Origin: Methylopila capsulata
GTDB lineage: Bacteria; Pseudomonadota; Alphaproteobacteria; Rhizobiales; Methylopilaceae
Assembly: GCF_016907975.1 (NCBI RefSeq)
Contig: NZ_JAFBCY010000001.1
Coordinates: 620,001 to 684,000, forward strand
Direction of reading: 5' to 3'
DNA: 64,000 nt
Shown here one piece after another: positions 1 through 64,000 of the stretch (its first letter is position 1; the number at the start of each line of letters is the position of its first letter). A program made the position numbers and the translations under genes. The notes under the pieces were generated by a model that saw only the letters and a list, made by a program, of their open reading frames with translations, did not search any database and was not told the DNA's origin.

Positions 1-105
1 CTGGAAAGCTTCCCGCAGCAGCCGCCGGCCGACACCGCGGCCGTATGCGATCTCGCGGCGAGCCCGAACGAGACCAAGCAGTTCGTCATAGACGTGAAGA
101 GCTGA
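1..105 (+). CDS. C-terminal end of an unidentified protein (cut by the left edge)
   Basis: An open frame runs from the first base to a TGA at 103-105 and encodes the last 34 residues of a protein ending in VIDVKS. The codons have the G/C third positions of the real genes nearby. The fragment has no recognisable domain. It lies about 200 bases upstream of the permeases of a HAAT-type ABC transporter, where a periplasmic binding protein or an amidase often sits, so either is possible, but this is inference from position only. An intergenic palindrome follows the stop. Confidence 0.45.
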   Translation: MESFPQQPPADTAAVCDLAASPNETKQFVIDVKS

Positions 106-132
106 GGCGAGGCTGGGGCGGCCGCGACTGGC

Positions 133-252
133 TGCGTACTTCGAGACGGCCCTACGGGCCTCCTCAGCCTGAGGACCCTTTGGGGGTGAAGCGGCGCTCC
201 CCCTCCTCATGCTGAGGAGCCTCGCGAACAGTGAGACGTCTCGAAGCACGCA
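133..252. repeat. Imperfect intergenic palindrome, Rhizobiales type
   Basis: The left arm (133-175) contains CTTCGAGACG and CTCCTCAGCCTGAGGA. The right arm (203-252) repeats these as the reverse complement, CTCATGCTGAGGAG and GTCTCGAAG, so the whole can fold into a long hairpin with a short central loop. The motif pair 'TTCGAGACG ... CTCAGGATGAGG' is a very common dispersed intergenic palindrome in Rhizobiales genomes (established pattern, from memory). It lies between the left-edge gene and the first permease. An ATG at 209 inside the right arm opens the next reading frame but is unlikely to be its true start. Confidence 0.75.
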
Positions 253-313
253 CTCATCTGACGCGGCCCCCTGTCGCTTGCGCCGAAGCTCCGCCGCATT
301 CTGGAGACGAACC

Positions 314-1180
314 TTGGACTATGCGCTCATCGTCATCCTGCAGCTCGTCGTGACCATCGCCAACCTCGCGCTCATCAGCGCGGGGCTGGCGGTGATCTTC
401 GGCATGATGCGGATCATCAACATGGCCCACGGCGAATTCCTGATGCTCGGGGGCTACGCAGCGCTGGTCTCGCACCAGGCGGGGCTCAATCTCTGGCTCG
501 CGATCTTCGTGGCGGCGCCGGTCACGGTCGGCCTCATCGGCGCCGTGCTGGAACGCCTCGTCATCCGGCGGCTCTACGGGCGGATGATCGACACCATGCT
601 TGCGACCTGGGGCGTCAGCCTCGCGCTCGTCGGCGTCGTCACGGTGATCTTCGGCAACCGCGTCTCCGGCATCTCGCCGCCGCTCGGCAGCGTTCCGATC
701 GGCGGCTACGCCATCGGCCTCTATGAACTGCTCACCGCCGGCGTGACCGCGCTGCTCTTCCTCGGCGGATGGATCGTGCTGAGGCGAACCCCGGTCGGCC
801 TCATCGCCCGCGGCGCCATGCAGAACCGCGAAATGGCGGCGGCGCTCGGCGTCGATCCCGCCAGGGTCTACGCCACGACCTTCGTGACCGGCGCCGCGAT
901 CTCAGGGCTCGCTGGCGCGCTGATCGCGCCGATCACGGGCGTCGCGCCCTCCATCGGCTCGGTCTACATCGCCAAGGCCTTCATCACCGTGATCTCCGGC
1001 GGAACCGCGATCCTGACGGGGGCCCTCAGCGCGTCGGCGCTGCTGGGATCGGTCAACACCGCCTTCTCCTTCGTCATGACGCCGGTGCTCGGCGAGGTCG
1101 CCCTGCTCGCGGCCGCCGTGCTGCTGCTGCGCGTGCTGCCGCGGGGGATCACCGGCCGCTTCTTCCGGAGGTCGCTGTGA
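314..1180 (+). CDS. ABC transporter permease, LivH/UrtB type (HAAT family), first cluster
   Basis: Inner-membrane permease of a branched-chain amino acid/urea/amide type ABC importer, 288 residues with about eight hydrophobic segments. The family motif INMAHGEF lies near residues 35-42. An EAA-like cytoplasmic loop with GLIARGAMQNREMAA, followed by ALGVDPARV, is the contact for the ATPase. I place the start at TTG 314, with GGAGA at 303-307 and a 6-base spacer. The in-frame ATG at 209 lies inside the palindromic repeat and would add 35 residues with no counterpart in the family. The gene overlaps the next permease by four bases (GTGA). It is the first of four coupled transporter genes. The substrate is not determined; amide, urea or amino acid are all possible. 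Confidence 0.85.
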   Translation: MDYALIVILQLVVTIANLALISAGLAVIFGMMRIINMAHGEFLMLGGYAALVSHQAGLNLWLAIFVAAPVTVGLIGAVLERLVIRRLYGRMIDTMLATWGVSLALVGVVTVIFGNRVSGISPPLGSVPIGGYAIGLYELLTAGVTALLFLGGWIVLRRTPVGLIARGAMQNREMAAALGVDPARVYATTFVTGAAISGLAGALIAPITGVAPSIGSVYIAKAFITVISGGTAILTGALSASALLGSVNTAFSFVMTPVLGEVALLAAAVLLLRVLPRGITGRFFRRSL

Positions 1181-2238
1181 CCCTTCGCGACGCTCTCGGC
1201 TGGCTGCTCGTCGGAGCCGCCGCCCTCTACGCCCTCGTGGCCGTTCCCACGGGGGGCGAGCTGACGACCATGATCAACGGCTCGATCTACGCGAGCTACG
1301 CGATCCTCGCGCTCTCGCTCGCGCTGATCTGGGGCTACGCCGGCATCCTCAGCTTCGGGCAAGCCGCGTTCTTCGGCCTCGCGGGCTACGTCTACGCGGT
1401 CGCCGGCCTCAACCTCGAAAGCACCCCGCTTGCGGCCGTGATCGCCGTCGCGGCCGCCGCCGGCTTCGCAGCCCTGCTCGGCTACTTCATGTTCTGGGGA
1501 CGGATCTCGGACGTCTATCTCGGCGTGATCACCCTCACGGTCTCGCTGATCCTCTACCGCTTCATCAACCAGACCGCGGGCGAGGAGTGGACGATCGGCG
1601 CAGCCCCGCTCGGCGGCTTCAACGGCATCCCCTCCACCCCCATCCTCGCGCCGCCGGGCCACCCGGACGAGCCCTTCCTGCCGGAGCAGATCTACGTGCT
1701 CGCGGTCGGCGCACTGCTCGCCTGCTACGTGATCTGCAAACTCGCGATGGCGACGCGCTTCGGCCGGGCGGTGGTCGCGATCCGCGAGAACGAGGGGCGC
1801 GCCGAGCTGCTCGGCTACGACACCCGCCGCTACAAGCTCGGGATCTTCACCCTCGGCGGCGCCATCGCGGGCGTCGGTGGCGTGCTGTTCGCCAACAGCG
1901 TCTTCGTCAGCCCCAACATGTTCAGCCTCCAGACCAACGGGCAGGTGATCATCTGGGTGATCGTCGGCGGGCTCGGCACCTTCGCCGGCCCCGTGATCGG
2001 CTGCTTCCTGCTGATGGCGCTTTCGACCTGGCTCGGCTCGCTCGACGCAGGGCCGGGCTTCGCCGTCCTCGACCCGAACCTCGTCATGGGCGTCGTGCTC
2101 ACGCTCTGCGTGCTCGGTCTGCGGCAGGGCCTCCTGCCGACGGCGCTCGCGCTTGGAGAGCGCCTGCTCGCAAAGGCGCGCGGGACGCGCGGGCGCGGCG
2201 CGGCGGAGCTTGGCCAGCCGGCGGAGGAACGGCCATGA
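1177..2238 (+). CDS. ABC transporter permease, LivM/UrtC type, first cluster
   Basis: Second membrane subunit of the importer, 353 residues. The signature WGYAGILSFGQAAFFG, typical of LivM/UrtC permeases, lies near residues 50-65. An EAA-like loop (GRAVVAIRENEGRAELLGYD) lies near residue 195. The GTG start at 1177 overlaps the preceding TGA and is preceded by GGAGG at 1167-1171 with a 5-base spacer. The reading frame continues open far upstream, but that part is only a shadow of the first permease. The last 30 residues are a charged tail (RGTRGRGAAE). The stop overlaps the following ATPase start as ATGA. Confidence 0.88.
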   Translation: MTLRDALGWLLVGAAALYALVAVPTGGELTTMINGSIYASYAILALSLALIWGYAGILSFGQAAFFGLAGYVYAVAGLNLESTPLAAVIAVAAAAGFAALLGYFMFWGRISDVYLGVITLTVSLILYRFINQTAGEEWTIGAAPLGGFNGIPSTPILAPPGHPDEPFLPEQIYVLAVGALLACYVICKLAMATRFGRAVVAIRENEGRAELLGYDTRRYKLGIFTLGGAIAGVGGVLFANSVFVSPNMFSLQTNGQVIIWVIVGGLGTFAGPVIGCFLLMALSTWLGSLDAGPGFAVLDPNLVMGVVLTLCVLGLRQGLLPTALALGERLLAKARGTRGRGAAELGQPAEERP

Positions 2239-2957
2239 CCGACGCTCCCCTGCTCGAGGCGGAAGGCCTCGTCATGCGTTTCGGCGGCGTGACGGCCGTC
2301 GCCGGCGTCGATTTCTCGCTCGGCGAGGGCGAACTGCATTGCCTCGTCGGCCCCAACGGCGCCGGCAAGAGCACCTTCTTCAAGATGCTCTGCGGCCAGC
2401 TGAAGCCCACCGCCGGCGACGTGCGGCTGCGCGGGCGCAGCATCGCAGGCCTGCCGGCCTCGCGCATCGCCCGGCTCGGCGTGGGCGTGAAGACGCAGGT
2501 GCCGAGCCTGTTCGACGGGCTGACGGCGATGGCGAGCGTCCGCGTCGCGACCGACGCCGTGCTGCCGCCGACGTTGTCGAAGAGGCGCGCGGAGGAAGCG
2601 CTGGAGCGCATGGGCGTGTCCCGGCTCGCCGGCCACGTCGTGGGTCGCCTTGCGCACGGTCAGCGCCAGCTCGTCGAGCTCGCCATGGTGATCGCCCAGA
2701 AGCCGGACCTGATCCTGCTCGACGAGCCGGCGGCGGGCATGACCGGCGCCGAGGTCGACCGGCTGGGCGACCTGATCGTCGAGCTCGCGCGCTCGAGCTC
2801 GGTCATCGTGGTGGAGCACGACATGGCCTTCATCCGCCGCATCGCCCGCACCGTGACGGTGTTCAATCAGGGCCGCGTGCTGGCGCAGGGGCCGGCGGCC
2901 GAGGTGCTGGCCGACAGCCGCGTGCGCGACGTCTACCTCGGGAAGGACGCAGCATGA
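2235..2957 (+). CDS. ABC transporter ATP-binding protein, LivG/UrtD type, first cluster
   Basis: Cytoplasmic ATPase of the first importer, 240 residues. Visible motifs are Walker A GPNGAGKST (39-47), a degenerate signature LAHGQRQL, Walker B LILLDEPAAGM, and the switch histidine in VVEHDM. The LAHGQ form of the signature and the DEPAAGM sequence are usual for LivG/UrtD rather than LivF. The start ATG 2235 overlaps the permease stop and has GGAGG at 2223-2227 with a 7-base spacer. Its own stop overlaps the next ATPase (ATGA at 2954), so the four genes are probably translationally coupled. Confidence 0.9.
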   Translation: MTDAPLLEAEGLVMRFGGVTAVAGVDFSLGEGELHCLVGPNGAGKSTFFKMLCGQLKPTAGDVRLRGRSIAGLPASRIARLGVGVKTQVPSLFDGLTAMASVRVATDAVLPPTLSKRRAEEALERMGVSRLAGHVVGRLAHGQRQLVELAMVIAQKPDLILLDEPAAGMTGAEVDRLGDLIVELARSSSVIVVEHDMAFIRRIARTVTVFNQGRVLAQGPAAEVLADSRVRDVYLGKDAA

Positions 2958-3628
2958 GCCTGCTGACCGTCTCCGACCTCGCCGCCGGCTACGGCCAGAT
3001 CGGCATCCTCCGCGACGTCGCCCTCACCGTCGACAAGGGCGAGATCCTCGGCGTGCTCGGGCACAACGGCATGGGCAAGAGCACGCTGCTCAAGGCGCTG
3101 AGCGGCGCGATCCCCGTGACACGGGGGGCGATCGTGTTCGAGGGGCTCGACGTCGCCCGCGAGCCGCCGTTCCGCCGGGCCCGGCGCGGCCTCGGCTACG
3201 TGCCCCAGGGCCGGCAGATCTTCCCGGCGCTGACGGTGCGCGAGAACATGGAGTACGCCGCCCGCGCCGCCGCCCAGCCGCTCGAGATCGTCGACGACAT
3301 GATCGCGCGGTTTCCGCGCCTGACACCGATCCTCGACCGCGCCGGCGGCGTGCTCTCGGGCGGCGAGCAGCAGATCCTCGCGCTCGCCCGCTGCCTGTGC
3401 GGACGGCCGTCTCTGGTCCTGCTGGACGAGCCGACCGAGGGCATCCAGCCGTCGATCCGCGACGAGATCGTGGAGACGCTGCTGCGGCTGCGGCGGTCGC
3501 TGGGGCTGTCGATCCTGCTCGTCGAGCAGAACGTCAAGTTCATGGGCGACCTCGCCGATCGCGTGCTGCACATGGAGAAGGGACGGCTTTCCGCCGCCGC
3601 GACGCCCGAGATCGCGGCGATGGCCTGA
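2954..3628 (+). CDS. ABC transporter ATP-binding protein, LivF/UrtE type, first cluster
   Basis: Second ATPase of the first importer, 224 residues. Walker A is GHNGMGKST (36-44); the Asn-Gly-Met form is typical of LivF/UrtE proteins. The Q-loop region is GYVPQGRQIFP, the signature LSGGEQQ, and Walker B LVLLDEPTEGIQPS. The DEPTEGIQPS stretch is shared with UrtE and with the second-cluster ATPase at 9266. It ends the first cluster. A solitary gene on the opposite strand follows after 21 bases, and I see no terminator hairpin with a T-run between them. Confidence 0.9.
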   Translation: MSLLTVSDLAAGYGQIGILRDVALTVDKGEILGVLGHNGMGKSTLLKALSGAIPVTRGAIVFEGLDVAREPPFRRARRGLGYVPQGRQIFPALTVRENMEYAARAAAQPLEIVDDMIARFPRLTPILDRAGGVLSGGEQQILALARCLCGRPSLVLLDEPTEGIQPSIRDEIVETLLRLRRSLGLSILLVEQNVKFMGDLADRVLHMEKGRLSAAATPEIAAMA

Positions 3629-3649
3629 CCGCGGCCAAGCGGACGGTCG

Positions 3650-4036
3650 TCAGCGCGCGGTCTTGAGCGCGCCGGACCCTGATACCCGGACGGTCGCGAA
3701 GCGGCCGAGCGCGAGGCCATGCATCTCGCGCGACCGCAGATCGGCCTGGCCGCCGTTCGGCCTCGCCGGTCCGCGGGTGCGGAGATCGGTCTCCTGGGCG
3801 CCGCCGATGACCGACGACTTCTGCGCCAGCAGCCGCCGCAACTCACGGTTCTCCACGCTGAGCGCCTTCAGCTGTCGCACGCCCGCAGGCGCAAGGCCGG
3901 CGAACTTCTGCTTCCAGCGGTAGAACGTGCGGACCGAGACGTGAGCGCTCGCGCAGACGGCCTCGAGCGGAGCGCCGTTCTCGACCTCCTGCAGCAGGCC
4001 CGCGATCTCTTCGTCGGTCAAACGCGAACGGCTCAT
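3650..4036 (-). CDS. IS3 OrfA-like helix-turn-helix protein without a transposase partner
   Basis: A 128-residue protein. Residues 1-50 match the HTH_Tnp_1 type of helix-turn-helix (LTDEEIAGLL ... VSVRTFYRWKQKF), as found in the OrfA subunit of IS3/IS911 elements. A short leucine-rich coiled coil follows (LKALSVENRELRRLLAQ). The C-terminal 50 residues are unusual and Arg/Gly-rich. No DDE-encoding orfB and no terminal inverted repeats were found around it. It could be a remnant of an insertion sequence or a domesticated DNA-binding protein. The ATG at 4036 has GGAGG upstream at a 9-base spacing, so the start is well supported. It sits between two nitrogen-compound transporters. Confidence 0.65.
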   Translation of the reverse strand: MSRSRLTDEEIAGLLQEVENGAPLEAVCASAHVSVRTFYRWKQKFAGLAPAGVRQLKALSVENRELRRLLAQKSSVIGGAQETDLRTRGPARPNGGQADLRSREMHGLALGRFATVRVSGSGALKTAR

Positions 4037-4413
4037 GGTCTCAAGCCTCCGGTCCAGCTCTCAAGGGGCGGCGGCGATGGTCATGCGCAGCCCTTAGGCC
4101 TGCTCAACTGAGAGGCAGCATGATCCCCGAGGCCGCGTTGCGCAATCCCGGATCACGGGCGTGACGCGCCTTTCGGGACGCCCTCCCACCGCCACGCGGG
4201 CGGGGAAGACTGAGGCCTCGCCGTGCATCGCGACCAAGGTCGCAGCGAGACCGGGACGCGCCGCGGCATGTCACTTTTGACATCGGCCGCGGTGAGCCCC
4301 GCCAATGCTCATTTCCGCGGCGAAGGCCGTTTTTATTTGATCTTGTCGACGCTTGCCGGACGTCGCCAAATCCACGGCGACCGGATCCATCCCGTCGTCG
4401 CGAGGCCCGTCCG
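4037..4413. other. Intergenic region upstream of the urtA-like gene
   Basis: These 377 bases separate the divergent HTH gene from the urtA-like gene and should hold both promoters. I see TTGACA at 4277-4282 but no convincing -10 hexamer 16-19 bases downstream. An AT-richer stretch at 4328-4345 (TTTTTATTTGATCTTG) stands out from the GC-rich background and could be part of a promoter or operator. No coding frame in it is convincing, and no riboswitch or terminator was recognised. Confidence 0.5.
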
Positions 4414-5664
4414 ATGAGCATCTTCACCCGCCGCACCTTCCTCCAGACCTCCGGCGCGGTCGCCGCGGGCGCGGCGCTGCCGCTCGGCGCCCCGGCGTTC
4501 ATCCGCTCCGCCAACGCCGCCGACACCGTCAAGCTCGGCTGCCTGTTCTCGTCCTCCGGCACGATGGCGAACCTCGAGGGCCGGCTGAACTACGTGGCCA
4601 AGATGGCGGCCGCCGAGATCAACGCCGCCGGCGGCGTGAACGGCAAGACGGTCGAAGTCGTGGCGTCGGACCCCGCCTCCGACTGGCCGCTCTACGCGCA
4701 GGTCGGACGCCAGATGCTGACGGAGACCAAGGTCGCCGCGCTGTTCGGCTGCTGGACCAGCGTGTCGCGCAAGACCGTGCTGCCGGTCGTCGAGCAGAAC
4801 GACGGCCTCTTGTTCTACCCGCTCCACTTCGAGGGCGACGAGAACTCCAAGAACGTCGTCTACGTGAACTCCCCGCCCGCGAGCTCGGTGCTGCCGGCCG
4901 TCGACTACCTCATGAGCCCGGACGGCGTGGAGGCGAAGCGCTTCTTCATGATCGGCTCGGACTACGTCTGGCCGCGCACCATCAACAAGCAGCTCAAGGG
5001 CTACTGGAAGTCCAAGGGCATCGAGGAGACCGCCTGGAAGGAGGAGTACGTTCCCTTCTCCTTCTCGAACTTCCAGACGCTGGTGAACCAGGTGCGCGCC
5101 TTCGCGGACGCGCCGGGCGGCAAGTGCGTCGTGGTGCTGACCGTGGTCGGCTCGTCGATCCCGGACTTCCTGCGCGAGTTCGCGAACCAGGGCATCACCG
5201 CGACCGACGTGCCGATCCTCGGCCTCGACATGGTGGAGGCCGACCTTGAAGGCCTCGACACCAAGAAGCTCGTCGGCCACCTCAACTGCTGGGCCTACCT
5301 GCAGCAGGCGAAGGGCGAGGCCAACACGAAGTTCCTGTCCGGCTGGAAGGACTTCGTCGCCAAGGAGAAGGTGCCCTTCTCCGCCGACGTCGCCATCGAC
5401 CCGATGGTCTCGACCTACGACGCCGTCCACCTCTGGGCGATGGCCGCCAAGAAGGCCGGGTCCTTTGACGTGCCGGAGGTGCGCAAGGCCTTCGCAGGGC
5501 TGAGCTTCGATTGCCCCTCGGGCTACAAGATCGCGATGACCGCCGAGAACAATTATGTCTCGCGCGGCGTGTTCATCGGGTCGGTCAACGAGTCCCAGGG
5601 GTTCGACGTGCTCTGGCAGTCCAAGGACGCGCCGAAGCCCGTGCCGATGAGCCCCTTCGGCTGA
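4414..5664 (+). CDS. urtA: Urea/short-amide ABC transporter substrate-binding protein (UrtA/FmdD family)
   Basis: Periplasmic binding protein of 416 residues. It begins with a twin-arginine-type leader (RRTFLQTSG, hydrophobic core, ANAAD cleavage region near residue 36), so export of a folded protein by Tat is likely. The mature protein carries family signatures: SSSGTMA, FGCWTSVSRK, GLLFYP, NSPPASSVLPAVDYL and a C-terminal PMSPFG. These are shared by UrtA (urea) and FmdD (short-chain amides). The formamidase-like gene downstream and the absence of urease favour amides, which is inference. It is the first gene of an apparent operon extending to 11691. The ATG at 4414 gives a complete signal peptide. 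Confidence 0.85.
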   Translation: MSIFTRRTFLQTSGAVAAGAALPLGAPAFIRSANAADTVKLGCLFSSSGTMANLEGRLNYVAKMAAAEINAAGGVNGKTVEVVASDPASDWPLYAQVGRQMLTETKVAALFGCWTSVSRKTVLPVVEQNDGLLFYPLHFEGDENSKNVVYVNSPPASSVLPAVDYLMSPDGVEAKRFFMIGSDYVWPRTINKQLKGYWKSKGIEETAWKEEYVPFSFSNFQTLVNQVRAFADAPGGKCVVVLTVVGSSIPDFLREFANQGITATDVPILGLDMVEADLEGLDTKKLVGHLNCWAYLQQAKGEANTKFLSGWKDFVAKEKVPFSADVAIDPMVSTYDAVHLWAMAAKKAGSFDVPEVRKAFAGLSFDCPSGYKIAMTAENNYVSRGVFIGSVNESQGFDVLWQSKDAPKPVPMSPFG

Positions 5665-5678
5665 GCGAGGCCGTCCGC

Positions 5679-7289
5679 ATGCGCATGGGCCGGCGTCTCG
5701 GTCTGCTGCTCCTGGCGTTCGGCGCGGGGTGGGGCTCCCCCGCCCTCGCCTACGACCGGGCGCAGATCGCGACCCAGGCGTGCTCCGGCGCGGCGGGCTT
5801 GAGCGAGGCGGCGGCGACCCTGACCGCCGGCGCTTCCTCGGCGACGCCTGAGGACGCCGCCTGGGCGGCGAGGCTGACGGGCGCCCTGCTCGACAAGACG
5901 ATCCGGTGCGGCGCAGGCGCCTCCACGATCGAAAGCCCCTCCGGCTCCGTGGACGCCGCCACGCTCGCCAAGGCCGCGCCCGCCGAGGGCCCAGCGCCGG
6001 TGCTGAGCCTGAAGAACCGCCCACTGGTCGAGACCGCCCGCGCGGCGGCGACCTTGTTCGCCGGCGCGACGGCGGGCGACCGGGCGACCGCGCTGCGCGC
6101 CCTCGAGCGCCGCGCCGCGAGCCTGCCGCCGGAGCTGTTCGAGACCGCGGCCGCCCGCGAACCCGACGCTGGCCTGAAGGAGCAGATCCTCGGCGTCGGC
6201 CAGAGCGCCCTTCTCAATTCTCCAGACGTCGCGAAGCGGATCGCCGCGATCGAGCGCATCGCCGCCCAGCCGAGCCGGCGCGCCGAGACGCAGATCGCAG
6301 CGCTCAAGAGCGATCCGGCCTACGCGAAGCAACCTGCGTTCGCCGCGGCGGTCGACGCCGGCCTCGCCTCGATCGACCGCTGGCTGCGCGTCTCGTCTGT
6401 CGCCAACACGCTCTACAACGGGCTGTCCTTCGCCTCGATCCTGTTCATGGCGGCGGTCGGCCTCGCCATCATCTTCGGGCTCATGGGCGTCATCAACCTC
6501 GCCCAGGGCGAGTTCATCATGCTCGGCGCTTACGTCACCTACGCCGTGCAGGAGACCTTGCGCGCCGTCGCCCCCGGCCTGCTCGACTGGTACCTGATCC
6601 TCGCGATCCCGGTCGTGTTCCTCGTGGTCGCCGCAGTCGGCGTGGCGCTGGAGGCGACGCTCGTGCGGCGGCTCTACACGCGGCCGCTGATGACGCTGCT
6701 CGCGACTTGGGCGGTCAGCCTGCTGATCGTGAACCTCGTGCGGGTCGGCGTCGGCACGCAGAACCTGCAGTTCGTCACGCCGAGCTGGCTCGCCGGCGGC
6801 AAGCTGCTCGTCGGCGACTTCATCGTCACCTGGAACCGGCTGTTCGCAATCGTCTTCGCGGGCGTCACGCTGGTCGCCACCTGGGCCGTGCTGAAGCGCA
6901 CGCCGCTCGGCCTCAACATCCGCGCCGTCACCCAAAACCGCGCCATGGCGGGCTGCATCGGCGTGCCGACGCGGCGGGTCGATATGATGGCCTTCGGCCT
7001 CGGCTCGGGGCTCGCCGGCCTCGCCGGGCTCGCGCTCTGCCCGATCTACAACGTGAATCCGCAGATGGGATCGAACTTCGTCATCGACAGCTTCATGGTC
7101 GTGGTGCTCGGCGGCGTCGGCACGCTCGCCGGCACTGTGGTGGCCGCGCTCGGCGTCGGCCAGATCAACGTCCTGATCGAGCCGCTCTACGGCGCCGTCG
7201 CCGCCAAGGTGATCGTGCTGCTGATGATCGTCGGCTTCCTGCAGTGGCGTCCCGAGGGACTCTACGCCGTCAAGGGACGCCGCAAGTGA
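5679..7289 (+). CDS. urtB: Urea/amide ABC transporter permease, long UrtB form
   Basis: 536 residues in two parts. Residues 1-24 form a signal peptide (LGLLLLAFGAGWGSPALA). A soluble, Ala-rich, helical periplasmic-facing domain follows to about residue 235. The rest is a typical permease with the motif INLAQGEFIMLGAY near residue 270 and an EAA-like loop GLNIRAVTQNRAMAGCIG. Such an N-terminal extension is usual for UrtB and absent from LivH, and is the best evidence that this is a Urt/Fmd transporter. I chose ATG 5679, 14 bases after the urtA stop with GAGG 8 bases upstream; ATG 5685 is possible. The open frame before 5679 overlaps urtA and is a shadow. Confidence 0.85.
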   Translation: MRMGRRLGLLLLAFGAGWGSPALAYDRAQIATQACSGAAGLSEAAATLTAGASSATPEDAAWAARLTGALLDKTIRCGAGASTIESPSGSVDAATLAKAAPAEGPAPVLSLKNRPLVETARAAATLFAGATAGDRATALRALERRAASLPPELFETAAAREPDAGLKEQILGVGQSALLNSPDVAKRIAAIERIAAQPSRRAETQIAALKSDPAYAKQPAFAAAVDAGLASIDRWLRVSSVANTLYNGLSFASILFMAAVGLAIIFGLMGVINLAQGEFIMLGAYVTYAVQETLRAVAPGLLDWYLILAIPVVFLVVAAVGVALEATLVRRLYTRPLMTLLATWAVSLLIVNLVRVGVGTQNLQFVTPSWLAGGKLLVGDFIVTWNRLFAIVFAGVTLVATWAVLKRTPLGLNIRAVTQNRAMAGCIGVPTRRVDMMAFGLGSGLAGLAGLALCPIYNVNPQMGSNFVIDSFMVVVLGGVGTLAGTVVAALGVGQINVLIEPLYGAVAAKVIVLLMIVGFLQWRPEGLYAVKGRRK

Positions 7290-7312
7290 GCAGGGTACGA
7301 GTGATGTCAGGC

Positions 7313-7361
7313 GGCGCCCTTCCCCCTCCCCCTTGCGGGGAGGGTCGGGGTGGGGGCGGCG
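7313..7361. repeat. Intergenic G/C-rich hairpin repeat
   Basis: The segment CCCTCCCCCTTGCGGGGAGG with flanking C-tract and G-tract arms can form a hairpin. It lies in the 148-base gap between the urtB-like and urtC-like genes, the only large gap in this operon. The core resembles the repeats at 39588-39914 (CTCTCCCCTTGCGGGAGAGG). It has no T-run and so is unlikely to be a simple terminator. It may affect mRNA stability or the ratio of upstream to downstream transporter genes. Confidence 0.6.
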
Positions 7362-7437
7362 CAGAACATGGCGAAGCGGCGGTGCGCCAAACGGCGCCTG
7401 TGCGTCAGCGCTTCATCCTTCAGCCGGAGCGCCGCCC

Positions 7438-8538
7438 ATGATCGCGCTCAAGCGCAGCCTCCTCGCGCGCGCGGCCGACGACCGGATGGTCGTCGCCGTG
7501 GCGCTGGCGCTGGCGGCGACCGCCGCCGTGGTGGTCGTGGGCGGCCTGTCCGGCTACCGCGTCAACACCATCGGCCAGCTCGCCTGCTTCGCGCTGCTCG
7601 CGCTCGCGCTCGACCTGATCTGGGGCTACGCCGGCATCCTGAGCCTCGGGCACGGGCTGTTCTTCGCGATCGGCGGCTACGTCGTCGGCATGCACCTGTT
7701 GGAGCGCTCGGTCGCGGAGACCGGGATTACGCCCGACATCGTGCAGTTCATGGGCTGGAAGGCGCTCCCCGGCTGGTGGGGGCCGCTCGAGAGCTTTCCT
7801 GTCGCGCTGGTCGCCGCGATGGGCGTCAGCTTCGCGGTCGCCTTCGTGTTCGGCTGGGCCTCGTTCCGGTCGCGGGTCAGCGGGGTCTACTTCGCGATCA
7901 TCACGCAGGCGCTGGTCTACGTCGCCATGCTGCTGATGTTCCGCAACGACACCGGCTTCGGCGGCAACAACGGCATGACCGGCTTCCAGGTCGCGTTCGG
8001 GGTTCCGATCCAGGACCCGGCGGTGACAAAGGGCCTCGCGCTCGCCTCCGTCCTCGTGCTCCTCGCGGCGCTGGTCGGCTGCCGGCTGTTGATGATCGGC
8101 CGGTTCGGCCGCCTGCTGGTCGCGACGCGCGACGACGAGGTGCGGCTGCGCTCGCTCGGCTACGAGACGTTGCGGCTGAAGCTCAAGGTGTGGTGCCTGT
8201 CCGCGGTGCTCGCGGCGCTCGCGGGCCTGCTCTACGTGCCGCAGGTCGGAATCATCAACCCGCGTGTGCTGTCGCCGGAGCTCTCGATCGAAATCGCGGT
8301 GTGGTGCGCCATCGGCGGCCGCGGGCGCCTCGCCGGCGCGATCATCGGCGCCGTGCTGGTCAACGCGGTCAAGTTCGCGCTGTCGGCGAGCCTGCCGGAG
8401 CTCTGGCCCTTCGTGCTCGCGGCGCTCGTCATCGTGGTCGCGCTGATCTTCCCGAACGGGCTGCTCGACCTCGGCAAATGGAAGCCGACGCTGCTCTCCC
8501 GCGCGCGGGCGCTCGAACCGCGGGACGCGACGCCATGA
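7438..8538 (+). CDS. urtC: Urea/amide ABC transporter permease, UrtC type
   Basis: Inner-membrane permease of 366 residues. The motif DLIWGYAGILSLGHGLFFAIGGYV near residues 58-81 is characteristic of UrtC. A long periplasmic loop follows, containing QFMGWKALPGWWGP, which is also seen in UrtC proteins. The cytoplasmic EAA-like loop is GRLLVATRDDEVRLRSLGYE. The ATG at 7438 has GGAG at 7426-7429 with an 8-base spacer. An upstream open stretch from 7333 lies in the repeat region and is not used here. The stop at 8536-8538 is followed by the UrtD-type gene after 10 bases. Confidence 0.87.
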   Translation: MIALKRSLLARAADDRMVVAVALALAATAAVVVVGGLSGYRVNTIGQLACFALLALALDLIWGYAGILSLGHGLFFAIGGYVVGMHLLERSVAETGITPDIVQFMGWKALPGWWGPLESFPVALVAAMGVSFAVAFVFGWASFRSRVSGVYFAIITQALVYVAMLLMFRNDTGFGGNNGMTGFQVAFGVPIQDPAVTKGLALASVLVLLAALVGCRLLMIGRFGRLLVATRDDEVRLRSLGYETLRLKLKVWCLSAVLAALAGLLYVPQVGIINPRVLSPELSIEIAVWCAIGGRGRLAGAIIGAVLVNAVKFALSASLPELWPFVLAALVIVVALIFPNGLLDLGKWKPTLLSRARALEPRDATP

Positions 8539-8548
8539 GCGTACCGCC

Positions 8549-9259
8549 ATGACCGTCGCGGTGTTGGTCGAGGGGCTCACCGTCGAGTTCGGCCGTTTCC
8601 GCGCGCTGAACGACCTGTCGCTCGCGATCGACTACGGCGAGGTGCGCGGCGTCGTGGGGCCGAACGGCGCGGGCAAGACCACGCTGCTCGACGTGATCTC
8701 GGGGGTCAGCCGCGCCAAGGCCGGCCGCGTCCTGTTCGACGAGACCATGGAGCTGACGCGCGCGAGCGAGGCGGAGATCGCCCGCTCCGGCGTCCGGCGA
8801 AAATTCCAGAAGCCCAGCGTGTTCGAGGCGCTGACCGTTCGCGACAACGTCGCGATCGGCCTCGGCGCCAAGCCCGGCGCCGACGGGCCGGAGAAGGTCG
8901 CCCGCATGCTGGAGACGGTGGGGCTCACTTCCGAGGCCGACCGGCTCGCCGGCGAACTCGCCCATGGCCAGAAGCAGTGGCTGGAGATCGCGATGGTGGT
9001 CGTCGCCGAGCCGAAGGTGCTGATGCTGGACGAGCCGGTGGCCGGCCTGACCGACGAGGAGACCGAGCGCACCGCGGCGCTGGTGAAGGCGCTGCGAAGC
9101 CCCGGGCGCGCCATCATCGTGGTCGAGCACGACATGGACTTCGTCGAGCGCATCTCGGACCGGGTGACGGTGCTGCACGAGGGCCGCACGCTGTTCGAGG
9201 GCTCCATGGCCCGGGCGCGCGCCGACGCCGCCGTCGTCGACGTCTATCTGGGGCGCTAG
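8549..9259 (+). CDS. urtD: Urea/amide ABC transporter ATP-binding protein, UrtD type
   Basis: ATPase of 236 residues. Walker A is GPNGAGKTT (37-45), the signature LAHGQKQWLEIAMVV, Walker B VLMLDEPVAGLTDEE and the switch VVEHDMDF. The LAHGQKQWLEI sequence and the segment RKFQKPSVFE are hallmarks of UrtD compared with LivG. The start at 8549 is 10 bases after the UrtC-type stop. An ATG at 8535 overlaps that stop but is out of frame with this gene. It pairs with the UrtE-type ATPase that follows to energise import. Confidence 0.88.
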   Translation: MTVAVLVEGLTVEFGRFRALNDLSLAIDYGEVRGVVGPNGAGKTTLLDVISGVSRAKAGRVLFDETMELTRASEAEIARSGVRRKFQKPSVFEALTVRDNVAIGLGAKPGADGPEKVARMLETVGLTSEADRLAGELAHGQKQWLEIAMVVVAEPKVLMLDEPVAGLTDEETERTAALVKALRSPGRAIIVVEHDMDFVERISDRVTVLHEGRTLFEGSMARARADAAVVDVYLGR

Positions 9260-9265
9260 AGGGCC

Positions 9266-9958
9266 ATGAAGCTCACCGTCGCCGGCCTCGACCAGCATTA
9301 CGGCAGCGCCCAGGCGTTGCGGGGCATCTCCTTCGAGGTGGAGCCGGGCCAGTGCCTCGCGGTGCTCGGCCGCAACGGCGCGGGCAAGTCGACGCTCCTC
9401 AAGTGCCTCGCGGGCGTGCTGCCGGTCACGCGCGGGCGGATCGCGCTCGACGGCGTGGACGTGACGCGCGCCGCGAACCACCGCCGCTCGCTCGCGGGCG
9501 TCGCCTATGTGCCGCAAGGCCGCGAGATCTTCGCCGAGCTCACGGTGCGCGAGAACGTCCTCGTCGCCGCCCGCGCCCATGGCCAGCCGACGCAGGCCGC
9601 CTTCGACGAGATGGTCGCGCTGTTCCCCGTGCTCGGCGAGATGGCCGAGCGGCGCGGAGGCGCCCTGTCCGGCGGTCAGCAACAGCAGCTGGCGCTCGCC
9701 CGAGCGCTCGTGACGAAGCCGAAGCTCCTCATCCTCGACGAGCCGACCGAAGGCATCCAGCCCTCGATCGTCCAGCTCATCGAGGACGTGCTGAAGCGCC
9801 TCAAGGGCGCGCTCTCGATCCTGCTGGTCGAGCAGTATCTCGATTTCGCCGCCGCCGTCGCCGACGGCTTCGTCGTGCTGTCGCGCGGCCAGGTCGTCGA
9901 CGAAGGCCCCCAGTCCGCGATGAGCCGCGAGCGGCTCTCCCGCTTCATGTCCGTCTGA
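9266..9958 (+). CDS. urtE: Urea/amide ABC transporter ATP-binding protein, UrtE type
   Basis: ATPase of 230 residues. Walker A is GRNGAGKST (35-43), followed by YVPQGREIFAELTVREN, the signature LSGGQQQQLALARAL, and Walker B LLILDEPTEGIQPSI. These agree with the UrtE/LivF family. It starts 6 bases after the UrtD-type stop, with AGAGGG just upstream of the ATG. It closes the transporter part of the operon; the formamidase-like gene begins 22 bases later. Its DEPTEGIQPS stretch matches the ATPase at 2954, suggesting the two transporters are related paralogues. Confidence 0.88.
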   Translation: MKLTVAGLDQHYGSAQALRGISFEVEPGQCLAVLGRNGAGKSTLLKCLAGVLPVTRGRIALDGVDVTRAANHRRSLAGVAYVPQGREIFAELTVRENVLVAARAHGQPTQAAFDEMVALFPVLGEMAERRGGALSGGQQQQLALARALVTKPKLLILDEPTEGIQPSIVQLIEDVLKRLKGALSILLVEQYLDFAAAVADGFVVLSRGQVVDEGPQSAMSRERLSRFMSV

Positions 9959-9980
9959 TTTTCCAGCATCCGAGGCACGC

Positions 9981-10919
9981 ATGTCCAAGCACCACGTCAT
10001 CTCGTCCGCGCCCGAAAACATGGTCTGGGGCTATCTCGACTCGGCGCTGAAGCCCGTCGTGAAGATCGCGTCCGGCGACACGGTGACGCTGACGTCGTTC
10101 CCGGCGGGCGGCAAGGAGTGCCTCCCGCCCGACGCCTCGCGCGTGCCGGCCGACTACATGGCGGCGCTCGACACGCTGACCCAGGGCGGCGGACCGCACT
10201 TCATCACCGGCCCGGTCTATGTCGAGGGCGCGCAGCCCGGCGACACGCTGCAGGTCGAGATCCTCGCAGCCAAGCCCACGATGGACTGGGGCTTTGTCGC
10301 CATCCTGCCGCTGCTCGGCACGCTGCCGGACGAGTTCACCGACTACGAGACCATCCACCCGGCGATCGACACGGCGAAGAACGTCTGCACCCTGCCCTGG
10401 GGCGTGGACGTGCCGCTCGATCCGTTCTTCGGGATACTGGGCGTCGCCCCGCCGCCGGCCTGGGGCCGCTGCGGCTCGCCCGTGCCGCGCGCCTTCGGCG
10501 GCAACATGGACAACAAGGAGCTGAAGGAGGGCACGACGCTCTACCTGCCGGTCTTCAACGAGGGCGCGCTGTTCTTCGCCGGCGACGGCCACGGCGTGCA
10601 GGGCGACGGCGAGGTCTGCATCACGGCGCTCGAAATGGGCATCGAGGGCACCTTCCGCCTCACCGTCCGCAAGGACATGGCGATCGACTTCCCCTTCGCC
10701 GAGACCGAGACCCACCTGATGTCGATCGGCCTCGACGAGGACCTGGACGACGCCGCGAAGCAGGCGGTGCGCGAGATGGTGCACCACGTCTGCCTGCGCT
10801 CGAACCTGTCCCGCAACCAGGCCTACATGCTGTGTTCGCTGGCCGGAAACCTGCGGGTGACGCAGCTCGTCGACGGCAACAAGGGCATCCACATGATGCT
10901 CCCGAAATCGGTGATCTGA
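9981..10919 (+). CDS. Acetamidase/formamidase family protein
   Basis: A 312-residue cytoplasmic hydrolase of the FmdA/AmdA family, whose members release ammonia from formamide, acetamide or related short amides. Recognisable segments are ITGPVYVEGAQPGDTLQVEI near residue 75, a CTLPWGVDVPLDPFFGILGV region, GRCGSPVPRAFGGNMDNKEL, and FFAGDGHGVQGDGEVC. The last carries the Asp/His residues typical of this metal-binding family. At 312 residues it belongs to the shorter branch rather than the roughly 400-residue formamidases, so the exact substrate is open. It lies directly behind the five transporter genes, which suggests the imported compound is its substrate. Confidence 0.85.
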   Translation: MSKHHVISSAPENMVWGYLDSALKPVVKIASGDTVTLTSFPAGGKECLPPDASRVPADYMAALDTLTQGGGPHFITGPVYVEGAQPGDTLQVEILAAKPTMDWGFVAILPLLGTLPDEFTDYETIHPAIDTAKNVCTLPWGVDVPLDPFFGILGVAPPPAWGRCGSPVPRAFGGNMDNKELKEGTTLYLPVFNEGALFFAGDGHGVQGDGEVCITALEMGIEGTFRLTVRKDMAIDFPFAETETHLMSIGLDEDLDDAAKQAVREMVHHVCLRSNLSRNQAYMLCSLAGNLRVTQLVDGNKGIHMMLPKSVI

Positions 10920-10929
10920 GGGCGCGGCC

Positions 10930-11691
10930 ATGGACCTGAAGCTCAAGGGCCTCAACGCCTTGGTCTCCGGCGGAACCAAGGGCATCGGCCGCGCCATCGC
11001 CGAGACGCTCGCCGCCGAGGGCGCCAACGTCTCGATCTGCGCGCGCAACGCCGCCGAGGTCGAGACGGCAGCGGCGGAGCTCGCACGGACCGGCGTGAAG
11101 ACGCTCGGACGGGCGCTCGACGTCGCCGACGGCGCGGCCGTGGCCGCCTGGGTGGAGGCGACGGCGGCGGAATTCGGCGGGGTCGACATCGTGGTCGCGA
11201 ACGTCAGCGCACTGGCGATCGGGAACGACGAGGCGAGCTGGCAGGCGTCGTTCGCGACCGACATGATGGGGACGGTGCGGCTGGTCGACGCCGCCCTGCC
11301 CCATCTGGAGGCGAGCTCGGCGGCGGCGATCGTCACGATTTCCAGCGTCTCGGGCCGCGAGATCGACTTCGCGGCGGGCCCCTACGGGACGTTCAAGGCG
11401 GCGCTGATCCACTACACGCAAGGCCTCGCCTACCAGCTCGCGGCCAAGAACATCAGGGCGAACAGCGTCTCGCCGGGCAACACCTACTTCAAGGGCGGCG
11501 TCTGGGAGCAGATCGAAACCGGCAACCCGGAGCTGTTCGCGACCGCGCTGGCGCTGAACCCGACCGGCCGTATGGGCACCCCGCAGGAGATGGCGAACGC
11601 CGCCGTCTTCCTCGCGAGCCCCGCCGCGAGCTTCATCACCGGCTCGAACCTCGTGGTCGACGGCGCACTGACGCGTGGCGTCCAGTTCTGA
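10930..11691 (+). CDS. Short-chain dehydrogenase/reductase (SDR)
   Basis: A classical SDR of 253 residues with a Rossmann fold. The cofactor motif is SGGTKGIG (13-20) and the NVSA segment is at 91-94. The catalytic set is Ser139, Tyr152 and Lys156 (YGTFK). The C-terminus NLVVDGALTRGVQF matches the usual SDR ending. The gene follows the formamidase by 10 bases and is probably in the same transcript. The oxidised or reduced substrate is not evident. A role in processing an alcohol or carbonyl derived from the imported compound is possible but is only inference. Confidence 0.85.
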   Translation: MDLKLKGLNALVSGGTKGIGRAIAETLAAEGANVSICARNAAEVETAAAELARTGVKTLGRALDVADGAAVAAWVEATAAEFGGVDIVVANVSALAIGNDEASWQASFATDMMGTVRLVDAALPHLEASSAAAIVTISSVSGREIDFAAGPYGTFKAALIHYTQGLAYQLAAKNIRANSVSPGNTYFKGGVWEQIETGNPELFATALALNPTGRMGTPQEMANAAVFLASPAASFITGSNLVVDGALTRGVQF

Positions 11692-11752
11692 CGCCAAACC
11701 GGGCCGCCGGGTTAACGCGGGGGTAACCGCCGGGCAACGCCGCCGGGCGGGA

Positions 11753-13126
11753 TTACCCTTCCGCGCGGCGGCGGCCCGCCCAATGGTCGATCGCCAGCGC
11801 CGCCAGCAGCGAGGCGCCCGCCAGCGGGAAGGCGACGCCAAGCCCGAGCGTGATCAGCGCGACCGTTCGCGCGCGGGCGGGCGCCAGCGGACGCGGCGCG
11901 GCGAGCCCGCCCTTGGGCCGCCGGCGCCACCACATGACCGGTCCGGAGATCGACAGCGCCGCCGCGCCGAGGCAGGCGAACAGCATCACGATCTGGTTCG
12001 CCCGGCCGAAGTAGTTCCCCATGTGCAGCTGCACCCCGAGCTCTACCGCCTTCGCCGCGGGCCCGTAATCCTGGAAGCCGACGTCGTTGAGGATGCGGCC
12101 GGAGTACTGGTCGATCTGGATCGTGCGCTGCCCCTGCGGCTGATCGGGATAGGTGTAGGCGGAGAACACGCCGGCCGGGCCGTTCGGCAGCGAGAGCCGG
12201 TAGGGATGGGCCATGCCGGCCGCGGCCAGAACCTCGGCGGCGCGGTCGACGCCGATCGGCCGCGCCTCAGGGTCCGCCGGCGGGGCGTGGGCGGCGCCGT
12301 GATGCGCGGCGTGGTCGCCGGAGGACGGCATCGGCGCATTCTCGAGCGTCCAGGGCGCCTCGCCGGTCGCCTGCTGCAGGGTCTGGCCGGAGGCCGGGAC
12401 GGAGCCGTGGTTGCGGTGGCTGGTCGGATAGCCCACCTCCGCGACGTCGGCGCCGGCCCTGAGCAGCGTGCCCCAGACGTTGGCCCAGGGCAGGCCCGTG
12501 AGGATCAGGAACAGGATCAGCCCTGCGGTCCAGACCCCGATCACCGCATGCAGGCTCTTCCAGAACGGCCGCCCCCGCGCGCGGAGCCGCGGCGTCAGCG
12601 CCTCCGCGACGCCGCGGACGCCGCGCGGCCGCCAGAGGTAGAGCCCGGTGACGATCAGCACGACACCCCAGCAGGCGGCCAGCTCCACCACGCCGTCTCC
12701 GAAGGTCCCCAGCATCAGCGAGCCATGGAAGCGGTCGGCGAAGCCCACCAGCGTGCGCTCGTAGACGTAGGCGCCGAGCGGGGCGCCGGTCCCGGGATCG
12801 ACGAAGGCCCGGAGCGCCGTTCCGTCGCCGGCGGTGACGAACACCTCGGCGCTCCGGTCCGGCGCGCCCCAGGTGTCGATGCGCGTCGCCTTCCCGCCCG
12901 GGACGCTCGCCTCTGCGGCGGCGATCAGGCGGCTCAGCGGCAGGGTCTCCGCATGGGGCGCGACGATGCGCTTTTCGGCATGCAGGACGTCGTTGATCTC
13001 GTCGTTGAAGAGGTAGATCGCGCCCGTCACGCTGAGGATCAGCAGGAAGGGCGCGACGATGAGCCCGGCGTAGAAATGCCAGCGCCAGACGGCGCGGTAG
13101 GTCGCGGGGTGCGAGAGCCAGCCCAT
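11753..13126 (-). CDS. PepSY-associated transmembrane protein, iron-uptake type
   Basis: A 457-residue inner-membrane protein with four or five hydrophobic segments (near residues 17-38, 145-166, 198-218, 373-395 and 420-445). The first begins WRWHFYAGLIVAPFLLILS, the usual opening of the PepSY_TM family. PepSY-like domains lie between them, with IQIDQYSGRIL near residue 335. A His-rich linker (GDHAAHHGAAH) is notable and may bind metal. Relatives such as PiuB and FoxB sit beside TonB-dependent siderophore receptors and assist release or reduction of ferric siderophore. Here the receptor gene ends 11 bases upstream, so the two are probably cotranscribed. The start is ATG 13126; the open frame further upstream is a shadow of the receptor. 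Confidence 0.85.
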   Translation of the reverse strand: MGWLSHPATYRAVWRWHFYAGLIVAPFLLILSVTGAIYLFNDEINDVLHAEKRIVAPHAETLPLSRLIAAAEASVPGGKATRIDTWGAPDRSAEVFVTAGDGTALRAFVDPGTGAPLGAYVYERTLVGFADRFHGSLMLGTFGDGVVELAACWGVVLIVTGLYLWRPRGVRGVAEALTPRLRARGRPFWKSLHAVIGVWTAGLILFLILTGLPWANVWGTLLRAGADVAEVGYPTSHRNHGSVPASGQTLQQATGEAPWTLENAPMPSSGDHAAHHGAAHAPPADPEARPIGVDRAAEVLAAAGMAHPYRLSLPNGPAGVFSAYTYPDQPQGQRTIQIDQYSGRILNDVGFQDYGPAAKAVELGVQLHMGNYFGRANQIVMLFACLGAAALSISGPVMWWRRRPKGGLAAPRPLAPARARTVALITLGLGVAFPLAGASLLAALAIDHWAGRRRAEG

Positions 13127-13137
13127 CGTCGCCTCCC

Positions 13138-15351
13138 TCAGAACTTCACGCTGTAGGTGAGGTCGAAGCTGCGCGGCGCGCCGACATAGACCTGCGTGGA
13201 GCTGTAGCCCGACCACTCCGCGTAGAACCTGTTGGTCAGGTTGCGGCCGCGCAGGGTGAGCGTGCCGCCGACGGGGACGTCGTAGGCGATCGAGGCGTCC
13301 AGCAGCGTGCGGCCGTCCACGCGGATGGTGTTGGCGTTGTCGGTGTAGAAATCGCCGACATGCCGCACGCCGGCGCCGAAGGTGACCGGCACCGAGGCCA
13401 GCCGGTAGGTCGTCCAGAGGTTGAAGGTCTGCTCCGGCACGTTGAGCGGGCGGTTGCCCTTGCGGCTGACGGACTCGAGCTTCCCGTTGATTATTTCCGT
13501 CTCGTCGAGCTTGGTGAACTCCGCCTTCAGGATCGCTGCGTTGGCGTTGATCTTCCACTGCTCGGTCACGGCAAGGGAGACGTCGAACTCGACGCCGCGG
13601 GAGCGCTGGTCGCCGCCCTGCTCGGTGACGCCGCCGGTATAGGTGCGGATGATGTCGTGCTGCTCGATCTGATAGACCGAGGCGGTCGCGAGCAGCCGGC
13701 CGCCGAGCAGCGAGGTCTTCACGCCGGCCTCGATCGACTTCCCCGTCGTCAGGTCCAGTCCCGCCCGGGTCGAGTTGCTGAGCAGCAGGCCGGAAACGGG
13801 GCTGATCGCGGTGGTGTACTGCGCGAACAGGCTGACCTCCGGCGTCAGGTCGTAGACCGTGCCGAGCCGCCATGTGGTGGACGAATAGTCGTTGCCGAAC
13901 GTCGTCGTCGTTCCGGCGTTCAGATCGCGGACTTTCCGGTCGAGGTCGATCCAGTCATGCCGCAGGCCCGCGACCACGATCCATTCCGGCGTAATGTTCA
14001 GCGCGTTCTCGAGAAACACCGCGGAGTTGTCGACGGTGCTGTCGAAGTTCTGGCGCGTGTCGAAGCCGGCCGTGGCGTCAGGAAAGTCGCCGCGATCCGG
14101 ATTGAACGGATCGACGAAGGTCGTCGAACCAAAGCGTCGCTTGGAGCCGAACTCGGTCCGCATGTACTCGAAACCCGCGACGAACCGGTTGCGGCGCCCG
14201 CCGATGTCCCCATCGAAGTTCGCAGAGGTCCGGTTGGTCCAGGACTGCTGATCGTGGCTGATCAGCGTCAATCCCCGTCTGAGAGGCTTCTCAGGATCGG
14301 GCGCCTCAGGATCGTACGTGTAGTCCTCAGAATTCCGCCACAGCCGGTCGGCGCTGTAGAAGGCGAAATCGTTCTTCAGCGTCCATTGGTCGGTGAGCTG
14401 GAACGCGGCGCCGGTCCGGGCCCAGATCGCGTCGGACTTCATCACGCCGTCGTCGACGTTGTAGTTCTTCTTCCAGATCGACTTATCGAGCACGAGATCG
14501 CCCGCCGAGACCGCGCCGCTCGGATTGCGTGCGGCGTCGCGGGGAATAAGCGGCGTCCCGAAGTAGGCGGTCGAGAAATCGTCGCGAAAGTAGTCGAAGG
14601 CCGCGGTGATCGTCAGGCGGTCGGTCGGCTTCAGCGTGAGGCCGGTGGTGACCTGCACGTTCTCGCTGTCGGTGTCGTTCACATAGCCGCCGGAGCGGCC
14701 GTAGAGCACGCTGGCGCTCGCCGCCGCGTTCTCGGAGATCGGAGCGTTGAACGAGGCGCCGGCGCGGACGGTGTCGAACGAGCCGTAGCTCAGCAGCGCG
14801 TCGGCCTTGGTCACGCCCAGCTCGGGCTTGCGGGTGACGAGGTTGATCGTGCCCGCCAGCGCGCCGGAGCCGCTGACCACCGAGGCCGGCCCTTTCAGGA
14901 TTTCGATGCGATCGAAGCTGTAGCTGTCGTAGTTGCGCGAGGCGATCAGCGGGTCGATCGCCCGGACGCCATCGACGGAGTAGCCCACCGCGCCGCGCGA
15001 GAAGCCGCGGATCGCGGTGACGCCGGGCTCGCCCGGCAGGTTGCCCGCGACGACGCCGGGCGCCGACATGTAGGCCTCGATCAACGAGCGGCTGCCCTGC
15101 TCCTGCAGGCGGTCCTGGGTGATGACGTCGACCATCGCGGGCGTCTCGCGCACGGTCAGGCCCAGCCGGCTCGCGGCCTCCGTGCTGCGTTTGAGGATCT
15201 GGCCCGGCGAGCCGTCGTTCACGGCGGAGCCTTCGCCCTGGACGCTGATCTCCTCGAGGGCGATCGCCCCGCTGTCCTCGGCGGAGGCGGCGGAGATCGA
15301 GGCCGCGCCGAGGGTTGCGAGCACGACCGCGCGGCAGGCGGTGGACGACAT
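13138..15351 (-). CDS. TonB-dependent siderophore receptor
   Basis: Outer-membrane receptor of 737 residues from ATG 15351. The signal peptide spans roughly residues 1-24 (cleavage near ASA|ED). The plug domain has IRGFSRGAVGYSVDGVRAIDP and the IEILKGPASVVSGSGALAGTINLVTRKP signature of siderophore receptors. A 22-strand barrel ends in the C-terminal motif YSVKF with a final Phe, as outer-membrane proteins require for BAM recognition. A GTG at 15417 would add 22 residues before the signal peptide and is less likely; neither start has a strong ribosome site. The substrate is a ferric siderophore of unknown type. Together with the PepSY gene downstream and the small secreted protein upstream it forms an iron-uptake module. 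Confidence 0.9.
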   Translation of the reverse strand: MSSTACRAVVLATLGAASISAASAEDSGAIALEEISVQGEGSAVNDGSPGQILKRSTEAASRLGLTVRETPAMVDVITQDRLQEQGSRSLIEAYMSAPGVVAGNLPGEPGVTAIRGFSRGAVGYSVDGVRAIDPLIASRNYDSYSFDRIEILKGPASVVSGSGALAGTINLVTRKPELGVTKADALLSYGSFDTVRAGASFNAPISENAAASASVLYGRSGGYVNDTDSENVQVTTGLTLKPTDRLTITAAFDYFRDDFSTAYFGTPLIPRDAARNPSGAVSAGDLVLDKSIWKKNYNVDDGVMKSDAIWARTGAAFQLTDQWTLKNDFAFYSADRLWRNSEDYTYDPEAPDPEKPLRRGLTLISHDQQSWTNRTSANFDGDIGGRRNRFVAGFEYMRTEFGSKRRFGSTTFVDPFNPDRGDFPDATAGFDTRQNFDSTVDNSAVFLENALNITPEWIVVAGLRHDWIDLDRKVRDLNAGTTTTFGNDYSSTTWRLGTVYDLTPEVSLFAQYTTAISPVSGLLLSNSTRAGLDLTTGKSIEAGVKTSLLGGRLLATASVYQIEQHDIIRTYTGGVTEQGGDQRSRGVEFDVSLAVTEQWKINANAAILKAEFTKLDETEIINGKLESVSRKGNRPLNVPEQTFNLWTTYRLASVPVTFGAGVRHVGDFYTDNANTIRVDGRTLLDASIAYDVPVGGTLTLRGRNLTNRFYAEWSGYSSTQVYVGAPRSFDLTYSVKF

Positions 15352-15498
15352 GAGAATGGGTCGCCGCGCGCCGAAAGGCGCCGACGCGGACAGAAGACGA
15401 GGCACGGGAAGCTCCACGCGAACACGGGGCCGCGGACGGTCGTGTCGCGCGGCAGGACTGGCGGCTGGCAGGAGACGGGCGGCCCGAGGCCGCGCGCG

Positions 15499-15864
15499 TC
15501 AGGCCTCGGCCGGCGGGCCTCGCGTGCTGCGTGGGGAACGTTCGAAGAGGGCGGGCGCTGCGGCCTGAGCCTCGGCGGACGCGCGGACGATGTGGTCGTC
15601 GCCCGCGACGGGCGTCGCAGGGAACGACGGCGGCGGCGCCATGACGGCGCCCAGCATCAGGCAGCCGGCGACGCAGCATCCGGGAAGCGCCGCGTGGCCC
15701 TTCCCCGACCCTTCGGCCGGTCCGCTCCAGGATCCGCAATGGACGTCCGCCGCGGCGGCGGAGATGGGCTGAGAGCCGAGGGCGAGACCGCCGAGCGCAG
15801 CCTGGAGGACGAGCAGATACGCGAGCAGCAGCCCGCGCAACGCGCCCCCCGTTCTCCGCCACAT
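15499..15864 (-). CDS. Small secreted or membrane-anchored Cys-containing protein (DUF2946-like)
   Basis: A protein of 121 residues with a hydrophobic N-terminus (LRGLLLAYLLVLQAALGGLALG, about residues 8-29) that is a signal peptide or anchor. A CC...C cluster follows (PGCCVAGCLMLGA, near residues 65-77), and the tail is Pro/Ala-rich. Small proteins of this layout, loosely grouped with DUF2946, are often found next to TonB-dependent receptors and PepSY proteins and are suspected to handle metal. The start at ATG 15864 is chosen because the signal begins right there; an in-frame ATG at 15933 is possible. Function is unknown. Confidence 0.6.
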   Translation of the reverse strand: MWRRTGGALRGLLLAYLLVLQAALGGLALGSQPISAAAADVHCGSWSGPAEGSGKGHAALPGCCVAGCLMLGAVMAPPPSFPATPVAGDDHIVRASAEAQAAAPALFERSPRSTRGPPAEA

Positions 15865-15987
15865 AACCACGACTTCGCCCCCTGTCGGCCGCAATCCAGC
15901 CCTAGCACGACCGTGCGGCGACGCAAAAGGCAAGCCGCTTCGGGCTATGGGCGGAACCGCGTCGCGGACAGCCTTGCGGCCGGCGCC

Positions 15988-17001
15988 TCAGTTCCCGTCG
16001 TACGGCTCCACCCTGTCCCGACCGGCCTCCTTGGCGCGGAACAGCGCGACGTCGGCCGCGTTCACGAGGTCCCGCGCGGATGTGCCGACGCTCGGAACCA
16101 TGGCGGCGACGCCGACGCTGATCGTGACGAAGCCGTCGCCGTGCGAAATGCTCAGCTCGCGCACGCTTCGGACCAGGCGATCCGCCACCGCGCTGGCCCC
16201 CTCGATCGTCGCCCCGGGCAGGACCACGATGAACTCCTCGCCGCCGAAGCGCGCCGCGAGATCGCTGGCGCGGCTCGCGCCGGTGTTGATGATCGCGGCG
16301 AGCCGCTTCAGCACCTCGTCGCCCTCCAGATGGCCATAGGCGTCGTTGTAGCCCTTGAAGCGGTCGACATCGATCATCAGCACCGCGATCGACGCCTCGC
16401 TCCGCAAAGCGCGGCGCCATTCCGCCTGCATGTATTCGTTGAAGTAGCGACGGTTGCCGAGGTTGGTCAGGCCGTCGATCTGCGTCAGCCTCTGGAGCTC
16501 CAGATTGGCGTTCATCAGCTGGCGCTGGCTCTCGCGCAGCGCGTTGTAGGCCGCGTCGCGCTGGACGTGGTCGAGATAGGCGCGGGTCTGGTGACGGATG
16601 CGGGCGATCAGCTCGATCCGGTCCGGGAGCTTGACGAGGTAATCGTTCGCGCCGGCGCGGAACGCGTCGCTCTTGGTGCTCGCCTCGTCCTTCGCGGACA
16701 GGACGATGACCGGCACCGCCTGCAGCAACGGCGTCGCGCGGTAGGTGCGCAGCAGATCGAGCCCGTCGATGCCCGGCATGACGAGGTCCTGCAGGATCAC
16801 CGTCGGCTTCAGCTCCTGCGCGGTGCGGACGGCGTCGCCGGAATTGGTGCAGTAGTGGAGATCGATGTCCGGCTCGTCGGCCAGCGCCCGCCGCACCGCC
16901 TCGCAGATCAGCACCTGGTCGTCCACCAGAAGAACCATCGAGAGGTAGTTGTCCGCCAACGGCGGCACGACCATCGCGATGGGATCTTGTTCCTGGGTCA
17001 T
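15988..17001 (-). CDS. wspR: Response regulator diguanylate cyclase WspR
   Basis: A 337-residue protein with an N-terminal receiver domain (phospho-acceptor Asp72 in VILQDLVMPG), a helical linker around 140-175 and a GGDEF domain. The active site is GGEEF (253-257). The product-inhibition site RASD (244-247) sits exactly five residues before it. It should make cyclic-di-GMP when phosphorylated by the CheA-type kinase of this operon. It is the last gene on the - strand, 10 bases after the CheB gene, and keeps the layout of Pseudomonas WspR, although here it is the operon tail immediately after wspF. Confidence 0.9.
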   Translation of the reverse strand: MTQEQDPIAMVVPPLADNYLSMVLLVDDQVLICEAVRRALADEPDIDLHYCTNSGDAVRTAQELKPTVILQDLVMPGIDGLDLLRTYRATPLLQAVPVIVLSAKDEASTKSDAFRAGANDYLVKLPDRIELIARIRHQTRAYLDHVQRDAAYNALRESQRQLMNANLELQRLTQIDGLTNLGNRRYFNEYMQAEWRRALRSEASIAVLMIDVDRFKGYNDAYGHLEGDEVLKRLAAIINTGASRASDLAARFGGEEFIVVLPGATIEGASAVADRLVRSVRELSISHGDGFVTISVGVAAMVPSVGTSARDLVNAADVALFRAKEAGRDRVEPYDGN

Positions 17002-17011
17002 ACGCCGCCTT

Positions 17012-18031
17012 TCAGGCTTTCAGCGCGCAGGCCACGACGAGCCGCGGCGCGATCGCGCTCAGCGGCAGGATATCGACGGCGGCCCCAAGCGCGGCGGCGG
17101 CCTTCGGCATGCCGTAGACCGCGCTGGTAGCCTGGTCCTGCGAAATAGTGAGATGATTCTTGTCTCGAAGTGATTTGAGTCCGTGAGCTCCGTCCCGGCC
17201 CATCCCGGTAAGCAAAACGCCGAACACTTGACCTTGCCATTTGGCCGCAGCGCTCTCGAAGAACACATCTACGGACGGCCGATATGGATAATCACGCGGC
17301 TCCGCTACGTAGCTTAGTTCGGAAGATGACTTGAACACAAGATGGTCGCTGGTGCATGCGACGAGGACGACACCCGTCTCCGGGCAGTCGCCTTCCCGCG
17401 CCAGCCGGACCGGCAGTTTGGTGTGCAGCCCCAGCCAGTCGGCCAGCCCCGAAGCGAATTTCTCGTCGACGTGCTGGACCAGCACCACAGCCGCAGGAAA
17501 ATCTTCAGGCAATCCTCCCAGAAGCGTCGCGACGGCGGCGGGGCCGCCGGCGGAGGCGCCGATCACCACGAGCTTGCGCGCCGACCGCGCGGCGGAGCCC
17601 CCGGCGTCGGTCCGGCGCCGCGGTCGAGGAGGCTCGCCCGTCAGCTTGCCGATCATCGTGATCTTCGTCAGCAGCAGGGAGACCTGCGACGCGAAGGTCT
17701 CGGTCGGGCCGACCGACGGCAGGTCGACCGCGTCGAGAGCGCCGTGGCCCATGGCTTCGAACACGCCGGGGACGTTGGCGTCGATGCTCGCCGTGACCAG
17801 CAGGATCGGGCACGGCGTCTCCGCCATGATCTGGCGCGTCGCCTCGACGCCGCCCATCTCCGGCATCGTCAGATCCATCAGCACGAGGTCCGGTCGATCG
17901 CGCCGGCAGGCCTCCACCGCCTCGCGGCCGTTGGCCGCGGTCCAGGCGAGCTGATGGCTGGGCGCCGAAGCGACGATCCGGCGGAGCAGCTCGACCGCCA
18001 TCGGCAGGTCGTTGACGACGCCGATTCTCAT
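17012..18031 (-). CDS. wspF: Chemoreceptor methylesterase CheB-type (WspF)
   Basis: A 339-residue protein with a receiver domain (Asp53 in LMDLTMPEMGG), a linker, and a CheB methylesterase domain. The catalytic triad is visible: Ser160 (GASAGG), His187 (VQHVDE) and Asp280 (GMGRDGA). It should remove methyl groups from the WspA-type receptor and so restrain signalling. A ribosome site AGGGGA lies 6 bases before the ATG. Residues about 229-301 are encoded by a tract of roughly 47-58% GC with unusual codons, well below the surrounding gene, although the protein motifs are intact. This suggests local recombination with a different lineage. Confidence 0.9.
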   Translation of the reverse strand: MRIGVVNDLPMAVELLRRIVASAPSHQLAWTAANGREAVEACRRDRPDLVLMDLTMPEMGGVEATRQIMAETPCPILLVTASIDANVPGVFEAMGHGALDAVDLPSVGPTETFASQVSLLLTKITMIGKLTGEPPRPRRRTDAGGSAARSARKLVVIGASAGGPAAVATLLGGLPEDFPAAVVLVQHVDEKFASGLADWLGLHTKLPVRLAREGDCPETGVVLVACTSDHLVFKSSSELSYVAEPRDYPYRPSVDVFFESAAAKWQGQVFGVLLTGMGRDGAHGLKSLRDKNHLTISQDQATSAVYGMPKAAAALGAAVDILPLSAIAPRLVVACALKA

Positions 18032-18077
18032 GCCGTGTCCCCTGAGGCCGCCACGGGCCCCTCCCCCCGGCGGCCGC

Positions 18078-20327
18078 TCACCCCGACGCCGGCCCGACGA
18101 GGTCGACCACGGCGTGGATCAGCGTGTCGTCGTGGAAGCTGCCCTTCGTGAGGTAGTAGTCCGCGCCCGCGTCCAGACCGCGCCGGCGGTCCTCCTCGCG
18201 GTCCTTGTAGGAGACGATCATCACGGGCACGCCCCGCAGCCGGGCGTCGCGCTTGATCAGCGTGACGAGTTCGATGCCGTCCATGCGGGGCATGTCGATA
18301 TCGGTCACCACCAGATCGAACGGCTCGGACCGCACGACGTTCCAGCCGTCCATGCCGTCGACCGCCACCTCCACCTCATAGCCGTGATGGTCGAGGATCT
18401 TGCGTTCGAGCTCTCGGACCGTGAGCGAGTCGTCCACGACCAGCACCCGCTTGCGGCGCGCGCGGTCCGCCGTGGCCGACGCGCGCTGCAGCGTGCGCAG
18501 CCGGCCGGACGAGGCGATCTTCTCGGCCGAGCGGAGCAGATCGTCGACGTCGATGATCAGCACCGGAGACCCGTCTTCGATCAGCGCGGCGGCGCTGATG
18601 TCCTTGACCTTGGCGAGGCGCGGGTCGAGCGGCCGCACGACCAGCTCCCGCTCGCCGAGGAAACGGTCCACGATCAGGCCGTAGGCCGTCTCGCCCTCGC
18701 CGAGGACCACCACGGACAGCTCCGCGGCGTCCGACCGCGCGTCGCCGCGGCCGAGGATCTCGTGGGCCGTGATCAGCCCGACCTGCCGCTCGCCGAACCG
18801 GAAATGCGGCCGGCCCTCCAGCACCTCGATGTCCGCCCGCGGCAGCTTCAGCGTGCGGGTGATCCCCGTGAGCGGGAGGGCGTAGGGCTCGTCGGCGATC
18901 TCCACCAGCAGGGTCCGGATCACCGAGAGCGTCAGCGGAAGCTGCAGCTGGAACTGGGTCCCCTCGCCTGCGGTCGAGGACACCGTCGTCAGCCCGCGGA
19001 CCTGCTTGACCATGCTCTGCACGGCGTCGAGCCCCACGCCGCGGCCGGAGACGTCGCTCACCATCGTCTTCATGGAGAAGCCCGGCAGGAACAGGAACTC
19101 GAGCAGCTCCGCCTCGCCGAGGTCGCCGACCGTCTCCTGCGTCACGAGGCCGTTGGCCAGCACCGCGTGCCGGAGCCGCTCGACGTCGACGCCCTGGCCG
19201 TCGTCGGCGACGATCACCTGAAGCAGCCCGGCGTGGTGCCGGGCCTCGAGCCGGATCACCCCCTCGCGGGGCTTGCCCGCCGCGACGCGCTCGTCGGGGG
19301 TTTCGAGGCCGTGGTCGACGGCGTTGCGCAGCAGGTGGCCGAGGGGGGCGTCGAGCTGGTCGAGGATGTCGCGGTCGATGCCGGCGCCGCCCCCGACGAT
19401 CTCCAGCCGCGCCTCCTTGCCCAGCGACCTGGCGAGGTCGCGCACGGCGCGGGAGAAGTGCCGCACGCCGTCTTCGAACGGCCGCATGCGGCTCGACAGG
19501 GTCTCGGTGTAGAGCCGGTTGGCGAGGTCGGTCGCGCGCTGGTCGATCGAGTCGAGCTCCGCGAGGCGTTCGACGAGGAAGTCCTCGCTCTGGGCGAGCT
19601 TGTCCTGCACCTCGGCCAGCGCGCGGGCGGTCCGATCATCCGGATCGATCGGCCCCAGCGCCGCGCGCAGTCCGTCCACCGCCTTGGCGAGGTCGTGGTG
19701 ACGCCGTTTCTGGCGCACCAGGCGGTCGGCGAAGGGGCGCAGGCGACGCGCCTCCATCAACGATTCGCCCGCCAGACCGAGCAGCCTGTTCATGGCCTGC
19801 GCGGTGATGCGGACCATGCGGTCCGATCCCGCTGCGCCCTGCGGCGGAGGCTCCAGGGCGGGCGGAACGAGCGGCGCCGGCGGTCCCGGGTCGCGGGGCT
19901 CGCCCGCAGGCGCGGCGTCCGCCGCCGCCCCGCCGTTCGAGGCCCGCTCCAGAGCCTGCAGAAACTGGACGATCTGCGGCTCCGCGCCGGCGCCTCCGGC
20001 CGGCGGCTCGGAGGCGGCGACCGCGAGCAGATCGACGCCCTTCAGCAGGGTGTCGATGTGGTCGTGCGTGAGGCGCAGCCGGCCATGCTGCGCCGCAACC
20101 AGGCACTCCTCCATGGCGTGGGCGACGCGGACGGCCGGATCGAGGTCGATGATGCGCGCGGCGCCCTTCAGCGAATGGGCGGCCCGCATGCAGCTTTCGA
20201 GATGATCGGGGGCGACCGGGTCGCGCTCGAGCGCGAGAAGCCCGGCCGTCAGCGCCTGCGACTGCGCGTCGAGCTCGGCGCGGAAGAGGTCCAGCATCGA
20301 AAACTGGCTGAGGTCCTCGCCGCTCAC
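18078..20327 (-). CDS. wspE: Hybrid chemotaxis histidine kinase CheA-REC (WspE)
   Basis: A 749-residue kinase. It has an N-terminal Hpt domain (His51 in RAAHSLKGAAR), a proline-rich linker (residues 140-165), a dimerisation segment, and an HATPase domain (HLLRNAVDHGLE, VADDGQGVD, SGRGVGLDAV). A CheW-like domain follows, then a C-terminal receiver (VLVVDDSLTVRE, phospho-acceptor in VVTDIDMPRMDG). This CheA-CheY fusion is diagnostic of Wsp-type systems. The GTG start at 20327 overlaps the stop of the CheW gene (GTGA) and has GGAG 6 bases upstream. The frame stays open further upstream, but that part is a shadow. It should phosphorylate WspR and WspF. Confidence 0.9.
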   Translation of the reverse strand: MSGEDLSQFSMLDLFRAELDAQSQALTAGLLALERDPVAPDHLESCMRAAHSLKGAARIIDLDPAVRVAHAMEECLVAAQHGRLRLTHDHIDTLLKGVDLLAVAASEPPAGGAGAEPQIVQFLQALERASNGGAAADAAPAGEPRDPGPPAPLVPPALEPPPQGAAGSDRMVRITAQAMNRLLGLAGESLMEARRLRPFADRLVRQKRRHHDLAKAVDGLRAALGPIDPDDRTARALAEVQDKLAQSEDFLVERLAELDSIDQRATDLANRLYTETLSSRMRPFEDGVRHFSRAVRDLARSLGKEARLEIVGGGAGIDRDILDQLDAPLGHLLRNAVDHGLETPDERVAAGKPREGVIRLEARHHAGLLQVIVADDGQGVDVERLRHAVLANGLVTQETVGDLGEAELLEFLFLPGFSMKTMVSDVSGRGVGLDAVQSMVKQVRGLTTVSSTAGEGTQFQLQLPLTLSVIRTLLVEIADEPYALPLTGITRTLKLPRADIEVLEGRPHFRFGERQVGLITAHEILGRGDARSDAAELSVVVLGEGETAYGLIVDRFLGERELVVRPLDPRLAKVKDISAAALIEDGSPVLIIDVDDLLRSAEKIASSGRLRTLQRASATADRARRKRVLVVDDSLTVRELERKILDHHGYEVEVAVDGMDGWNVVRSEPFDLVVTDIDMPRMDGIELVTLIKRDARLRGVPVMIVSYKDREEDRRRGLDAGADYYLTKGSFHDDTLIHAVVDLVGPASG

Positions 20328-20950
20328 GACATGCTCCGATCGAGCGTTTCCAGGATCAACGCATCGTCCAGCCGGCCGATCGCGCGCCCGCTCCACGCGA
20401 TCATCTCGACCGCGTAGGAGGAGGCCGCCTTGCCGATCGTCGCCGGCAAGGCGAGCACGTCGCGCGCGGCGTAGCGGTGGACGCCGTGGACCTCGTCGAC
20501 CGGAAAGGCCGCGCGGCGGCCGTCGCGGCCGATCACGACGAGCCTCGGCCCCGCCCTGGAGCGCTCGCCGGCCTCCGCGGTCCCGGCGGCGGAGATCCCG
20601 AGCAGGGCCGCCAAGGACACGCAGACGAGCAGTTCCCCGCGCACGTTGACGATGCCGAGCACCAGTTCGTCCCGACGGTGCGGAAGCGAGTGCGTGCGGC
20701 GCGGCTGCGCGACCTCGTGAAGGTGGTCCGTCGGCAGCGCCAGCCACTCGTCGCCGATGCGGAACAGCAGCGCCGCGCGGTCGGCGCCCTCGTCCTCCGC
20801 GGCGCCCTCGCTTTCGAGCCCGGCGAAATGGCGCGCCCAGTCCTCACAGTACCCCGCCGGCAGCGGGCGCTCGAGCAGCCCGCCCGCGATCTCAGCGCTG
20901 GCGGCTTTGGACGATCCGCCCGGCCCGCCGCCTCCGCCCGCGCCGGTCAT
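20324..20950 (-). CDS. wspD: CheW-like coupling protein (WspD)
   Basis: A 208-residue protein with a CheW domain from about residue 60 (LLFRIGDEWLALPTDHLHEV, then VLGIVNVRGELLVCVSLAALLG). The N-terminal 50 residues are low-complexity Gly/Ala-rich sequence. It should connect the receptor WspA to the kinase WspE. Start and stop overlap the neighbours by four bases on both sides (ATGA with wspC, GTGA with wspE), indicating translational coupling. The second CheW in the operon (22206-22670) is shorter. Two CheW proteins flanking a CheR gene is the standard Wsp arrangement. Confidence 0.88.
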   Translation of the reverse strand: MTGAGGGGGPGGSSKAASAEIAGGLLERPLPAGYCEDWARHFAGLESEGAAEDEGADRAALLFRIGDEWLALPTDHLHEVAQPRRTHSLPHRRDELVLGIVNVRGELLVCVSLAALLGISAAGTAEAGERSRAGPRLVVIGRDGRRAAFPVDEVHGVHRYAARDVLALPATIGKAASSYAVEMIAWSGRAIGRLDDALILETLDRSMS

Positions 20951-22209
20951 TGGCTCCTGCTCCTATCCGCGATGCGCCCGAGGCGATCGGAAAGCACCTT
21001 CGCGCCCGCCCCGTCGCCCCGGCGTTCCAGAGCCAGCGCGAGGTGAGCCAGCGTCTCGCGGTGGTCCGGCGAAAGATAGAGCGCCTTGCGGTAGTTCTCG
21101 ATCGCCTCGGAGATCGCCTGGCTGGCGTCGTGGGCGAGCCCGAGCAGGTAGTAGGCGTCGGCGGATGGTCCGAAAGCCGCCAGATGCGCGAGCGCCTCCC
21201 GCTTCGCCTCGTCCAGCCGCCCGGCGTCGGCCGCGCGCTGGATCGCCGTCAGGCTCAGCTCGGCGGCGCCCGGCGCCTCGACGGGCGCCGCCGAGCGGGC
21301 GGCGGGCTTCGGACCCGCCTCAGGTCGGCTCGCCGCTGCCCGGACGCCGCCGGCGCGGGCGACGGCCGGCGGAGACGCGCGCCGCGGCCTCGACGGACCC
21401 GGGCGCGGCTCCGCGGGGGGCGCCGCGTCCTGCTTGTAGAAGGCGAAGGCGAGCGGGGTGCGGGCGGACACGAAGCCGTGGAGCGTCGGCAGGCTCGACT
21501 CCGCCGGCCCGACCAGCAGGAGCCCGCCTGGAACCAGCATCTGCCGAAGCCGCCCGATCGAGCGCTGCTGCAGCTCGCGGTCGAAATAGATCAGGAGGTT
21601 CCGACAGAATATGACGTCGTAGGCCTCGACCGGAGGCGTCACGGCCGGGTCGAACAGGTTCCCGGCCTTGAACGTCACTTGGTCGAGCACGGCGGCGCTT
21701 GGCCTGTGGCCGCCCTCGACGGCCTCGAAATGGCGGCTGCGGAAGGCGATGTCGGCCCCGCGAAACGAGTTTCGGCCATAGACCGCGCGGGTCGCCGCGG
21801 CGATGTTCCGCGTCGAGATGTCGACGCCGTCGATCGTGAAATCCGACGCCGCGAAGCCCGCGTCGAACATCGCCATCGCGAGCGAATAGGGTTCCTCGCC
21901 GGTCGAGCAGGGAAGGCTCAGCATGCGGAGAGGCGCTCCAGGCCTGCGGTGCGCCCGGGCGTGCCGGACCATGGCGACGAAGGCTTCGCGGTCGCGGAAG
22001 AACCAGGTCTCGGGAATGACGACCGCGTTGATCAGCTCCTGCATTTCCTGCCGAGAACTCGAAAGCCGCTGGAGATAGTCGAGCGGCTCCGGAAAACCGC
22101 AGGCGGCCATACGCGTCTTCACCGCGTACTGGACCACCGCCCCGCCGACGCTCGCGACATGCAGGCCGATCTCCTCGCGAAGCAGCCTGCCGACCTCGTC
22201 CAGGATCAT
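20947..22209 (-). CDS. wspC: Chemoreceptor methyltransferase CheR with TPR tail (WspC)
   Basis: A 420-residue protein. Residues 1-265 form a CheR SAM-dependent methyltransferase (ETWFFRDREAF, LSLPCSTGEEPYSLAM, DVISTRNI-type segment, VIFCRNLLIYFD). A Pro/Ala-rich linker follows, then TPR-like helices from about residue 330 (AYYLLGLAHDASQAISEAIENYRKALYLSPDH region). The C-terminal TPR module distinguishes WspC-type CheR from the plain chemotaxis enzyme. It should methylate the WspA receptor. The ATG at 22209 has GGAGG 7 bases upstream and overlaps the preceding CheW stop. Confidence 0.9.
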   Translation of the reverse strand: MILDEVGRLLREEIGLHVASVGGAVVQYAVKTRMAACGFPEPLDYLQRLSSSRQEMQELINAVVIPETWFFRDREAFVAMVRHARAHRRPGAPLRMLSLPCSTGEEPYSLAMAMFDAGFAASDFTIDGVDISTRNIAAATRAVYGRNSFRGADIAFRSRHFEAVEGGHRPSAAVLDQVTFKAGNLFDPAVTPPVEAYDVIFCRNLLIYFDRELQQRSIGRLRQMLVPGGLLLVGPAESSLPTLHGFVSARTPLAFAFYKQDAAPPAEPRPGPSRPRRASPPAVARAGGVRAAASRPEAGPKPAARSAAPVEAPGAAELSLTAIQRAADAGRLDEAKREALAHLAAFGPSADAYYLLGLAHDASQAISEAIENYRKALYLSPDHRETLAHLALALERRGDGAGAKVLSDRLGRIADRSRSQ

Positions 22210-22670
22210 GCGGACGCCTCCGCCCGCTGGAAAAGCAGGTCGCGGACCTCGTCGGCGAGCAGCGCTTCGACCCGGACCCATTGGATGAAGCCGTCCGCGT
22301 CGGAGGCGACCGGCCCGAGATGGGCGGGCGAGCCGGCCTCGACGCCGGTGGCGACGAAATCGGCGGGGTCGCGGTGGATCGTCTTGATCACCCGTTCCGC
22401 GCAGAGCGCCAGCCGGTCATGGCTCTCCCGCTCCCCGGGGTAGCGCGCCAGGATGATCCGCGTGCTCATCAGCCGCTTTGAGGGCCGCCCCAACGCGACG
22501 CGGCTGAGGTCGATCAGAGGCGTCGGCGCGCCACGGTAGTTGATGACCCCGACGACCTCCGGGGGCGCGCCCGGCAGGCTCTTCGCCTCCATCAGCGGCA
22601 GCACCCGCTCGACCTGCTCCGCGTCGAGGACGAAGCGATCGCTGCCGATGTGGAACATCAGGAACAGCAT
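22206..22670 (-). CDS. wspB: CheW-like coupling protein (WspB)
   Basis: A compact CheW protein of 154 residues (MFHIGSDRFVLDAEQVERVLP, VVGVINYRGAPTPLIDLS). It should bridge the receptor and kinase in the signalling array. It starts 17 bases after the receptor stop and overlaps the methyltransferase start (ATGA at 22206-22209). In Pseudomonas the two Wsp CheW proteins behave differently in receptor placement; whether that holds here cannot be read from sequence. Confidence 0.88.
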   Translation of the reverse strand: MLFLMFHIGSDRFVLDAEQVERVLPLMEAKSLPGAPPEVVGVINYRGAPTPLIDLSRVALGRPSKRLMSTRIILARYPGERESHDRLALCAERVIKTIHRDPADFVATGVEAGSPAHLGPVASDADGFIQWVRVEALLADEVRDLLFQRAEASA

Positions 22671-22687
22671 GGGCTGACCCCGGGCTC

Positions 22688-24316
22688 TCAGGCGCGCAGC
22701 TTGAAGCGGACGATCGAGCTGCGCAGCCCGGTCGACACGTGATTGAGCTCGTCGATGGCGAGCGTGGACTGCTGCAGCGACTCGACCGTCTGCTGCGCCG
22801 CCTCCCCGAGCTGCGACAGCGCATCGCTGATCTGGCCCGCGCCGACCGCCTGGGCCTGCATGCCTTCGTTGGCGATTTCGAAGCGCGGCACGAGCCCCTG
22901 CACCTGCTGGATGATCTCGGAAAGCTGGCCGCCGACCTGCTGCACGTCGAGCATGCCGCGCCGCACCTCCTCCGAGAACTTGTCCATGCCCATCACGCCG
23001 CCGGCGACGGCGGACTGGATGTCCTTCACGATCTGCTCGATGTCGTAGGTCGAGGCCGCTGTCTGATCCGCCAGCCGGCGGATCTCGGTCGCGACGACCG
23101 AGAAGCCGCGGCCGTGCTGGCCAGCCTTCTCGGCCTCGATCGCAGCGTTCAGCGACAGGAGATTGGTCTGGTCGGCGACCTTTGTGATGGTCGTCACGAC
23201 CTGGTTGATGTTGCTGGCTTTCTCGCTCAGCGCCGCGAGCTTGGCGTTGATCGCGCCGGCCGCCTCCATGACGTGGCGCATGGTGCTCTCCATGCGCGAC
23301 AGCCCGGCCTGGCCGCCGCCTGCGAGGCTCGCCGTCTGCTCGGCGACCGCCGAGACCTCGTCCATGGTCCGCACCAGTTCGTTCGACGTGGCCGAGATCT
23401 CCTTCGCAGTCGCGCCGATCTCGGTGGTGGTCGCCGCGATCTCGCTCGCCGTGGCCTGCTGCTCCTTGGACGTGGCCGCGACCTCGGTGATCGACGTGTT
23501 GACCTGGATGCTCGACCGTTGGACCTGGCCGATCAGCGTGGCGAGTTCGTCCGCCATGGCGTTGAAGCCGTCGGCCAGGGTGGTGAACTCATCCGCGCGG
23601 GAGAGCGTCAGCCGTTCGCTGAAGTCGCCCTCGCGCATGACCCGGACCATGCGCAACAGCTTGCCGAGCGGAACCGTGATCGACCGGAAAAGCGTATAGC
23701 CGCAGAGGATCGACAGGACGAGCGCGACGACGAAGCCGATGACGAGACCGAGTTCCGCGGTGGACACGACGGACACGATCGTTCGCGTCTCGTGGTCGGC
23801 CTCGCTCTGGTTGAAGCTGTTGGTGGTCTCGAGCGCGGCGCGGATGTTCGCGAGCGGCGGCTCCAGATCCCGTCCGATCATGGCGCGGAGATCGACCTCC
23901 GGACCGGCGTCCGCCACCCGGGCGAGCGTCGCGTCCTCGAGCTGGAAGAACCGGCCTGTGAGATCCCGCAGGGCTTCGTAGTTGCGGCGGTCTTCGTCGC
24001 TGTCCACGGTCGCCTGGTAGGCCGACATCAGACGCTCGACGACGGCCCGGTTCGCGAGGATGGCGTCGACGACGCGGCTCCGGTCCGCCGGCGTCGGCTG
24101 CGACGCCAGATCACGCAGCAGCCCTCGCGCCTCCGACCATGCGGCCATCATGCGAAGGCTCGACGTCAGCGCCGGAACCGTGTGCTGCTCGACCGCGGTC
24201 GCCTGCCGCTTCGTCTCCTCCAGGCCGAAATAGCCGACGGCCGCCACGCAGGTGAGGATCGCGAGCATGGCGAGGAAACTCGTCAAAATCCGCTGGCGTA
24301 TGGTCAGGTTCATCAT
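22688..24316 (-). CDS. wspA: Methyl-accepting chemotaxis protein (WspA)
   Basis: A 542-residue chemoreceptor. A first membrane segment (about 10-32) is followed by a helical periplasmic domain to about residue 185, a second membrane segment ([18 protein letters not shown]), a HAMP domain, and a long signalling coiled coil. The conserved tip lies around [21 protein letters not shown]. The ATG at 24316 (ATGATG) has GGAG 7 bases upstream. As the first gene of the operon, with a 220-base gap to glmS, it probably follows the main promoter. WspA homologues respond to surface contact or envelope stress and signal through WspR to cyclic-di-GMP. Confidence 0.9.
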
Positions 24317-24536
24317 CGAGCGGCTCCGTCAGAGTGGGGCGCGGGTCGGCGCGCGCCGCCGGTAGCGGCCTAAGCGGGCGATCCAAGGCGGCTCCTGGGA
24401 CAGATTGGTTGCCGCTTCGTTGATGCATTGGCCACGGACTAGGTCACATTTGTGCGATCTGCCGCGCCATAGGACAATTGTCACTGCCGCCGCGGCCAGC
24501 GCGCCGGCGCTCGACCGGTCGCGTGCGCCCCTCGCG

Positions 24537-26360
24537 TCACTCCACCGTGACGGATTTCGCGAGGTTGCGCGGCTGGTCGACGTCCGTGCCCATGAAGGTC
24601 GCGGTGTGGTAGGCGAGCAGCTGGATCGGCACGGCGTAGAGCATTGGGCTGACGAAGGCGTAGGCCTTGGGACAGACCAGCGTGGCGAAGGTCTCGCCGG
24701 CGTGCGCCGCGCCCTCCTCGTCGGTGATCAGCACGATCTTGCCGCCGCGCGCCGCGACCTCCTGCATATTGGAGGCGGTCTTCTCGAACAGGTGGTCGAA
24801 CGGCGCCAGCACCACGACCGGCATATTCTCGTCGACCAGCGCGATCGGCCCGTGCTTCAGCTCTCCCGCGGCGTAGCCCTCGGCGTGGATGTAGGAGATC
24901 TCCTTCAGCTTCAGCGCGCCTTCGAGCGCGATCGGAAAGCTGGTGCCGCGGCCGAGGTAGAGCACGTCCTGGGCCTTGGCGAAGGCGGGCGCGAGCCGCT
25001 CGATCTCGGGCTCCAGCCTGAGCGCCTCGGCCATCAGCCGCGGCAGCTCGACGAGGGAGGCCACGAGCTTGCTCTCGTCCAGCTCCGACAGCACGCCGCG
25101 GTCGCGCCCCGCCTTGACGACAAGCGCGGCCAGCACGCTGAGCTGGCAGGTGAAGGCCTTGGTCGAGGCCACGCCGACCTCGACGCCGGCGACGGTCGGG
25201 AACACCAGATCCGCCTCGCGGGCGATGGTCGAGGTCGGCACGTTGACGACCGCGCCGATGCGCATGCCCTGCGCCCGGCAGTGGCGGAGCGTGGCGAGCG
25301 TGTCGGCGGTCTCGCCGGACTGGGAGATCAGGAGGGCGAGGCCGCCCGGCGACATCGGCGGCTCGCGGTAGCGGAACTCCGACGCGATGTCGATGTCGAC
25401 CGGCAGCCGCGCGAACTTCTCGAACCAGTAGCGCGCGACAAGGCCGGCGTAATAGGCGGTGCCGCAGGCGGAGATCGCGAGACGATCGAGCTTGGAGAAG
25501 TCGACGTCGCCGCCTTCGGGAAGCCGGATGCGGCCGTTCGCCATGTCGACGTAGCGGGCGAGCGTGTGGCCCACGACCTCCGGCTGCTCGGCGATCTCCT
25601 TCGCCATGAAGTGCCGGTGGGCGCCCTTGTCGACCATGACCGCGGCGGCCGACGCGCGCGTCCCGGCCCGGACCACGGTCGCGCCGGTCTCGTCGAAGAT
25701 CTCGATGGCGTTGCGCGTCAACGCCACCCAGTCGCCGTCCTCGAGATAGGTCACGCTGTCGGTGAAGGGGGCGAGCGCGATGGCGTCGGAGCCGAGGTAG
25801 TTCTCGCCCTCGCCGTGGCCGATCGCGAGCGGGCTGCCGCGGCGGGCGCCGATGATCAGGTCGTCCTCGCCGGCGAAGATGAAGGCGAGCGCGAAGGCGC
25901 CGCGCAGGCGCTTCAGCGTCGTCTGCACCGCGGCGCGGGGCGCCGCGCCGTTCGCGAGCTCGCGGGAGGCGAGATGGGCGACGACCTCGGTGTCGGTCTG
26001 GCTCTGGAACACGGCGCCGTCCGCCTCCAGCTCGGCGCGCAGCTCGCGGAAGTTCTCGATGATGCCGTTGTGGACCACGGCGACGCGATCGGTGGCGTGC
26101 GGATGTGCGTTCGCTTCCGTCGGCGCTCCGTGCGTCGCCCAGCGGGTGTGGCCGATGCCGACGCGGCCGGGAAGCGGCGTCGCCGTCAGCTTGGCCTCGA
26201 GGTTCCGGAGCTTGCCCTCGGCCCGCTCCCGCACGACGCGGCCCTCTGTCAGCGTGGCCACGCCCGCGCTGTCGTAGCCGCGGTACTCGAGCCGCTTCAG
26301 ACTGTCGACCAGAAGCGGGGCGACGTCGCCCTTGCCCAGAATTCCGACGATGCCGCACAT
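24537..26360 (-). CDS. glmS: Glutamine-fructose-6-phosphate aminotransferase (isomerizing)
   Basis: A full-length GlmS of 607 residues. It makes glucosamine-6-phosphate from fructose-6-phosphate and glutamine, the first step to UDP-GlcNAc for peptidoglycan and lipid A. The N-terminal Cys2 nucleophile (MCGIVGI) opens the glutaminase domain, with GHTRWATHG and the NGIIENF motif. Two SIS sugar-isomerase domains follow (SACGTAYYAG; SQSGETADTL; STKAFTCQL; GRGTSFPIALEGALKLKEISYIHAEGY). The C-terminus ends DQPRNLAKSVTVE as usual. It follows glmU on the same strand after 154 bases. I see no glmS ribozyme-like features upstream, as expected outside Firmicutes. Confidence 0.97.
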   Translation of the reverse strand: MCGIVGILGKGDVAPLLVDSLKRLEYRGYDSAGVATLTEGRVVRERAEGKLRNLEAKLTATPLPGRVGIGHTRWATHGAPTEANAHPHATDRVAVVHNGIIENFRELRAELEADGAVFQSQTDTEVVAHLASRELANGAAPRAAVQTTLKRLRGAFALAFIFAGEDDLIIGARRGSPLAIGHGEGENYLGSDAIALAPFTDSVTYLEDGDWVALTRNAIEIFDETGATVVRAGTRASAAAVMVDKGAHRHFMAKEIAEQPEVVGHTLARYVDMANGRIRLPEGGDVDFSKLDRLAISACGTAYYAGLVARYWFEKFARLPVDIDIASEFRYREPPMSPGGLALLISQSGETADTLATLRHCRAQGMRIGAVVNVPTSTIAREADLVFPTVAGVEVGVASTKAFTCQLSVLAALVVKAGRDRGVLSELDESKLVASLVELPRLMAEALRLEPEIERLAPAFAKAQDVLYLGRGTSFPIALEGALKLKEISYIHAEGYAAGELKHGPIALVDENMPVVVLAPFDHLFEKTASNMQEVAARGGKIVLITDEEGAAHAGETFATLVCPKAYAFVSPMLYAVPIQLLAYHTATFMGTDVDQPRNLAKSVTVE

Positions 26361-26472
26361 GCCGTCCGCACGCTCCTTGAAGCCGTCCCGCGCCTCGCTT
26401 CTAACAGCTTCTCGTTAGCGGCGGCTGAAGGCCGCGCGAAATCACGGCTGATTTCGGGATGTGGCGGCGTAT

Positions 26473-26512
26473 GCGTCATCCCGGACGGCCGCAGGCCGCG
26501 CCGGGATGACGC
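26473..26512. repeat. Inverted repeat between glmU and glmS
   Basis: Perfect 12-base arms, GCGTCATCCCGG (26473-26484) and CCGGGATGACGC (26501-26512), enclose a 16-base G/C-rich loop that is itself partly self-complementary. It begins 2 bases after the glmU stop codon. There is no T-run on either strand, so it is a poor Rho-independent terminator. The sequence CGTCATCCCGG...CCGGGATGACG is a common dispersed intergenic palindrome in Alphaproteobacteria and may protect the 3' end of the glmU mRNA. Confidence 0.75.
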
Positions 26513-26514
26513 CT

Positions 26515-27873
26515 TTACGCGCCCGCCTTCTTCGCCTTCTGCATCGCCCTGAGCTTCGCCGCGCGACCTTCCTTGGTGACCTGGCGTCCGCGGCCGATGG
26601 CGAGGGCGTCGGCCGGCACCTCCTCCACGATGACGCTGCCGGCGCCCACATAGGCGCCCTCGCCCACCGTCACCGGCGCGACCAGCGTGGAGTTCGAGCC
26701 GACGAAGGCGTCGGCGCCGATCACGGTCCGGAACTTGGACACGCCGTCGTAGTTGCAGGTGATCGTGCCGGCGCCGAGGTTAGCGCGCGGGCCGACCTCG
26801 GCGTCACCTACGTACGTGAGGTGGTTGAGTTTGGCGCCCTCGCCGATCCGGGCGTTCTTCACCTCGACGAAGTTGCCGACGCGGGACTTCGCCGCGAGCC
26901 GCGCGCCGGGCCGGAGCCGCGCGAAGGGCCCGACGGAGACGCCCGCGCCGACCTCGGCGCCCTCCAGATGGCTGAAGGCGTGGATGACCGCGCCGTCGCC
27001 GACCGTGACGCCGGGGCCGAACACCACGTTGGGCTCCACCACCACGTCGCGGCCGAGCCGGGTGTCGTGGGCGAAGAACACGGTCTCGGGCGCGATCAGG
27101 GTGGCGCCGCCGGCCAGCGCCGCCGCGCGGAGCCGGCGCTGCAGTTCGGCCTCGACGGTCGCGAGCTGGGCGCGGTCGTTGACGCCCTGCACCTCGGCCT
27201 CCGGCGCCGCCTCGACGGCGACCGCGAGCCCGGAGCGGACGGCGCCCTCCACCACGTCGGTCAGGTAGAACTCGCCCTTGGCGTTGGCGTTTCCGACGCC
27301 CTCGAGCAGCGCCAGCGCATGGGCGCCGGAGATCGCCATCAGCCCCCCGTTGGAGAGCTTGATCGCGCGCTCCGCGTCGCTCGCGTCCTTCTCCTCGCGG
27401 ATCGCGACCAGACTGGAGCCCTCCGAGATCAGGCGGCCGTAGCCGGTCGGGTCTCCGGCCTCGAAGCCGAGCACCACGACGCCCGCGCCGCGGGCGAGCG
27501 GTGCGCGCAGCCGCTTCAGCGTCTCCGCCCGCACGAGCGGCGTGTCGCCGTAGACGATCAGCACGTCGTCGAAGCCGCCCGCCAGCGCCTCGCGCGCCGC
27601 GAGCACCGCATGCGCCGTGCCGCGCCGCTCGGTCTGGACGAACACCGGAGCGCCGGGCGCAAGCGCCGCGACCTCGGCCGCCACATCCTCGCGGCCGGGT
27701 CCGACGACGACCGCGAGCGCGTCGGAGCCGGCTTCGAGCGCGCCTGCGAGCGCATGGCCCACCAGCGAGCGGCCAGCGACCTTGTGGAGCACCTTCGGAA
27801 TGTCGGAGCGCATCCGCGTGCCCTCGCCCGCGGCGAGGACGATCGTGAGGCAGCTACGGGCGGATGCGGTCAT
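26515..27873 (-). CDS. glmU: Bifunctional UDP-GlcNAc pyrophosphorylase / glucosamine-1-phosphate acetyltransferase
   Basis: A 452-residue enzyme of UDP-GlcNAc synthesis. The N-terminal uridyltransferase domain has the nucleotide motif [18 protein letters not shown] (about 12-29) and the GYGRLI segment. From about residue 250 a left-handed beta-helix with hexapeptide repeats carries the acetyltransferase, including [23 protein letters not shown] and [10 protein letters not shown]. The LNH and NYDG residues are those that bind acetyl-CoA and sugar in this family. The gene lies upstream of glmS, so the first and last steps of the pathway are adjacent. Confidence 0.96.
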
Positions 27874-27966
27874 GGAAGGGCTCGGTCGGGCTTGGCGGTT
27901 TGGAATCGCTCGTCGGCGCAGCGCCGGGCAGAGTGGCGGGAAGGCCGCGACGCCGCAACCGGCGGG

Positions 27967-29940
27967 CTATTCCGCCGCGTCGGGCCGAAGGTCTTCGTCG
28001 AGCGCGTCCGCCGCCGGGCGGCGCGGCGCGGGCTCCTCGTCGGGCGCATCTCCGCCGCGCGACGGCCCGTCTTCGCCCATGCGCGCCAGCAGCTCGCGCG
28101 CCTGGTCGGCCTCGCGCTGGCGGTTCCACAGGCTGGCGTAGAGCCCGCCCTTCTCCAGCAGCTCCGCGTGGGTCCCGCGCTCGGCGACGCGCCCGGCTTC
28201 CAGCACCAGGATCTCGTCGGCGGCGACCACGGTCGACAGCCGGTGCGCGATCACCAGCGTGGTGCGCCCGCGGGCGACGCTCTCCAGCGCGTCCTGGATC
28301 TCCATCTCGGTCGCGCTGTCGAGCGCGGAGGTGGCCTCGTCGAGGATCAGGATCGGCGGCGCCTTGAGGATCGTGCGGGCGATCGCCACGCGCTGCTTCT
28401 CGCCGCCCGAGAGCTTCAGGCCGCGCTCGCCGACCTCCGTCTCGTAGCCCTTGGGCATGGTGCGGATGAAGCCGTCGATCTGGGCGAGCCGCGCCGCCTC
28501 CTCCACCTCGGCGTCGCTCGCGTCCCAGCGGCCGTAGCGCACGTTGTAGCGGACCGTGTCGTTGAACAGCACCGTGTCCTGCGGAACCATGCCGATCGCG
28601 CCGCGCAGGCTCTCCTGCGTCACGCGGCGGATGTCCTGGCCGTCGATGGTAATGCGGCCGGAGCCGACGTCGTAGAAGCGGTAGAGCAGCCGCGAGATGG
28701 TGGACTTGCCCGCGCCGGAAGGGCCGACGATCGCGATGGTCTTGCCCGCCGGCGCCTCGAACGACACGCCCTTCAGGATCGGCCGCTCGGGATCGTAGGC
28801 GAAGGACACGTTCTCGAAACGGATCGTGCCGCCGGAGACGGCGAGCGGGCGGGCGTCAGGATCGTCCGCGATCTCAGGGTCTTCGCCGAGAACGCGAAAC
28901 ATTTGCTCGAGGTCGGTGACCGACTGTTTGATCTCGCGGTAGATGAACCCCATGAAGTTCAGCGGCACGTAGAGCTGGATCATCATGGCGTTGATCAGCG
29001 CGAAGTCGCCGACCGTGTTGCGGCCCGCGCGGATGTCGCCGACCGCCATCACCATGCACGCCGTCAGGCCCGCAGTGAAGATCAGCGCCTGTCCGGTGTT
29101 CAGCCAGGCGAGCGAGGTGTAGGCGCGGATCGAGGCCGCCTCGTAGCGGCCCATCGCCCGGTCGTAGCGGGCGGCCTCGCGCTCCTCGTTGCCGAAGTAC
29201 TTCACCGTCTCGTAGTTGAGCAGGCTGTCGATCGCCTTGGCGCTGGCGTCGGTGTCGTTCTCGTTCAGCGCGCGGCGGATGCCGAGCCGCCACTCGGTAG
29301 CCATGTAGGTGAAGCCGATGTAGACGACGACCATGGCGCCCACGACCGCCGCGTAGACCCAGTCGAACTGGTAGGCGAGCACGCCGAGCACCAGCGCGAG
29401 CTCGAGGATCGTCGGGATGACGGTCAGCAGCGCGGTGCGCGTCAGCGTCTCGATCGCGTTGCGGCCGCGGTCGACGATGCGGCTGATCGCGCCGGTGCGC
29501 CGGCCGAGATGAAACCGCAGCGACAGCCGGTGGATGTGCCGGAACACCAGCAACGCGAGTCGGCGGACGGCGTGCATGACGACCGCGCCGGTGATGCCGT
29601 CGCGAAGCTGCGCGAGGCCGACCATCGACACCCGGCCGAGCCCGTAGGCGACCACCATCACGATCGGCGCGCCGAGCGCGAAGGCCGCGAAGCCCTCGCC
29701 GGCCGGCGCCGCCTCGCCGTTCGCGATCCGCGTCAGCGCGTCGGTCGCCCACTTGAAGCCGTAGGGCACGATGACCGTGACGAGCTTCGTCAGCACCAGC
29801 AGCACGACCGCGACTGCGATGCGTCGCTTCAGGTCGGGCCGGTCGCCGGGCCACATGAAGGGCTGCAGCGCGCGCATGGTCCGGAAGAAGGCGAAGCCTT
29901 CCGCGCGCACCTTCGTGCCGGCCGGATCCAGGCCGCTCAT
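27967..29940 (-). CDS. ABC transporter, Atm1/HMT1-type exporter (fused membrane and ATPase domains)
   Basis: A half-transporter of 657 residues. An N-terminal six-helix membrane domain (about 40-340) carries GRRTGAISRIVDRG, typical of the Atm1 group, and the ATPase follows. Walker A is GPSGAGKST, the signature LSGGEKQRVAIART, and Walker B ILILDEATSALD. Bacterial Atm1 proteins export glutathione conjugates or sulfur species, protecting against metals; mitochondrial ABCB7 is the eukaryotic equivalent. Alphaproteobacteria usually encode one or two. The C-terminus has an acidic low-complexity tail (DEEPAPRRP...). It is followed by glmU on the same strand after 93 bases. Confidence 0.9.
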   Translation of the reverse strand: MSGLDPAGTKVRAEGFAFFRTMRALQPFMWPGDRPDLKRRIAVAVVLLVLTKLVTVIVPYGFKWATDALTRIANGEAAPAGEGFAAFALGAPIVMVVAYGLGRVSMVGLAQLRDGITGAVVMHAVRRLALLVFRHIHRLSLRFHLGRRTGAISRIVDRGRNAIETLTRTALLTVIPTILELALVLGVLAYQFDWVYAAVVGAMVVVYIGFTYMATEWRLGIRRALNENDTDASAKAIDSLLNYETVKYFGNEEREAARYDRAMGRYEAASIRAYTSLAWLNTGQALIFTAGLTACMVMAVGDIRAGRNTVGDFALINAMMIQLYVPLNFMGFIYREIKQSVTDLEQMFRVLGEDPEIADDPDARPLAVSGGTIRFENVSFAYDPERPILKGVSFEAPAGKTIAIVGPSGAGKSTISRLLYRFYDVGSGRITIDGQDIRRVTQESLRGAIGMVPQDTVLFNDTVRYNVRYGRWDASDAEVEEAARLAQIDGFIRTMPKGYETEVGERGLKLSGGEKQRVAIARTILKAPPILILDEATSALDSATEMEIQDALESVARGRTTLVIAHRLSTVVAADEILVLEAGRVAERGTHAELLEKGGLYASLWNRQREADQARELLARMGEDGPSRGGDAPDEEPAPRRPAADALDEDLRPDAAE

Positions 29941-30071
29941 GCGCGGCGGCCGGAGCGCGACGGCGGCCGGGGGAAAGAGGTGGTCACGAAGGTCATGTGA
30001 GGCCGCAGTTAGGGAGCGCGACGCCGAACCGCAAGCGGGCGGTCCGTCTCGCGGTCAGCGGCCTCCCGCCG

Positions 30072-31430
30072 TCAGGGGCGCGCCGGCGGCGTCTGTCCGT
30101 CAGCGGATTCGTTCGGAAGTACGAAGACTTGGCCGGGATAGATCAGGTTCGGATTGCGGATCTGGCCGTCGTTCGCCTGGTAGATGACGGTGTAGCGGGC
30201 GCCGGCGCCGTAGTTCGAGCGCGAAATGCGCCACAGGCTGTCGCCACGCTCGACCTTCACCGCGCCGATCGCGCCGACCACCGGGTTCGCGGCGTCGGAG
30301 GCGGCGGGAGCCGGCGTCGCCGCGGCCGTCCGGGGCGCATCCGAGGCCGCGGCGCCGGCGGCCGCGCCCGCCGGCGCCTGGGCTCCCGAGGACTCGTCGG
30401 CCGTCGCGGCGCTCGCGAGGGGCGCGACGGCGTAGGTGAAGGTCGCTTCGGCGCGCGCGACGACCTCAGCGCTCTTCGGATCGAGCTGGTCGGCGCGGAC
30501 GACGTAGGAGCCCGGCGCAAGTCCGCGCTCGACGCGGAGCGACCAGCGCCCGTCGCCGCCGATGGTGGCGGACGCGACCGGCGCGTTGTTGAGGTAGAGC
30601 CGCAGCCGCCCGTCCGCCGGGCCGGAGCCCTGGGCGAAGAACCGCCCGTTCTCGGTCTCGACCGCCACGATCGCGAGCTTGCCTCCGGCCGCCGCGCGGG
30701 CACTCTCCGGCGCCGCCGCGGACGAGGCGGCGGCCGGCGCGAAGGCCGACTGACCGGCGGCGTCGGCCGCGCCCGCCACCTTCGGGTCGGTCGGGGTCCC
30801 CTCCGGGCGCTGCAGGATCTGCGACGGCGCGCCGGGCTTGTTCAGCACCACCACGACGTCCTTCGACGGCGGCTTCGGAACCGAGACGGTGAGGGTCTGG
30901 TCGGAGACGATGGTCTTCCCGTCCGGCTGCGTCACCGCGAGGCCGATCTGGTAGTCGCCGGGCGCCAGCGGCGCCGGCGTCATCGTGAATTGCCCCTGCG
31001 CGTCGGCCTTGGCGCTCTCGTGCGTCCTGCCGTTCGCGGTCAGCGCCACCGCGCAGTTCGCGACGCAGCGGCCGGCCACCACCATCTCGCCCGAGGGCTC
31101 CACGCGGACCACGTCGAACGAGGGCTTGGCGGGATCGGCCGGCGCACGGGTCGCAGGGGCGGCCGGCGACGGAGCGGCGGCGGTCCCGCCGGACGGCGCC
31201 GCGAGCGTCGGAACGTCCGTGTCCTTCGGCGCGGCGGACGGCGAGCCTGGCTGCGGCTTCAGCGCCGCGGAGGGGGCGCCCGGCGCGGGCGCGGCGTCGG
31301 GAGCGGCGGGAGCCTCGGCCTGGCGGTTCGGAGCGGTCGGGGACGAGGCGCGCTGGCAGCCATAGACGCCGACCGCCGCCGCGACCAACACGAAGCCGGC
31401 CGCAAAGCCCCGTTTCACCGCCTGATCCAT
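30072..31430 (-). CDS. LysM peptidoglycan-binding protein with Pro/Ala-rich N-terminus
   Basis: 452 residues with an N-terminal hydrophobic segment (FAAGFVLVAAAVGVYGCQ) that is a signal peptide or anchor. A Pro/Ala-rich low-complexity region extends to about residue 120. Ig-like beta domains follow around residues 125-205 and 265-335 (GEMVVAGRCVANCAVALTAN; GDGRWSLRVERGLAPGSYVV). A second disordered stretch leads to a C-terminal LysM domain (VERGDSLWRISRSNYGAGARY, IYPGQVFVLP). It probably sits in the periplasm attached to peptidoglycan. The start at ATG 31430 fits the signal; the frame is open to 31490 and a GTG at 31439 is an alternative. Its specific role is unknown. Confidence 0.8.
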   Translation of the reverse strand: MDQAVKRGFAAGFVLVAAAVGVYGCQRASSPTAPNRQAEAPAAPDAAPAPGAPSAALKPQPGSPSAAPKDTDVPTLAAPSGGTAAAPSPAAPATRAPADPAKPSFDVVRVEPSGEMVVAGRCVANCAVALTANGRTHESAKADAQGQFTMTPAPLAPGDYQIGLAVTQPDGKTIVSDQTLTVSVPKPPSKDVVVVLNKPGAPSQILQRPEGTPTDPKVAGAADAAGQSAFAPAAASSAAAPESARAAAGGKLAIVAVETENGRFFAQGSGPADGRLRLYLNNAPVASATIGGDGRWSLRVERGLAPGSYVVRADQLDPKSAEVVARAEATFTYAVAPLASAATADESSGAQAPAGAAAGAAASDAPRTAAATPAPAASDAANPVVGAIGAVKVERGDSLWRISRSNYGAGARYTVIYQANDGQIRNPNLIYPGQVFVLPNESADGQTPPARP

Positions 31431-31632
31431 CGTCCCCACATGTCCCCGAACGTTCCGCGCGCCGCCCGAGACACGCCGCCGGACCGTCACACAGACTTCA
31501 ATCGCACTGTCCTACAACGGCTTAGTTCTGCGTGCACGACTCTTTGGTCTCGCTGATCGAGCGACGAAGCAGCGGCCCGATCCTCGCCGGATCGTCTTGA
31601 CCCCGCCATGGTCCAACCCCCAAATCCAAAGC

Positions 31633-32238
31633 ATGAACCGAATCCAGACTGTCTGCGTCTATTGCGGCTCCAGCCCCGGCGCCCGTCCCGAACACATTGA
31701 AAACGCCACGGCGCTGGGCGTTGCGCTGGCCAAGGCCGGCGTCCGGCTGGTCTACGGCGGCGGCAACATCGGCCTGATGGGCGCCGTCGCGCGCGCCACC
31801 CTCGCCAACGGCGGCCATGTCACGGGAATCATCCCGCAGTTCCTCGTCGATCGCGAGGTGATGCTGGGCGACGTGCAGGAGCTCGTGGTTACCGCCGACA
31901 TGCACGAGCGGAAGCGCCTGATGTTCGAGCGCTCCGACGCCTTCGTGGCGCTGCCCGGCGGCGTCGGCACGCTCGAGGAGCTGGTCGAGCAGCTCACCTG
32001 GGCGCAGCTCGGCCGCCACGACAAGCCGATCCTGATCGCCGACCTCGACGGTTTTTGGTCGCCGCTCCTGACGCTCATCGAGCACATGCAGGCCGAGGGC
32101 TTCATCCGCCAGGGCCTCGACGTGCCCTACATCGTCGCCAGCAAGATCGACGACATCCTGCCGATGCTCGAGGCCGCGGTCCCTGTGCTCGAGGCGTTCG
32201 GTCCGGACGAGGACGAGGAAGCGCTGGAGCGGCTGTAA
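31633..32238 (+). CDS. LOG-family phosphoribohydrolase (TIGR00730 type)
   Basis: A 201-residue Rossmann-fold protein. It carries the family motif LPGGVGTLEE (PGGxGTxxE) near residue 105, with VCVYCGSSPG at the N-terminus and VYGGGNIGLMG near residue 37. LOG-family enzymes hydrolyse cytokinin-type nucleoside 5'-monophosphates or simply AMP and related nucleotides, releasing the base. In non-plant-associated bacteria the physiological substrate is uncertain. I start at ATG 31633 because the family begins there; an ATG at 31597 would add 12 residues without similarity. It is divergent from the LysM gene, with about 200 bases between them. Confidence 0.85.
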   Translation: MNRIQTVCVYCGSSPGARPEHIENATALGVALAKAGVRLVYGGGNIGLMGAVARATLANGGHVTGIIPQFLVDREVMLGDVQELVVTADMHERKRLMFERSDAFVALPGGVGTLEELVEQLTWAQLGRHDKPILIADLDGFWSPLLTLIEHMQAEGFIRQGLDVPYIVASKIDDILPMLEAAVPVLEAFGPDEDEEALERL

Positions 32239-32247
32239 GACGGCTCG

Positions 32248-33129
32248 TCAGAACGGCCGCGCGCGTTTGCTCGCCCGCCACAGGCGCAGCAGCCTGAGCC
32301 AGATCGCCGGCCGCGCGCGGGGCGCGAACGGCTGGTCGGCCCGGCGGTCGAGCGCCTTCAGATCGCCTTCGACCACCGCGAGCGGGAGGAACGCCGGCGC
32401 CGCGACCGGCTCCAGCGCGTCGAAGGCCGCACGGGCGCTCGCGAGGTGGCCGCGCGCGAGGCCCGAAAGCTCCCGAAGCAGAGCGGCGAGGCCCGGGCTC
32501 GCCTTCCAGGCGATCACATCCTCCCGCCGCACGCCATGCGCCGCCATGCGGTCGGTCGGCAGCAGCAGCTGTCCGCGCGCGGCCTGCGCCGGCAGCGCCG
32601 CCAGCAGCCGCGTGAGGCCGAGCGCGACGCCGCCGTGCCCTGCGACGTCGGCGCCGCCGGGGTCCTTGCCGCCCGCGAGGATCAGCGTCGCGAGGCGCAG
32701 CGGGACGGAGTGGGTCTCGCCAAGCCGGGCGGTCAGCTCGTCGACCGAGGCGATGGGATCGTCGTAGAGGTCGGCGATGCGGGCCTCGGCCAGCCCGTCC
32801 AGCGCCGGCCGCGGCAGGGCGCCGTGGCGGATGGCGGCTTCGAGCGCGCGCATCACGGGGTCGGCCATCGCGTCGGCCCGCTCGGGCTCCGCCAGCACGT
32901 CGCGCCGCCACTGCAGCCGGATTTCGCCGGGCATGGGATCGGAGACCACGTCGCGCACGCGGGCGAGTTCGAGATCGTAGGCGGCGAGCGCGACCAGATG
33001 CGGCCGGGCGGCCGCCGGGGCGAACAGGCTCGCCGCGTAGCGGTCGAAGTCGAGGTCGCGGACGAGGCTGCCCACCGGGTCCTTCGACAGGTCTTGGGAC
33101 GGCTCGGTCAAAGGCGGCTCTCCGGCCAC
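32248..33129 (-). CDS. Squalene/phytoene synthase family protein, NDUFAF6-like
   Basis: A 293-residue all-helical protein of the squalene/phytoene synthase fold. The usual Asp-rich substrate motifs are weak: the first region reads RVRDVVSDPMPGEIRLQWRRD and the second IADLYDDP. Hence it is probably not a prenyl synthase. It matches the alphaproteobacterial group related to mitochondrial NDUFAF6 (a respiratory complex I assembly factor), which keeps the fold but not the chemistry. Its neighbour at 33137 resembles NDUFAF3, another assembly factor, and supports this reading. The start is a GTG at 33129, 7 bases after the NDUFAF3-like stop. Confidence 0.78.
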   Translation of the reverse strand: MAGEPPLTEPSQDLSKDPVGSLVRDLDFDRYAASLFAPAAARPHLVALAAYDLELARVRDVVSDPMPGEIRLQWRRDVLAEPERADAMADPVMRALEAAIRHGALPRPALDGLAEARIADLYDDPIASVDELTARLGETHSVPLRLATLILAGGKDPGGADVAGHGGVALGLTRLLAALPAQAARGQLLLPTDRMAAHGVRREDVIAWKASPGLAALLRELSGLARGHLASARAAFDALEPVAAPAFLPLAVVEGDLKALDRRADQPFAPRARPAIWLRLLRLWRASKRARPF

Positions 33130-33136
33130 GCCCGCG

Positions 33137-33520
33137 TCAGGCGACGGCGATCAGCGCCGCGGCCACGCGGCGTTTCTCCGCGATCAGGATGTTCCAGGTC
33201 CGCGCCGCGGCGCCGGTCGCCATGGTCTCGACCACGAGGCCCGCGGCCCGCAGCGCCTCGCGCACCGGCTTACGCAACGGCGCGATGTCGCCGCCGGTTC
33301 CGACCAGCAGCGTGTCGATCGCGTTGGCCTCCGCGATCACCCGCGCGAAGGCCGCCTCGTCGAGCTCGGACGGATGGGCCACGCCCCAGGCCCACATGCC
33401 GGACGGCAGCGCCAGCAGCGATCCCCGATGCGACAGGTCGGCGAGGCGAAAGCCGCCGGCGCCGTAGGCGTCGATCAGATGCGCGCCCGGCAGGTGGCGG
33501 CCGTCGTCGGGGGCCGCCAT
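33137..33520 (-). CDS. Mth938-like domain protein (NDUFAF3-like)
   Basis: A 127-residue single-domain protein of the Mth938/DUF498 family (IDAYGAGGFRLADLSHRGSLL, near residues 16-36; LLVGTGGDIAPLRKPVREAL, near residues 71-90). NDUFAF3, needed for complex I assembly in mitochondria, belongs to this family. It sits 4 bases after secF and 7 bases before the NDUFAF6-like gene, so secD, secF and both assembly-factor homologues may share a transcript. This order is common in Rhizobiales. A role in membrane insertion or assembly of NADH dehydrogenase is a reasonable inference. Confidence 0.85.
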   Translation of the reverse strand: MAAPDDGRHLPGAHLIDAYGAGGFRLADLSHRGSLLALPSGMWAWGVAHPSELDEAAFARVIAEANAIDTLLVGTGGDIAPLRKPVREALRAAGLVVETMATGAAARTWNILIAEKRRVAAALIAVA

Positions 33521-33524
33521 CGGC

Positions 33525-34481
33525 TCAGGCGCCGACCTGCGCCGCTTTGGCGTCGGCCTCCGCCTTGGCGTCGGCGGCGGCGCGGGCGGAGGTCTTGACG
33601 CCGAGGTAGATCAGCATCGGCGTCGAGACGAAGATCGCCGAATAGGTGCAGATCACCACGCCGAACAGCATCACGTTGGCGAAGCCCTGGATCGCCTGGC
33701 CGCCGAACAGCACCAGCGCCAGCAGCGACAGCGCCGTGGTCGTGGCGGTCATCACGGTGCGCGACATGGTGGAGTTGATCGACAGGTCGAGCAGCTCCTC
33801 GGTCGGAATGTTCTTGTACTTCCGCAGCAGCTCGCGCGTGCGGTCGAACACCACCACGGTCTCGTTCAGCGAGTAGCCGACGATGGTCAGGATCGCCGCG
33901 ATCGAGGTCATGTTGAACTCCTCCCGCGTGATCAGGAAGAAGCCCACCGTGAGCACGATGTCGTGCAGCGTGCCGATGACGGCGCCGAGCGCGAGATTGA
34001 ACTCAAACCGGAACCACAGATAGACCAGCACCGACACGATCGAGAGCACCACGCCGAGCGTGCCGGACTGCACCAGCTCGCCCGAGACGCGGGGACCGAC
34101 GGTCTCCACGCGACGGATCTCGTAGTTCGACTCGAAGGCGGCGCGCGCCTTCTGGACGAGCGCGCTCTGCGCGCCCTCGCCGCCGGGCTGGGTGCGGAAG
34201 CGAACGGAGACCTGGCCGCCCTGGCCGAACTCCTGCACCTCGACCTCGCCGACCTCGAACGAATGCGCGGTCGAGCGGACGGTCGCGAGGTCGGCCTGGC
34301 CGGACTTCGCCTGCATCTCCATCAGCGTGCCGCCGGTGAAGTCGATGCCGAAGTTGAGGCCGACGGTCAGGAACAGAACGACCGTCGTGACGGTGATGAA
34401 GGCCGAGAACGGGAAGCTCAGCACGCGCCAGCGGACGAAGCGGAACTTGCTGTCGTCGGGGAACAGTCGGATCAAACGCAT
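33525..34481 (-). CDS. secF: Protein translocase subunit SecF
   Basis: A 318-residue inner-membrane protein with six predicted helices and a periplasmic P1 domain after the first. The family segment GLNFGIDFTGGTLMEMQ (about 41-57) and SLNETVVVFDRTREL (around 205) are clear. SecF works with SecD and the proton-motive force to pull preproteins out of the SecYEG channel. The gene lies 13 bases after secD and ends with a short charged Ala-rich tail (AKAEADAKAAQVGA). Confidence 0.96.
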   Translation of the reverse strand: MRLIRLFPDDSKFRFVRWRVLSFPFSAFITVTTVVLFLTVGLNFGIDFTGGTLMEMQAKSGQADLATVRSTAHSFEVGEVEVQEFGQGGQVSVRFRTQPGGEGAQSALVQKARAAFESNYEIRRVETVGPRVSGELVQSGTLGVVLSIVSVLVYLWFRFEFNLALGAVIGTLHDIVLTVGFFLITREEFNMTSIAAILTIVGYSLNETVVVFDRTRELLRKYKNIPTEELLDLSINSTMSRTVMTATTTALSLLALVLFGGQAIQGFANVMLFGVVICTYSAIFVSTPMLIYLGVKTSARAAADAKAEADAKAAQVGA

Positions 34482-34494
34482 GACCGGGCGTCCC

Positions 34495-36114
34495 TCAGAA
34501 CGGCATCGTGGTGGGACGGGTGCGGCGGTACCACAGTGCGATCATCATGCGCGTCATGGTGACGGCGGTGATCACGGTCGTGAGGATACCGAGCAGGAAC
34601 ACCACCGCGAAGCCGCGGACGGGGCCCGATCCCAGCAGGAACAGGATGATGGCCGCGATCGCCATGGTGGAGTTCGAGTCCACGATGACCGCGAAGGCGT
34701 GCTTGAAGCCGCTCTCGATCGCCGAGACCATGGTGCGGCCGGCGCGGAACTCCTCGCGGATGCGCTCGTAGATCAGCACGTTCGAATCGACCGCGGTGCC
34801 GATCGTCAGCACGATGCCCGCGATGCCGGGCAGGGTCAGCGTGGCCCCGAGCAGCGACATCAGCGCGAAGATGAACACCACGTGGACGACGAGCGCGATG
34901 TTCGCGAAGAAGCCGAACACGCCGTAGGTCGCGAACATGAACACGATCACGAAGATCGCGGCGACCCAGGTGGCGCGGGTGCCGGCCGTGATCGAATCCT
35001 GCCCGAGACCGGGGCCGACCGTGCGCTCCTCGACCACGTTGAGCGGGGCCGGCAGCGCGCCGGCGCGCAGCAGCACGGCGAGGTCGTTCGCGCTCTCGAC
35101 GGTGAAGTTGCCGGAGATCTGGCCGGAGCCGCCGGTGATCGGCTCGTTGATCCGCGGCGCGGAGATCACCTTGTCGTCGAGCACGATGGCGAAGGGCCGG
35201 CCGACGTTCTCGCGCGTCACCTGGGCGAAGGCCTGGGCGCCGCGGGTGTTGAACTTGAAGGAGACGATCGGCTGGCGGTTGTTCTGGTCGAAGCCCGGCT
35301 GGGCGTCGGTCAGGTCCTCGCCCGAGACGATCACGCGGCGTTCGACGACCACCGGGATGCCCGGATTGTCGTTGCTCGCACCCTCGAACATCAGCTCCGA
35401 GCCCGCCGGCAGCGGGCCGGAGGGCGGCTGGCCGATGGGGAAGTTCGGATCGACGAGCCGGAACTCGAGCTTCGCCGTCTGGCCGAGGATGTCCTTCAGC
35501 CGCTGCGGATCGGCGAGGCCCGGCACCTGCACGAGCACCCGGTCGGCGCCCTGGCGCTGGATCGAGGGCTCGACCGTGCCGAGCTGGTCGACGCGGCGGC
35601 GGATGACTTCGAGCGACTGGTCGACGGCCTGGCGGACGCGGGCCTGGAGGCCCTGGTCGGTCAGCGTCGCGGTGGCGACGTTCGCGTTGCGCTGGCCGAC
35701 CTCGAGGTCGAGCTGGCCGGTCCCTTGCGCGAAGGCCGAGCTTCCGATCGGTTGCGCCAGCGCGCGCAGGCGCTCCTGCGCCTTGGCGAGGTCGCTCGGA
35801 TCGCGCAGCGTGACGGAGACCGTCATGCCGTTGAGGTCGATCCCGGTGGTGCCGATGCGGGCCTCTCGCATCACGCGCCGCGCCTCCTCCTGGAGGCCGA
35901 TCGCGCGGCTCTTCCTCAGGGCCTCGCCGTCAACTTCGAGAAGCAGTTGCGAGCCGCCCTGCAGGTCGAGGCCCAGCACGATGGTGCGGGCCGGGAACCA
36001 GCTGGGGTAGCTGTCGCGGACGGACTGCGGCAGCACGTTCGGCAGCGCGAAGATGACGCCGAGCAGGCAGAGCGCGCCGATGGCGGCCGTTTTCCAGGTG
36101 GAGAAATGGAGCAT
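34495..36114 (-). CDS. secD: Protein translocase subunit SecD
   Basis: A 539-residue SecD. It shows GLDLQGGSQLLLEVD near residue 48, the large periplasmic P1 head (residues about 70-350), and the membrane part with GPGLGQDSI and IGTAVDSNVLIYERIREEFR. The Asp in the AVDSNV motif is the conserved residue of the proton path. YajC lies 42 bases upstream and secF 13 bases downstream, giving the standard yajC-secD-secF order. Confidence 0.96.
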   Translation of the reverse strand: MLHFSTWKTAAIGALCLLGVIFALPNVLPQSVRDSYPSWFPARTIVLGLDLQGGSQLLLEVDGEALRKSRAIGLQEEARRVMREARIGTTGIDLNGMTVSVTLRDPSDLAKAQERLRALAQPIGSSAFAQGTGQLDLEVGQRNANVATATLTDQGLQARVRQAVDQSLEVIRRRVDQLGTVEPSIQRQGADRVLVQVPGLADPQRLKDILGQTAKLEFRLVDPNFPIGQPPSGPLPAGSELMFEGASNDNPGIPVVVERRVIVSGEDLTDAQPGFDQNNRQPIVSFKFNTRGAQAFAQVTRENVGRPFAIVLDDKVISAPRINEPITGGSGQISGNFTVESANDLAVLLRAGALPAPLNVVEERTVGPGLGQDSITAGTRATWVAAIFVIVFMFATYGVFGFFANIALVVHVVFIFALMSLLGATLTLPGIAGIVLTIGTAVDSNVLIYERIREEFRAGRTMVSAIESGFKHAFAVIVDSNSTMAIAAIILFLLGSGPVRGFAVVFLLGILTTVITAVTMTRMMIALWYRRTRPTTMPF

Positions 36115-36156
36115 GCTGTCGCGCGGCCTCGCCGTCTCAAGCCTGATCGATGGCGA

Positions 36157-36498
36157 TCAAGCCGCGTCGGTCTTTACGGGTTCGCCCTTGGCGCGGACTT
36201 CGGCGATCATCGCGCGGGACAGGCGCACGCGCACGTTGTCGGCGATCTCGACCTGCACCTCGGAATCGTCGGTGACCTTGATCACTTTTCCGATCAGCCC
36301 GCCGGAGGTCACGATCGTGTCGCCGCGGCGAACGTTCTTGATCATCTCCTGGTGCGCCTTCACCCGCTTCTGCTGCGGACGCAGAATCAGGAAGTACATG
36401 ATCACGAAGATCAGCAGGAACGGCAGGATCTGGATCAGGAAGTCCGTGCCGCCGGGAGCCCCCGAGGCGGCCTGGGCAAAAGCGGGAGTGCTGAACAT
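36157..36498 (-). CDS. yajC: Preprotein translocase subunit YajC
   Basis: A 113-residue protein with a single membrane helix (ILPFLLIFVIMYFLILRPQQKR, about 28-49). The soluble domain has NVRRGDTIVTSGGLIGKV, the YajC signature. It associates with SecDF-YidC. It is the first gene of the sec operon on this strand; the 282-base gap to the divergent AAA+ gene should hold its promoter. Confidence 0.95.
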   Translation of the reverse strand: MFSTPAFAQAASGAPGGTDFLIQILPFLLIFVIMYFLILRPQQKRVKAHQEMIKNVRRGDTIVTSGGLIGKVIKVTDDSEVQVEIADNVRVRLSRAMIAEVRAKGEPVKTDAA

Positions 36499-36780
36499 CT
36501 TAGGCTCCGGTGGCGGGGTTTTGCGCCTCGCTCAGGGGAGCCGGCTTCAACCTTCGCGGAAAAGCCGGAGCGCGCGCCCCGGCGAAAGCGCGCGGACTAT
36601 AGCCACGGGCCTAACGAAATCAAATCACGGCTCGGATGGAAGGCGACCGCGCCCTTCGTCGAACAGGCGGCGACAGGGGAGCCGCCATGCCCGGCGCGTT
36701 GTGGACGCGTCTTCCGCCCCGCGATAACGACGGCCTCAAGCTCGCGCGCCCACGCGCCGCGCAACCCGGAGGCAAGCCCC

Positions 36781-37665
36781 GTGTCCGACCCGTTCTACTC
36801 CATGCCCGCGACCGACACCCGCGACGCGCTGCTGCTGCGCATCGCCGAGGCGCTCGACCGGCTGTCGCCGCCGAAGACGCAGACGCCGGACTTCGACGCG
36901 GCCGACGCCTTCGTGTGGAACGCAGGCGAGACGCGGCTGCAGCCGGTGCCGGCGGTCTCGCGCGTCGACCTCGTGCTGCTGAAGGGCATTGACCGGGTCC
37001 GCGACCAGCTGCTCGACAACACCCTGCGCTTCGCGCGCGGGCGGCCGGCGAACAACGCGCTGCTCTGGGGCGCGCGCGGCATGGGCAAGAGCTCGCTTGT
37101 GAAGGCCGCCCACGCCACCGTTTCCGCCACGCTGGTCGCCGAGGGCAAGCCGCCGCTGAAGCTCGTCGAGATCCACCGCGAGGACATCGAATCGCTGCCC
37201 ATCCTGATGGGCCTGCTGCGGCCGGCCCCCTACCCCTTCCTGCTGTTCTGCGACGACCTGTCGTTCGACGCCGAGGACACCTCCTACAAGTCGCTGAAGG
37301 CGGTGCTGGACGGCGGCGTCGAGGGCCGGCCGGCGAACGTGCTGCTCTACGCCACCTCGAACCGCCGCCACCTGCTGGCGCGCGAGATGATCGAGAACGA
37401 GCGCTCGACCGCGATCAACCCCGGCGAGGCGGTGGAGGAGAAGGTCTCGCTGTCGGACCGCTTCGGCCTCTGGCTCGGCTTCCACCGCTGCAGCCAGGAC
37501 GAGTATCTCTCGATGGTCGCCGGCTACGTCGACCACCTCGGGCTCACCGCCGATCCGGAGCAGCTCCGCCGCGATGCGCTGGAATGGTCCACCACCCGCG
37601 GCTCCCGCTCGGGCCGCGTGGCGTGGCAGTTCGTGCAGGACCTCGCGGGGCGTCTGGGAGACTGA
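36781..37665 (+). CDS. AAA+ ATPase of the DUF815 family
   Basis: A 294-residue P-loop ATPase. Walker A is GARGMGKSS (about 97-105). Walker B is in FLLFCDDLSFD. A sensor-like segment LLYATSNRRHLL, the conserved SLSDRFGLWLGF, and an arginine in the C-terminal region complete the family pattern. DUF815 proteins are widespread in Proteobacteria, and their function is not settled. I start at GTG 36781 because GGAGG lies 8 bases upstream; an ATG at 36802 is possible. The reading frame is open for about 2.5 kb before this only because it shadows secD and yajC on the other strand. It is followed by a long palindrome. Confidence 0.85.
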   Translation: MSDPFYSMPATDTRDALLLRIAEALDRLSPPKTQTPDFDAADAFVWNAGETRLQPVPAVSRVDLVLLKGIDRVRDQLLDNTLRFARGRPANNALLWGARGMGKSSLVKAAHATVSATLVAEGKPPLKLVEIHREDIESLPILMGLLRPAPYPFLLFCDDLSFDAEDTSYKSLKAVLDGGVEGRPANVLLYATSNRRHLLAREMIENERSTAINPGEAVEEKVSLSDRFGLWLGFHRCSQDEYLSMVAGYVDHLGLTADPEQLRRDALEWSTTRGSRSGRVAWQFVQDLAGRLGD

Positions 37666-37708
37666 CGCGGAAGTCATCGGGAGATGAACCGCCGCCGGTG
37701 GCGAGGCC

Positions 37709-37801
37709 GTCATGCCGCTCCTTCGCGCGGGTATCCACGACAAAGCCGTCGAGCGGGCCGCGCGCAAGTCGTGGATACCCGCGCGAAGGCGCGGGCATGA
37801 C
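37709..37801. repeat. Long near-perfect palindrome downstream of the DUF815 gene
   Basis: Arms of about 33 bases (37709-37741 and 37768-37801) pair with one mismatch and one bulge around a 26-base spacer. The outer parts read GTCATGCC...GGCATGAC and the inner parts CGCGGGTATCCACGAC. This is a dispersed Rhizobiales-type intergenic palindrome, related to the well-known 'GTCATGCCCG...CGGGCATGAC' elements. It lies between convergent genes and could act as a bidirectional barrier to exonuclease or transcription, but it has no T-run. Confidence 0.8.
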
Positions 37802-37840
37802 GACGCGCCCGATCTGAATCAATCCGCGGGGGCCCAGGCC

Positions 37841-37883
37841 TTAAAAACGCGAAAACCCGGACGGCCTCTCGGCCGCCCGGGTT
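37841..37883 (-). terminator. Rho-independent terminator of the nlpD-like gene
   Basis: On the - strand, a 13-base-pair stem (37871-37883 with 37854-37866, a single non-Watson-Crick pair, 4-base loop) is followed by a T-rich run, TTTTCGCGTTTTTAA. It begins 24 bases after the stop codon at 37908. The combination of a strong G/C stem and T-rich tail makes this the clearest terminator on this strand of the window. Confidence 0.85.
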
Positions 37884-37907
37884 CGCATGTCGATCTGGAG
37901 CGCGGCG

Positions 37908-39425
37908 TCAGATGCCGGCGAGGTGCTGCATCGGGTCGACCGCCTGGGCGCCCTTGCGGACTTCGAAGTGCAGCTGCGGCGAGGTCACGTTGCCGGTGGA
38001 GCCGGACTTCGCGATGATCTGGCCGCGGCGGATGGTTTCGCCGCGCTTCACTTCCAGCGCGCTGTTGTGGGCGTAGGCCGTGACCCAGCCGTTCGAGTGG
38101 CGGATCAGCACGAGGTTGCCGAAGCCCTTCAGCTCGCTGCCGGCGTAGGCCACGACGCCGTCGTCGGAGGCCTTCACGTCGGTGCCTTCCGGCACCGCGA
38201 GGTTGATGCCGTCATTGGTCGCGCCGCTGGCCTTCGAGCCGTAGCCGGAGATCACGCGGCCGCGGACCGGCCAGCGGAAGGACGGGCCGGAGGGCGCCGC
38301 TTCAGGGGTCGCGTCGACCTTGATCGACGCGGTCTTGACCTGCTCGGACGGCTCAGGCGCGGCGCTCGGCTTGGTCGGCGCGCCGGCGAAGGCGCGGGCC
38401 TGCGGGTCGGCGCCGGGCACGCTCGGCTTGAGCGCCGGGGCCTGCGCGGTGCGGACCGGCTCGGCCGGCGCCGCGACCGGAGCCATGCCCTTGGCTTGCG
38501 CGCCCTGGACGAACTGCATCTTGGGCTCGCGGCCGTTGGCGGGCGCCGCGACCGGCGCGGCCGCCATCTGCTGGCCGCCGCCCGGCACGCTGATCTTCTG
38601 GCCGATGCGGACCATCGTGTCCGGCGCGATGCCGTTCGCGTCGGCGAGCGCGGTCCGGCTCACGCCGTACTGACGGGAGAGCGACGACAGGGTCTCGCCC
38701 GGGGCGACGGTGTGGACGCTCGTCCGGGCGGAGGCCGTGCGGGCGGGGACCGCCGTGGGAGCGCGCACCGGAGCCTGGAGCGGCGCGGCGGCGACGCGGG
38801 CGGGAGCCTCGACGACCGGGGCCGCGGCGCCCATGCGGGAGCCGGCGCTGGAGTAGACCGGGATCACGACGCGCGAGCCGGGGCCGACGGCGTTGGCGCT
38901 CGACAGGCCGTTCGCCTGCATGATGGCGCTCGCCGGCACGCCGTAGCGCTGCGACAGGGTGTGGACGCTCTCGCCCTGGGCGAGCGTGACGGTCGATCCG
39001 CCCTCCGCGCTCCAGTTGGACGAGGCCGAAGAGACGGACGGCGCCGGACGGGCGATCGCCGTGCGGGAGACCGACGGGATGGAGCCGGTGCTCTGCGGCT
39101 CATAGGAGCCCGAGCGCGGCTGGTTGTAGCTCTGCTGGCCGCCGAAGCCGCGCATGGGCGCCGCCTGGGCGGGGCTCGGCGCGCCGAGCGGAGCGCGCTC
39201 GATGCGGCTGGTGGGCGCCGCACGGACCGTGCCGGTGTAGCGCGGCTCGGCCGGGGCCCGGTAGCTCGGCTCCGACGACGAGGACGACGCGAACGGGTTG
39301 GAGAACGGGGACTCGCCGAAGCGGCTGGAGTCCGAGCTGCAGGCGGCCACGCCGCTCGCGGCGAAGGCGATGAGAGCGGCCCGCGCCAGCAGCTTGGCGC
39401 GGAGGCACGGAACGACATTACGCAT
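37908..39425 (-). CDS. nlpD: NlpD-like lipoprotein: LysM repeats and degenerate LytM (M23) domain
   Basis: About 505 residues. A lipoprotein signal (lipobox VAAC near residue 29) is followed by a Ser/Pro-rich linker, two LysM domains (LAQGESVHTLSQRYGVP; VAPGETLSSLSRQYGVS), another linker and a C-terminal LytM domain. In active M23 endopeptidases the first zinc ligands are H and D in HxGxD; here the place reads NDGIN, so both are missing, while AHN and LHF remain. E. coli NlpD shows a similar loss (NKGID) and acts by activating amidases at division, so this is probably an amidase activator. MRNVVP at 39425 is the chosen start; 39440 is in frame. Confidence 0.85.
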   Translation of the reverse strand: MRNVVPCLRAKLLARAALIAFAASGVAACSSDSSRFGESPFSNPFASSSSSEPSYRAPAEPRYTGTVRAAPTSRIERAPLGAPSPAQAAPMRGFGGQQSYNQPRSGSYEPQSTGSIPSVSRTAIARPAPSVSSASSNWSAEGGSTVTLAQGESVHTLSQRYGVPASAIMQANGLSSANAVGPGSRVVIPVYSSAGSRMGAAAPVVEAPARVAAAPLQAPVRAPTAVPARTASARTSVHTVAPGETLSSLSRQYGVSRTALADANGIAPDTMVRIGQKISVPGGGQQMAAAPVAAPANGREPKMQFVQGAQAKGMAPVAAPAEPVRTAQAPALKPSVPGADPQARAFAGAPTKPSAAPEPSEQVKTASIKVDATPEAAPSGPSFRWPVRGRVISGYGSKASGATNDGINLAVPEGTDVKASDDGVVAYAGSELKGFGNLVLIRHSNGWVTAYAHNSALEVKRGETIRRGQIIAKSGSTGNVTSPQLHFEVRKGAQAVDPMQHLAGI

Positions 39426-39951
39426 GTGGGACACTCGCAACGACTTCGACCAACATGAACGTAGTAAAGAGGCGTTGAGGTAAACATACGGTTAGCTTCG
39501 GAGCGAAAAGCCACGAAGGCGCCGCAAGTCTTTTCACGAAGGGGGGAGCGGCGGAGGCGGGCGATCGAGACCATGCGCGGCGCCGGGGACCCCTCGCCCC
39601 TCGCGGAAGAGGGTAAGGATAAGGTGTCGGCGGGGCCCCCTCTCCGCGCCCGCGGATGTCCCAGACGACCCCTCATCCGGCGCTCCGCGCCACCTTCTCC
39701 CGCAAGGGGAGAAGGGAAAGAGCGCGTGTCGTCCGCGGCGGAGCTAGGCTGGCCAGTTCAAGACCACGCGCCACGTCGTGGTCCCCCCTCTCCCCTTGCG
39801 GGAGAGGGTAAGGGTGAGGGGTCGCCTGGGACATCCTCGTCACCGTTCAGGATGCCCCCGGACGACCCCTCATCCGGCGCTCCGCCACCCCCTCACGCGT
39901 GGGGAGAAGGGAAGAACCCGCTCCGGTTTCGCCCGAGCTGACGGATCGCCC
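39426..39951. other. Repeat-filled intergenic region between the pcm and nlpD-like genes
   Basis: These 526 bases hold no convincing gene. The part next to the nlpD-like start (39426-39500) is less GC-rich and includes AAGAGGCGTTGAGGTAAACATACGG-like sequence, so it is the likely promoter region for that gene. The rest is occupied by at least four copies of an intergenic repeat, listed separately. Confidence 0.6.
39588..39914. repeat. Cluster of at least four intergenic repeat copies
   Basis: Four related copies are seen at 39588-39630, 39664-39718, 39783-39824 and 39861-39914. Copies 2 and 4 share GACGACCCCTCATCCGGCGC in the same orientation and end in a hairpin with GGGGAGAAGGGAA. Copies 1 and 3 are the opposite orientation (GAGGGTAAGG..AAGG or GAGGGTAAGGGTGAGGGG). 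Adjacent copies can pair into long hairpins. The element type ('CCCTCATCCGGCGCTCCGC...CTTCTCCC') is abundant in Rhizobiales intergenic regions. A single copy of its core is at 7313-7361. Confidence 0.8.
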
Positions 39952-40614
39952 TCAGAGAGCCGCGGCCATCCCCGGCGTCATCGGGGAGGCCCGGACGAAG
40001 GCGACCAGGCTGTCGTCGACCTCGCCGTTCGCGCCCTTGCGGAAGCGGGTGAGGCGCAGGCGCGCGCCCTGCCCGATCGGCGCCAGCATCACACCGCCCG
40101 GCTTCAGCTGGTTGAGCAGCGCCGACGGCGGGGCGATCACGGCGCCCGAGATCAGGATGCGGTCGAACGGTGCCTCGGGCGCGCGGCCCTGGAGGCCGTC
40201 GGCGGCGACGAAGGCCACGTTCGGCGCGCCTCCGAGCCGCTCGAGGCGCTTCTCCGCCGCCTCGACGAGCCCGCGCCAGCGGTCGATCGCGACGACGCGA
40301 TTCGCGAGGCTGGCGAGGATCGCGGTCTGGTAGCCGGTGCCGCAGCCGATCTCGAGCACCACGTCGGCTTCCCCGACGCCCAAGGCCTCCGTCGTCGCCG
40401 CGATCTGGAACGGCGATTCGAGCGTCTGCCCGCAGGCGATGGGCAGCGCGCGGTCGGCGTAGGCGACGTCGGCGTGCTCGGCGCGCACGAACAGCGTCCG
40501 CGGGATCATCTCGATCGCGCGCAGGAGCCGCATGTCGCGGACGCCGCGCGAGCGCAGCTTGAGCACGAGCTCGGCGCGGCGGGTGCGTTCGGCCTCGTCG
40601 CGCGCCTCGGTCAT
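39952..40614 (-). CDS. pcm: Protein-L-isoaspartate O-methyltransferase
   Basis: A 220-residue SAM-dependent methyltransferase that starts repair of isoaspartyl residues. The Pcm signature is seen: PIACGQTLESPFQIA near residue 58 and the SAM motif VLEIGCGTGYQTAILA (about 86-101). It follows surE after 7 bases, and surE-pcm is a conserved stationary-phase pair. The Ala-rich C-terminus is normal for high-GC relatives. Confidence 0.93.
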   Translation of the reverse strand: MTEARDEAERTRRAELVLKLRSRGVRDMRLLRAIEMIPRTLFVRAEHADVAYADRALPIACGQTLESPFQIAATTEALGVGEADVVLEIGCGTGYQTAILASLANRVVAIDRWRGLVEAAEKRLERLGGAPNVAFVAADGLQGRAPEAPFDRILISGAVIAPPSALLNQLKPGGVMLAPIGQGARLRLTRFRKGANGEVDDSLVAFVRASPMTPGMAAAL

Positions 40615-40621
40615 CGGCCCC

Positions 40622-41389
40622 TCAGGCGTCGGCGAAGGCGGCGCGCAGGCCGTCGAAGGTGTCGTGGTCGGTCAGGTCGATCTTCAGCGGGGTGACCGAG
40701 ATCTGCCGGTCGCGGATCGCGGCGAGGTCGGTGCCCTCCCCGGCCTCGACCGGCGCGCGGCCGAAGGCGATCCAGAAATAGGCCTGCCCGCGGCCGTCCT
40801 CGCGCTGCTCGATCCGCAGCAGCTCCTGGTTGCGCTTGCCCTGCGAGCTGACCGCCACCCCTTGCACCTCCTCCGGCGCGCAGCCGGGGAAGTTGACGTT
40901 GACCAGCCGGTCGGGGGCGAAGCCCGCCTTGATGACGCGGCGGACGACGTCGGCGCCGTGGACCCGCGCGGAGGCGTACATGTCCTCGAGGCCGCGCGTG
41001 CGGTCGTAGTTCTGCGACAGCGCGATCGACGGCACGCCGAGCAGCGTGCCCTCGATCGCGCCCGCGATGGTGCCGGAATAGGTGACGTCCTCGGCGACGT
41101 TCTGGCCGCGGTTGACGCCCGACAGGATCAGGTCCGGCCGCGCGTCGTAGAGCACGTGCCGCACGCCCATGATCACGCAGTCGCTCGGCGTGCCGCGGAC
41201 GGCGAAGCGCTTCTCGCCGATCTGGCGCAGCCGGAGCGGGTCGCTCAGCGAGATCGAATGCGAGGCGCCGGACTGGTCGGTCTCGGGCGCGACCACCCAG
41301 ACGTCGTCCGACAGCTGCAGCGCGATCTGCTCCAGCGCCTCGAGGCCCTCGGCGTGGATTCCGTCGTCGTTGGTGAGGAGAATTCTCAT
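40622..41389 (-). CDS. surE: 5'/3'-nucleotidase SurE
   Basis: A 255-residue metal-dependent nucleotidase. The N-terminal [16 protein letters not shown] carries the conserved Asp-Asp of the metal site. [25 protein letters not shown] (around 95-119) is the family core, and NVNFPG is also present. It removes phosphate from nucleoside monophosphates and possibly short polyphosphate. It lies between serS and pcm on the - strand, a usual Rhizobiales order. Confidence 0.95.
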
Positions 41390-41432
41390 GCGCAGGCGGC
41401 TCTCCGGTCGGTGCGTGCTTCGGCGAGCGTCC

Positions 41433-42785
41433 TCACGCCCGCCCGATCGTCGTCAGCCCGCCCATATAGGGCTGCAGCGCGGCGGGCACGGCGATCGAGC
41501 CGTCCGGCTGCTGGTAGTTCTCCAGCACCGCGACCAGCGCGCGGCCGACCGCGACGCCGGAGCCGTTCAGCGTGTGGACGAAGCGCGGACCCTTGGCCTC
41601 CGCCGGGCGGTAGCGCGCGTTCATGCGCCGCGCCTGGAAGTCGCCGCAGACCGAGCAGCTCGAAATCTCGCGGTAGGTCTTCTGCGCCGGCAGCCAGACC
41701 TCGATGTCGTAGGTCTTGCGCGAGGCGAAGCCCATGTCGCCGGTGCAGAGCGTCATGGTGCGGAACGGCAGCTCCAGACGCTTCAGCACCTCCTCGGCGC
41801 AAGCCAGCATGCGCTCGTGCTCCTCGAGGCTCTTCTCCGGCGTGGTGACCGAGACCAGCTCGACCTTGGTGAACTGGTGCTGGCGGATCAGCCCACGCGT
41901 GTCCCGGCCCGCGGCGCCGGCTTCGGCGCGGAACGACGGTGTTGCAGCGGTTAGACGGAGAGGAAGCGCATCCTCAGAAACAATCTGATCGCGGACGAGA
42001 TTTGTGAGCGAGACTTCGGCCGTCGGGATCAACCAAAGCCGGCGCCCATAGGCTTTCCCCTCCTCTCCAAGAGGACTCGTGAAAATGCCTCCATCCGGCA
42101 GCGTTCCCTGCACTTCAGGACGTGTCGAGAAAAGGTCCTCTTGGAACTTCGGGAGCTGACCGGTGCCGAACATGGCCTCGTCGCGCACAAGCAGCGGGGG
42201 CGCAATTTCGGTGTAGCCGTGCTCGGTGGTGTGAAGGTCGAGCATGAAGCCCGCGAGCGCGCGCTCGAGCCGCGCCACCTGGCCCTTGAGCACCGCGAAG
42301 CGCGCGCCCGACATGCGCGAGGCGGCCTCGAAGTCGATCAGGCCGAGCGCCTCGCCGAGGTCGTAGTGCGCCTTGGGGGCGTCGATCTCGCGCGGCGTGC
42401 CGATGCGGTGACGCTCGACGTTCGCGGTCTCGTCCGGGCCGTCCGGCACCTCGTCGAGTGGAATGTTCGGGATCTCGGCGAGCGTCGCCTCGAGCTCCTG
42501 CTCGATCGCCTTCTGCTCGGCCTCGGCCGCGGGCGCGTCCAGCTTGAGCTTCGCCACCTCCTCGATCAGGGCGGCGGCGCGGGCCTCGTCCTTCTGCGCC
42601 TTGGCCTGGCCGACCTCCTTTGAGGCGGCGTTGCGGCGCTCCTGGATCGCCTGCAGGCGGCCGATGACCTCGCGCCGGCGTTCGTCGAGCGCGACCAGCC
42701 GACCGCTCAGCGGCGTCAGTCCGCGCCGCGCGAGCCCACGGTCGAAGCTCTCGGGATCGTCGCGGATCAGGCGGATGTCGTGCAT
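41433..42785 (-). CDS. serS: Seryl-tRNA synthetase
   Basis: A class II aminoacyl-tRNA synthetase of 450 residues. An N-terminal coiled-coil arm (residues about 30-105) binds the long variable arm of tRNA-Ser. Motif 2 is around [24 protein letters not shown], and motif 3 around [20 protein letters not shown]. Residues about 206-282 (bases 41940-42170) are encoded by a tract of 55-62% GC with codons unusual for this genome (TTG, ACA, GAA, TCA clusters), while the protein reads normally. This resembles a short imported segment. Confidence 0.95.
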
Positions 42786-42858
42786 GGAGAAACGGACCTA
42801 AGGGTTTGAAATCTCAACCAACCGGCGTCGTCGCGTCGGAGGCGAGAACGCCCACGGC

Positions 42859-43650
42859 CTAGTCCGGCGAACCTTCGGCCTTCTCAGCCTCGGCGCGCTT
42901 CTTCTCGACCATTTTCACGACGACGATCGAGGCCTCGTACAAAAGGATCGTCGGCACGGCAAGCGCGACCTGGCTGATCACGTCGGGCGGCGTCAGCACC
43001 GCGGCGATCGCGAACACCACCACGATGGCGTAGCGCCGCTTGTCCTTGAGCCACTGCGAGTCGATGAAGCCGGCCCGGGCGAGCAGCGTCAGGATCACCG
43101 GCGTCTGGAAGCAGATGCCGAAGGCGAAGATCAGCGTCATGACCAGCGAGAGGTACTCGCTGGTGCGTGCGATCAGCTCGATCGAGGCGTGGCCGTCGCC
43201 GCCCGCCTGCTGCATCGACAGGAAGAACCGCATCGCGAGCGGCATCGCGGCGAAATAGACGAAGGCCGCGCCCATCAGGAACAGCACCGGCGTCGCCACC
43301 AGATACGGCAGGAAGGCCGAGCGCTCGTTCTTGTAGAGGCCGGGGGCCACGAACTTGTAGATCTGGTTCGCGACGATCGGGAACGAGATGAAGCCCGCGC
43401 CGAACATGGCGAGCTTGATCTGCGTGATGAAATACTCCTGCGGCGCGGTGTACTGCAGCCGGATTGCCTCGGCCGAGCCGGCGGCGATCTCGTAGGGCAC
43501 GAGCAGCAGGTTGAAGATGTGCCCGGCGACGGCGAAGCAGAGGCCGAAGGCGATCGCGAAGGCGAGGATCGACCGGATGAGCCGCGAACGCAGCTCGATC
43601 AGGTGCTCGATCAGCGGCGCCTTGGTGGAGTCGATGTCGGCTTGGCTCAC
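42859..43650 (-). CDS. tatC: Sec-independent (Tat) translocase subunit TatC
   Basis: A 263-residue membrane protein with six helices. The conserved N-terminal APLIEHLIELRSRL carries the Glu that contacts the twin-arginine signal. FGAGFISFPIVANQIYKFVAPGLYKNE is the first cytoplasmic loop region. The GTG start at 43650 overlaps the tatB stop as GTGA. It forms the receptor complex with TatB. Likely Tat clients in this window include the UrtA-like binding protein and the OpgG-like protein. Confidence 0.95.
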   Translation of the reverse strand: MSQADIDSTKAPLIEHLIELRSRLIRSILAFAIAFGLCFAVAGHIFNLLLVPYEIAAGSAEAIRLQYTAPQEYFITQIKLAMFGAGFISFPIVANQIYKFVAPGLYKNERSAFLPYLVATPVLFLMGAAFVYFAAMPLAMRFFLSMQQAGGDGHASIELIARTSEYLSLVMTLIFAFGICFQTPVILTLLARAGFIDSQWLKDKRRYAIVVVFAIAAVLTPPDVISQVALAVPTILLYEASIVVVKMVEKKRAEAEKAEGSPD

Positions 43651-44222
43651 GAAGCGGGGCTCGAAGACTGAGGAGGTTCGGCGGGCGCGGGGGACGGCGC
43701 GTGAGCGGGCTCGGCGTCCATGGGTCCTGCGACGTCGGGTCCTGCGACGGGGGGCGTAGCGCCGTTCGGCGCGGCGGGGGTCTCGATGCCCGACATGGCG
43801 GACGCGACGACGTCCGCGTCGGTCGCGCCGTCCTCCGCGCTCGGCGACGGCGCGAGCGCCGAGGGGATCGGCAGGTCGTCGACCGAGGACGACGAGGCCG
43901 CCTCGCCCGCCAGCGCGGACGGCGCAGCCGGCTTGGAGTCGACCGCCTTGCGGATCTCGTCGCGGGCGATCTGGAACGGGTTCGGCGAGGAGGCGGCCTT
44001 GGACGCGATGTCCTTGAGGCCGGTCACCTCGCGCTTGAGGTCGTCCAGTTCGGCTTCGCGCATGGCGTCGTTGAACTGGGTCTGGAACTCGCCGGCCATC
44101 CGCCGGACGGTCGCAACCATGCGCCCGACGTTGCGCAGCAGCGCAGGCAGGTCCTTCGGGCCCACGACGACAAGCGCCACGACCGCGACGACCAGAAACT
44201 CAGACCAGGCGATGTCGAACAT
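43647..44222 (-). CDS. tatB: Sec-independent (Tat) translocase subunit TatB
   Basis: A 191-residue protein with one N-terminal membrane helix (FLVVAVVALVVVGPKDLPALLR), an amphipathic helix carrying MRRTV-like basic residues (GRMVATVRRMAGEFQTQFNDAMREAE), and a long Pro/Ala/Ser-rich tail from about residue 100. The FDIAWSE opening and GPKDLP hinge are the TatB signature. The disordered tail is usual in this order. The ATG at 44222 is 104 bases from the tatA stop; the gap contains a short tandem repeat. Confidence 0.93.
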   Translation of the reverse strand: MFDIAWSEFLVVAVVALVVVGPKDLPALLRNVGRMVATVRRMAGEFQTQFNDAMREAELDDLKREVTGLKDIASKAASSPNPFQIARDEIRKAVDSKPAAPSALAGEAASSSSVDDLPIPSALAPSPSAEDGATDADVVASAMSGIETPAAPNGATPPVAGPDVAGPMDAEPAHAPSPAPAEPPQSSSPAS

Positions 44223-44295
44223 GAGGCTCAGCCCCCGTCAGGGGCGCTCAGCCGAGGCGCCGCCAGCGGGACGACGCCCGCAGCAGGAGACCTCG

Positions 44296-44334
44296 ACGTC
44301 AGGACTTGAACGTCAGGACTCCGACGTCAGGACT
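44296..44334. repeat. Three-copy direct repeat at the end of tatA
   Basis: ACGTCAGGACT occurs three times with a 14-base period (44296-44306, 44310-44320, 44324-44334). The copy at 44324-44334 contains the tatA stop codon (TGA on the - strand at 44327-44329). The array most likely arose by slippage of the tatA 3' end. No regulatory function is evident. Confidence 0.8.
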
Positions 44335-44569
44335 TGCTGCCGTCGACGCTGCCGACGCCGGGGCGGACCTGCGCGTCGGCGCGGTGCTCGATCGGCTGCG
44401 CCGGCCGGTTGTTCTGGGACATGCCCTCCGCGACGTCGTCGTCCTCGGCGAGGCCTTTCTTGAAGCTCTTGATGCCCTTGGCCATGTCGCCCATGAGCTC
44501 GGAAATCTTCCCGCGGCCGAACAGCAGCATCACCAGCACGGCGACGACCAACCAATGCGTGAGACTCAT
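44327..44569 (-). CDS. tatA: Sec-independent (Tat) translocase subunit TatA
   Basis: An 80-residue protein. A short membrane helix ([15 protein letters not shown]) is followed by the [24 protein letters not shown] hinge and amphipathic helix, then a short acidic tail (AEDDD). These match TatA, which forms the protein-conducting assembly. I start at ATG 44569 (MSLTHW); the frame is open to 44674, but the extra residues are not part of the family. It precedes tatB on the same strand. Confidence 0.93.
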
Positions 44570-44648
44570 GACATTCCCTTTCGAAGCGGCAGTCAGGACC
44601 TCGCCCGCGCGCGAGCGTCCGGCGGCGCGCCGCCTGTCGCTCCGGAAA

Positions 44649-45806
44649 CTAGGCGCCGCCCGCCATGAACACAAGGGTTTCCGATGCGTCCAGCGTCACG
44701 GCGACGTCAGTCCCGGGCGATGCGTCGCCGCCGGGCCGCACTCGCGCCCTGAGCCGCGCCGTTAGACCATCGACTAAGAGCTCGATCTGCTCCGCGTCGC
44801 CCAGGAATCGCCGCGCGACGATTCGCGCAGGCTCTCCCGTTCCCCTCGCGCCGATGCGCAGCCCCTGCGGCCGCACCGCGACCACCGCCGCGCCGTCCGG
44901 GACGCCCTTCGCAGGAAGTTCGCCGAGCGCGCAGTGCGCGCGGCCGGCGCGCACGACCGCGGGCAGTTCGTTGAGCTCCGAGAAGAAGCGCGCGACGAAG
45001 AGATCGACTGGAGCCCGGTAGAGCGCCTCGGGGGCGCCCGCCTGCGCCACGCGCCCTCCCCGCATCAGCACGATCTCGTCGGCCATGCGCATCGCCTCCT
45101 CCGGATCGTGGGTGACGATCACCGCCGTCGCGCCGGTCTCGCGCAGCACGGCGACGGTCTCGTCGCGCACCGCGTCGCGCAGGCGCTTGTCGAGGCCGGA
45201 GAACGGCTCGTCCATCAACAGCACGCGGGGCCGCGGCGCGATGGCGCGGGCGAGCGCCACCCGCTGCTGCTGCCCGCCGGAGAGTTCGGTGGGGTAGCGA
45301 CCGACATGGGCCGACATCCCGACGCGGGCGAGCGCCGCCCTCGCCCGCGCGTCGGCCTCGGCGCGCGGCAGGGCCTTGAGCCCGAACAGCACATTGGCGA
45401 GCACGGTCATGTGCGGAAACAGCGCGTAGTCCTGGAACATCAGGCCGACGCCGCGCCTCTCCGGCGGCAGGTAGCCGGGTCCGGCCGAGACCACGCGTCC
45501 GTCCAGCCGCACCGCGCCGCCGCCCGGCCGCTCGACCCCCGCCGCGATGCGCAGCAGCGTGGTCTTGCCGCAGCCGGATTCCCCCAGCAGCGCCACCACC
45601 GCGCCGGGGCGCACCTCGAGCGACACGTGGTCGACCGCGACGGTGCGGCCATAGGCGTGGGAGACGTCGTCGAAGGCGAGCGCGGCGGGGTCAGCGCGGG
45701 GAACGAGGGGACGCGCGGCGGACGCGGCGGCATTCATCGGCGGCCCGGCCTCGGTCGCCGCCGGTCGGTGGCCGCCGGTCGGTCGTCTGGGGTCTGCATC
45801 CGTCAC
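44649..45806 (-). CDS. ABC transporter ATP-binding protein, Fe3+/polyamine type (orphan)
   Basis: A 385-residue ATPase of the FbpC/PotA class. Walker A is [13 protein letters not shown], the Q-loop [15 protein letters not shown], the signature [15 protein letters not shown], Walker [16 protein letters not shown], the switch [11 protein letters not shown]-terminal TOBE-like region follows ([20 protein letters not shown]). No permease or binding protein lies nearby. The GTG start at 45806 overlaps the scpB stop as GTGA; a later ATG at 45737 would remove a non-conserved N-terminus. An ATPase coupled to a chromosome-segregation gene and placed before tatA is unusual, since scpB is commonly followed directly by tatA in Rhizobiales. 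Confidence 0.85.
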
Positions 45807-46552
45807 TCCTCCCCGTCGCCGATCTCGAGCGCGGCGAAGGGATCGTCCGCGCCCAGCGGCTCCTCGTCCGGGGCGAGCCCCGGATCGTCGGACGGCTGCG
45901 GCATGGCGAGCCCCGGCGGGAGCCGGGCGTCGAGAAGCCCCGCCGCCTTCAGTTCGTCAAGGCCGGGAAGGTCGGAGACCTGTTCGAGGCCGAAATGGTC
46001 GAGGAAGGCGGGCGTCGTGCCGAAGGTGACCGGCCGTCCGGGGGAGCGGCGGCGCCCGCGCAGGCGCACGAAGCCGGCCTCCAGCAGCGCGTCGAGCGTG
46101 CCCTTGGAGGTCGCGACGCCGCGAATCTCCTCGATCTCGGCCCGCGTCGTCGGCTGGTGGTAGGCGATGATCGCGAGCGTCTCGATCGCGGCGCGCGACA
46201 GCTTCTTCGGCTCGACGATCGCCTCCGACAGCGACGCCGCCACATCGGGGGCGGTGCGGAAGGCCCAGGCGCGCTCGATCCGCCTGAGGTTCACGCCGCG
46301 GCCGGCATAGCGGTGGGCCAGCACCCGCAGCGCCGCGCGAACGTCCGCGCCGTCGGGCAGCCGCGCGGCGAGCGCCGCCTCCTCCACCGGCGCGCGCGCC
46401 GCGAACAGCACGGCTTCGAGGATCCGCAGGTGCAGCTCCGGCGCGCGGGCGACGTCGTCGGGGCTCAGCGTGCCGCCGAACCCCTCGAGCGGCAGCGGCG
46501 GCTCGTTCGCGCCCCTCGGCGCGAAGCGGCTGGGCGTGTCGCGCTCGGTCAC
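45803..46552 (-). CDS. scpB: Segregation and condensation protein B
   Basis: A 249-residue ScpB with two winged-helix domains: LHLRILEAVLFAARAPVEEAALA (about 40-62), and LSRAAIETLAIIAYHQPTTRAEIEEIRGV followed by LDALLEAGFVRLRGRR. It binds the SMC-ScpA complex. The acidic C-terminus ([27 protein letters not shown] region) is typical of alphaproteobacterial members. The GTG at 46552 overlaps the scpA stop, and the stop overlaps the following ABC ATPase gene. Confidence 0.93.
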   Translation of the reverse strand: MTERDTPSRFAPRGANEPPLPLEGFGGTLSPDDVARAPELHLRILEAVLFAARAPVEEAALAARLPDGADVRAALRVLAHRYAGRGVNLRRIERAWAFRTAPDVAASLSEAIVEPKKLSRAAIETLAIIAYHQPTTRAEIEEIRGVATSKGTLDALLEAGFVRLRGRRRSPGRPVTFGTTPAFLDHFGLEQVSDLPGLDELKAAGLLDARLPPGLAMPQPSDDPGLAPDEEPLGADDPFAALEIGDGEE

Positions 46553-47370
46553 GACCGTTCCGAAGGCGTGGGAGCGAGCGGAGCGGCGGAGCGCACGAAC
46601 AGCGGCCCGAAGGCGCGCTCCTGCCGGAGGTCCATGCGTCCCTCGCGCGCCAGCTCAAGCGACGCGCCGAGGCCGGACGCCAGCACCGAGGCGCGCAGCT
46701 CCGGCGTCATGAAGCCGAGCAGCAGACCGTCGAGCCGCGCCCAGTCCGCCGCGGGGCCGACGAGGCGCTCCAGCGCGGCGCGGGCTTCCGCGAGCGTCCA
46801 GTGCGGCCGCCGCGCGATGGTGACGGGCGCGGAGAAGGTGCGGGTGCGCTGGCGGGCGTAGGCCGACAGCAGGTCGTAGAGACTCGCGGTCCAGTGCGGT
46901 CGGCGCCCCTCGCCCTCCTCCGGCTCCTCGCCGCGCGGGAAGACGTCGCGGCCGAGCAGAGGCCGGTCGACCAGCGCCGCGCCCGCCGCGCGCATCGCCT
47001 CCAGACGGCGCAGGCGAAAGGCGAGCGCCGCGGCGACGATCTCGGCGGGGGGCTCGTCGTCGTCCGCCGGCGGATCGGGCAGCAGCAGCCGGGATTTCAG
47101 ATAGGCGAGCCACGCCGCCATCACGAGGTAGTCGGCCGCGAGGTCGAGCCGCTCCGCGCGCGCCGCCTCCACGAAGGCGAGGTACTGGTCGGCGAGGTCC
47201 AGGATCGAGAGGCGCGCGAGGTCGACCTTCTGCCGGCGCGCGAGATCGAGCAGCAGGTCGAGCGGGCCTTCGAAGCCGTCGAGATCGACCACGAAGGCCG
47301 CGCGCGCCTCTTCGGGCCGCTCATCGGCCTCGAACACGGGGTCAGGCCCTTCCACGCCGGGAACGGCCAT
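46549..47370 (-). CDS. scpA: Segregation and condensation protein A
   Basis: A 273-residue kleisin. The N-terminal helical domain contains FEGPLDLLLDLARRQKVDLARLSILDLADQYLAF (about 33-66), the ScpA hallmark. An acidic linker follows, then a C-terminal winged helix (MTPELRASVLASGLGASLELAREGRMDLRQERAFGPL). It closes the bacterial SMC ring. It follows nagZ on the - strand after 21 bases. Confidence 0.93.
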   Translation of the reverse strand: MAVPGVEGPDPVFEADERPEEARAAFVVDLDGFEGPLDLLLDLARRQKVDLARLSILDLADQYLAFVEAARAERLDLAADYLVMAAWLAYLKSRLLLPDPPADDDEPPAEIVAAALAFRLRRLEAMRAAGAALVDRPLLGRDVFPRGEEPEEGEGRRPHWTASLYDLLSAYARQRTRTFSAPVTIARRPHWTLAEARAALERLVGPAADWARLDGLLLGFMTPELRASVLASGLGASLELAREGRMDLRQERAFGPLFVRSAAPLAPTPSERS

Positions 47371-47391
47371 GGGTCTCGGTCTCCGGCGGCG

Positions 47392-48411
47392 TCAGGCCGT
47401 GGCGCGCTCGAGCAGGCGGTCGCGCTGGTCCGCGAGCGCCACGAGGTCGGCGCCGGCCGGGGTCGCGATCAAAGCGAGCGCCGCCGCCGCCCGTTCGGCC
47501 GAGCGGCCTGCGAGCCGCGGCGCCGCAGCCGCGACCTCCCGCATTTCGCCCATGTCGCCGTTGCAATGCAAGGCGAGGTCGCAGCCCGCCGCAAGCGCGC
47601 CCACGGCGCTCGCGCCCACCGGGCCGGACAGCGCCTTCATGGAGAGGTCGTCGCTCATCAGCAGCCCGTCGAAGCCGATGCAGCCGCGGACGATCTCGGA
47701 CAGCACGATCGGGGACAGCGTCGCCGGGCGATCCGGGTCGATGGCCTCGAACACGAGGTGGCCGGTCATCCCCACCGGCGCGCGGTTCAGCGCGCGGAAC
47801 GGCGCGAAGTCGCGGGCCTCCAGCGTCGCCCGGTCGGCGGTCACGCGCGGCAGGTGATAGTGGCTGTCGACGGTGGCCCGGCCGTGGCCGGGCATGTGCT
47901 TGATCACCGGCAGGACGCCGCCGGCGAGCATCCCCTCGATCACCGCCTGGCCGAGCGCCGCGACCGCCTCGGGCGCGTCGGCGTAGGCGCGGTCGCCGAT
48001 CGCCTGGGTCATGCCGTCGACCGGCAGGTCGAGCACGGGCAGGCAGTCGACGGTGATCCCCATGGCGACGAGCTCCCCCGCCATCAGTTCGGCCCCGATG
48101 CGGGCGGCGGCGACGCCGGCCTCCGGGTCGCGGGCGTAGAGCTCGCCGTAGCGCGCGGCGGGCGGGTGGGACCGCGCGAGCGGCGGGCGGATGCGCTGGA
48201 CGCGGCCGCCCTCCTGGTCGATCAGCACCGGCGCGTCGGCGTGGCCGACCGCGTCGCGGAAGTCGTCGACGAGGGCGCGGATCTGTTCGGCGTCGCCGAC
48301 GTTGCGGCCGAACAGGATCAGCCCCCATGGCTCGGCGTCGCGCAGGAAGGCGCGCTCGTCGGCGGTGAGGGCCAGTCCGGAGCATCCGACGATGAAGGCG
48401 CGCGCAGGCAT
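47392..48411 (-). CDS. nagZ: Beta-N-acetylhexosaminidase
   Basis: A family GH3 glycosidase of 339 residues. The catalytic nucleophile is in LLMSDDLSMKAL, and the substrate loop KHMPGHGRATVDSHYHLP carries the His/Asp acid-base pair characteristic of NagZ. IDQEGGRVQRIRPP is the N-terminal binding segment. It removes GlcNAc from anhydro-muropeptides in peptidoglycan recycling, and in many Gram-negatives influences AmpC induction. It lies between the SPOR protein and scpA, a conserved arrangement. Confidence 0.94.
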   Translation of the reverse strand: MPARAFIVGCSGLALTADERAFLRDAEPWGLILFGRNVGDAEQIRALVDDFRDAVGHADAPVLIDQEGGRVQRIRPPLARSHPPAARYGELYARDPEAGVAAARIGAELMAGELVAMGITVDCLPVLDLPVDGMTQAIGDRAYADAPEAVAALGQAVIEGMLAGGVLPVIKHMPGHGRATVDSHYHLPRVTADRATLEARDFAPFRALNRAPVGMTGHLVFEAIDPDRPATLSPIVLSEIVRGCIGFDGLLMSDDLSMKALSGPVGASAVGALAAGCDLALHCNGDMGEMREVAAAAPRLAGRSAERAAAALALIATPAGADLVALADQRDRLLERATA

Positions 48412-48475
48412 CAGCGGTTCCGCTTCTCAGGCCGCGCGCCGGGCGCGGCCTCCAAAGGCCTCCGGACGGGAGGCG

Positions 48476-49795
48476 TCAGTTGCGGGAGACGACGCAGTCG
48501 CCGCCGGCGGAGCGGAGGTTGTTGCAGAGGGTCGAGGCCTGGCCGCCGTCCGCGAAAGGTCCGACGCGGACGCGGTAGTAGGTGCCGCGATCGCCGACGT
48601 TCGCCGACTGGATGTTGGCGCCGTACTGGCCCAGCACGCCGGGGAACTTGCGCTGGAGCGCGGCGTAGGCGGCGCGGGCGTCGGCTTCGGAGCGCTGCGA
48701 GGTGACCTGCACCACGAAGCCGCCGGAGGCCGAGGGGCGCGGCGCCGTCGCCGGAACCTGGGCGCGCGGCGCGACGGCGGCGACCTGCTGCTGGGGAGGC
48801 GCGACAGGCTGCTGCGTCTGCGCAGGCGCCGCCGGACGCGCCGCAGTCTGCGCCGGAGCCGCGGGACGGGGCGCGGCGGCCTGCGCGGGCGCCGCCGGGC
48901 GGGGCCGCGGCACCGGAACCGCGGCGGTCTGCTCGCGGGCCGGCGCGGCGGCCGATCCGTCGTTCATGATGCCGTTGTCGAATTCGCCGGCCGGGGCCTG
49001 GCCGGTCGCGGCCGCCTGGCCGATCGGGTCGTTCGCGGGCGCTGCGGCCTGCGGCTGAGCCGGCGCCGGGGCGCCGCCGAAGCCGCCGTCGGGACGGATT
49101 TCGACCGTCTTCACGCGGCGCGGCTCGCTGCCCATCGTCGAGGGCGCGGTCGGTTCGGCCGCAGCCGGACCGCCGGGCAGGATCACCCGGGCGCCGTCGG
49201 CGCGGGGCGTGGAGGTCGGCGAGGCCGGCAGCTCGACCGGCTGCTCTTCGCGCGACACAACCTTCGACTTCGCCGGCGCGGTGGCCTCGACGCGGTCGTA
49301 GATCTGCTTGTTCTGGTGCGTGTCCGTGGCGGCGGGCGCATCGGGCACGGTCTTGACCGGATCGGTCTCGGCCTTGATCAGCGGCGGCTCGCCGCCGAAA
49401 CCGCCGTGGCTCATCATCCGGTAGGCGTAGACCCCGCCGCCGCCGAGCAGCGCGACGCCCAGCACGGCCGCGACGAGCACCATGCCGCTGCGGCCGGAGC
49501 GCACGCGGCGCTCGTCGTAGGATTCGTAATAGAGCGGGTTGCCGTCGGCGTCGTAGCCGTAGGGCTCGTCCGGGTTCGGCGCGTAGGCGCGCGGGTCGTA
49601 CTCCTGCGGCTCGGCGTCGGCGTAGAGATCGCGCTGATCGTCGGCCGCGGGGTAGTGATCGCCCGGCCGGAGGCCGAGGTCGGAGGTGGCGCGGCGCTGG
49701 CCGTCGTACTCGTTCATGACGCCCGTCCGATCATCGACGTAAGCCTGGCCGCGGTCGTCATGATCGACGCCGCGCCGAACTGCCTGCTTCTGCAT
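48476..49795 (-). CDS. SPOR-domain cell-division/peptidoglycan protein
   Basis: A 439-residue protein. An acidic Tyr/Asp-rich cytoplasmic N-terminus (to about residue 95) is followed by one membrane helix (SGMVLVAAVLGVALLGGGGVYAY), a long Pro/Ala-rich periplasmic linker, and a C-terminal SPOR domain (GGFVVQVTSQRSEADARAAYAALQRKFPGVLG ... YYRVRVGPFADGGQASTLCNNL). SPOR domains bind denuded glycan at the septum, so localisation to the division site is likely. Neighbours argS and nagZ match the standard Rhizobiales order. The middle of the linker is low-complexity and hard to align. Confidence 0.9.
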   Translation of the reverse strand: MQKQAVRRGVDHDDRGQAYVDDRTGVMNEYDGQRRATSDLGLRPGDHYPAADDQRDLYADAEPQEYDPRAYAPNPDEPYGYDADGNPLYYESYDERRVRSGRSGMVLVAAVLGVALLGGGGVYAYRMMSHGGFGGEPPLIKAETDPVKTVPDAPAATDTHQNKQIYDRVEATAPAKSKVVSREEQPVELPASPTSTPRADGARVILPGGPAAAEPTAPSTMGSEPRRVKTVEIRPDGGFGGAPAPAQPQAAAPANDPIGQAAATGQAPAGEFDNGIMNDGSAAAPAREQTAAVPVPRPRPAAPAQAAAPRPAAPAQTAARPAAPAQTQQPVAPPQQQVAAVAPRAQVPATAPRPSASGGFVVQVTSQRSEADARAAYAALQRKFPGVLGQYGANIQSANVGDRGTYYRVRVGPFADGGQASTLCNNLRSAGGDCVVSRN

Positions 49796-49867
49796 TTGTC
49801 GGTCTCCGCAAGCCGCAAGGAACGACGCCCCAGACGGCCCCTTCTCAGAGTCCCAACCTTCGGACCC

Positions 49868-51604
49868 TCACCTCATCTCGTCGGGGGCCGCCACGCCGAG
49901 AATACCAAGACCCGCCGCGAGCACCAAGGCCAGCGCGCGGACCAGCGCCAGACGAGCGCAGGTCAATAATGGATTGTTTTCCATAATGAACCGTAAATCA
50001 GGCGAGTCTTTGCCGCGGTTCCAGTGGGCGTGCAGGTCGCTCGCGAGATCGTGCAGATAGAACGCGACCCGGTGCGGCTGCCGCGCCTGGGCGGCCTGCT
50101 CGACGATGCGCGGCCACTGCGCGAGCCGCTTGATCAGATCGAGTTCGCCGGGGTCGGTCAGTAGCGCGAGGTCCGGCGCGCCGTCGTGTCCGGCGACCTC
50201 CGCGCCCTTGCGCAGGATCGATTGAGCCCGGGCGTGGGCGTACTGCACGTAGAACACCGGGTTGTCGCGCGACTGCTCGGTGACCTTCGCGAAGTCGAAG
50301 TCGAGCACCGCGTCGTTCGAGCGGAACAGCATCATGAAGCGCACCGCGTCGCGGCCGACCTCGTCGACCACGTCGCGCAGCGTGACGAAGTCGCCCGCGC
50401 GCTTCGACATGCGCACCGGCTCGCCCGCCCGGAACAGGCGCACGAGCTGGCAGAGCTCCACGGAGACCTTCGCGGTCCCGCCGGAGAGCGCGCGCCCTAC
50501 CGCCTCGAGGCGCTTGACGTAGCCGCCGTGGTCCGCGCCCAGCACGAACACCATCTCGCGGAAGCCGCGTTCGAACTTCGAACGGAAGTAGGCCACGTCG
50601 GCGGCGAAGTAGGTGTAGGAGCGGTCCGACTTCATCAGCGGGCGGTCGACGTCGTCGCCGAACTCGGTCGCGCGGAACAGCGTCTGCTCGCGCTCCTCCC
50701 AGTCGTCCGGCAGCTCGCCCTTCGGCGGCGCCAGCACGCCTTCGTAGACGAGCCCTTGCCGCTTCAGCTCCTCGACCGTGCGCACGATCGGGCCGTCCGG
50801 CCCATGCAGCGTGCGCTCGGAGAAGAACACGTCGTGGCGGATGTTCAACGCCGCGAGGTCGTCGCGGATCATCGCCATCATGGCGTCGATCGTGATGTTC
50901 TTGACCGTCGGCAGCCAGTCCGCCTCCGGCGTGTCGAGCAGCGACGGGCCGAACCGCTGCGCCAGCGTCTGGCCGACCGGCTTGAGGTAGTCGCCGGGAT
51001 AGAGCCCTTCCGGCACGGCGCCGATCTCCTCGCCCAGCGCCTCGCGGTAGCGGAGGAAGGCGGAGCGGGCCAGCACGTCGACCTGCGCGCCGGCGTCGTT
51101 GATGTAGTACTCGCGCGTCACGTCCTCGCCGGCGAAGGCGAGCAGGCTCGCGAGCGAATCCCCGAACACCGCGCCACGGCAGTGCCCGACGTGCATCGGC
51201 CCGGTGGGGTTCGCCGAGACATACTCGACGTTGACCCTGGTCCCGCTCGCCGCATCCGGCTTGCCGTAGTCGAGGCCGGCGGCGAGCGCGGCGCCGAGGA
51301 CGCCGTGGAGGTAAGCGGGCGTCAGCGTGAGATTGACGAAGCCGGGGCCCGCGACGCTGGTCGCGGCCACGTCCGGCTGCTCGGCGAGCTTCGCCGCGAT
51401 CTTCTCCGCGAGGTCGCGCGGCTTGACCCCGAGCTCCTTCGACAGCGCAAGCGCCGCGTTGGTGGCGAGATCGCCGTGGCTCGGATCGCGCGGCGGCTCG
51501 ACCACCACCCTGGCGAGGTCGGGCACGCGCCCGATCGCGCCTTCGGCGGCGAGCGCTTCGAGGATCGAGCGCAGGCGCGCGGCGAAGTCGGCGAAAACGT
51601 TCAT
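49868..51604 (-). CDS. argS: Arginyl-tRNA synthetase
   Basis: A class I synthetase of 578 residues. The HIGH motif appears as HVGHCRG in [18 protein letters not shown] (about 132-149), and the region equivalent to KMSKS reads [10 protein letters not shown]. The N-terminal Add1-like domain and C-terminal DALR anticodon domain are present. Residues about 530-549 (near 49960-50015) use a run of AT-rich codons (TTA, TTG, ATT, AAT) unlike the rest of the gene. The ATG at 51604 follows dgt after 33 bases. Confidence 0.96.
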
Positions 51605-51637
51605 GGGGATGCGGGGCCTCGTCGGAGAGGTCGGCGG

Positions 51638-52867
51638 CTAACGCAATTCCGGGGTCGCGTCAAACAGCCGGGCGTGTTCGGACAACGCGTAACGATCGGT
51701 CATGCCGGCGATGAAGTCCGCCACGAGCCGCGGGCGGCGGGCGGGCGCGTCGGAGGCTTCGGCCCGCGCCCACTCCGGCGGCAGGGCCTTCGGGTCGGCG
51801 GCGTAGGCGCCGTAGAGATCGGTCACCACCTGACGGGCGTCCGCCATCACGCGGTTCAGGTAGGGGTGGCGGTAGAGCTTCGCGAACATCAGCCGCTTCA
51901 GCTCGCGCTCGGCCTCCGCCATGGCGGGCGAGAACGCGATCAGCGGCCGGCCTGCGGCGCGCACCGCGTCGACGTCGCGCCCGACGAACGGCGCGAGCCG
52001 CCGGGCGCCCTCCCCGATCGCGTTCTCCACCAGCCGAGTGATCACGCGGCGAACGATCTCGTGCACCGTGCGGGCGTGGTCGAGGCCGGGATGGCGATCG
52101 CGCACCTCCGCCATGATGTCGGCCAGCAATTGCGAGCCCGACAGGTCGTCGAGGGTGATCAGTCCCGCCCGCAGGCCGTCGTCGATGTCGTGGGCGTCGT
52201 AGGCGATGTCGTCGGCGATGGCGGCGGCCTGCGCCTCCGCCGTCGCATGCGTGTCGAGGCCGAGATCATGGACAGCCGCGTATTCGACGAGCGCCGCGGG
52301 CAGCGGACGCCCGGCGTAGGCGCCGACGGTCCGACCCTCCGCGTCCAGCAGCGGCCCGTTGTGCTTCACCACGCCTTCAAGCGACTCGAAGGTGAGGTTC
52401 AGGCCGTCGTAGTCGGCGTAGCGCTTCTCGAGCTTGGTCAGCGCGCGCAGCGACTGGGCGTTGTGGTCGAAGCCGCCATGCCCCGCCATGCAGGCGTCGA
52501 GGGCCTTTTCGCCGGCGTGGCCGAACGGCGGGTGGCCGATGTCGTGGCTGAGAGCGATCGTCTCCGCGAGGTCCTCGTCGAGGCCGAGCGCGCGGGCGAT
52601 CGAGCGCGCGATCTGTGCGACTTCGAGCGTGTGGGTGAGGCGCGTCCGGAAGTGGTCGCCCTCGTGGTAGACGAAGACCTGCGTCTTGTGCTTCAGCCGC
52701 CGGAACGAGGTCGAATGCAGCACCCGGTCCCGGTCGCGCTGGAAATCGGTGCGGGTCGGGCTTGCGGGTTCGTGGGTCAGCCGGCCGCGGCCGCGGGTGG
52801 GATCGGCGGCGTAAGAGGCGCGCGGGCGCAGGATCCACGCCGTCACGTCGATCGCCGGGACGTCCAT
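51638..52867 (-). CDS. dgt: Deoxyguanosinetriphosphate triphosphohydrolase-like protein
   Basis: A 409-residue HD-domain enzyme of the dNTPase group that removes triphosphate from dNTPs. Metal ligands are visible in RTRLTHTLEVAQIAR and the HD of LSHDIGHPPFGHAGE, with a later Asp in DDIAYDAHDIDDG. I choose ATG 52867 because AAGGAG lies 6 bases upstream, within the first codons of an alternative ATG at 52882. The neighbouring order dgt-argS on one side and divergent erpA on the other is conserved in Rhizobiales. Confidence 0.93.
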   Translation of the reverse strand: MDVPAIDVTAWILRPRASYAADPTRGRGRLTHEPASPTRTDFQRDRDRVLHSTSFRRLKHKTQVFVYHEGDHFRTRLTHTLEVAQIARSIARALGLDEDLAETIALSHDIGHPPFGHAGEKALDACMAGHGGFDHNAQSLRALTKLEKRYADYDGLNLTFESLEGVVKHNGPLLDAEGRTVGAYAGRPLPAALVEYAAVHDLGLDTHATAEAQAAAIADDIAYDAHDIDDGLRAGLITLDDLSGSQLLADIMAEVRDRHPGLDHARTVHEIVRRVITRLVENAIGEGARRLAPFVGRDVDAVRAAGRPLIAFSPAMAEAERELKRLMFAKLYRHPYLNRVMADARQVVTDLYGAYAADPKALPPEWARAEASDAPARRPRLVADFIAGMTDRYALSEHARLFDATPELR

Positions 52868-53036
52868 GCCCTGCTCCTTCATGCGGCTCGCACGCAGCCT
52901 CCGCGTTGACCGTCCCGCCGCGCGTGCTTACCTCTTGCATGAAACCATGCGCAACACGTCGCGCGACGTTGGCGCTCGATCGGGTCCAGCCCGATCCCGA
53001 CGCCCCGCCGGCGCGACCAAGGCAGGCACCCGGTCC

Positions 53037-53390
53037 ATGACCACCGCAACCCTCGACGCCCCCGTCGCTCCCGTCTCGATGACGGAGCGCGCGGCCGGCC
53101 GCATCAAGGAGATCCTCGCCGACGAGGCGCCGGGCTCGAAGCTCCGCGTCAGCGTCCTCGGCGGCGGCTGCTCCGGCTTCAGCTACGACTTCGGCTTTGA
53201 CGTCACCGCCCAGGCGGACGACCTCGTCATCAGCCGCGACGGCGCCACCGTGCTGATCGACCCGGTGTCATTGCCCTATCTCGCGGGGTCCGAGATCGAC
53301 TTCGTCGACGAGTTGATCGGCGCCTCGTTCCAGATCCGCAACCCCAACGCGACCGCCTCCTGCGGCTGCGGCACCAGCTTCGCGATCTGA
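53037..53390 (+). CDS. erpA: Iron-sulfur cluster insertion protein ErpA-like (A-type carrier)
   Basis: A 117-residue A-type carrier. The three conserved cysteines are Cys45 (GGGCSGF), Cys109 and Cys111 (SCGCGTSF). It delivers Fe-S clusters to apo-proteins, including respiratory and isoprenoid enzymes. The ATG at 53037 is the family start; the frame is open upstream over the divergent dgt promoter. It is followed by a 419-base gap that contains a candidate small RNA and terminator, not a direct partner gene. Confidence 0.92.
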   Translation: MTTATLDAPVAPVSMTERAAGRIKEILADEAPGSKLRVSVLGGGCSGFSYDFGFDVTAQADDLVISRDGATVLIDPVSLPYLAGSEIDFVDELIGASFQIRNPNATASCGCGTSFAI

Positions 53391-53600
53391 GATCGTTCGG
53401 AACGTCGGCCCTCGCCTAGAGGAGTCGAGCGTCATGCCTCGAGTAAACTTGGGAATGACGATGCTGCAAGGCGGCGAAACCGTCCCGCAGCGATCAGCGG
53501 CGACGTGCGCCTCGTCACCGCGAACCGTGAGTTTCCAACGGGCGGTCAACCGTTCATTTTCGCTGCGAAACAATAGCGCACCCAAAGCGCGCCTTTTGGC

Positions 53601-53630
53601 CTTGGCATTTCGGCGGCGGCGGGCCACTTA
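53601..53630 (+). promoter_or_regulatory. Candidate promoter for the small RNA
   Basis: CTTGGC at 53601-53606 resembles the alphaproteobacterial -35 consensus CTTGAC. CACTTA at 53625-53630, 18 bases downstream, is a possible -10. Transcription would begin near 53637, giving an RNA of about 97 bases to the T-run. The -10 match is weak. Confidence 0.4.
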
Positions 53631-53636
53631 GGGTTC

Positions 53637-53733
53637 GTACGACGGCGAGCGCTTTCGCGAGCCGTCTTGCAGCCCTCCTTTGGGCGTTTCCTCCCTAGAC
53701 TTGGGCCGCTCGCTTGTCGGGCGGCCTTTTTTT
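53637..53733 (+). ncRNA. Candidate small RNA of the alpha-r8 (MmgR) type
   Basis: The segment holds a first hairpin (GACGGC 53641-53646 with GCCGTC 53661-53666), a second hairpin (GCCC 53672-53675, loop TCCTTT, GGGC 53682-53685), the unpaired decamer TTTCCTCCCT at 53687-53696, and a terminator hairpin. As I recall the alpha-r8/MmgR family, it is defined by exactly this unpaired UUUCCUCCCU between stem-loops and a Rho-independent terminator, in alphaproteobacteria, with RNAs of about 80 bases. MmgR limits polyhydroxybutyrate storage in Sinorhizobium. The C/U-rich decamer can pair with ribosome binding sites. The 5' end is uncertain. Confidence 0.65.
53704..53733 (+). terminator. Rho-independent terminator before xthA
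   Basis: GGCCGCTCG (53704-53712) pairs with CGGGCGGCC (53718-53726) with one G-U pair and a 5-base loop. It is followed directly by TTTTTTT (53727-53733). It lies 314 bases after the erpA stop, too far for a simple erpA terminator unless the 3' UTR is long, and so fits best as the end of the small RNA. Confidence 0.88.
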
Positions 53734-53809
53734 CTGCCTGCGCCCTCGCGGGCCGTCGCCAAGACCGTTAGGTCTGGCGCACGCGCCGCCCGCTCCGGAG
53801 GACCGCCCC

Positions 53810-54595
53810 GTGCAGATCGCCACCTGGAACGTCAACTCGGTCAAGTCCCGGCTCGACCTGCTGCTGCGCTGGCTCGCCGAGGCGAAGCCAGACGTCGTGT
53901 GCCTGCAGGAAATCAAGTGCGTGGACGAGGCGTTCCCGCGCGCCGCCATCGAGGACGCCGGCTACCACGTCGCCGTCCATGGCCAGAAGACCTACAACGG
54001 CGTCGCCATCCTCTCGCGCCTGCCGCTCGAGGACGTGACGCCCCGCCTGCCCGGCGACGACGGCGACGACCACGCCCGCTTCATCGAGGCGGTGGTCTCG
54101 GCGCCGTCGGGGGCGGTGCGCGTCGCCGGCATCTATCTTCCGAACGGCAACCCCGCGCCGGGGCCGAAATACGACTACAAGCTCGCCTGGATGGAGCGCC
54201 TGCGCGCCTACGCCGCAGATCGGCTCCGGCTCGAGGAGCCGCTGATCATCGCCGGCGACTACAACGTGATTCCCGCCCGCGCCGACGCCAGGCGTCCCGA
54301 CGCCTGGGTGGAGGACGCCCTGTTCCGTCCCGACACCCGCGCCTCCTGGCGCAAGCTGCTCGCGCTCGGCCTCACGGAGGCCGTCCGCGCCTGCGACGAC
54401 GCCGAGGGGCTCTACAGTTTCTGGGACTATCAGGCCGGCGCCTGGCAGAAGAACGACGGCATCCGCATCGACCACCTGCTGCTCTCGCCGCAGGCCGCCG
54501 ACCGGCTGGTCACGACGCGGATCGACAAGCACGTACGAGCGTGGGAACGGCCGTCGGACCATGTCCCGGTAGTCGCGGAATTCGCGTTCGGATAG
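53810..54595 (+). CDS. xthA: Exodeoxyribonuclease III
   Basis: A 261-residue endonuclease/exonuclease of base-excision repair. The family residues are seen in WNVNSVKSR, CLQEIKCVDEAFP (metal Glu), YNGVAILSR, GDYNVIP (Asp/Asn pair) and SDHVPVVAEF (catalytic His). I start at GTG 53810, with GGAGG 8 bases upstream. The frame is open from 53714, but that would translate through the terminator region. The erpA-xthA neighbourhood is common in the order. Confidence 0.93.
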   Translation: MQIATWNVNSVKSRLDLLLRWLAEAKPDVVCLQEIKCVDEAFPRAAIEDAGYHVAVHGQKTYNGVAILSRLPLEDVTPRLPGDDGDDHARFIEAVVSAPSGAVRVAGIYLPNGNPAPGPKYDYKLAWMERLRAYAADRLRLEEPLIIAGDYNVIPARADARRPDAWVEDALFRPDTRASWRKLLALGLTEAVRACDDAEGLYSFWDYQAGAWQKNDGIRIDHLLLSPQAADRLVTTRIDKHVRAWERPSDHVPVVAEFAFG

Positions 54596-54702
54596 CGGCG
54601 CCGCACGTTCCGGGACGCGCTCGGGTTGCAGATCATAAGCGTTGATTAAGCGCCGGCGGGGCAGAATCGCGGCCTGCCCCTCAACGCTGTCCCGGTGGTC
54701 CC

Positions 54703-56859
54703 GTGTCTATCCTCTCGACGCTGAAAGTGCGCCTGCCCGCCACCACCATCGGCCTCGCGCTGCTCAGCGCCGGCCTGATGGGCGTGCTCAGTTGGCACGC
54801 CGCGAAGCAGGGCCTGGTCGACGAGGCGAACCAGCGGCTGCGCTCGGCCGCCGTCGCCCGCAGCGAAAGCGTCGGGCTGCTGGCGGAGCGGGCAAAGGCG
54901 GACTTCGTCGCCGTCGCGGCGCATCCGCTCGTGCAGCAGAACTTCGGCGACATCGCGGAAAATCTCGACCCGAGCCGCCCGGACTTCGACCAGTTGAAAG
55001 CCGCCTTCCAGAGCGCGCCGGATGTCGCCGGGCGGGTCGCCGTCGACGGCGCCGAGACCAACACGACCTACGGCCGCCGCCACGCCAAGGTGCAGGAGGT
55101 CGCCCGCAAGCTGATCGCCCAGCCCGGCTACGCCGACCTGGTCTTCCTGAACGCCGACGGGCGCGTCGTCTACACCACCACCAAGGGCGCCGACTTCGGC
55201 GCGGCGCTGTCGGACGCCGCGCTCGCCGGCACCGGCCTCGCGCGGCTCTACGACACGCTGAAGGCCGGCCCCGACGACGCCGTCGTCTTCCAGGACTTCG
55301 CGGCCTACCCCGCCGGCGAGGGTCCCTCCGCCTTCATCGGCCGTCCCATGACCAAGCGCGCGAACGTCGCGATGGGCTCCGCCCAGGCCTCCGAGCGCAC
55401 CGGCTACGTGCTGATGCGGCTGTCGCCGGCGCTGTTCGACCAGACGCTGTCGAAGCGCGCCGGCCTCGGCGCGACCGGCGAGGCGCTCGCGATCGGCGCC
55501 GACGGCGCTCTCCGCAGCGACCCGCCGCTCGCGATCGAGGCGCACGCGGGCGACCCCGCCGCCCGGCTCGGCCTGTCCGCTGAGGCGACGAAGGACGCGG
55601 AGCCCTTCACCTTCGAGCGCGACGGCGTGGCGCGGATGGCGGTCGCCACCCCCATGGACGTGCTGGGCGCGCCCTGGACGATCGTCGCCGCTCAGACGAC
55701 CGACGAAGCCGTCGCCGCGGCGACCACGCTGACCCGGACGCTGGCGATCACCGCCGCCGCCGTGCTGGCCCTCACCGCTCTGCTCGGTATGATCCTGGCC
55801 CGCTCCATCGTAGGCCCGCTCGGCGCGCTGACGACGGCGCTGAAGGCCCTCGCCGCCCGCAAGGACCTCGCCGAGGTGCCCGGCAGCCGCCGCTCCGACG
55901 AGATCGGCGACATCGCCCGCGCTGTCGTGACGATCCGCGACATGTCGCTCGAAGAGGCGGCCCAGCAGCTCAAGACCACCGAGGCCGGACGCCTGCGCGA
56001 GGAGGAGGCCCGCCGGACGATGCTGCGGGAGCTCGCCGACCGCTTCGAGCAGTCCGTCGGCGGCATCGTGTCGGACGTGACGCTGTCGATCGGCGGCCTG
56101 CAATCGGCCGCGCGGACCATGCGCGCCACCGTGGACGGAACCTCGCAGCGCTCCGCCTCGGTCGCCTCCACGGCCGAGCAGACGGCGGGCAACGTCAACG
56201 TCGTCGCCTCGGCCGCCGAAGAGCTCGCCAAGACCATCCATGAGATCGCAGGCCGCGTGGAGCAGGCGGCGGTGATGTCCTCGCGCGCCGTCGATGGGGC
56301 CTCGACGGCCGAGCGCACGATCTCCGAGCTCTCGACCGCGGCGATGAGGATCGGCGACGTCGTCGACCTCGTGGCCCAGATCGCGAGCCAGACCAACCTG
56401 CTGGCGCTCAACGCCACCATCGAGGCGGCGCGCGCCGGCGAAGCGGGGCGCGGCTTCGCGGTCGTGGCCTCGGAGGTCAAGGAGCTCGCGAACCAGACCA
56501 CCCGCGCGACCGCCGAGATCGGCCAGCACGTCGCCCTGATCCGCCAGACGACCGGCGACGCGTCGCGCGCGATCCAGGAGATCGCCCACCAGATCCAGGC
56601 CATGAACGAGGTGTCGACGACGATCGCCTCGGCGGTCGAGGAGCAGAACGTCACGACGCAGGAGATCGTCCGCAGCATGGACCAGGCCTCGGCCGGATCG
56701 CAGGCGATGACCTCGGACATCGCCCAGGTCGCCCGCACGGCGGGCGAGGCCGGCGCGGCCGCCGGCGACGTGGCCCAGGCCGCCGACGACCTGTCGCGTC
56801 AGTCGGACAACCTCAGCCGCGAGGTGCGGCAGTTCCTCAGCAACGTACGGGCCGCGTAG
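54703..56859 (+). CDS. Methyl-accepting chemotaxis protein with large periplasmic domain
   Basis: A 718-residue chemoreceptor. The first membrane segment spans about residues 12-32. A periplasmic double-Cache-like domain follows to about residue 340. Then come a second membrane segment ([20 protein letters not shown]), a HAMP domain, and a signalling domain with [36 protein letters not shown]. It starts at GTG 54703 with GGTGG just upstream. No CheW, CheA or other chemotaxis gene is next to it, so it probably feeds a chemosensory array encoded elsewhere. The ligand is unknown. It is distinct in layout from the WspA receptor at 22688. Confidence 0.9.
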
Positions 56860-57092
56860 CGATACGAAACGACGCGTCGGCGCCTTCGGAGCGCCCCGCC
56901 GCTGCGCGACACCTGAAGGACGCGCTCAGCCCGCCCGTCCTTCGGAGCCTCGCCGTGACAGCGACCGACCCCGCCCCTCTCGCCTCGCCCGACGCGCGAC
57001 CGCGCCAGAAAGCTCGACGGTCGTGGGGCCGAGGGCTGCAGGCGGAGCGGTAGGAAGCGCAGTCCGCGGCGCGGACGACCGGCCGCCGGATG

Positions 57093-57893
57093 TCAGCCGC
57101 GGTCCTTCAGCCAGGCGTTGACGTAGCTCGCGGACGAGGCGCGCTCGTCCTCGGTCGCGGCGTCCATGGCCTTGTCGTAGAGCTCGACGATCCACCGGTC
57201 CTGATCGCCCGCCGCTTCCTTGGCGAGCGTCAGCCACATCAGCCCGCGCGCGGCCTGCCGGGGCACCTCCCCGCCGTTGAACAGCAGGTGGCCGAGCACG
57301 GCCTGCGCGTCGCGCTGGCCCTTGTTGGCGGCGAGGCCAAGCCAGCGGGCCGCCTGCCGCACGTCCTTCTTCACGCTCTGCCCGTCGAGGTACATGCGGG
57401 CCAGATTGTACTGCGCGTCGGGGTCGCCGAAGTAGGAGGCGGCGTAGGAGAACATCTCGCGCGCCCGTTCGGCGTCGGCCGTGATCGGGCTGTTCGCGAT
57501 GCCGTCGAGATAGTAGTTGCCGAGCGCCACGAAGGAGTTCGCCACGAACCGCGCCTGCACCGTGTCCGGCGCGTCGTCGGCGTGGGCGTTGGCGATCTGG
57601 CTGAAATAGTCGAACGCCTTGACGTCGTCGCGCTCGACGCCGTCGCCCTCGGCGTACATGCGGCCGAGCTTCCACTGCGCCATCGCGTGGCCGCGGTTTG
57701 CGGCGTCGATCAGCGAGGTCAGGGCGCCAGCCTTGTCGCCGGCGAGGTAGGCCTGCGCGCCGGTCCGGAACTGCTCGAACGGCGACGGCTGCTTCTTGGA
57801 GCTCGTGCCCTCGAAAGCGCGCGCGGCGGTGGAGCCGCCGAACAGCGCCAACACCGCGAAGGCGAGGCAGGGAAGGCGCTTACACGTCCGCAT
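57093..57893 (-). CDS. exoR: Sel1-repeat periplasmic protein, ExoR-like
   Basis: A 266-residue exported protein with a signal peptide ([20 protein letters not shown], cleavage near residue 26) and several Sel1/TPR-like repeats ([64 protein letters not shown]). Length, signal and repeat spacing match ExoR, the periplasmic inhibitor of the ExoS-ChvI two-component system that controls exopolysaccharide and motility in Rhizobiales. The ATG at 57893 lies inside the ilvD 3' end (14-base overlap), suggesting cotranscription. The exoS and chvI genes are not in this window. Confidence 0.78.
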
Positions 57894-59604
57894 AGGCGCG
57901 CCGCTCGAACTTGGCGCCCGGATGGGTCACCGCCCCCTCGCGCGCCGGGCCCACGCCCTGCGCGTATTTCCAGAGCGCGCCCGACCCGAAGCCGTGGTCG
58001 CGCGGCGTCCAGTCCTGCCGGCGGGCGTCGAGTTCGGCGTCGGTGAGCGCGACGTCGAGCGTGCCGGCGACGGCGTCGATCGTGATCACGTCGCCGTCGC
58101 GCAGCAGGCCGATCGGCCCCCCGACGGCGGCTTCGGGGCCGACGTGGCCGATGCAGAAGCCGCGGGTGGCGCCGGAAAACCGGCCGTCGGTGATCAGCGC
58201 GACCTTGTCGCCCATGCCCTGACCGTAGAGGGCTGCGGTGGTCGACAGCATCTCGCGCATGCCGGGCCCGCCGCGCGGACCCTCGTAGCGGATGACGAGG
58301 ACTTCGCCTTCCTTGTAGCTCTTGTTCGTGACCGCCTCGTAGCACTCCTCCTCGCTGTCGAAGCAGCGCGCCGGTCCGGAGAAGGTCTGGTTGGTCATGC
58401 CCGCGACCTTCACGATCGCGCCGTCCGGGGCGAGGTTGCCGCGGAGGCCGACCACGCCGCCGGTCTTCGTCAGCGGCTTGTCCGCCGGGAGGATGACGTC
58501 CTGGTCCGGGTTCCAGCGCACCGACGCCATGTTCTCGGCGATGGTGCGGCCGGTGACGGTGAGGCAGTCGCCGTGCAGGAAGCCGTGGTCGAGCAGCGTC
58601 TTCATCAGCAGCGGCACGCCGCCGACCTCGAACAGGTCCTTGGCGACGTACCGGCCGCCGGGCTTGAGGTCCGCGACGTAAGGCGTGCGCTTGAAGATCT
58701 CGGCGACGTCGAACAGGTCGAACTCGATGCCCGCCTCATGGGCGATCGCCGGGAGATGCAGGGCCGCGTTGGTGGAGCCGCCGGAGGCCGCGACCACGGT
58801 CGCCGCGTTCTCGAGCGCCTTGCGGGTGACGATGTCGCGCGGCCGGATGTTGCGGGCGATCAGCTCCATGATCATCTCGCCGGCCGTCATGCAGAACCGG
58901 TCGCGGATCTCGTAGGGAGCCGGCGCGCCCGCCGAATAGGGCAGCGCGAGGCCGATGGCCTCGGACACCGTCGCCATGGTGTTGGCGGTGAACTGCGCGC
59001 CGCAGGCGCCGGCGGAGGGGCACGCGACCTGCTCGATCTCGTCGAGGTCCGCGTCCGACATCGCGTTGACCGAGTGCTTGCCGACCGCTTCGAACACGTC
59101 CTGGATGGTGATCGGCTGGCCGCGGAACGAGCCCGGCAGGATCGAGCCGCCGTAGATGAAGATCGACGGCACGTTGAGGCGCACCATCGCCATCATCATG
59201 CCCGGAAGCGACTTGTCGCAGCCCGCGAGCCCGACCAGCGCGTCGTAGCAGTGCCCGCGCATGGTAAGCTCGACGGAGTCCGCGATCACCTCGCGGGAGG
59301 CGAGCGAGGACTTCATGCCCTCGTGGCCCATGGCGATGCCGTCGGTGACGGTGATGGTGCAGAACTCGCGGGGGGTGCCGTTGGCGGACGCCACGCCCTT
59401 CTTCACCGCCTGCGCCTGGCGCATCAGTGAAATATTGCAGGGCGCCGCCTCGTTCCAGCACGACGCCACGCCGACCAGCGGCTGGTGGATCTGCGCCTTG
59501 GTCAGGCCCATCGCATAGAGATACGACCGGTGCGGGGCCCGCGACGGGCCTTCCGTGACATGCCGGCTCGGCAATCTCGATTTGTCGAAGACTTTGGCGT
59601 CCAT
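57880..59604 (-). CDS. ilvD: Dihydroxy-acid dehydratase
   Basis: A 574-residue Fe-S enzyme of valine, isoleucine and pantothenate synthesis. The cluster cysteines appear in [26 protein letters not shown] and [16 protein letters not shown], the last carrying the conserved [26 protein letters not shown] near the C-terminus is also diagnostic. The Fe-S carrier ErpA is encoded 4 kb away. The end overlaps the exoR start by 14 bases. Confidence 0.96.
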
Positions 59605-59830
59605 AGGTCCCGCTTATGCCCCCGTCGCGCGTCCTGAATATGGCGCGCGCATCGACGTTCCGAGGAAGCGGATCCGACCACGCCGCGTCGACGAACACTC
59701 GACGCTTAACGACACCCGAACGCACGCGGCCTGCTGACGGAACGCCCCGATCCCCCGATCGGCTCTACTTTAAAGACCGTAATCTGATCAGCAGGTTAAG
59801 TTCAGGGGTGGCGGCGCTTTGCGGCTAAAT

Positions 59831-59851
59831 GGCGGCGAAAGCTTCGCCGCC
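59831..59851. repeat. Small perfect hairpin upstream of ilvD
   Basis: GGCGGCGAA and TTCGCCGCC form a perfect 9-base-pair stem with a 3-base loop in the 285-base gap between the glycosyltransferase stop and the ilvD start. No T-run follows on either strand. The gap also holds an AT-richer stretch (CTACTTTAAAGACCGTAATC, 59763-59782) that could contain the ilvD promoter. Its role is not known. Confidence 0.5.
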
Positions 59852-59889
59852 GCGCGCAGCCCGGGCGCCTGACCGGGACTCAGTGTCTT

Positions 59890-61161
59890 TCAGGTGACAG
59901 GGACCAGCGCAGGCCGAGCCGCCTCAAGGGCGGATTGAGCGCCCAGAAGGCCGTCGAGCAGCGCCATCTGACGCGTCAGGCAGACGCGTAGATCGTAGGT
60001 CGCGAGCGCGGTCTGGCGGGCGGCCCGGCGCATGGCGCCGAGAGCGTCCCTTTCCGCGAGCGTCCGCGCCACGGTCTCGGCGAGGGCGACGACGTCGAAG
60101 AAGTCGACCAGGCGGCCGTTCACGCCGTCGACGATGGCCTCGCGCACCGGCGCGGTGTCGGAGCCGACGATCAGGCATCCCGCCGCCATCGCCTCGAGCA
60201 GCGACCACGACAGCACGAAGGGATAGGTCAGATAGACGTGGCAGGACGAGATCTGCAGCAGCGCGAGGAAATCGGGCTTCGGAACCTGCCCGAGAAAATG
60301 CACCCGGCTCATATCGATCCGGCCCCTGACCTCGTCGAGATAAGTCTCCTTCCACGTCGTCCCGGCCGGCGCGGCCCGACCGTAGGCGACGCCGTCGCCG
60401 CCCACGATCAGCACCTGGGCGTTCGGCCGCTTCGCCATGATCTCGGGCAGAGCCCGCATGAAGACGTGATAGCCGCGGTAGGGTTCGAGCTGCCGGTTGA
60501 CGAAGGTGATGATCTCGTCGTGCCGGGTGAACGTCCGGTCGACGCCGGCCGGGCGGAACTGCGCGTCCGGGTGCGGCGCGGCGGCGTTCACGTCCACCCC
60601 GTCGTGGGCGACCTGAATCCTGTCCCACAGGAAGTCGGGATGCTGGCGCTTCTGCCACTCGGTCGGCGACAGGCCCATGTCGGCGGCGGCGAGCGCCGTC
60701 AGCATGCCGGCGTTCTTGGTGCGGATACGGGCCGCGGTCCGCAGCCCGCCGTCCGGAAACTCCGGATCGAAACCGACGTCGGAGTTCCGATAGTTGTAGA
60801 AGAACTCGCTGTAGACGACCTGCTTCGCCGCCGGAAAGATGTCGCGCGCGAACAGCGTTTCGCCCCAGCCGGAATGGCCGACGACCAGCGCAGGATCGCA
60901 GCCCGCTTCGCGCCGGAGACGCTGCATCGCAGCGCCGGCGAGTTCGCCCCTCACCACGTCCGAGGTGAAGCGCTCGACCAGGGGGTGGCCGGGCTTCGGC
61001 GGGGCCTTCGGCATCGGGTAGCGCGCGAGCATCACGCCCTGGCGGGGGCGCGCCGTGGGACTGCCGACCGCGAAGACGCGCACGCCCGGCCGCTGTGCGA
61101 AGGCCTGCGCCATGTGCACGAACTGGCCGGGGAAGTTGTTGTGAATGAACAGGACGTCCAA
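59890..61161 (-). CDS. Glycosyltransferase of the GT4 family
   Basis: A 423-residue GT-B glycosyltransferase. The N-terminal half begins MDVLFIHNNFPGQF, typical of a GT4 subgroup (Glyco_trans_4_3-like). The C-terminal half has VLIVGGDGVAYG and the nucleotide-sugar region SWSLLEAMAAGCLIVGSDTAPVREAI with the EX7E-like pattern. Donor and acceptor sugars are unknown. It probably acts in a cell-surface polysaccharide pathway; the glucan synthesis protein upstream is a plausible functional neighbour. Confidence 0.82.
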   Translation of the reverse strand: MDVLFIHNNFPGQFVHMAQAFAQRPGVRVFAVGSPTARPRQGVMLARYPMPKAPPKPGHPLVERFTSDVVRGELAGAAMQRLRREAGCDPALVVGHSGWGETLFARDIFPAAKQVVYSEFFYNYRNSDVGFDPEFPDGGLRTAARIRTKNAGMLTALAAADMGLSPTEWQKRQHPDFLWDRIQVAHDGVDVNAAAPHPDAQFRPAGVDRTFTRHDEIITFVNRQLEPYRGYHVFMRALPEIMAKRPNAQVLIVGGDGVAYGRAAPAGTTWKETYLDEVRGRIDMSRVHFLGQVPKPDFLALLQISSCHVYLTYPFVLSWSLLEAMAAGCLIVGSDTAPVREAIVDGVNGRLVDFFDVVALAETVARTLAERDALGAMRRAARQTALATYDLRVCLTRQMALLDGLLGAQSALEAARPALVPVT

Positions 61162-61221
61162 CGGCCCTCCCCCGGAAGCTCGACCGCGATCAGGCGCCCG
61201 CGGTCCTTGGAATAAAACGGC

Positions 61222-62817
61222 TCAGGCGGGCCGGGTCCACTGGAACACCCAGGTCTCGGTCAAGGTCTTGCCGCCGGCCTTGAGCACGCCGCGGATCTCG
61301 GCGCTGGTCCCCGGCTCGGTGAGCTCGTGATCGAGGAACAGCCGGAAACCGCCGATCTCCCTGTTCGGCATCACAAAGGCGGCGTTGATCTTGCCGAGGC
61401 TCGCGCCGGTCTCGGTGACCACCTTGGTCGGATCGTCCAGCCAGTAGTCGAGGTCGCCCCCGGCGAAATCGACGATGAAGCGGCGGACGTGGTCCGGCCC
61501 GGGATTGGGATCGCCCGAGGCCCGCGCCTCGGCGACGAAGGTGTGGATCGCGCGCGCCTGCGGCGACACCCGCTCGGCGAGCTTCAGCGCCCGGATGCGG
61601 TAGGAGTAGCGCAGCGTGGACCCGGCGGCCGCCGGCGCGTCCGGCACCCAGTAGGCGACGATGTTGTCGGCGGTCTCGTTGTCGGTCGGGATCTCCACGA
61701 GCTCCGCCCGCCCCGGCCCCCAGTCGCCGCTCGGCTCGATCATGTAGCTCGGGCGCAGGTCGTAGCGCACCTCGAGATCCTGGTAGTGCTCGAAAAGCCG
61801 GTCGCGCTGGAGAAGACCGAAGCCGCGCAGGTTGCCGTCGCCGAACGCCGTCTTCTGCAGCCTCTCAGGGTTCATCAGCGGCCGCCAGATCGCCTGGCCG
61901 GAGGCGGCCTTCACCAGCAACCCGTCGGAATCGTGCACCTCGGGGCGGTAGCCGCGGTAATGCCGGCGGTCGTTCTCGCCGTAGAAATACATCGAGGTGA
62001 GCGGCGCGACGCCGAGCTTCTTCACGTCGGTGCGCGGGAACAGGGTCGAGCCGACGTCGACGGTGGTTTCATCGCCCGGCGTCAGCACCATGCGATAGGC
62101 GCCGGCGATGGACGGGCTGTCGAGCAGCGCGTGCACGACGAGCGACGTCGCATCCGCTTTCGGCTCCTCCACCCAGAACTCGCGGAACAGCGGGAACTCT
62201 TCCGGCTCGGGCTCGCCGGTGCCGAGCGCAAGCCCGCGCGCCGAGATGCCGTAATGCTGGCCCGCGCCCAGAACGCGGAAGTAGCTCGCGCCGAGAAACA
62301 CGCCGAGTTCGTCCATCACGGTCGGGCGGTTCAGCGGATAGAGCAGCCGGAACCCGGCGAAGCCGGTGTCGATCGAGAGCCTCTGGGACAGCTTGGTCTG
62401 GCCGAAGTCGAACAGCGAGGCGTCGTACGGGATCGGGGCCGGGACGCCCTCGCGCACGAGGTTCACGATCACCGGGTCCTTGTAGAGGAAGCCGAGGTGA
62501 AACAGCTCCATGCGGAAGCCGCTGGACGACTTGCCGAAGAACGCCTTCTCCCGGCGGAAACGGATGTCGCGGTAGGCGTCGAAGCTCATCTCGGCGAGGG
62601 CCTTGGGCAGCTCCGCCTTGAGCGCATCGAACGGCGCCGCGGCGAGCTTGCGCGCCCGTTCGATGATCACGCCATGGTCGAACGCCGCCGGTCCCGGCGG
62701 AGGCGCAGGCGGCGCGTCCGCCGTTTGCGCGGCGAGCCCGGTCGGGACGAGCGCGGTCCCCGCGCCCAGCAGAACGACGGCGTCTCGGCGTGTCAGCGTC
62801 AATTGAGAAGTCCCCAT
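61222..62817 (-). CDS. Periplasmic glucan biosynthesis protein, MdoG/OpgG-OpgD family
   Basis: A 531-residue exported protein. The N-terminus TLTRRDAVVLLGAGTALV resembles a twin-arginine leader, with cleavage near LAAQTADA. The mature part has the MdoG fold signatures: FDAYRDIRFRREKAFF, FRLLYPLNRPTVMDELGVFLGASYFRVLG, FPLFREFWVE and DWGPGRAELVEIPTDNE. The family makes osmoregulated periplasmic glucans; OpgD-type members use Tat while most OpgG proteins use Sec, so this may be OpgD-like. No OpgH glucosyltransferase gene is next to it here. Confidence 0.88.
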   Translation of the reverse strand: MGTSQLTLTRRDAVVLLGAGTALVPTGLAAQTADAPPAPPPGPAAFDHGVIIERARKLAAAPFDALKAELPKALAEMSFDAYRDIRFRREKAFFGKSSSGFRMELFHLGFLYKDPVIVNLVREGVPAPIPYDASLFDFGQTKLSQRLSIDTGFAGFRLLYPLNRPTVMDELGVFLGASYFRVLGAGQHYGISARGLALGTGEPEPEEFPLFREFWVEEPKADATSLVVHALLDSPSIAGAYRMVLTPGDETTVDVGSTLFPRTDVKKLGVAPLTSMYFYGENDRRHYRGYRPEVHDSDGLLVKAASGQAIWRPLMNPERLQKTAFGDGNLRGFGLLQRDRLFEHYQDLEVRYDLRPSYMIEPSGDWGPGRAELVEIPTDNETADNIVAYWVPDAPAAAGSTLRYSYRIRALKLAERVSPQARAIHTFVAEARASGDPNPGPDHVRRFIVDFAGGDLDYWLDDPTKVVTETGASLGKINAAFVMPNREIGGFRLFLDHELTEPGTSAEIRGVLKAGGKTLTETWVFQWTRPA

Positions 62818-62903
62818 GAATCGCCCAGCGGCCTTAAGTAGCGCATACCCGGCCTAACGGAAGACACGCGCTGTCGTGACGCGCCGCCGCGCTTTGCGCC
62901 GTT

Positions 62904-63848
62904 TCAGTATCCCCGCCGACGGTCGACCGCGTGGAGCGGCGGCTGGCCCGAACGGATGCGCCTGACGTTCTCCGCGATCTGCGTCGCGGCCGACGTCGGC
63001 AGCGCGATCGAGGCGAGGTGCGGGGTGATGAGCACGTTGTCGAGCCGCCAGAGCGGGCTGGTCTCGGGCAGCGGCTCGGTCTCGAACACGTCGAGCGTTG
63101 CGTCCGAAATCGAGCGCCGCGTCAGCGCGTCGACCAGCGCCGCTTCGTCCACCACCGGGCCGCGCGAGACGTTGACGAACTTCGCGCCCTCCGGCAGCAG
63201 CGCCAGCCGCTCCGCGCTCAGCAACCCGCGCGTCTCGGGCGTCAGCGGCAGCATCACGACGAGGATCTCGCAGCCGCCGAGAAACGCGGAAAGCGCCGCC
63301 ATCCCGGCAGAACAGGCGACGCCCTCGATGGTCTTCGGCGAGCGCGACCAGCCGCGCACGTCGAAGCCCTGGCGGGCGATCTCTTTCGCCGCCGCGGCCC
63401 CGAGTTCGCCGAGGCCCATCACGCCGACCCGAATCTCCTCGGCGGCACGCGGATGCACATAGGCCCAGCGGCCCTCGCGCTGGGCGCGCTCGAACACCGG
63501 AATGTCGCGCGCGTGGCGCAGCACCGCGAACAGTACGTAGCCCGCCATCATCCGGGCCATCAGCGGGTCCGACAGCCGGGTGACGGGCGCGTCCGGCAGA
63601 TCATCGCGCGCCGTCAGAGCGTCGACCCCGGCGCCGAGATTGATCACGAGCGCGAGGTTCGGGAAACGCGCGAAGAAGCCCTGCGGCGGGTTCCAGACCA
63701 GGGCGTAGCGAACGCTCGCCGGGTCCGCGACGTCATCGGCGCGGCGCACGTCGAGATTGGGCAGCGCGGTCGCGAGCGCCGCGCGCCAGGGCTCGAAGAC
63801 GTCGACCGCGCTGTGGAAGACAAGGGTGTCGGAATCGGTTCGGGACAT
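62904..63848 (-). CDS. D-2-hydroxyacid dehydrogenase, GhrA-like
   Basis: A 314-residue NAD(P)-dependent reductase of the glyoxylate/hydroxypyruvate type. The nucleotide motif is in VGVMGLGELGAAAAKEIARQGFDVRGWSRSPK (about 142-173). FVNVSRGPVVDEAAL carries the catalytic Arg, EPLPETSPLW the Glu, and ITPHLAS the His. ALVWNPPQGFFARFPNL near the N-terminus and the missing deeper N-terminal motif fit GhrA rather than SerA. It lies alone between the glucan protein and an unidentified gene cut by the right edge. Confidence 0.88.
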   Translation of the reverse strand: MSRTDSDTLVFHSAVDVFEPWRAALATALPNLDVRRADDVADPASVRYALVWNPPQGFFARFPNLALVINLGAGVDALTARDDLPDAPVTRLSDPLMARMMAGYVLFAVLRHARDIPVFERAQREGRWAYVHPRAAEEIRVGVMGLGELGAAAAKEIARQGFDVRGWSRSPKTIEGVACSAGMAALSAFLGGCEILVVMLPLTPETRGLLSAERLALLPEGAKFVNVSRGPVVDEAALVDALTRRSISDATLDVFETEPLPETSPLWRLDNVLITPHLASIALPTSAATQIAENVRRIRSGQPPLHAVDRRRGY

Positions 63849-63931
63849 GGCCGCACCATGCCAAGGGGGGCCGCGTCCGCCAAATCGATCGATGCGGCCG
63901 ACCCGCGGCCGCTAAGGGCGCAAGGCGGCGC

Positions 63932-64000
63932 TCAGCCCTCGCCGCCGACCAGGCGGGCGGCGAAGAAGCCCGCGACCGCGGCCGCGCCTGTCAGCGTCGT
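63932..64000 (-). CDS. C-terminal end of an unidentified protein (cut by the right edge)
   Basis: On the - strand a frame open to the window edge ends in TGA at 63932-63934. It encodes at least 22 residues, Ala-rich and hydrophobic (AAAVAGFFAARLVGGEG). This could be the last membrane helix of an inner-membrane protein, but there is too little to assign a family. The GhrA-like gene starts 84 bases downstream. Confidence 0.35.
   Translation of the reverse strand, partial: TTLTGAAAVAGFFAARLVGGEG

Follow-up and report, generated by a model that had tools for sequence, protein, structure and literature searches.

Results

On the evidence of its sequence, the element that lies between the erpA-like and xthA-like genes of Methylopila capsulata is a genuine small RNA gene of the MmgR/alpha-r8 family and a further copy of that family in the genus, and the conclusion that it is a family member at a new, genus-wide location, with a promoter unlike those of its siblings, is well supported. 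The interpretation which we favour, and which we hold to be highly probable, is that the element is a paralogous alpha-r8/MmgR/SisA gene which has its own promoter and encodes a trans-acting anti-Shine-Dalgarno RNA of ~97 nt, the siblings being divided by their promoters. A genus-wide sibling of this kind offers a testable case of how duplicated small RNAs with one seed may divide their work by promoter, through the presence or absence of a PHB-sensing site.

Family membership and anatomy of the element

The original prediction identified the decamer-bearing element as an alpha-r8/MmgR RNA and proposed a search with the alpha-r8 covariance model as a check. This search bore the identification out: the Rfam model RF00519 (suhB/MmgR, alpha-r8; Rfam name mmgR) matches positions 53665-53741 on the + strand over its full length (1-77 of 77) with 69.0 bits, well over the gathering cut-off of 41 (E 3.7e-12), and this is the sole gathering-level Rfam match in the window, by which we mean the whole 64 kb stretch of DNA that was analysed. 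In a permissive scan of the short segment 53400-53820, RF00519 was recovered with E 2.4e-14 and none of the other Rfam families listed reached its own cut-off, the next best scoring 21.9 bits against 50. The traits of the family are present, namely an unpaired UUUCCUCCCU 3' of a weak hairpin (in the predicted fold), a Rho-independent terminator and an intergenic, trans-encoded position. Linkage to the FGase gene, usually seen where a species has a single copy, is absent here and is found at the sister copy L005; its absence does not exclude membership, because further siblings in Caulobacter have been described at other places.

The element occupies the + strand of the intergenic region between the end of erpA at 53390 and the start of xthA at 53810. 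The upstream gene (53037-53390, + strand) encodes an A-type Fe-S carrier like ErpA (Pfam PF01521, 64.3 bits), and the downstream gene (53810-54595, + strand), an exonuclease gene (Pfam PF03372) which we take to be xthA, begins with GTG 76 nt past the T run. The strand 53637-53733 (97 nt, with a putative transcription start near 53637) is predicted to fold into three stem-loops with an energy of -45.9 kcal/mol (z -3.45 against 200 shuffles): a 5' hairpin, SL1, at 53637-53670, which lies mostly beyond the Rfam match and whose segment 53639-53669 has a folding z of -2.72; a weak hairpin, SL2, with the stem GCCC-GGGC at 53672-53685; and the terminator at 53703-53727. The decamer TTTCCTCCCT (= UUUCCUCCCU) at 53687-53696, the presumed anti-Shine-Dalgarno seed, has all 10 of its bases unpaired in this fold, between SL2 and the terminator, in agreement with the earlier description of a 10-base tract held between two hairpins, and it occurs once in the window compared to 0.03 occurrences expected by chance. 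The strong seven-T terminator of the original prediction is likewise present, as a Rho-independent terminator at 53703-53733 which combines a 10-pair stem (z -4.15) with Ts at 53727-53733; the region 53390-53815 contains five terminator-like sites, compared to 0.9 in shuffles, and this site has the most pairs. SL1, and two other copies in the genome, go beyond what had been noted before.

The -35-like box CTTGGC which had been proposed upstream is found at 53601-53606 and is followed, after an 18-nt spacer, by a -10-like box, CACTTA, at 53625-53630, both on the + strand and the latter recognized by eye; CTTGG, or a box resembling it, is seen by eye at roughly this position in many of the erpA-xthA copies. 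A strict consensus scan for sigma-70 promoters across the erpA-xthA gap produced 0 matches, so the promoter call rests on the combination CTTGGC-18 nt-CACTTA together with partial likeness in relatives, as judged by eye. The consensus sequences of sigma-54 and EcfG promoters were also compared with the copies by eye, and these promoter types were rejected, the pattern being inconsistent across copies. Further upstream, the element TTTCGCTGCGAAACAATAGCGC (53558-53579, + strand) recurs in 5 of the 13 genus genomes at a similar distance from the -35 place (by eye), these being the same five genomes that have the MFS-linked copy described below; it was considered as the mark of a regulon and discarded, since it has a single occurrence in the genome at up to three mismatches.

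Copies in the genome and in relatives

The genome of M. capsulata contains three strong RF00519 copies: L005, which sits between the IMPase and FGase genes, the usual location of the family; L007, which adjoins an MFS gene; and the erpA-xthA copy. A fourth hit, L008 (30.5 bits), is without the decamer and was dropped, and sub-threshold hits of relatives were left out except for those named here. Each of the 13 genus genomes has the FGase copy and the erpA-xthA copy, and five of them have the MFS copy. Within 1.5 kb flanks, erpA accompanies 11 of the 13 erpA-xthA copies, xthA accompanies 12 and both accompany 10; the xthA start lies 37-76 nt past the T run, on the same strand, in 12 of the 13 genomes, and in the remaining one, G007, the RNA is still beside erpA but ~246 kb away from xthA. 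RF00519 matches over the cut-off are found in 18/18 genomes of the family and in 235/297 genomes of the order, and two of 14 control genomes (Caulobacter vibrioides and Thermus composti) give hits, one of them over the cut-off.

The decamer is invariant in the 13 erpA-xthA copies, all of which also have a 5' hairpin (z -0.87 to -2.95, median -2.24). Over 38 loci examined, hairpins of differing sequence occupy the SL1 place in most, with L016 and L043 having no comparable one, in a comparison that scores the presence of a hairpin rather than compensatory changes and whose alignment misplaces the SL1 stem of the M. capsulata subclade. As a side observation, the likeness of core and terminator between erpA-xthA and FGase copies is 0.873 within genomes and 0.847 between them (shuffle 0.0006, not corrected for phylogeny), a difference which may reflect either concerted change or plain relatedness.

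The position next to an Fe-S carrier gene had been singled out as notable. Among the best 80 named xthA loci, 53 have a nearby erpA in the same orientation (with a gap below 170 bp in 32 of these 53), and the RNA core is present at one of the 80; the pairing of erpA and xthA is thus common without the RNA and indicates no tie to Fe-S metabolism, and the RNA looks like a later insertion into an old erpA-xthA gene pair. At the one locus that has it, L048, the core TTTCCTCCC has RNA-like surroundings; this locus belongs to a record labelled Chelatococcus sambhunathii S14 and is identical across 2.6 kb to the genus genome G014. The core was found at none of the other 79 loci, within flanks of up to 3 kb per side (shorter for some), and XthA identity is 61-70% at these RNA-less loci compared to 74% or more within the genus. 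A decamer core near xthA was likewise found in none of five genomes from two sister genera, and the available text of the Caulobacter SisA study (PMC12559287) contains no mention of the erpA-xthA location.

Promoter contrast between the siblings

In Sinorhizobium meliloti, PhaR binds a palindrome at the mmgR and phasin promoters, according to the part of PMC12542648 consulted. The core YGCRNYGCR, derived from this palindrome, was sought from 160 to 20 nt 5' of the decamer, and it is present in all FGase copies (14/14) and all MFS copies (5/5), but in 1/13 of the erpA-xthA class and 1/6 of the remaining copies; the background, among 457 blocks of 140 nt from the window, is 15.5%, which places the erpA-xthA class at chance level. 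The FGase copies have two PhaR-like sites 21-22 bp apart, with a third in L009, and the MFS copies have one near the promoter. When the span was widened to 300 nt, the loose motif appeared in 5/13 erpA-xthA copies, and the strict form TGCRNYGCA in 0/13 of these, 3/14 FGase copies and 5/5 MFS copies. Genes for PhaR and three phasins are present in the genome, and as a positive control at least two PhaR-like sites, 31-34 bp apart, were found at 12/12 phaP1 orthologues with a found start, the thirteenth, L151, being left out of the count for want of one. A likely PhaR regulon in the genus includes the FGase copies, the MFS copies and the phaP1 orthologues. The erpA-xthA copy is without the presumed PhaR operator of its sisters, and given the count of one site in 13 it probably answers to another signal. 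In four loci of the sister genus g3 (L012, L015, L017 and L023), an upstream stretch like ATATACGCATGCC resembles by eye the ACGCATGAC found before MFS copies, and the two are perhaps one old promoter type.

The link to carbon-storage control that accompanied the original prediction is reported for MmgR in Sinorhizobium and would be conjectural for the erpA-xthA copy, which has no PhaR-like site of the kind found at its two sisters. The S. meliloti MmgR is a single-copy RNA of 77 nt controlled by PhaR and NtrC, as described in the available parts of PMC12542648 and PMC12559287. The M. capsulata copy shares with it the full-length covariance match, the decamer, SL2 and the terminator, but differs in its predicted length of ~97 nt, its added 5' hairpin, its status as one of three copies and its missing PhaR-like site. 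Another parallel is offered by SisA-D of Caulobacter crescentus, which the consulted part of PMC12559287 describes as alpha-r8 siblings that share one 10-mer, have unrelated promoters and include a copy by FGase. Several siblings, a shared 10-mer, differing promoters and one copy by FGase are features of both species, whereas in M. capsulata a PhaR-like site is present at two of the siblings and absent from the third.

Proposed mechanism and search for targets

Transcription would begin at the element's own promoter near 53601-53630 and would produce an RNA of ~97 nt ending at the terminator. This RNA probably binds Hfq, whose gene is present in the genome (111.3 bits), and its unpaired UUUCCUCCCU would cover the Shine-Dalgarno regions of several mRNAs and lower their translation, as is the case for SisA in Caulobacter. 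The available text of PMC12559287 reports for SisA that the decamer pairs with the ribosome-binding region, that compensatory mutations support the pairing of SisA with CCNA_03574, and that a sponge RNA, CrfA, exists; the M. capsulata RNA should, by homology, act like SisA. Since the three siblings have the same seed and different promoters, one set of targets could answer to different signals, with the FGase and MFS copies probably responding to PHB status via PhaR and the erpA-xthA copy to something else.

Target prediction with the decamer as seed, which had been suggested as a check, yielded no target above controls. The target pattern GGGAGGAA before start codons gave 9 matches (8 sites) compared to 9 for the reversed pattern, so there is no excess. 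The duplex with the genome's own phaP1 has an energy of -18.9 kcal/mol, which does not pass the 5% quantile of -19.5 in a null composed of the window's 106 ORF starts, a set that surely includes non-genes, and none of the genome's own phaP1-3 and mxaG passes this 5% tail; duplexes with 12 phaP1 orthologues range from -9.9 to -20.7 kcal/mol, and L148 alone passes the -19.5 quantile. Exact complements of the decamer in the genome are confined to the strands opposite the three copies and opposite one decamer inside an ORF, and a CrfA-like sponge, sought in the genome as an exact decamer complement only, was not found. The decamer inside an ORF, which is the only other exact one in the genome, is situated near position 1500 of L003 in the coding strand of a 255-aa ORF. 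Near position 1500 of L140, a cytochrome-like ORF, which we presume to resemble MxaG, carries the seed complement GGGAGGAA at 4 nt before its ATG; it is a weak target lead, suggested by the sequence in a possible methylotroph.

Alternative explanations

The most serious rival to a trans-acting RNA is a role in cis, in which the element would be a leader whose terminator sets transcription into xthA, as an attenuator or conditional terminator, with the small RNA being minor or with both roles combined. The close spacing of xthA on the same strand in 12 of the 13 genus genomes fits this explanation, as does the part of the phage loci described below in which the RNA and its terminator precede terminase genes behind a NusG-like antiterminator gene. 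But linkage to xthA is not needed, as the separation of the two in G007 demonstrates, the two sister copies have different neighbours, and the decamer is invariant in the erpA-xthA copies; we regard a role in cis as unlikely.

It is more improbable still that the element only duplicates the FGase-linked copy, being redundant or silent and having no function of its own. Its core and terminator are 74-94% identical to those of the FGase copy of the same genome (13 genomes) and the target searches produced no target, as such a duplicate would lead one to expect, but against this stand its retention in all 13 genus genomes, the unchanging decamer and the hairpin of the 5' part. Membership of another anti-Shine-Dalgarno family (AbcR/alpha-r15 or the 'cuckoo' type alpha-r14), or a chance likeness in an orphan terminator, is scarcely credible: although AbcR RNAs are described in the accessible part of PMC7143759 as partly homologous to RF00519, RF00519 alone passes its cut-off, and neither AbcR/alpha-r15 nor alpha-r14 is among the families listed at the region, where RF00519 is the best and overlapping lower matches of the same clan are not displayed. 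A paralogous family member which acts in trans from its own promoter thus remains the preferred reading.

Related RNAs in prophages, phages and plasmids

Two genus genomes contain weaker copies, at 47 bits (L043) and 44.3 bits (L044 and L045, which are identical over the 3078 nt compared). These copies (1480-1580 in L043 and about 1500-1577 in L044/L045) are flanked by an S24 repressor gene on one side and a CII-like gene on the other, an arrangement like that of a prophage control region, and for this reason viral contigs were searched. The 15-mer GGGCGTTTCCTCCCT was found in at least 120 stretches, compared to 32 for a one-base variant and 34 for a reversed control, and the exact 36-nt consensus in 31. 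Among 17 hand-picked viral loci, mostly short, Rfam RF00519 confirmed 14 and missed L218, L219 and L231. A model, R2, trained on host copies only, recovered at E <= 0.001 106 of the 120 GGGCGTTTCCTCCCT loci (among the matches listed), with at least 45 bits in 75, and it recovered 5/32 one-base-variant loci and, at E <= 0.01, 1/34 reversed-pattern control loci; preselection by the 15-mer inflates the R2 scores, so that the band of at least 45 bits and the 36-mer are the stronger evidence.

Such RNAs are rare in named phages, since 3 of 50,697 records have an alpha-r8-like sequence at E 0.01: Microcystis phage Mwe-JY08 and Bradyrhizobium phage ppBeUSDA76-1, each with an alpha-r8-type match of 62.8 bits, and ppBdUSDA122-1, which matches by BLAST only and is below the Rfam cut-off. 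BLAST of a prophage copy against named phages returned short matches only, and a 40-nt query did better. Plasmid records with an alpha-r8-like sequence number 56 of 72,556, many of them from Methylobacterium and Azospirillum (H24-H53).

Gene context was evaluated, among the matches listed, at the 68 distinct viral loci that had enough sequence to either side. A crude ORF picker supplied three sets, the first two restricted to the strand of the RNA: the 60 nearest upstream ORFs, 105 downstream ORFs and, as controls, 92 ORFs at a distance of over 4 kb. The 60 upstream ORFs include 16 that match the antiterminator family phrog_6386 and 14 that match Pfam NusG, compared to at most one and none, respectively, of the 92 controls; the Pfam list for the controls is complete, and phrog_6386 is not among the 25 families listed for them, a list that takes in every family having two or more members. 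In 28/92 distinct viral loci long enough to contain one (among the matches listed), a same-strand NusG-like protein is encoded no more than 1.5 kb upstream, compared to 1/92 elsewhere in the locus and 1/87 control loci; the profile was built from the 16 phrog_6386 ORFs, which are part of the same set, so the position is the independent part of this result. In 43/68 loci the first ORF downstream shares the strand of the RNA. Terminase genes are frequent on this side, though some loci have none: the 105 downstream ORFs include large terminases (up to 9 per family), small terminases (5) and HNH proteins (4), with no terminase in Pfam among the 92 controls. Against a single gene order, 64/92 viral loci have no NusG-like gene by the NusG-like profile, and several upstream ORFs are terminase or capsid genes in their own right, such as Phage_capsid_4 in 4/60 and Terminase_6N in 2/60.

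Gene order alone suggests that antitermination may operate at the phage alpha-r8 RNA, and it invites a broader reading, which we put forward tentatively and consider rather doubtful: alpha-r8 would be a module shared by alphaproteobacteria and phages, at once a trans-acting anti-Shine-Dalgarno RNA and an antiterminator-controlled leader. Placed between a NusG-like antiterminator and the packaging operon, it would yield a terminated form that acts on mRNAs as long as the late operon is silent, and packaging would be started by read-through. Ahead of xthA the erpA-xthA copy shows the leader arrangement again, and its ancestor may have been a mobile copy of this sort. It is in the phage module that specialists could find a surprise. 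The consulted literature presents alpha-r8 as a host regulator of carbon use; its presence in many viral contigs, in part of them preceded by NusG-like antiterminators and followed by terminases, would give the family a phage side as well and would raise questions of mimicry, late-gene control and the lateral spread of host small RNAs. The phage module looks unreported in the literature searched, in which no title or abstract concerns phage-borne alpha-r8, though work on the phylogeny of the family may already mention phage or plasmid copies.

The late leader of phage lambda runs from pR' through the 6S RNA to tR'. Part of the phage loci similarly have an alpha-r8-like RNA and terminator between antiterminator and packaging genes, but the antiterminator is NusG-like and not Q, the RNA is from a host small RNA family, and the likeness is one of gene order alone. 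In ppBeUSDA76-1 and ppBdUSDA122-1 the order is a NusG-like gene, the RNA, HNH, further small genes, terminase and portal, and in most of the 28 NusG-like loci a terminator-like hairpin with a T run is also seen by eye 5' of the RNA.
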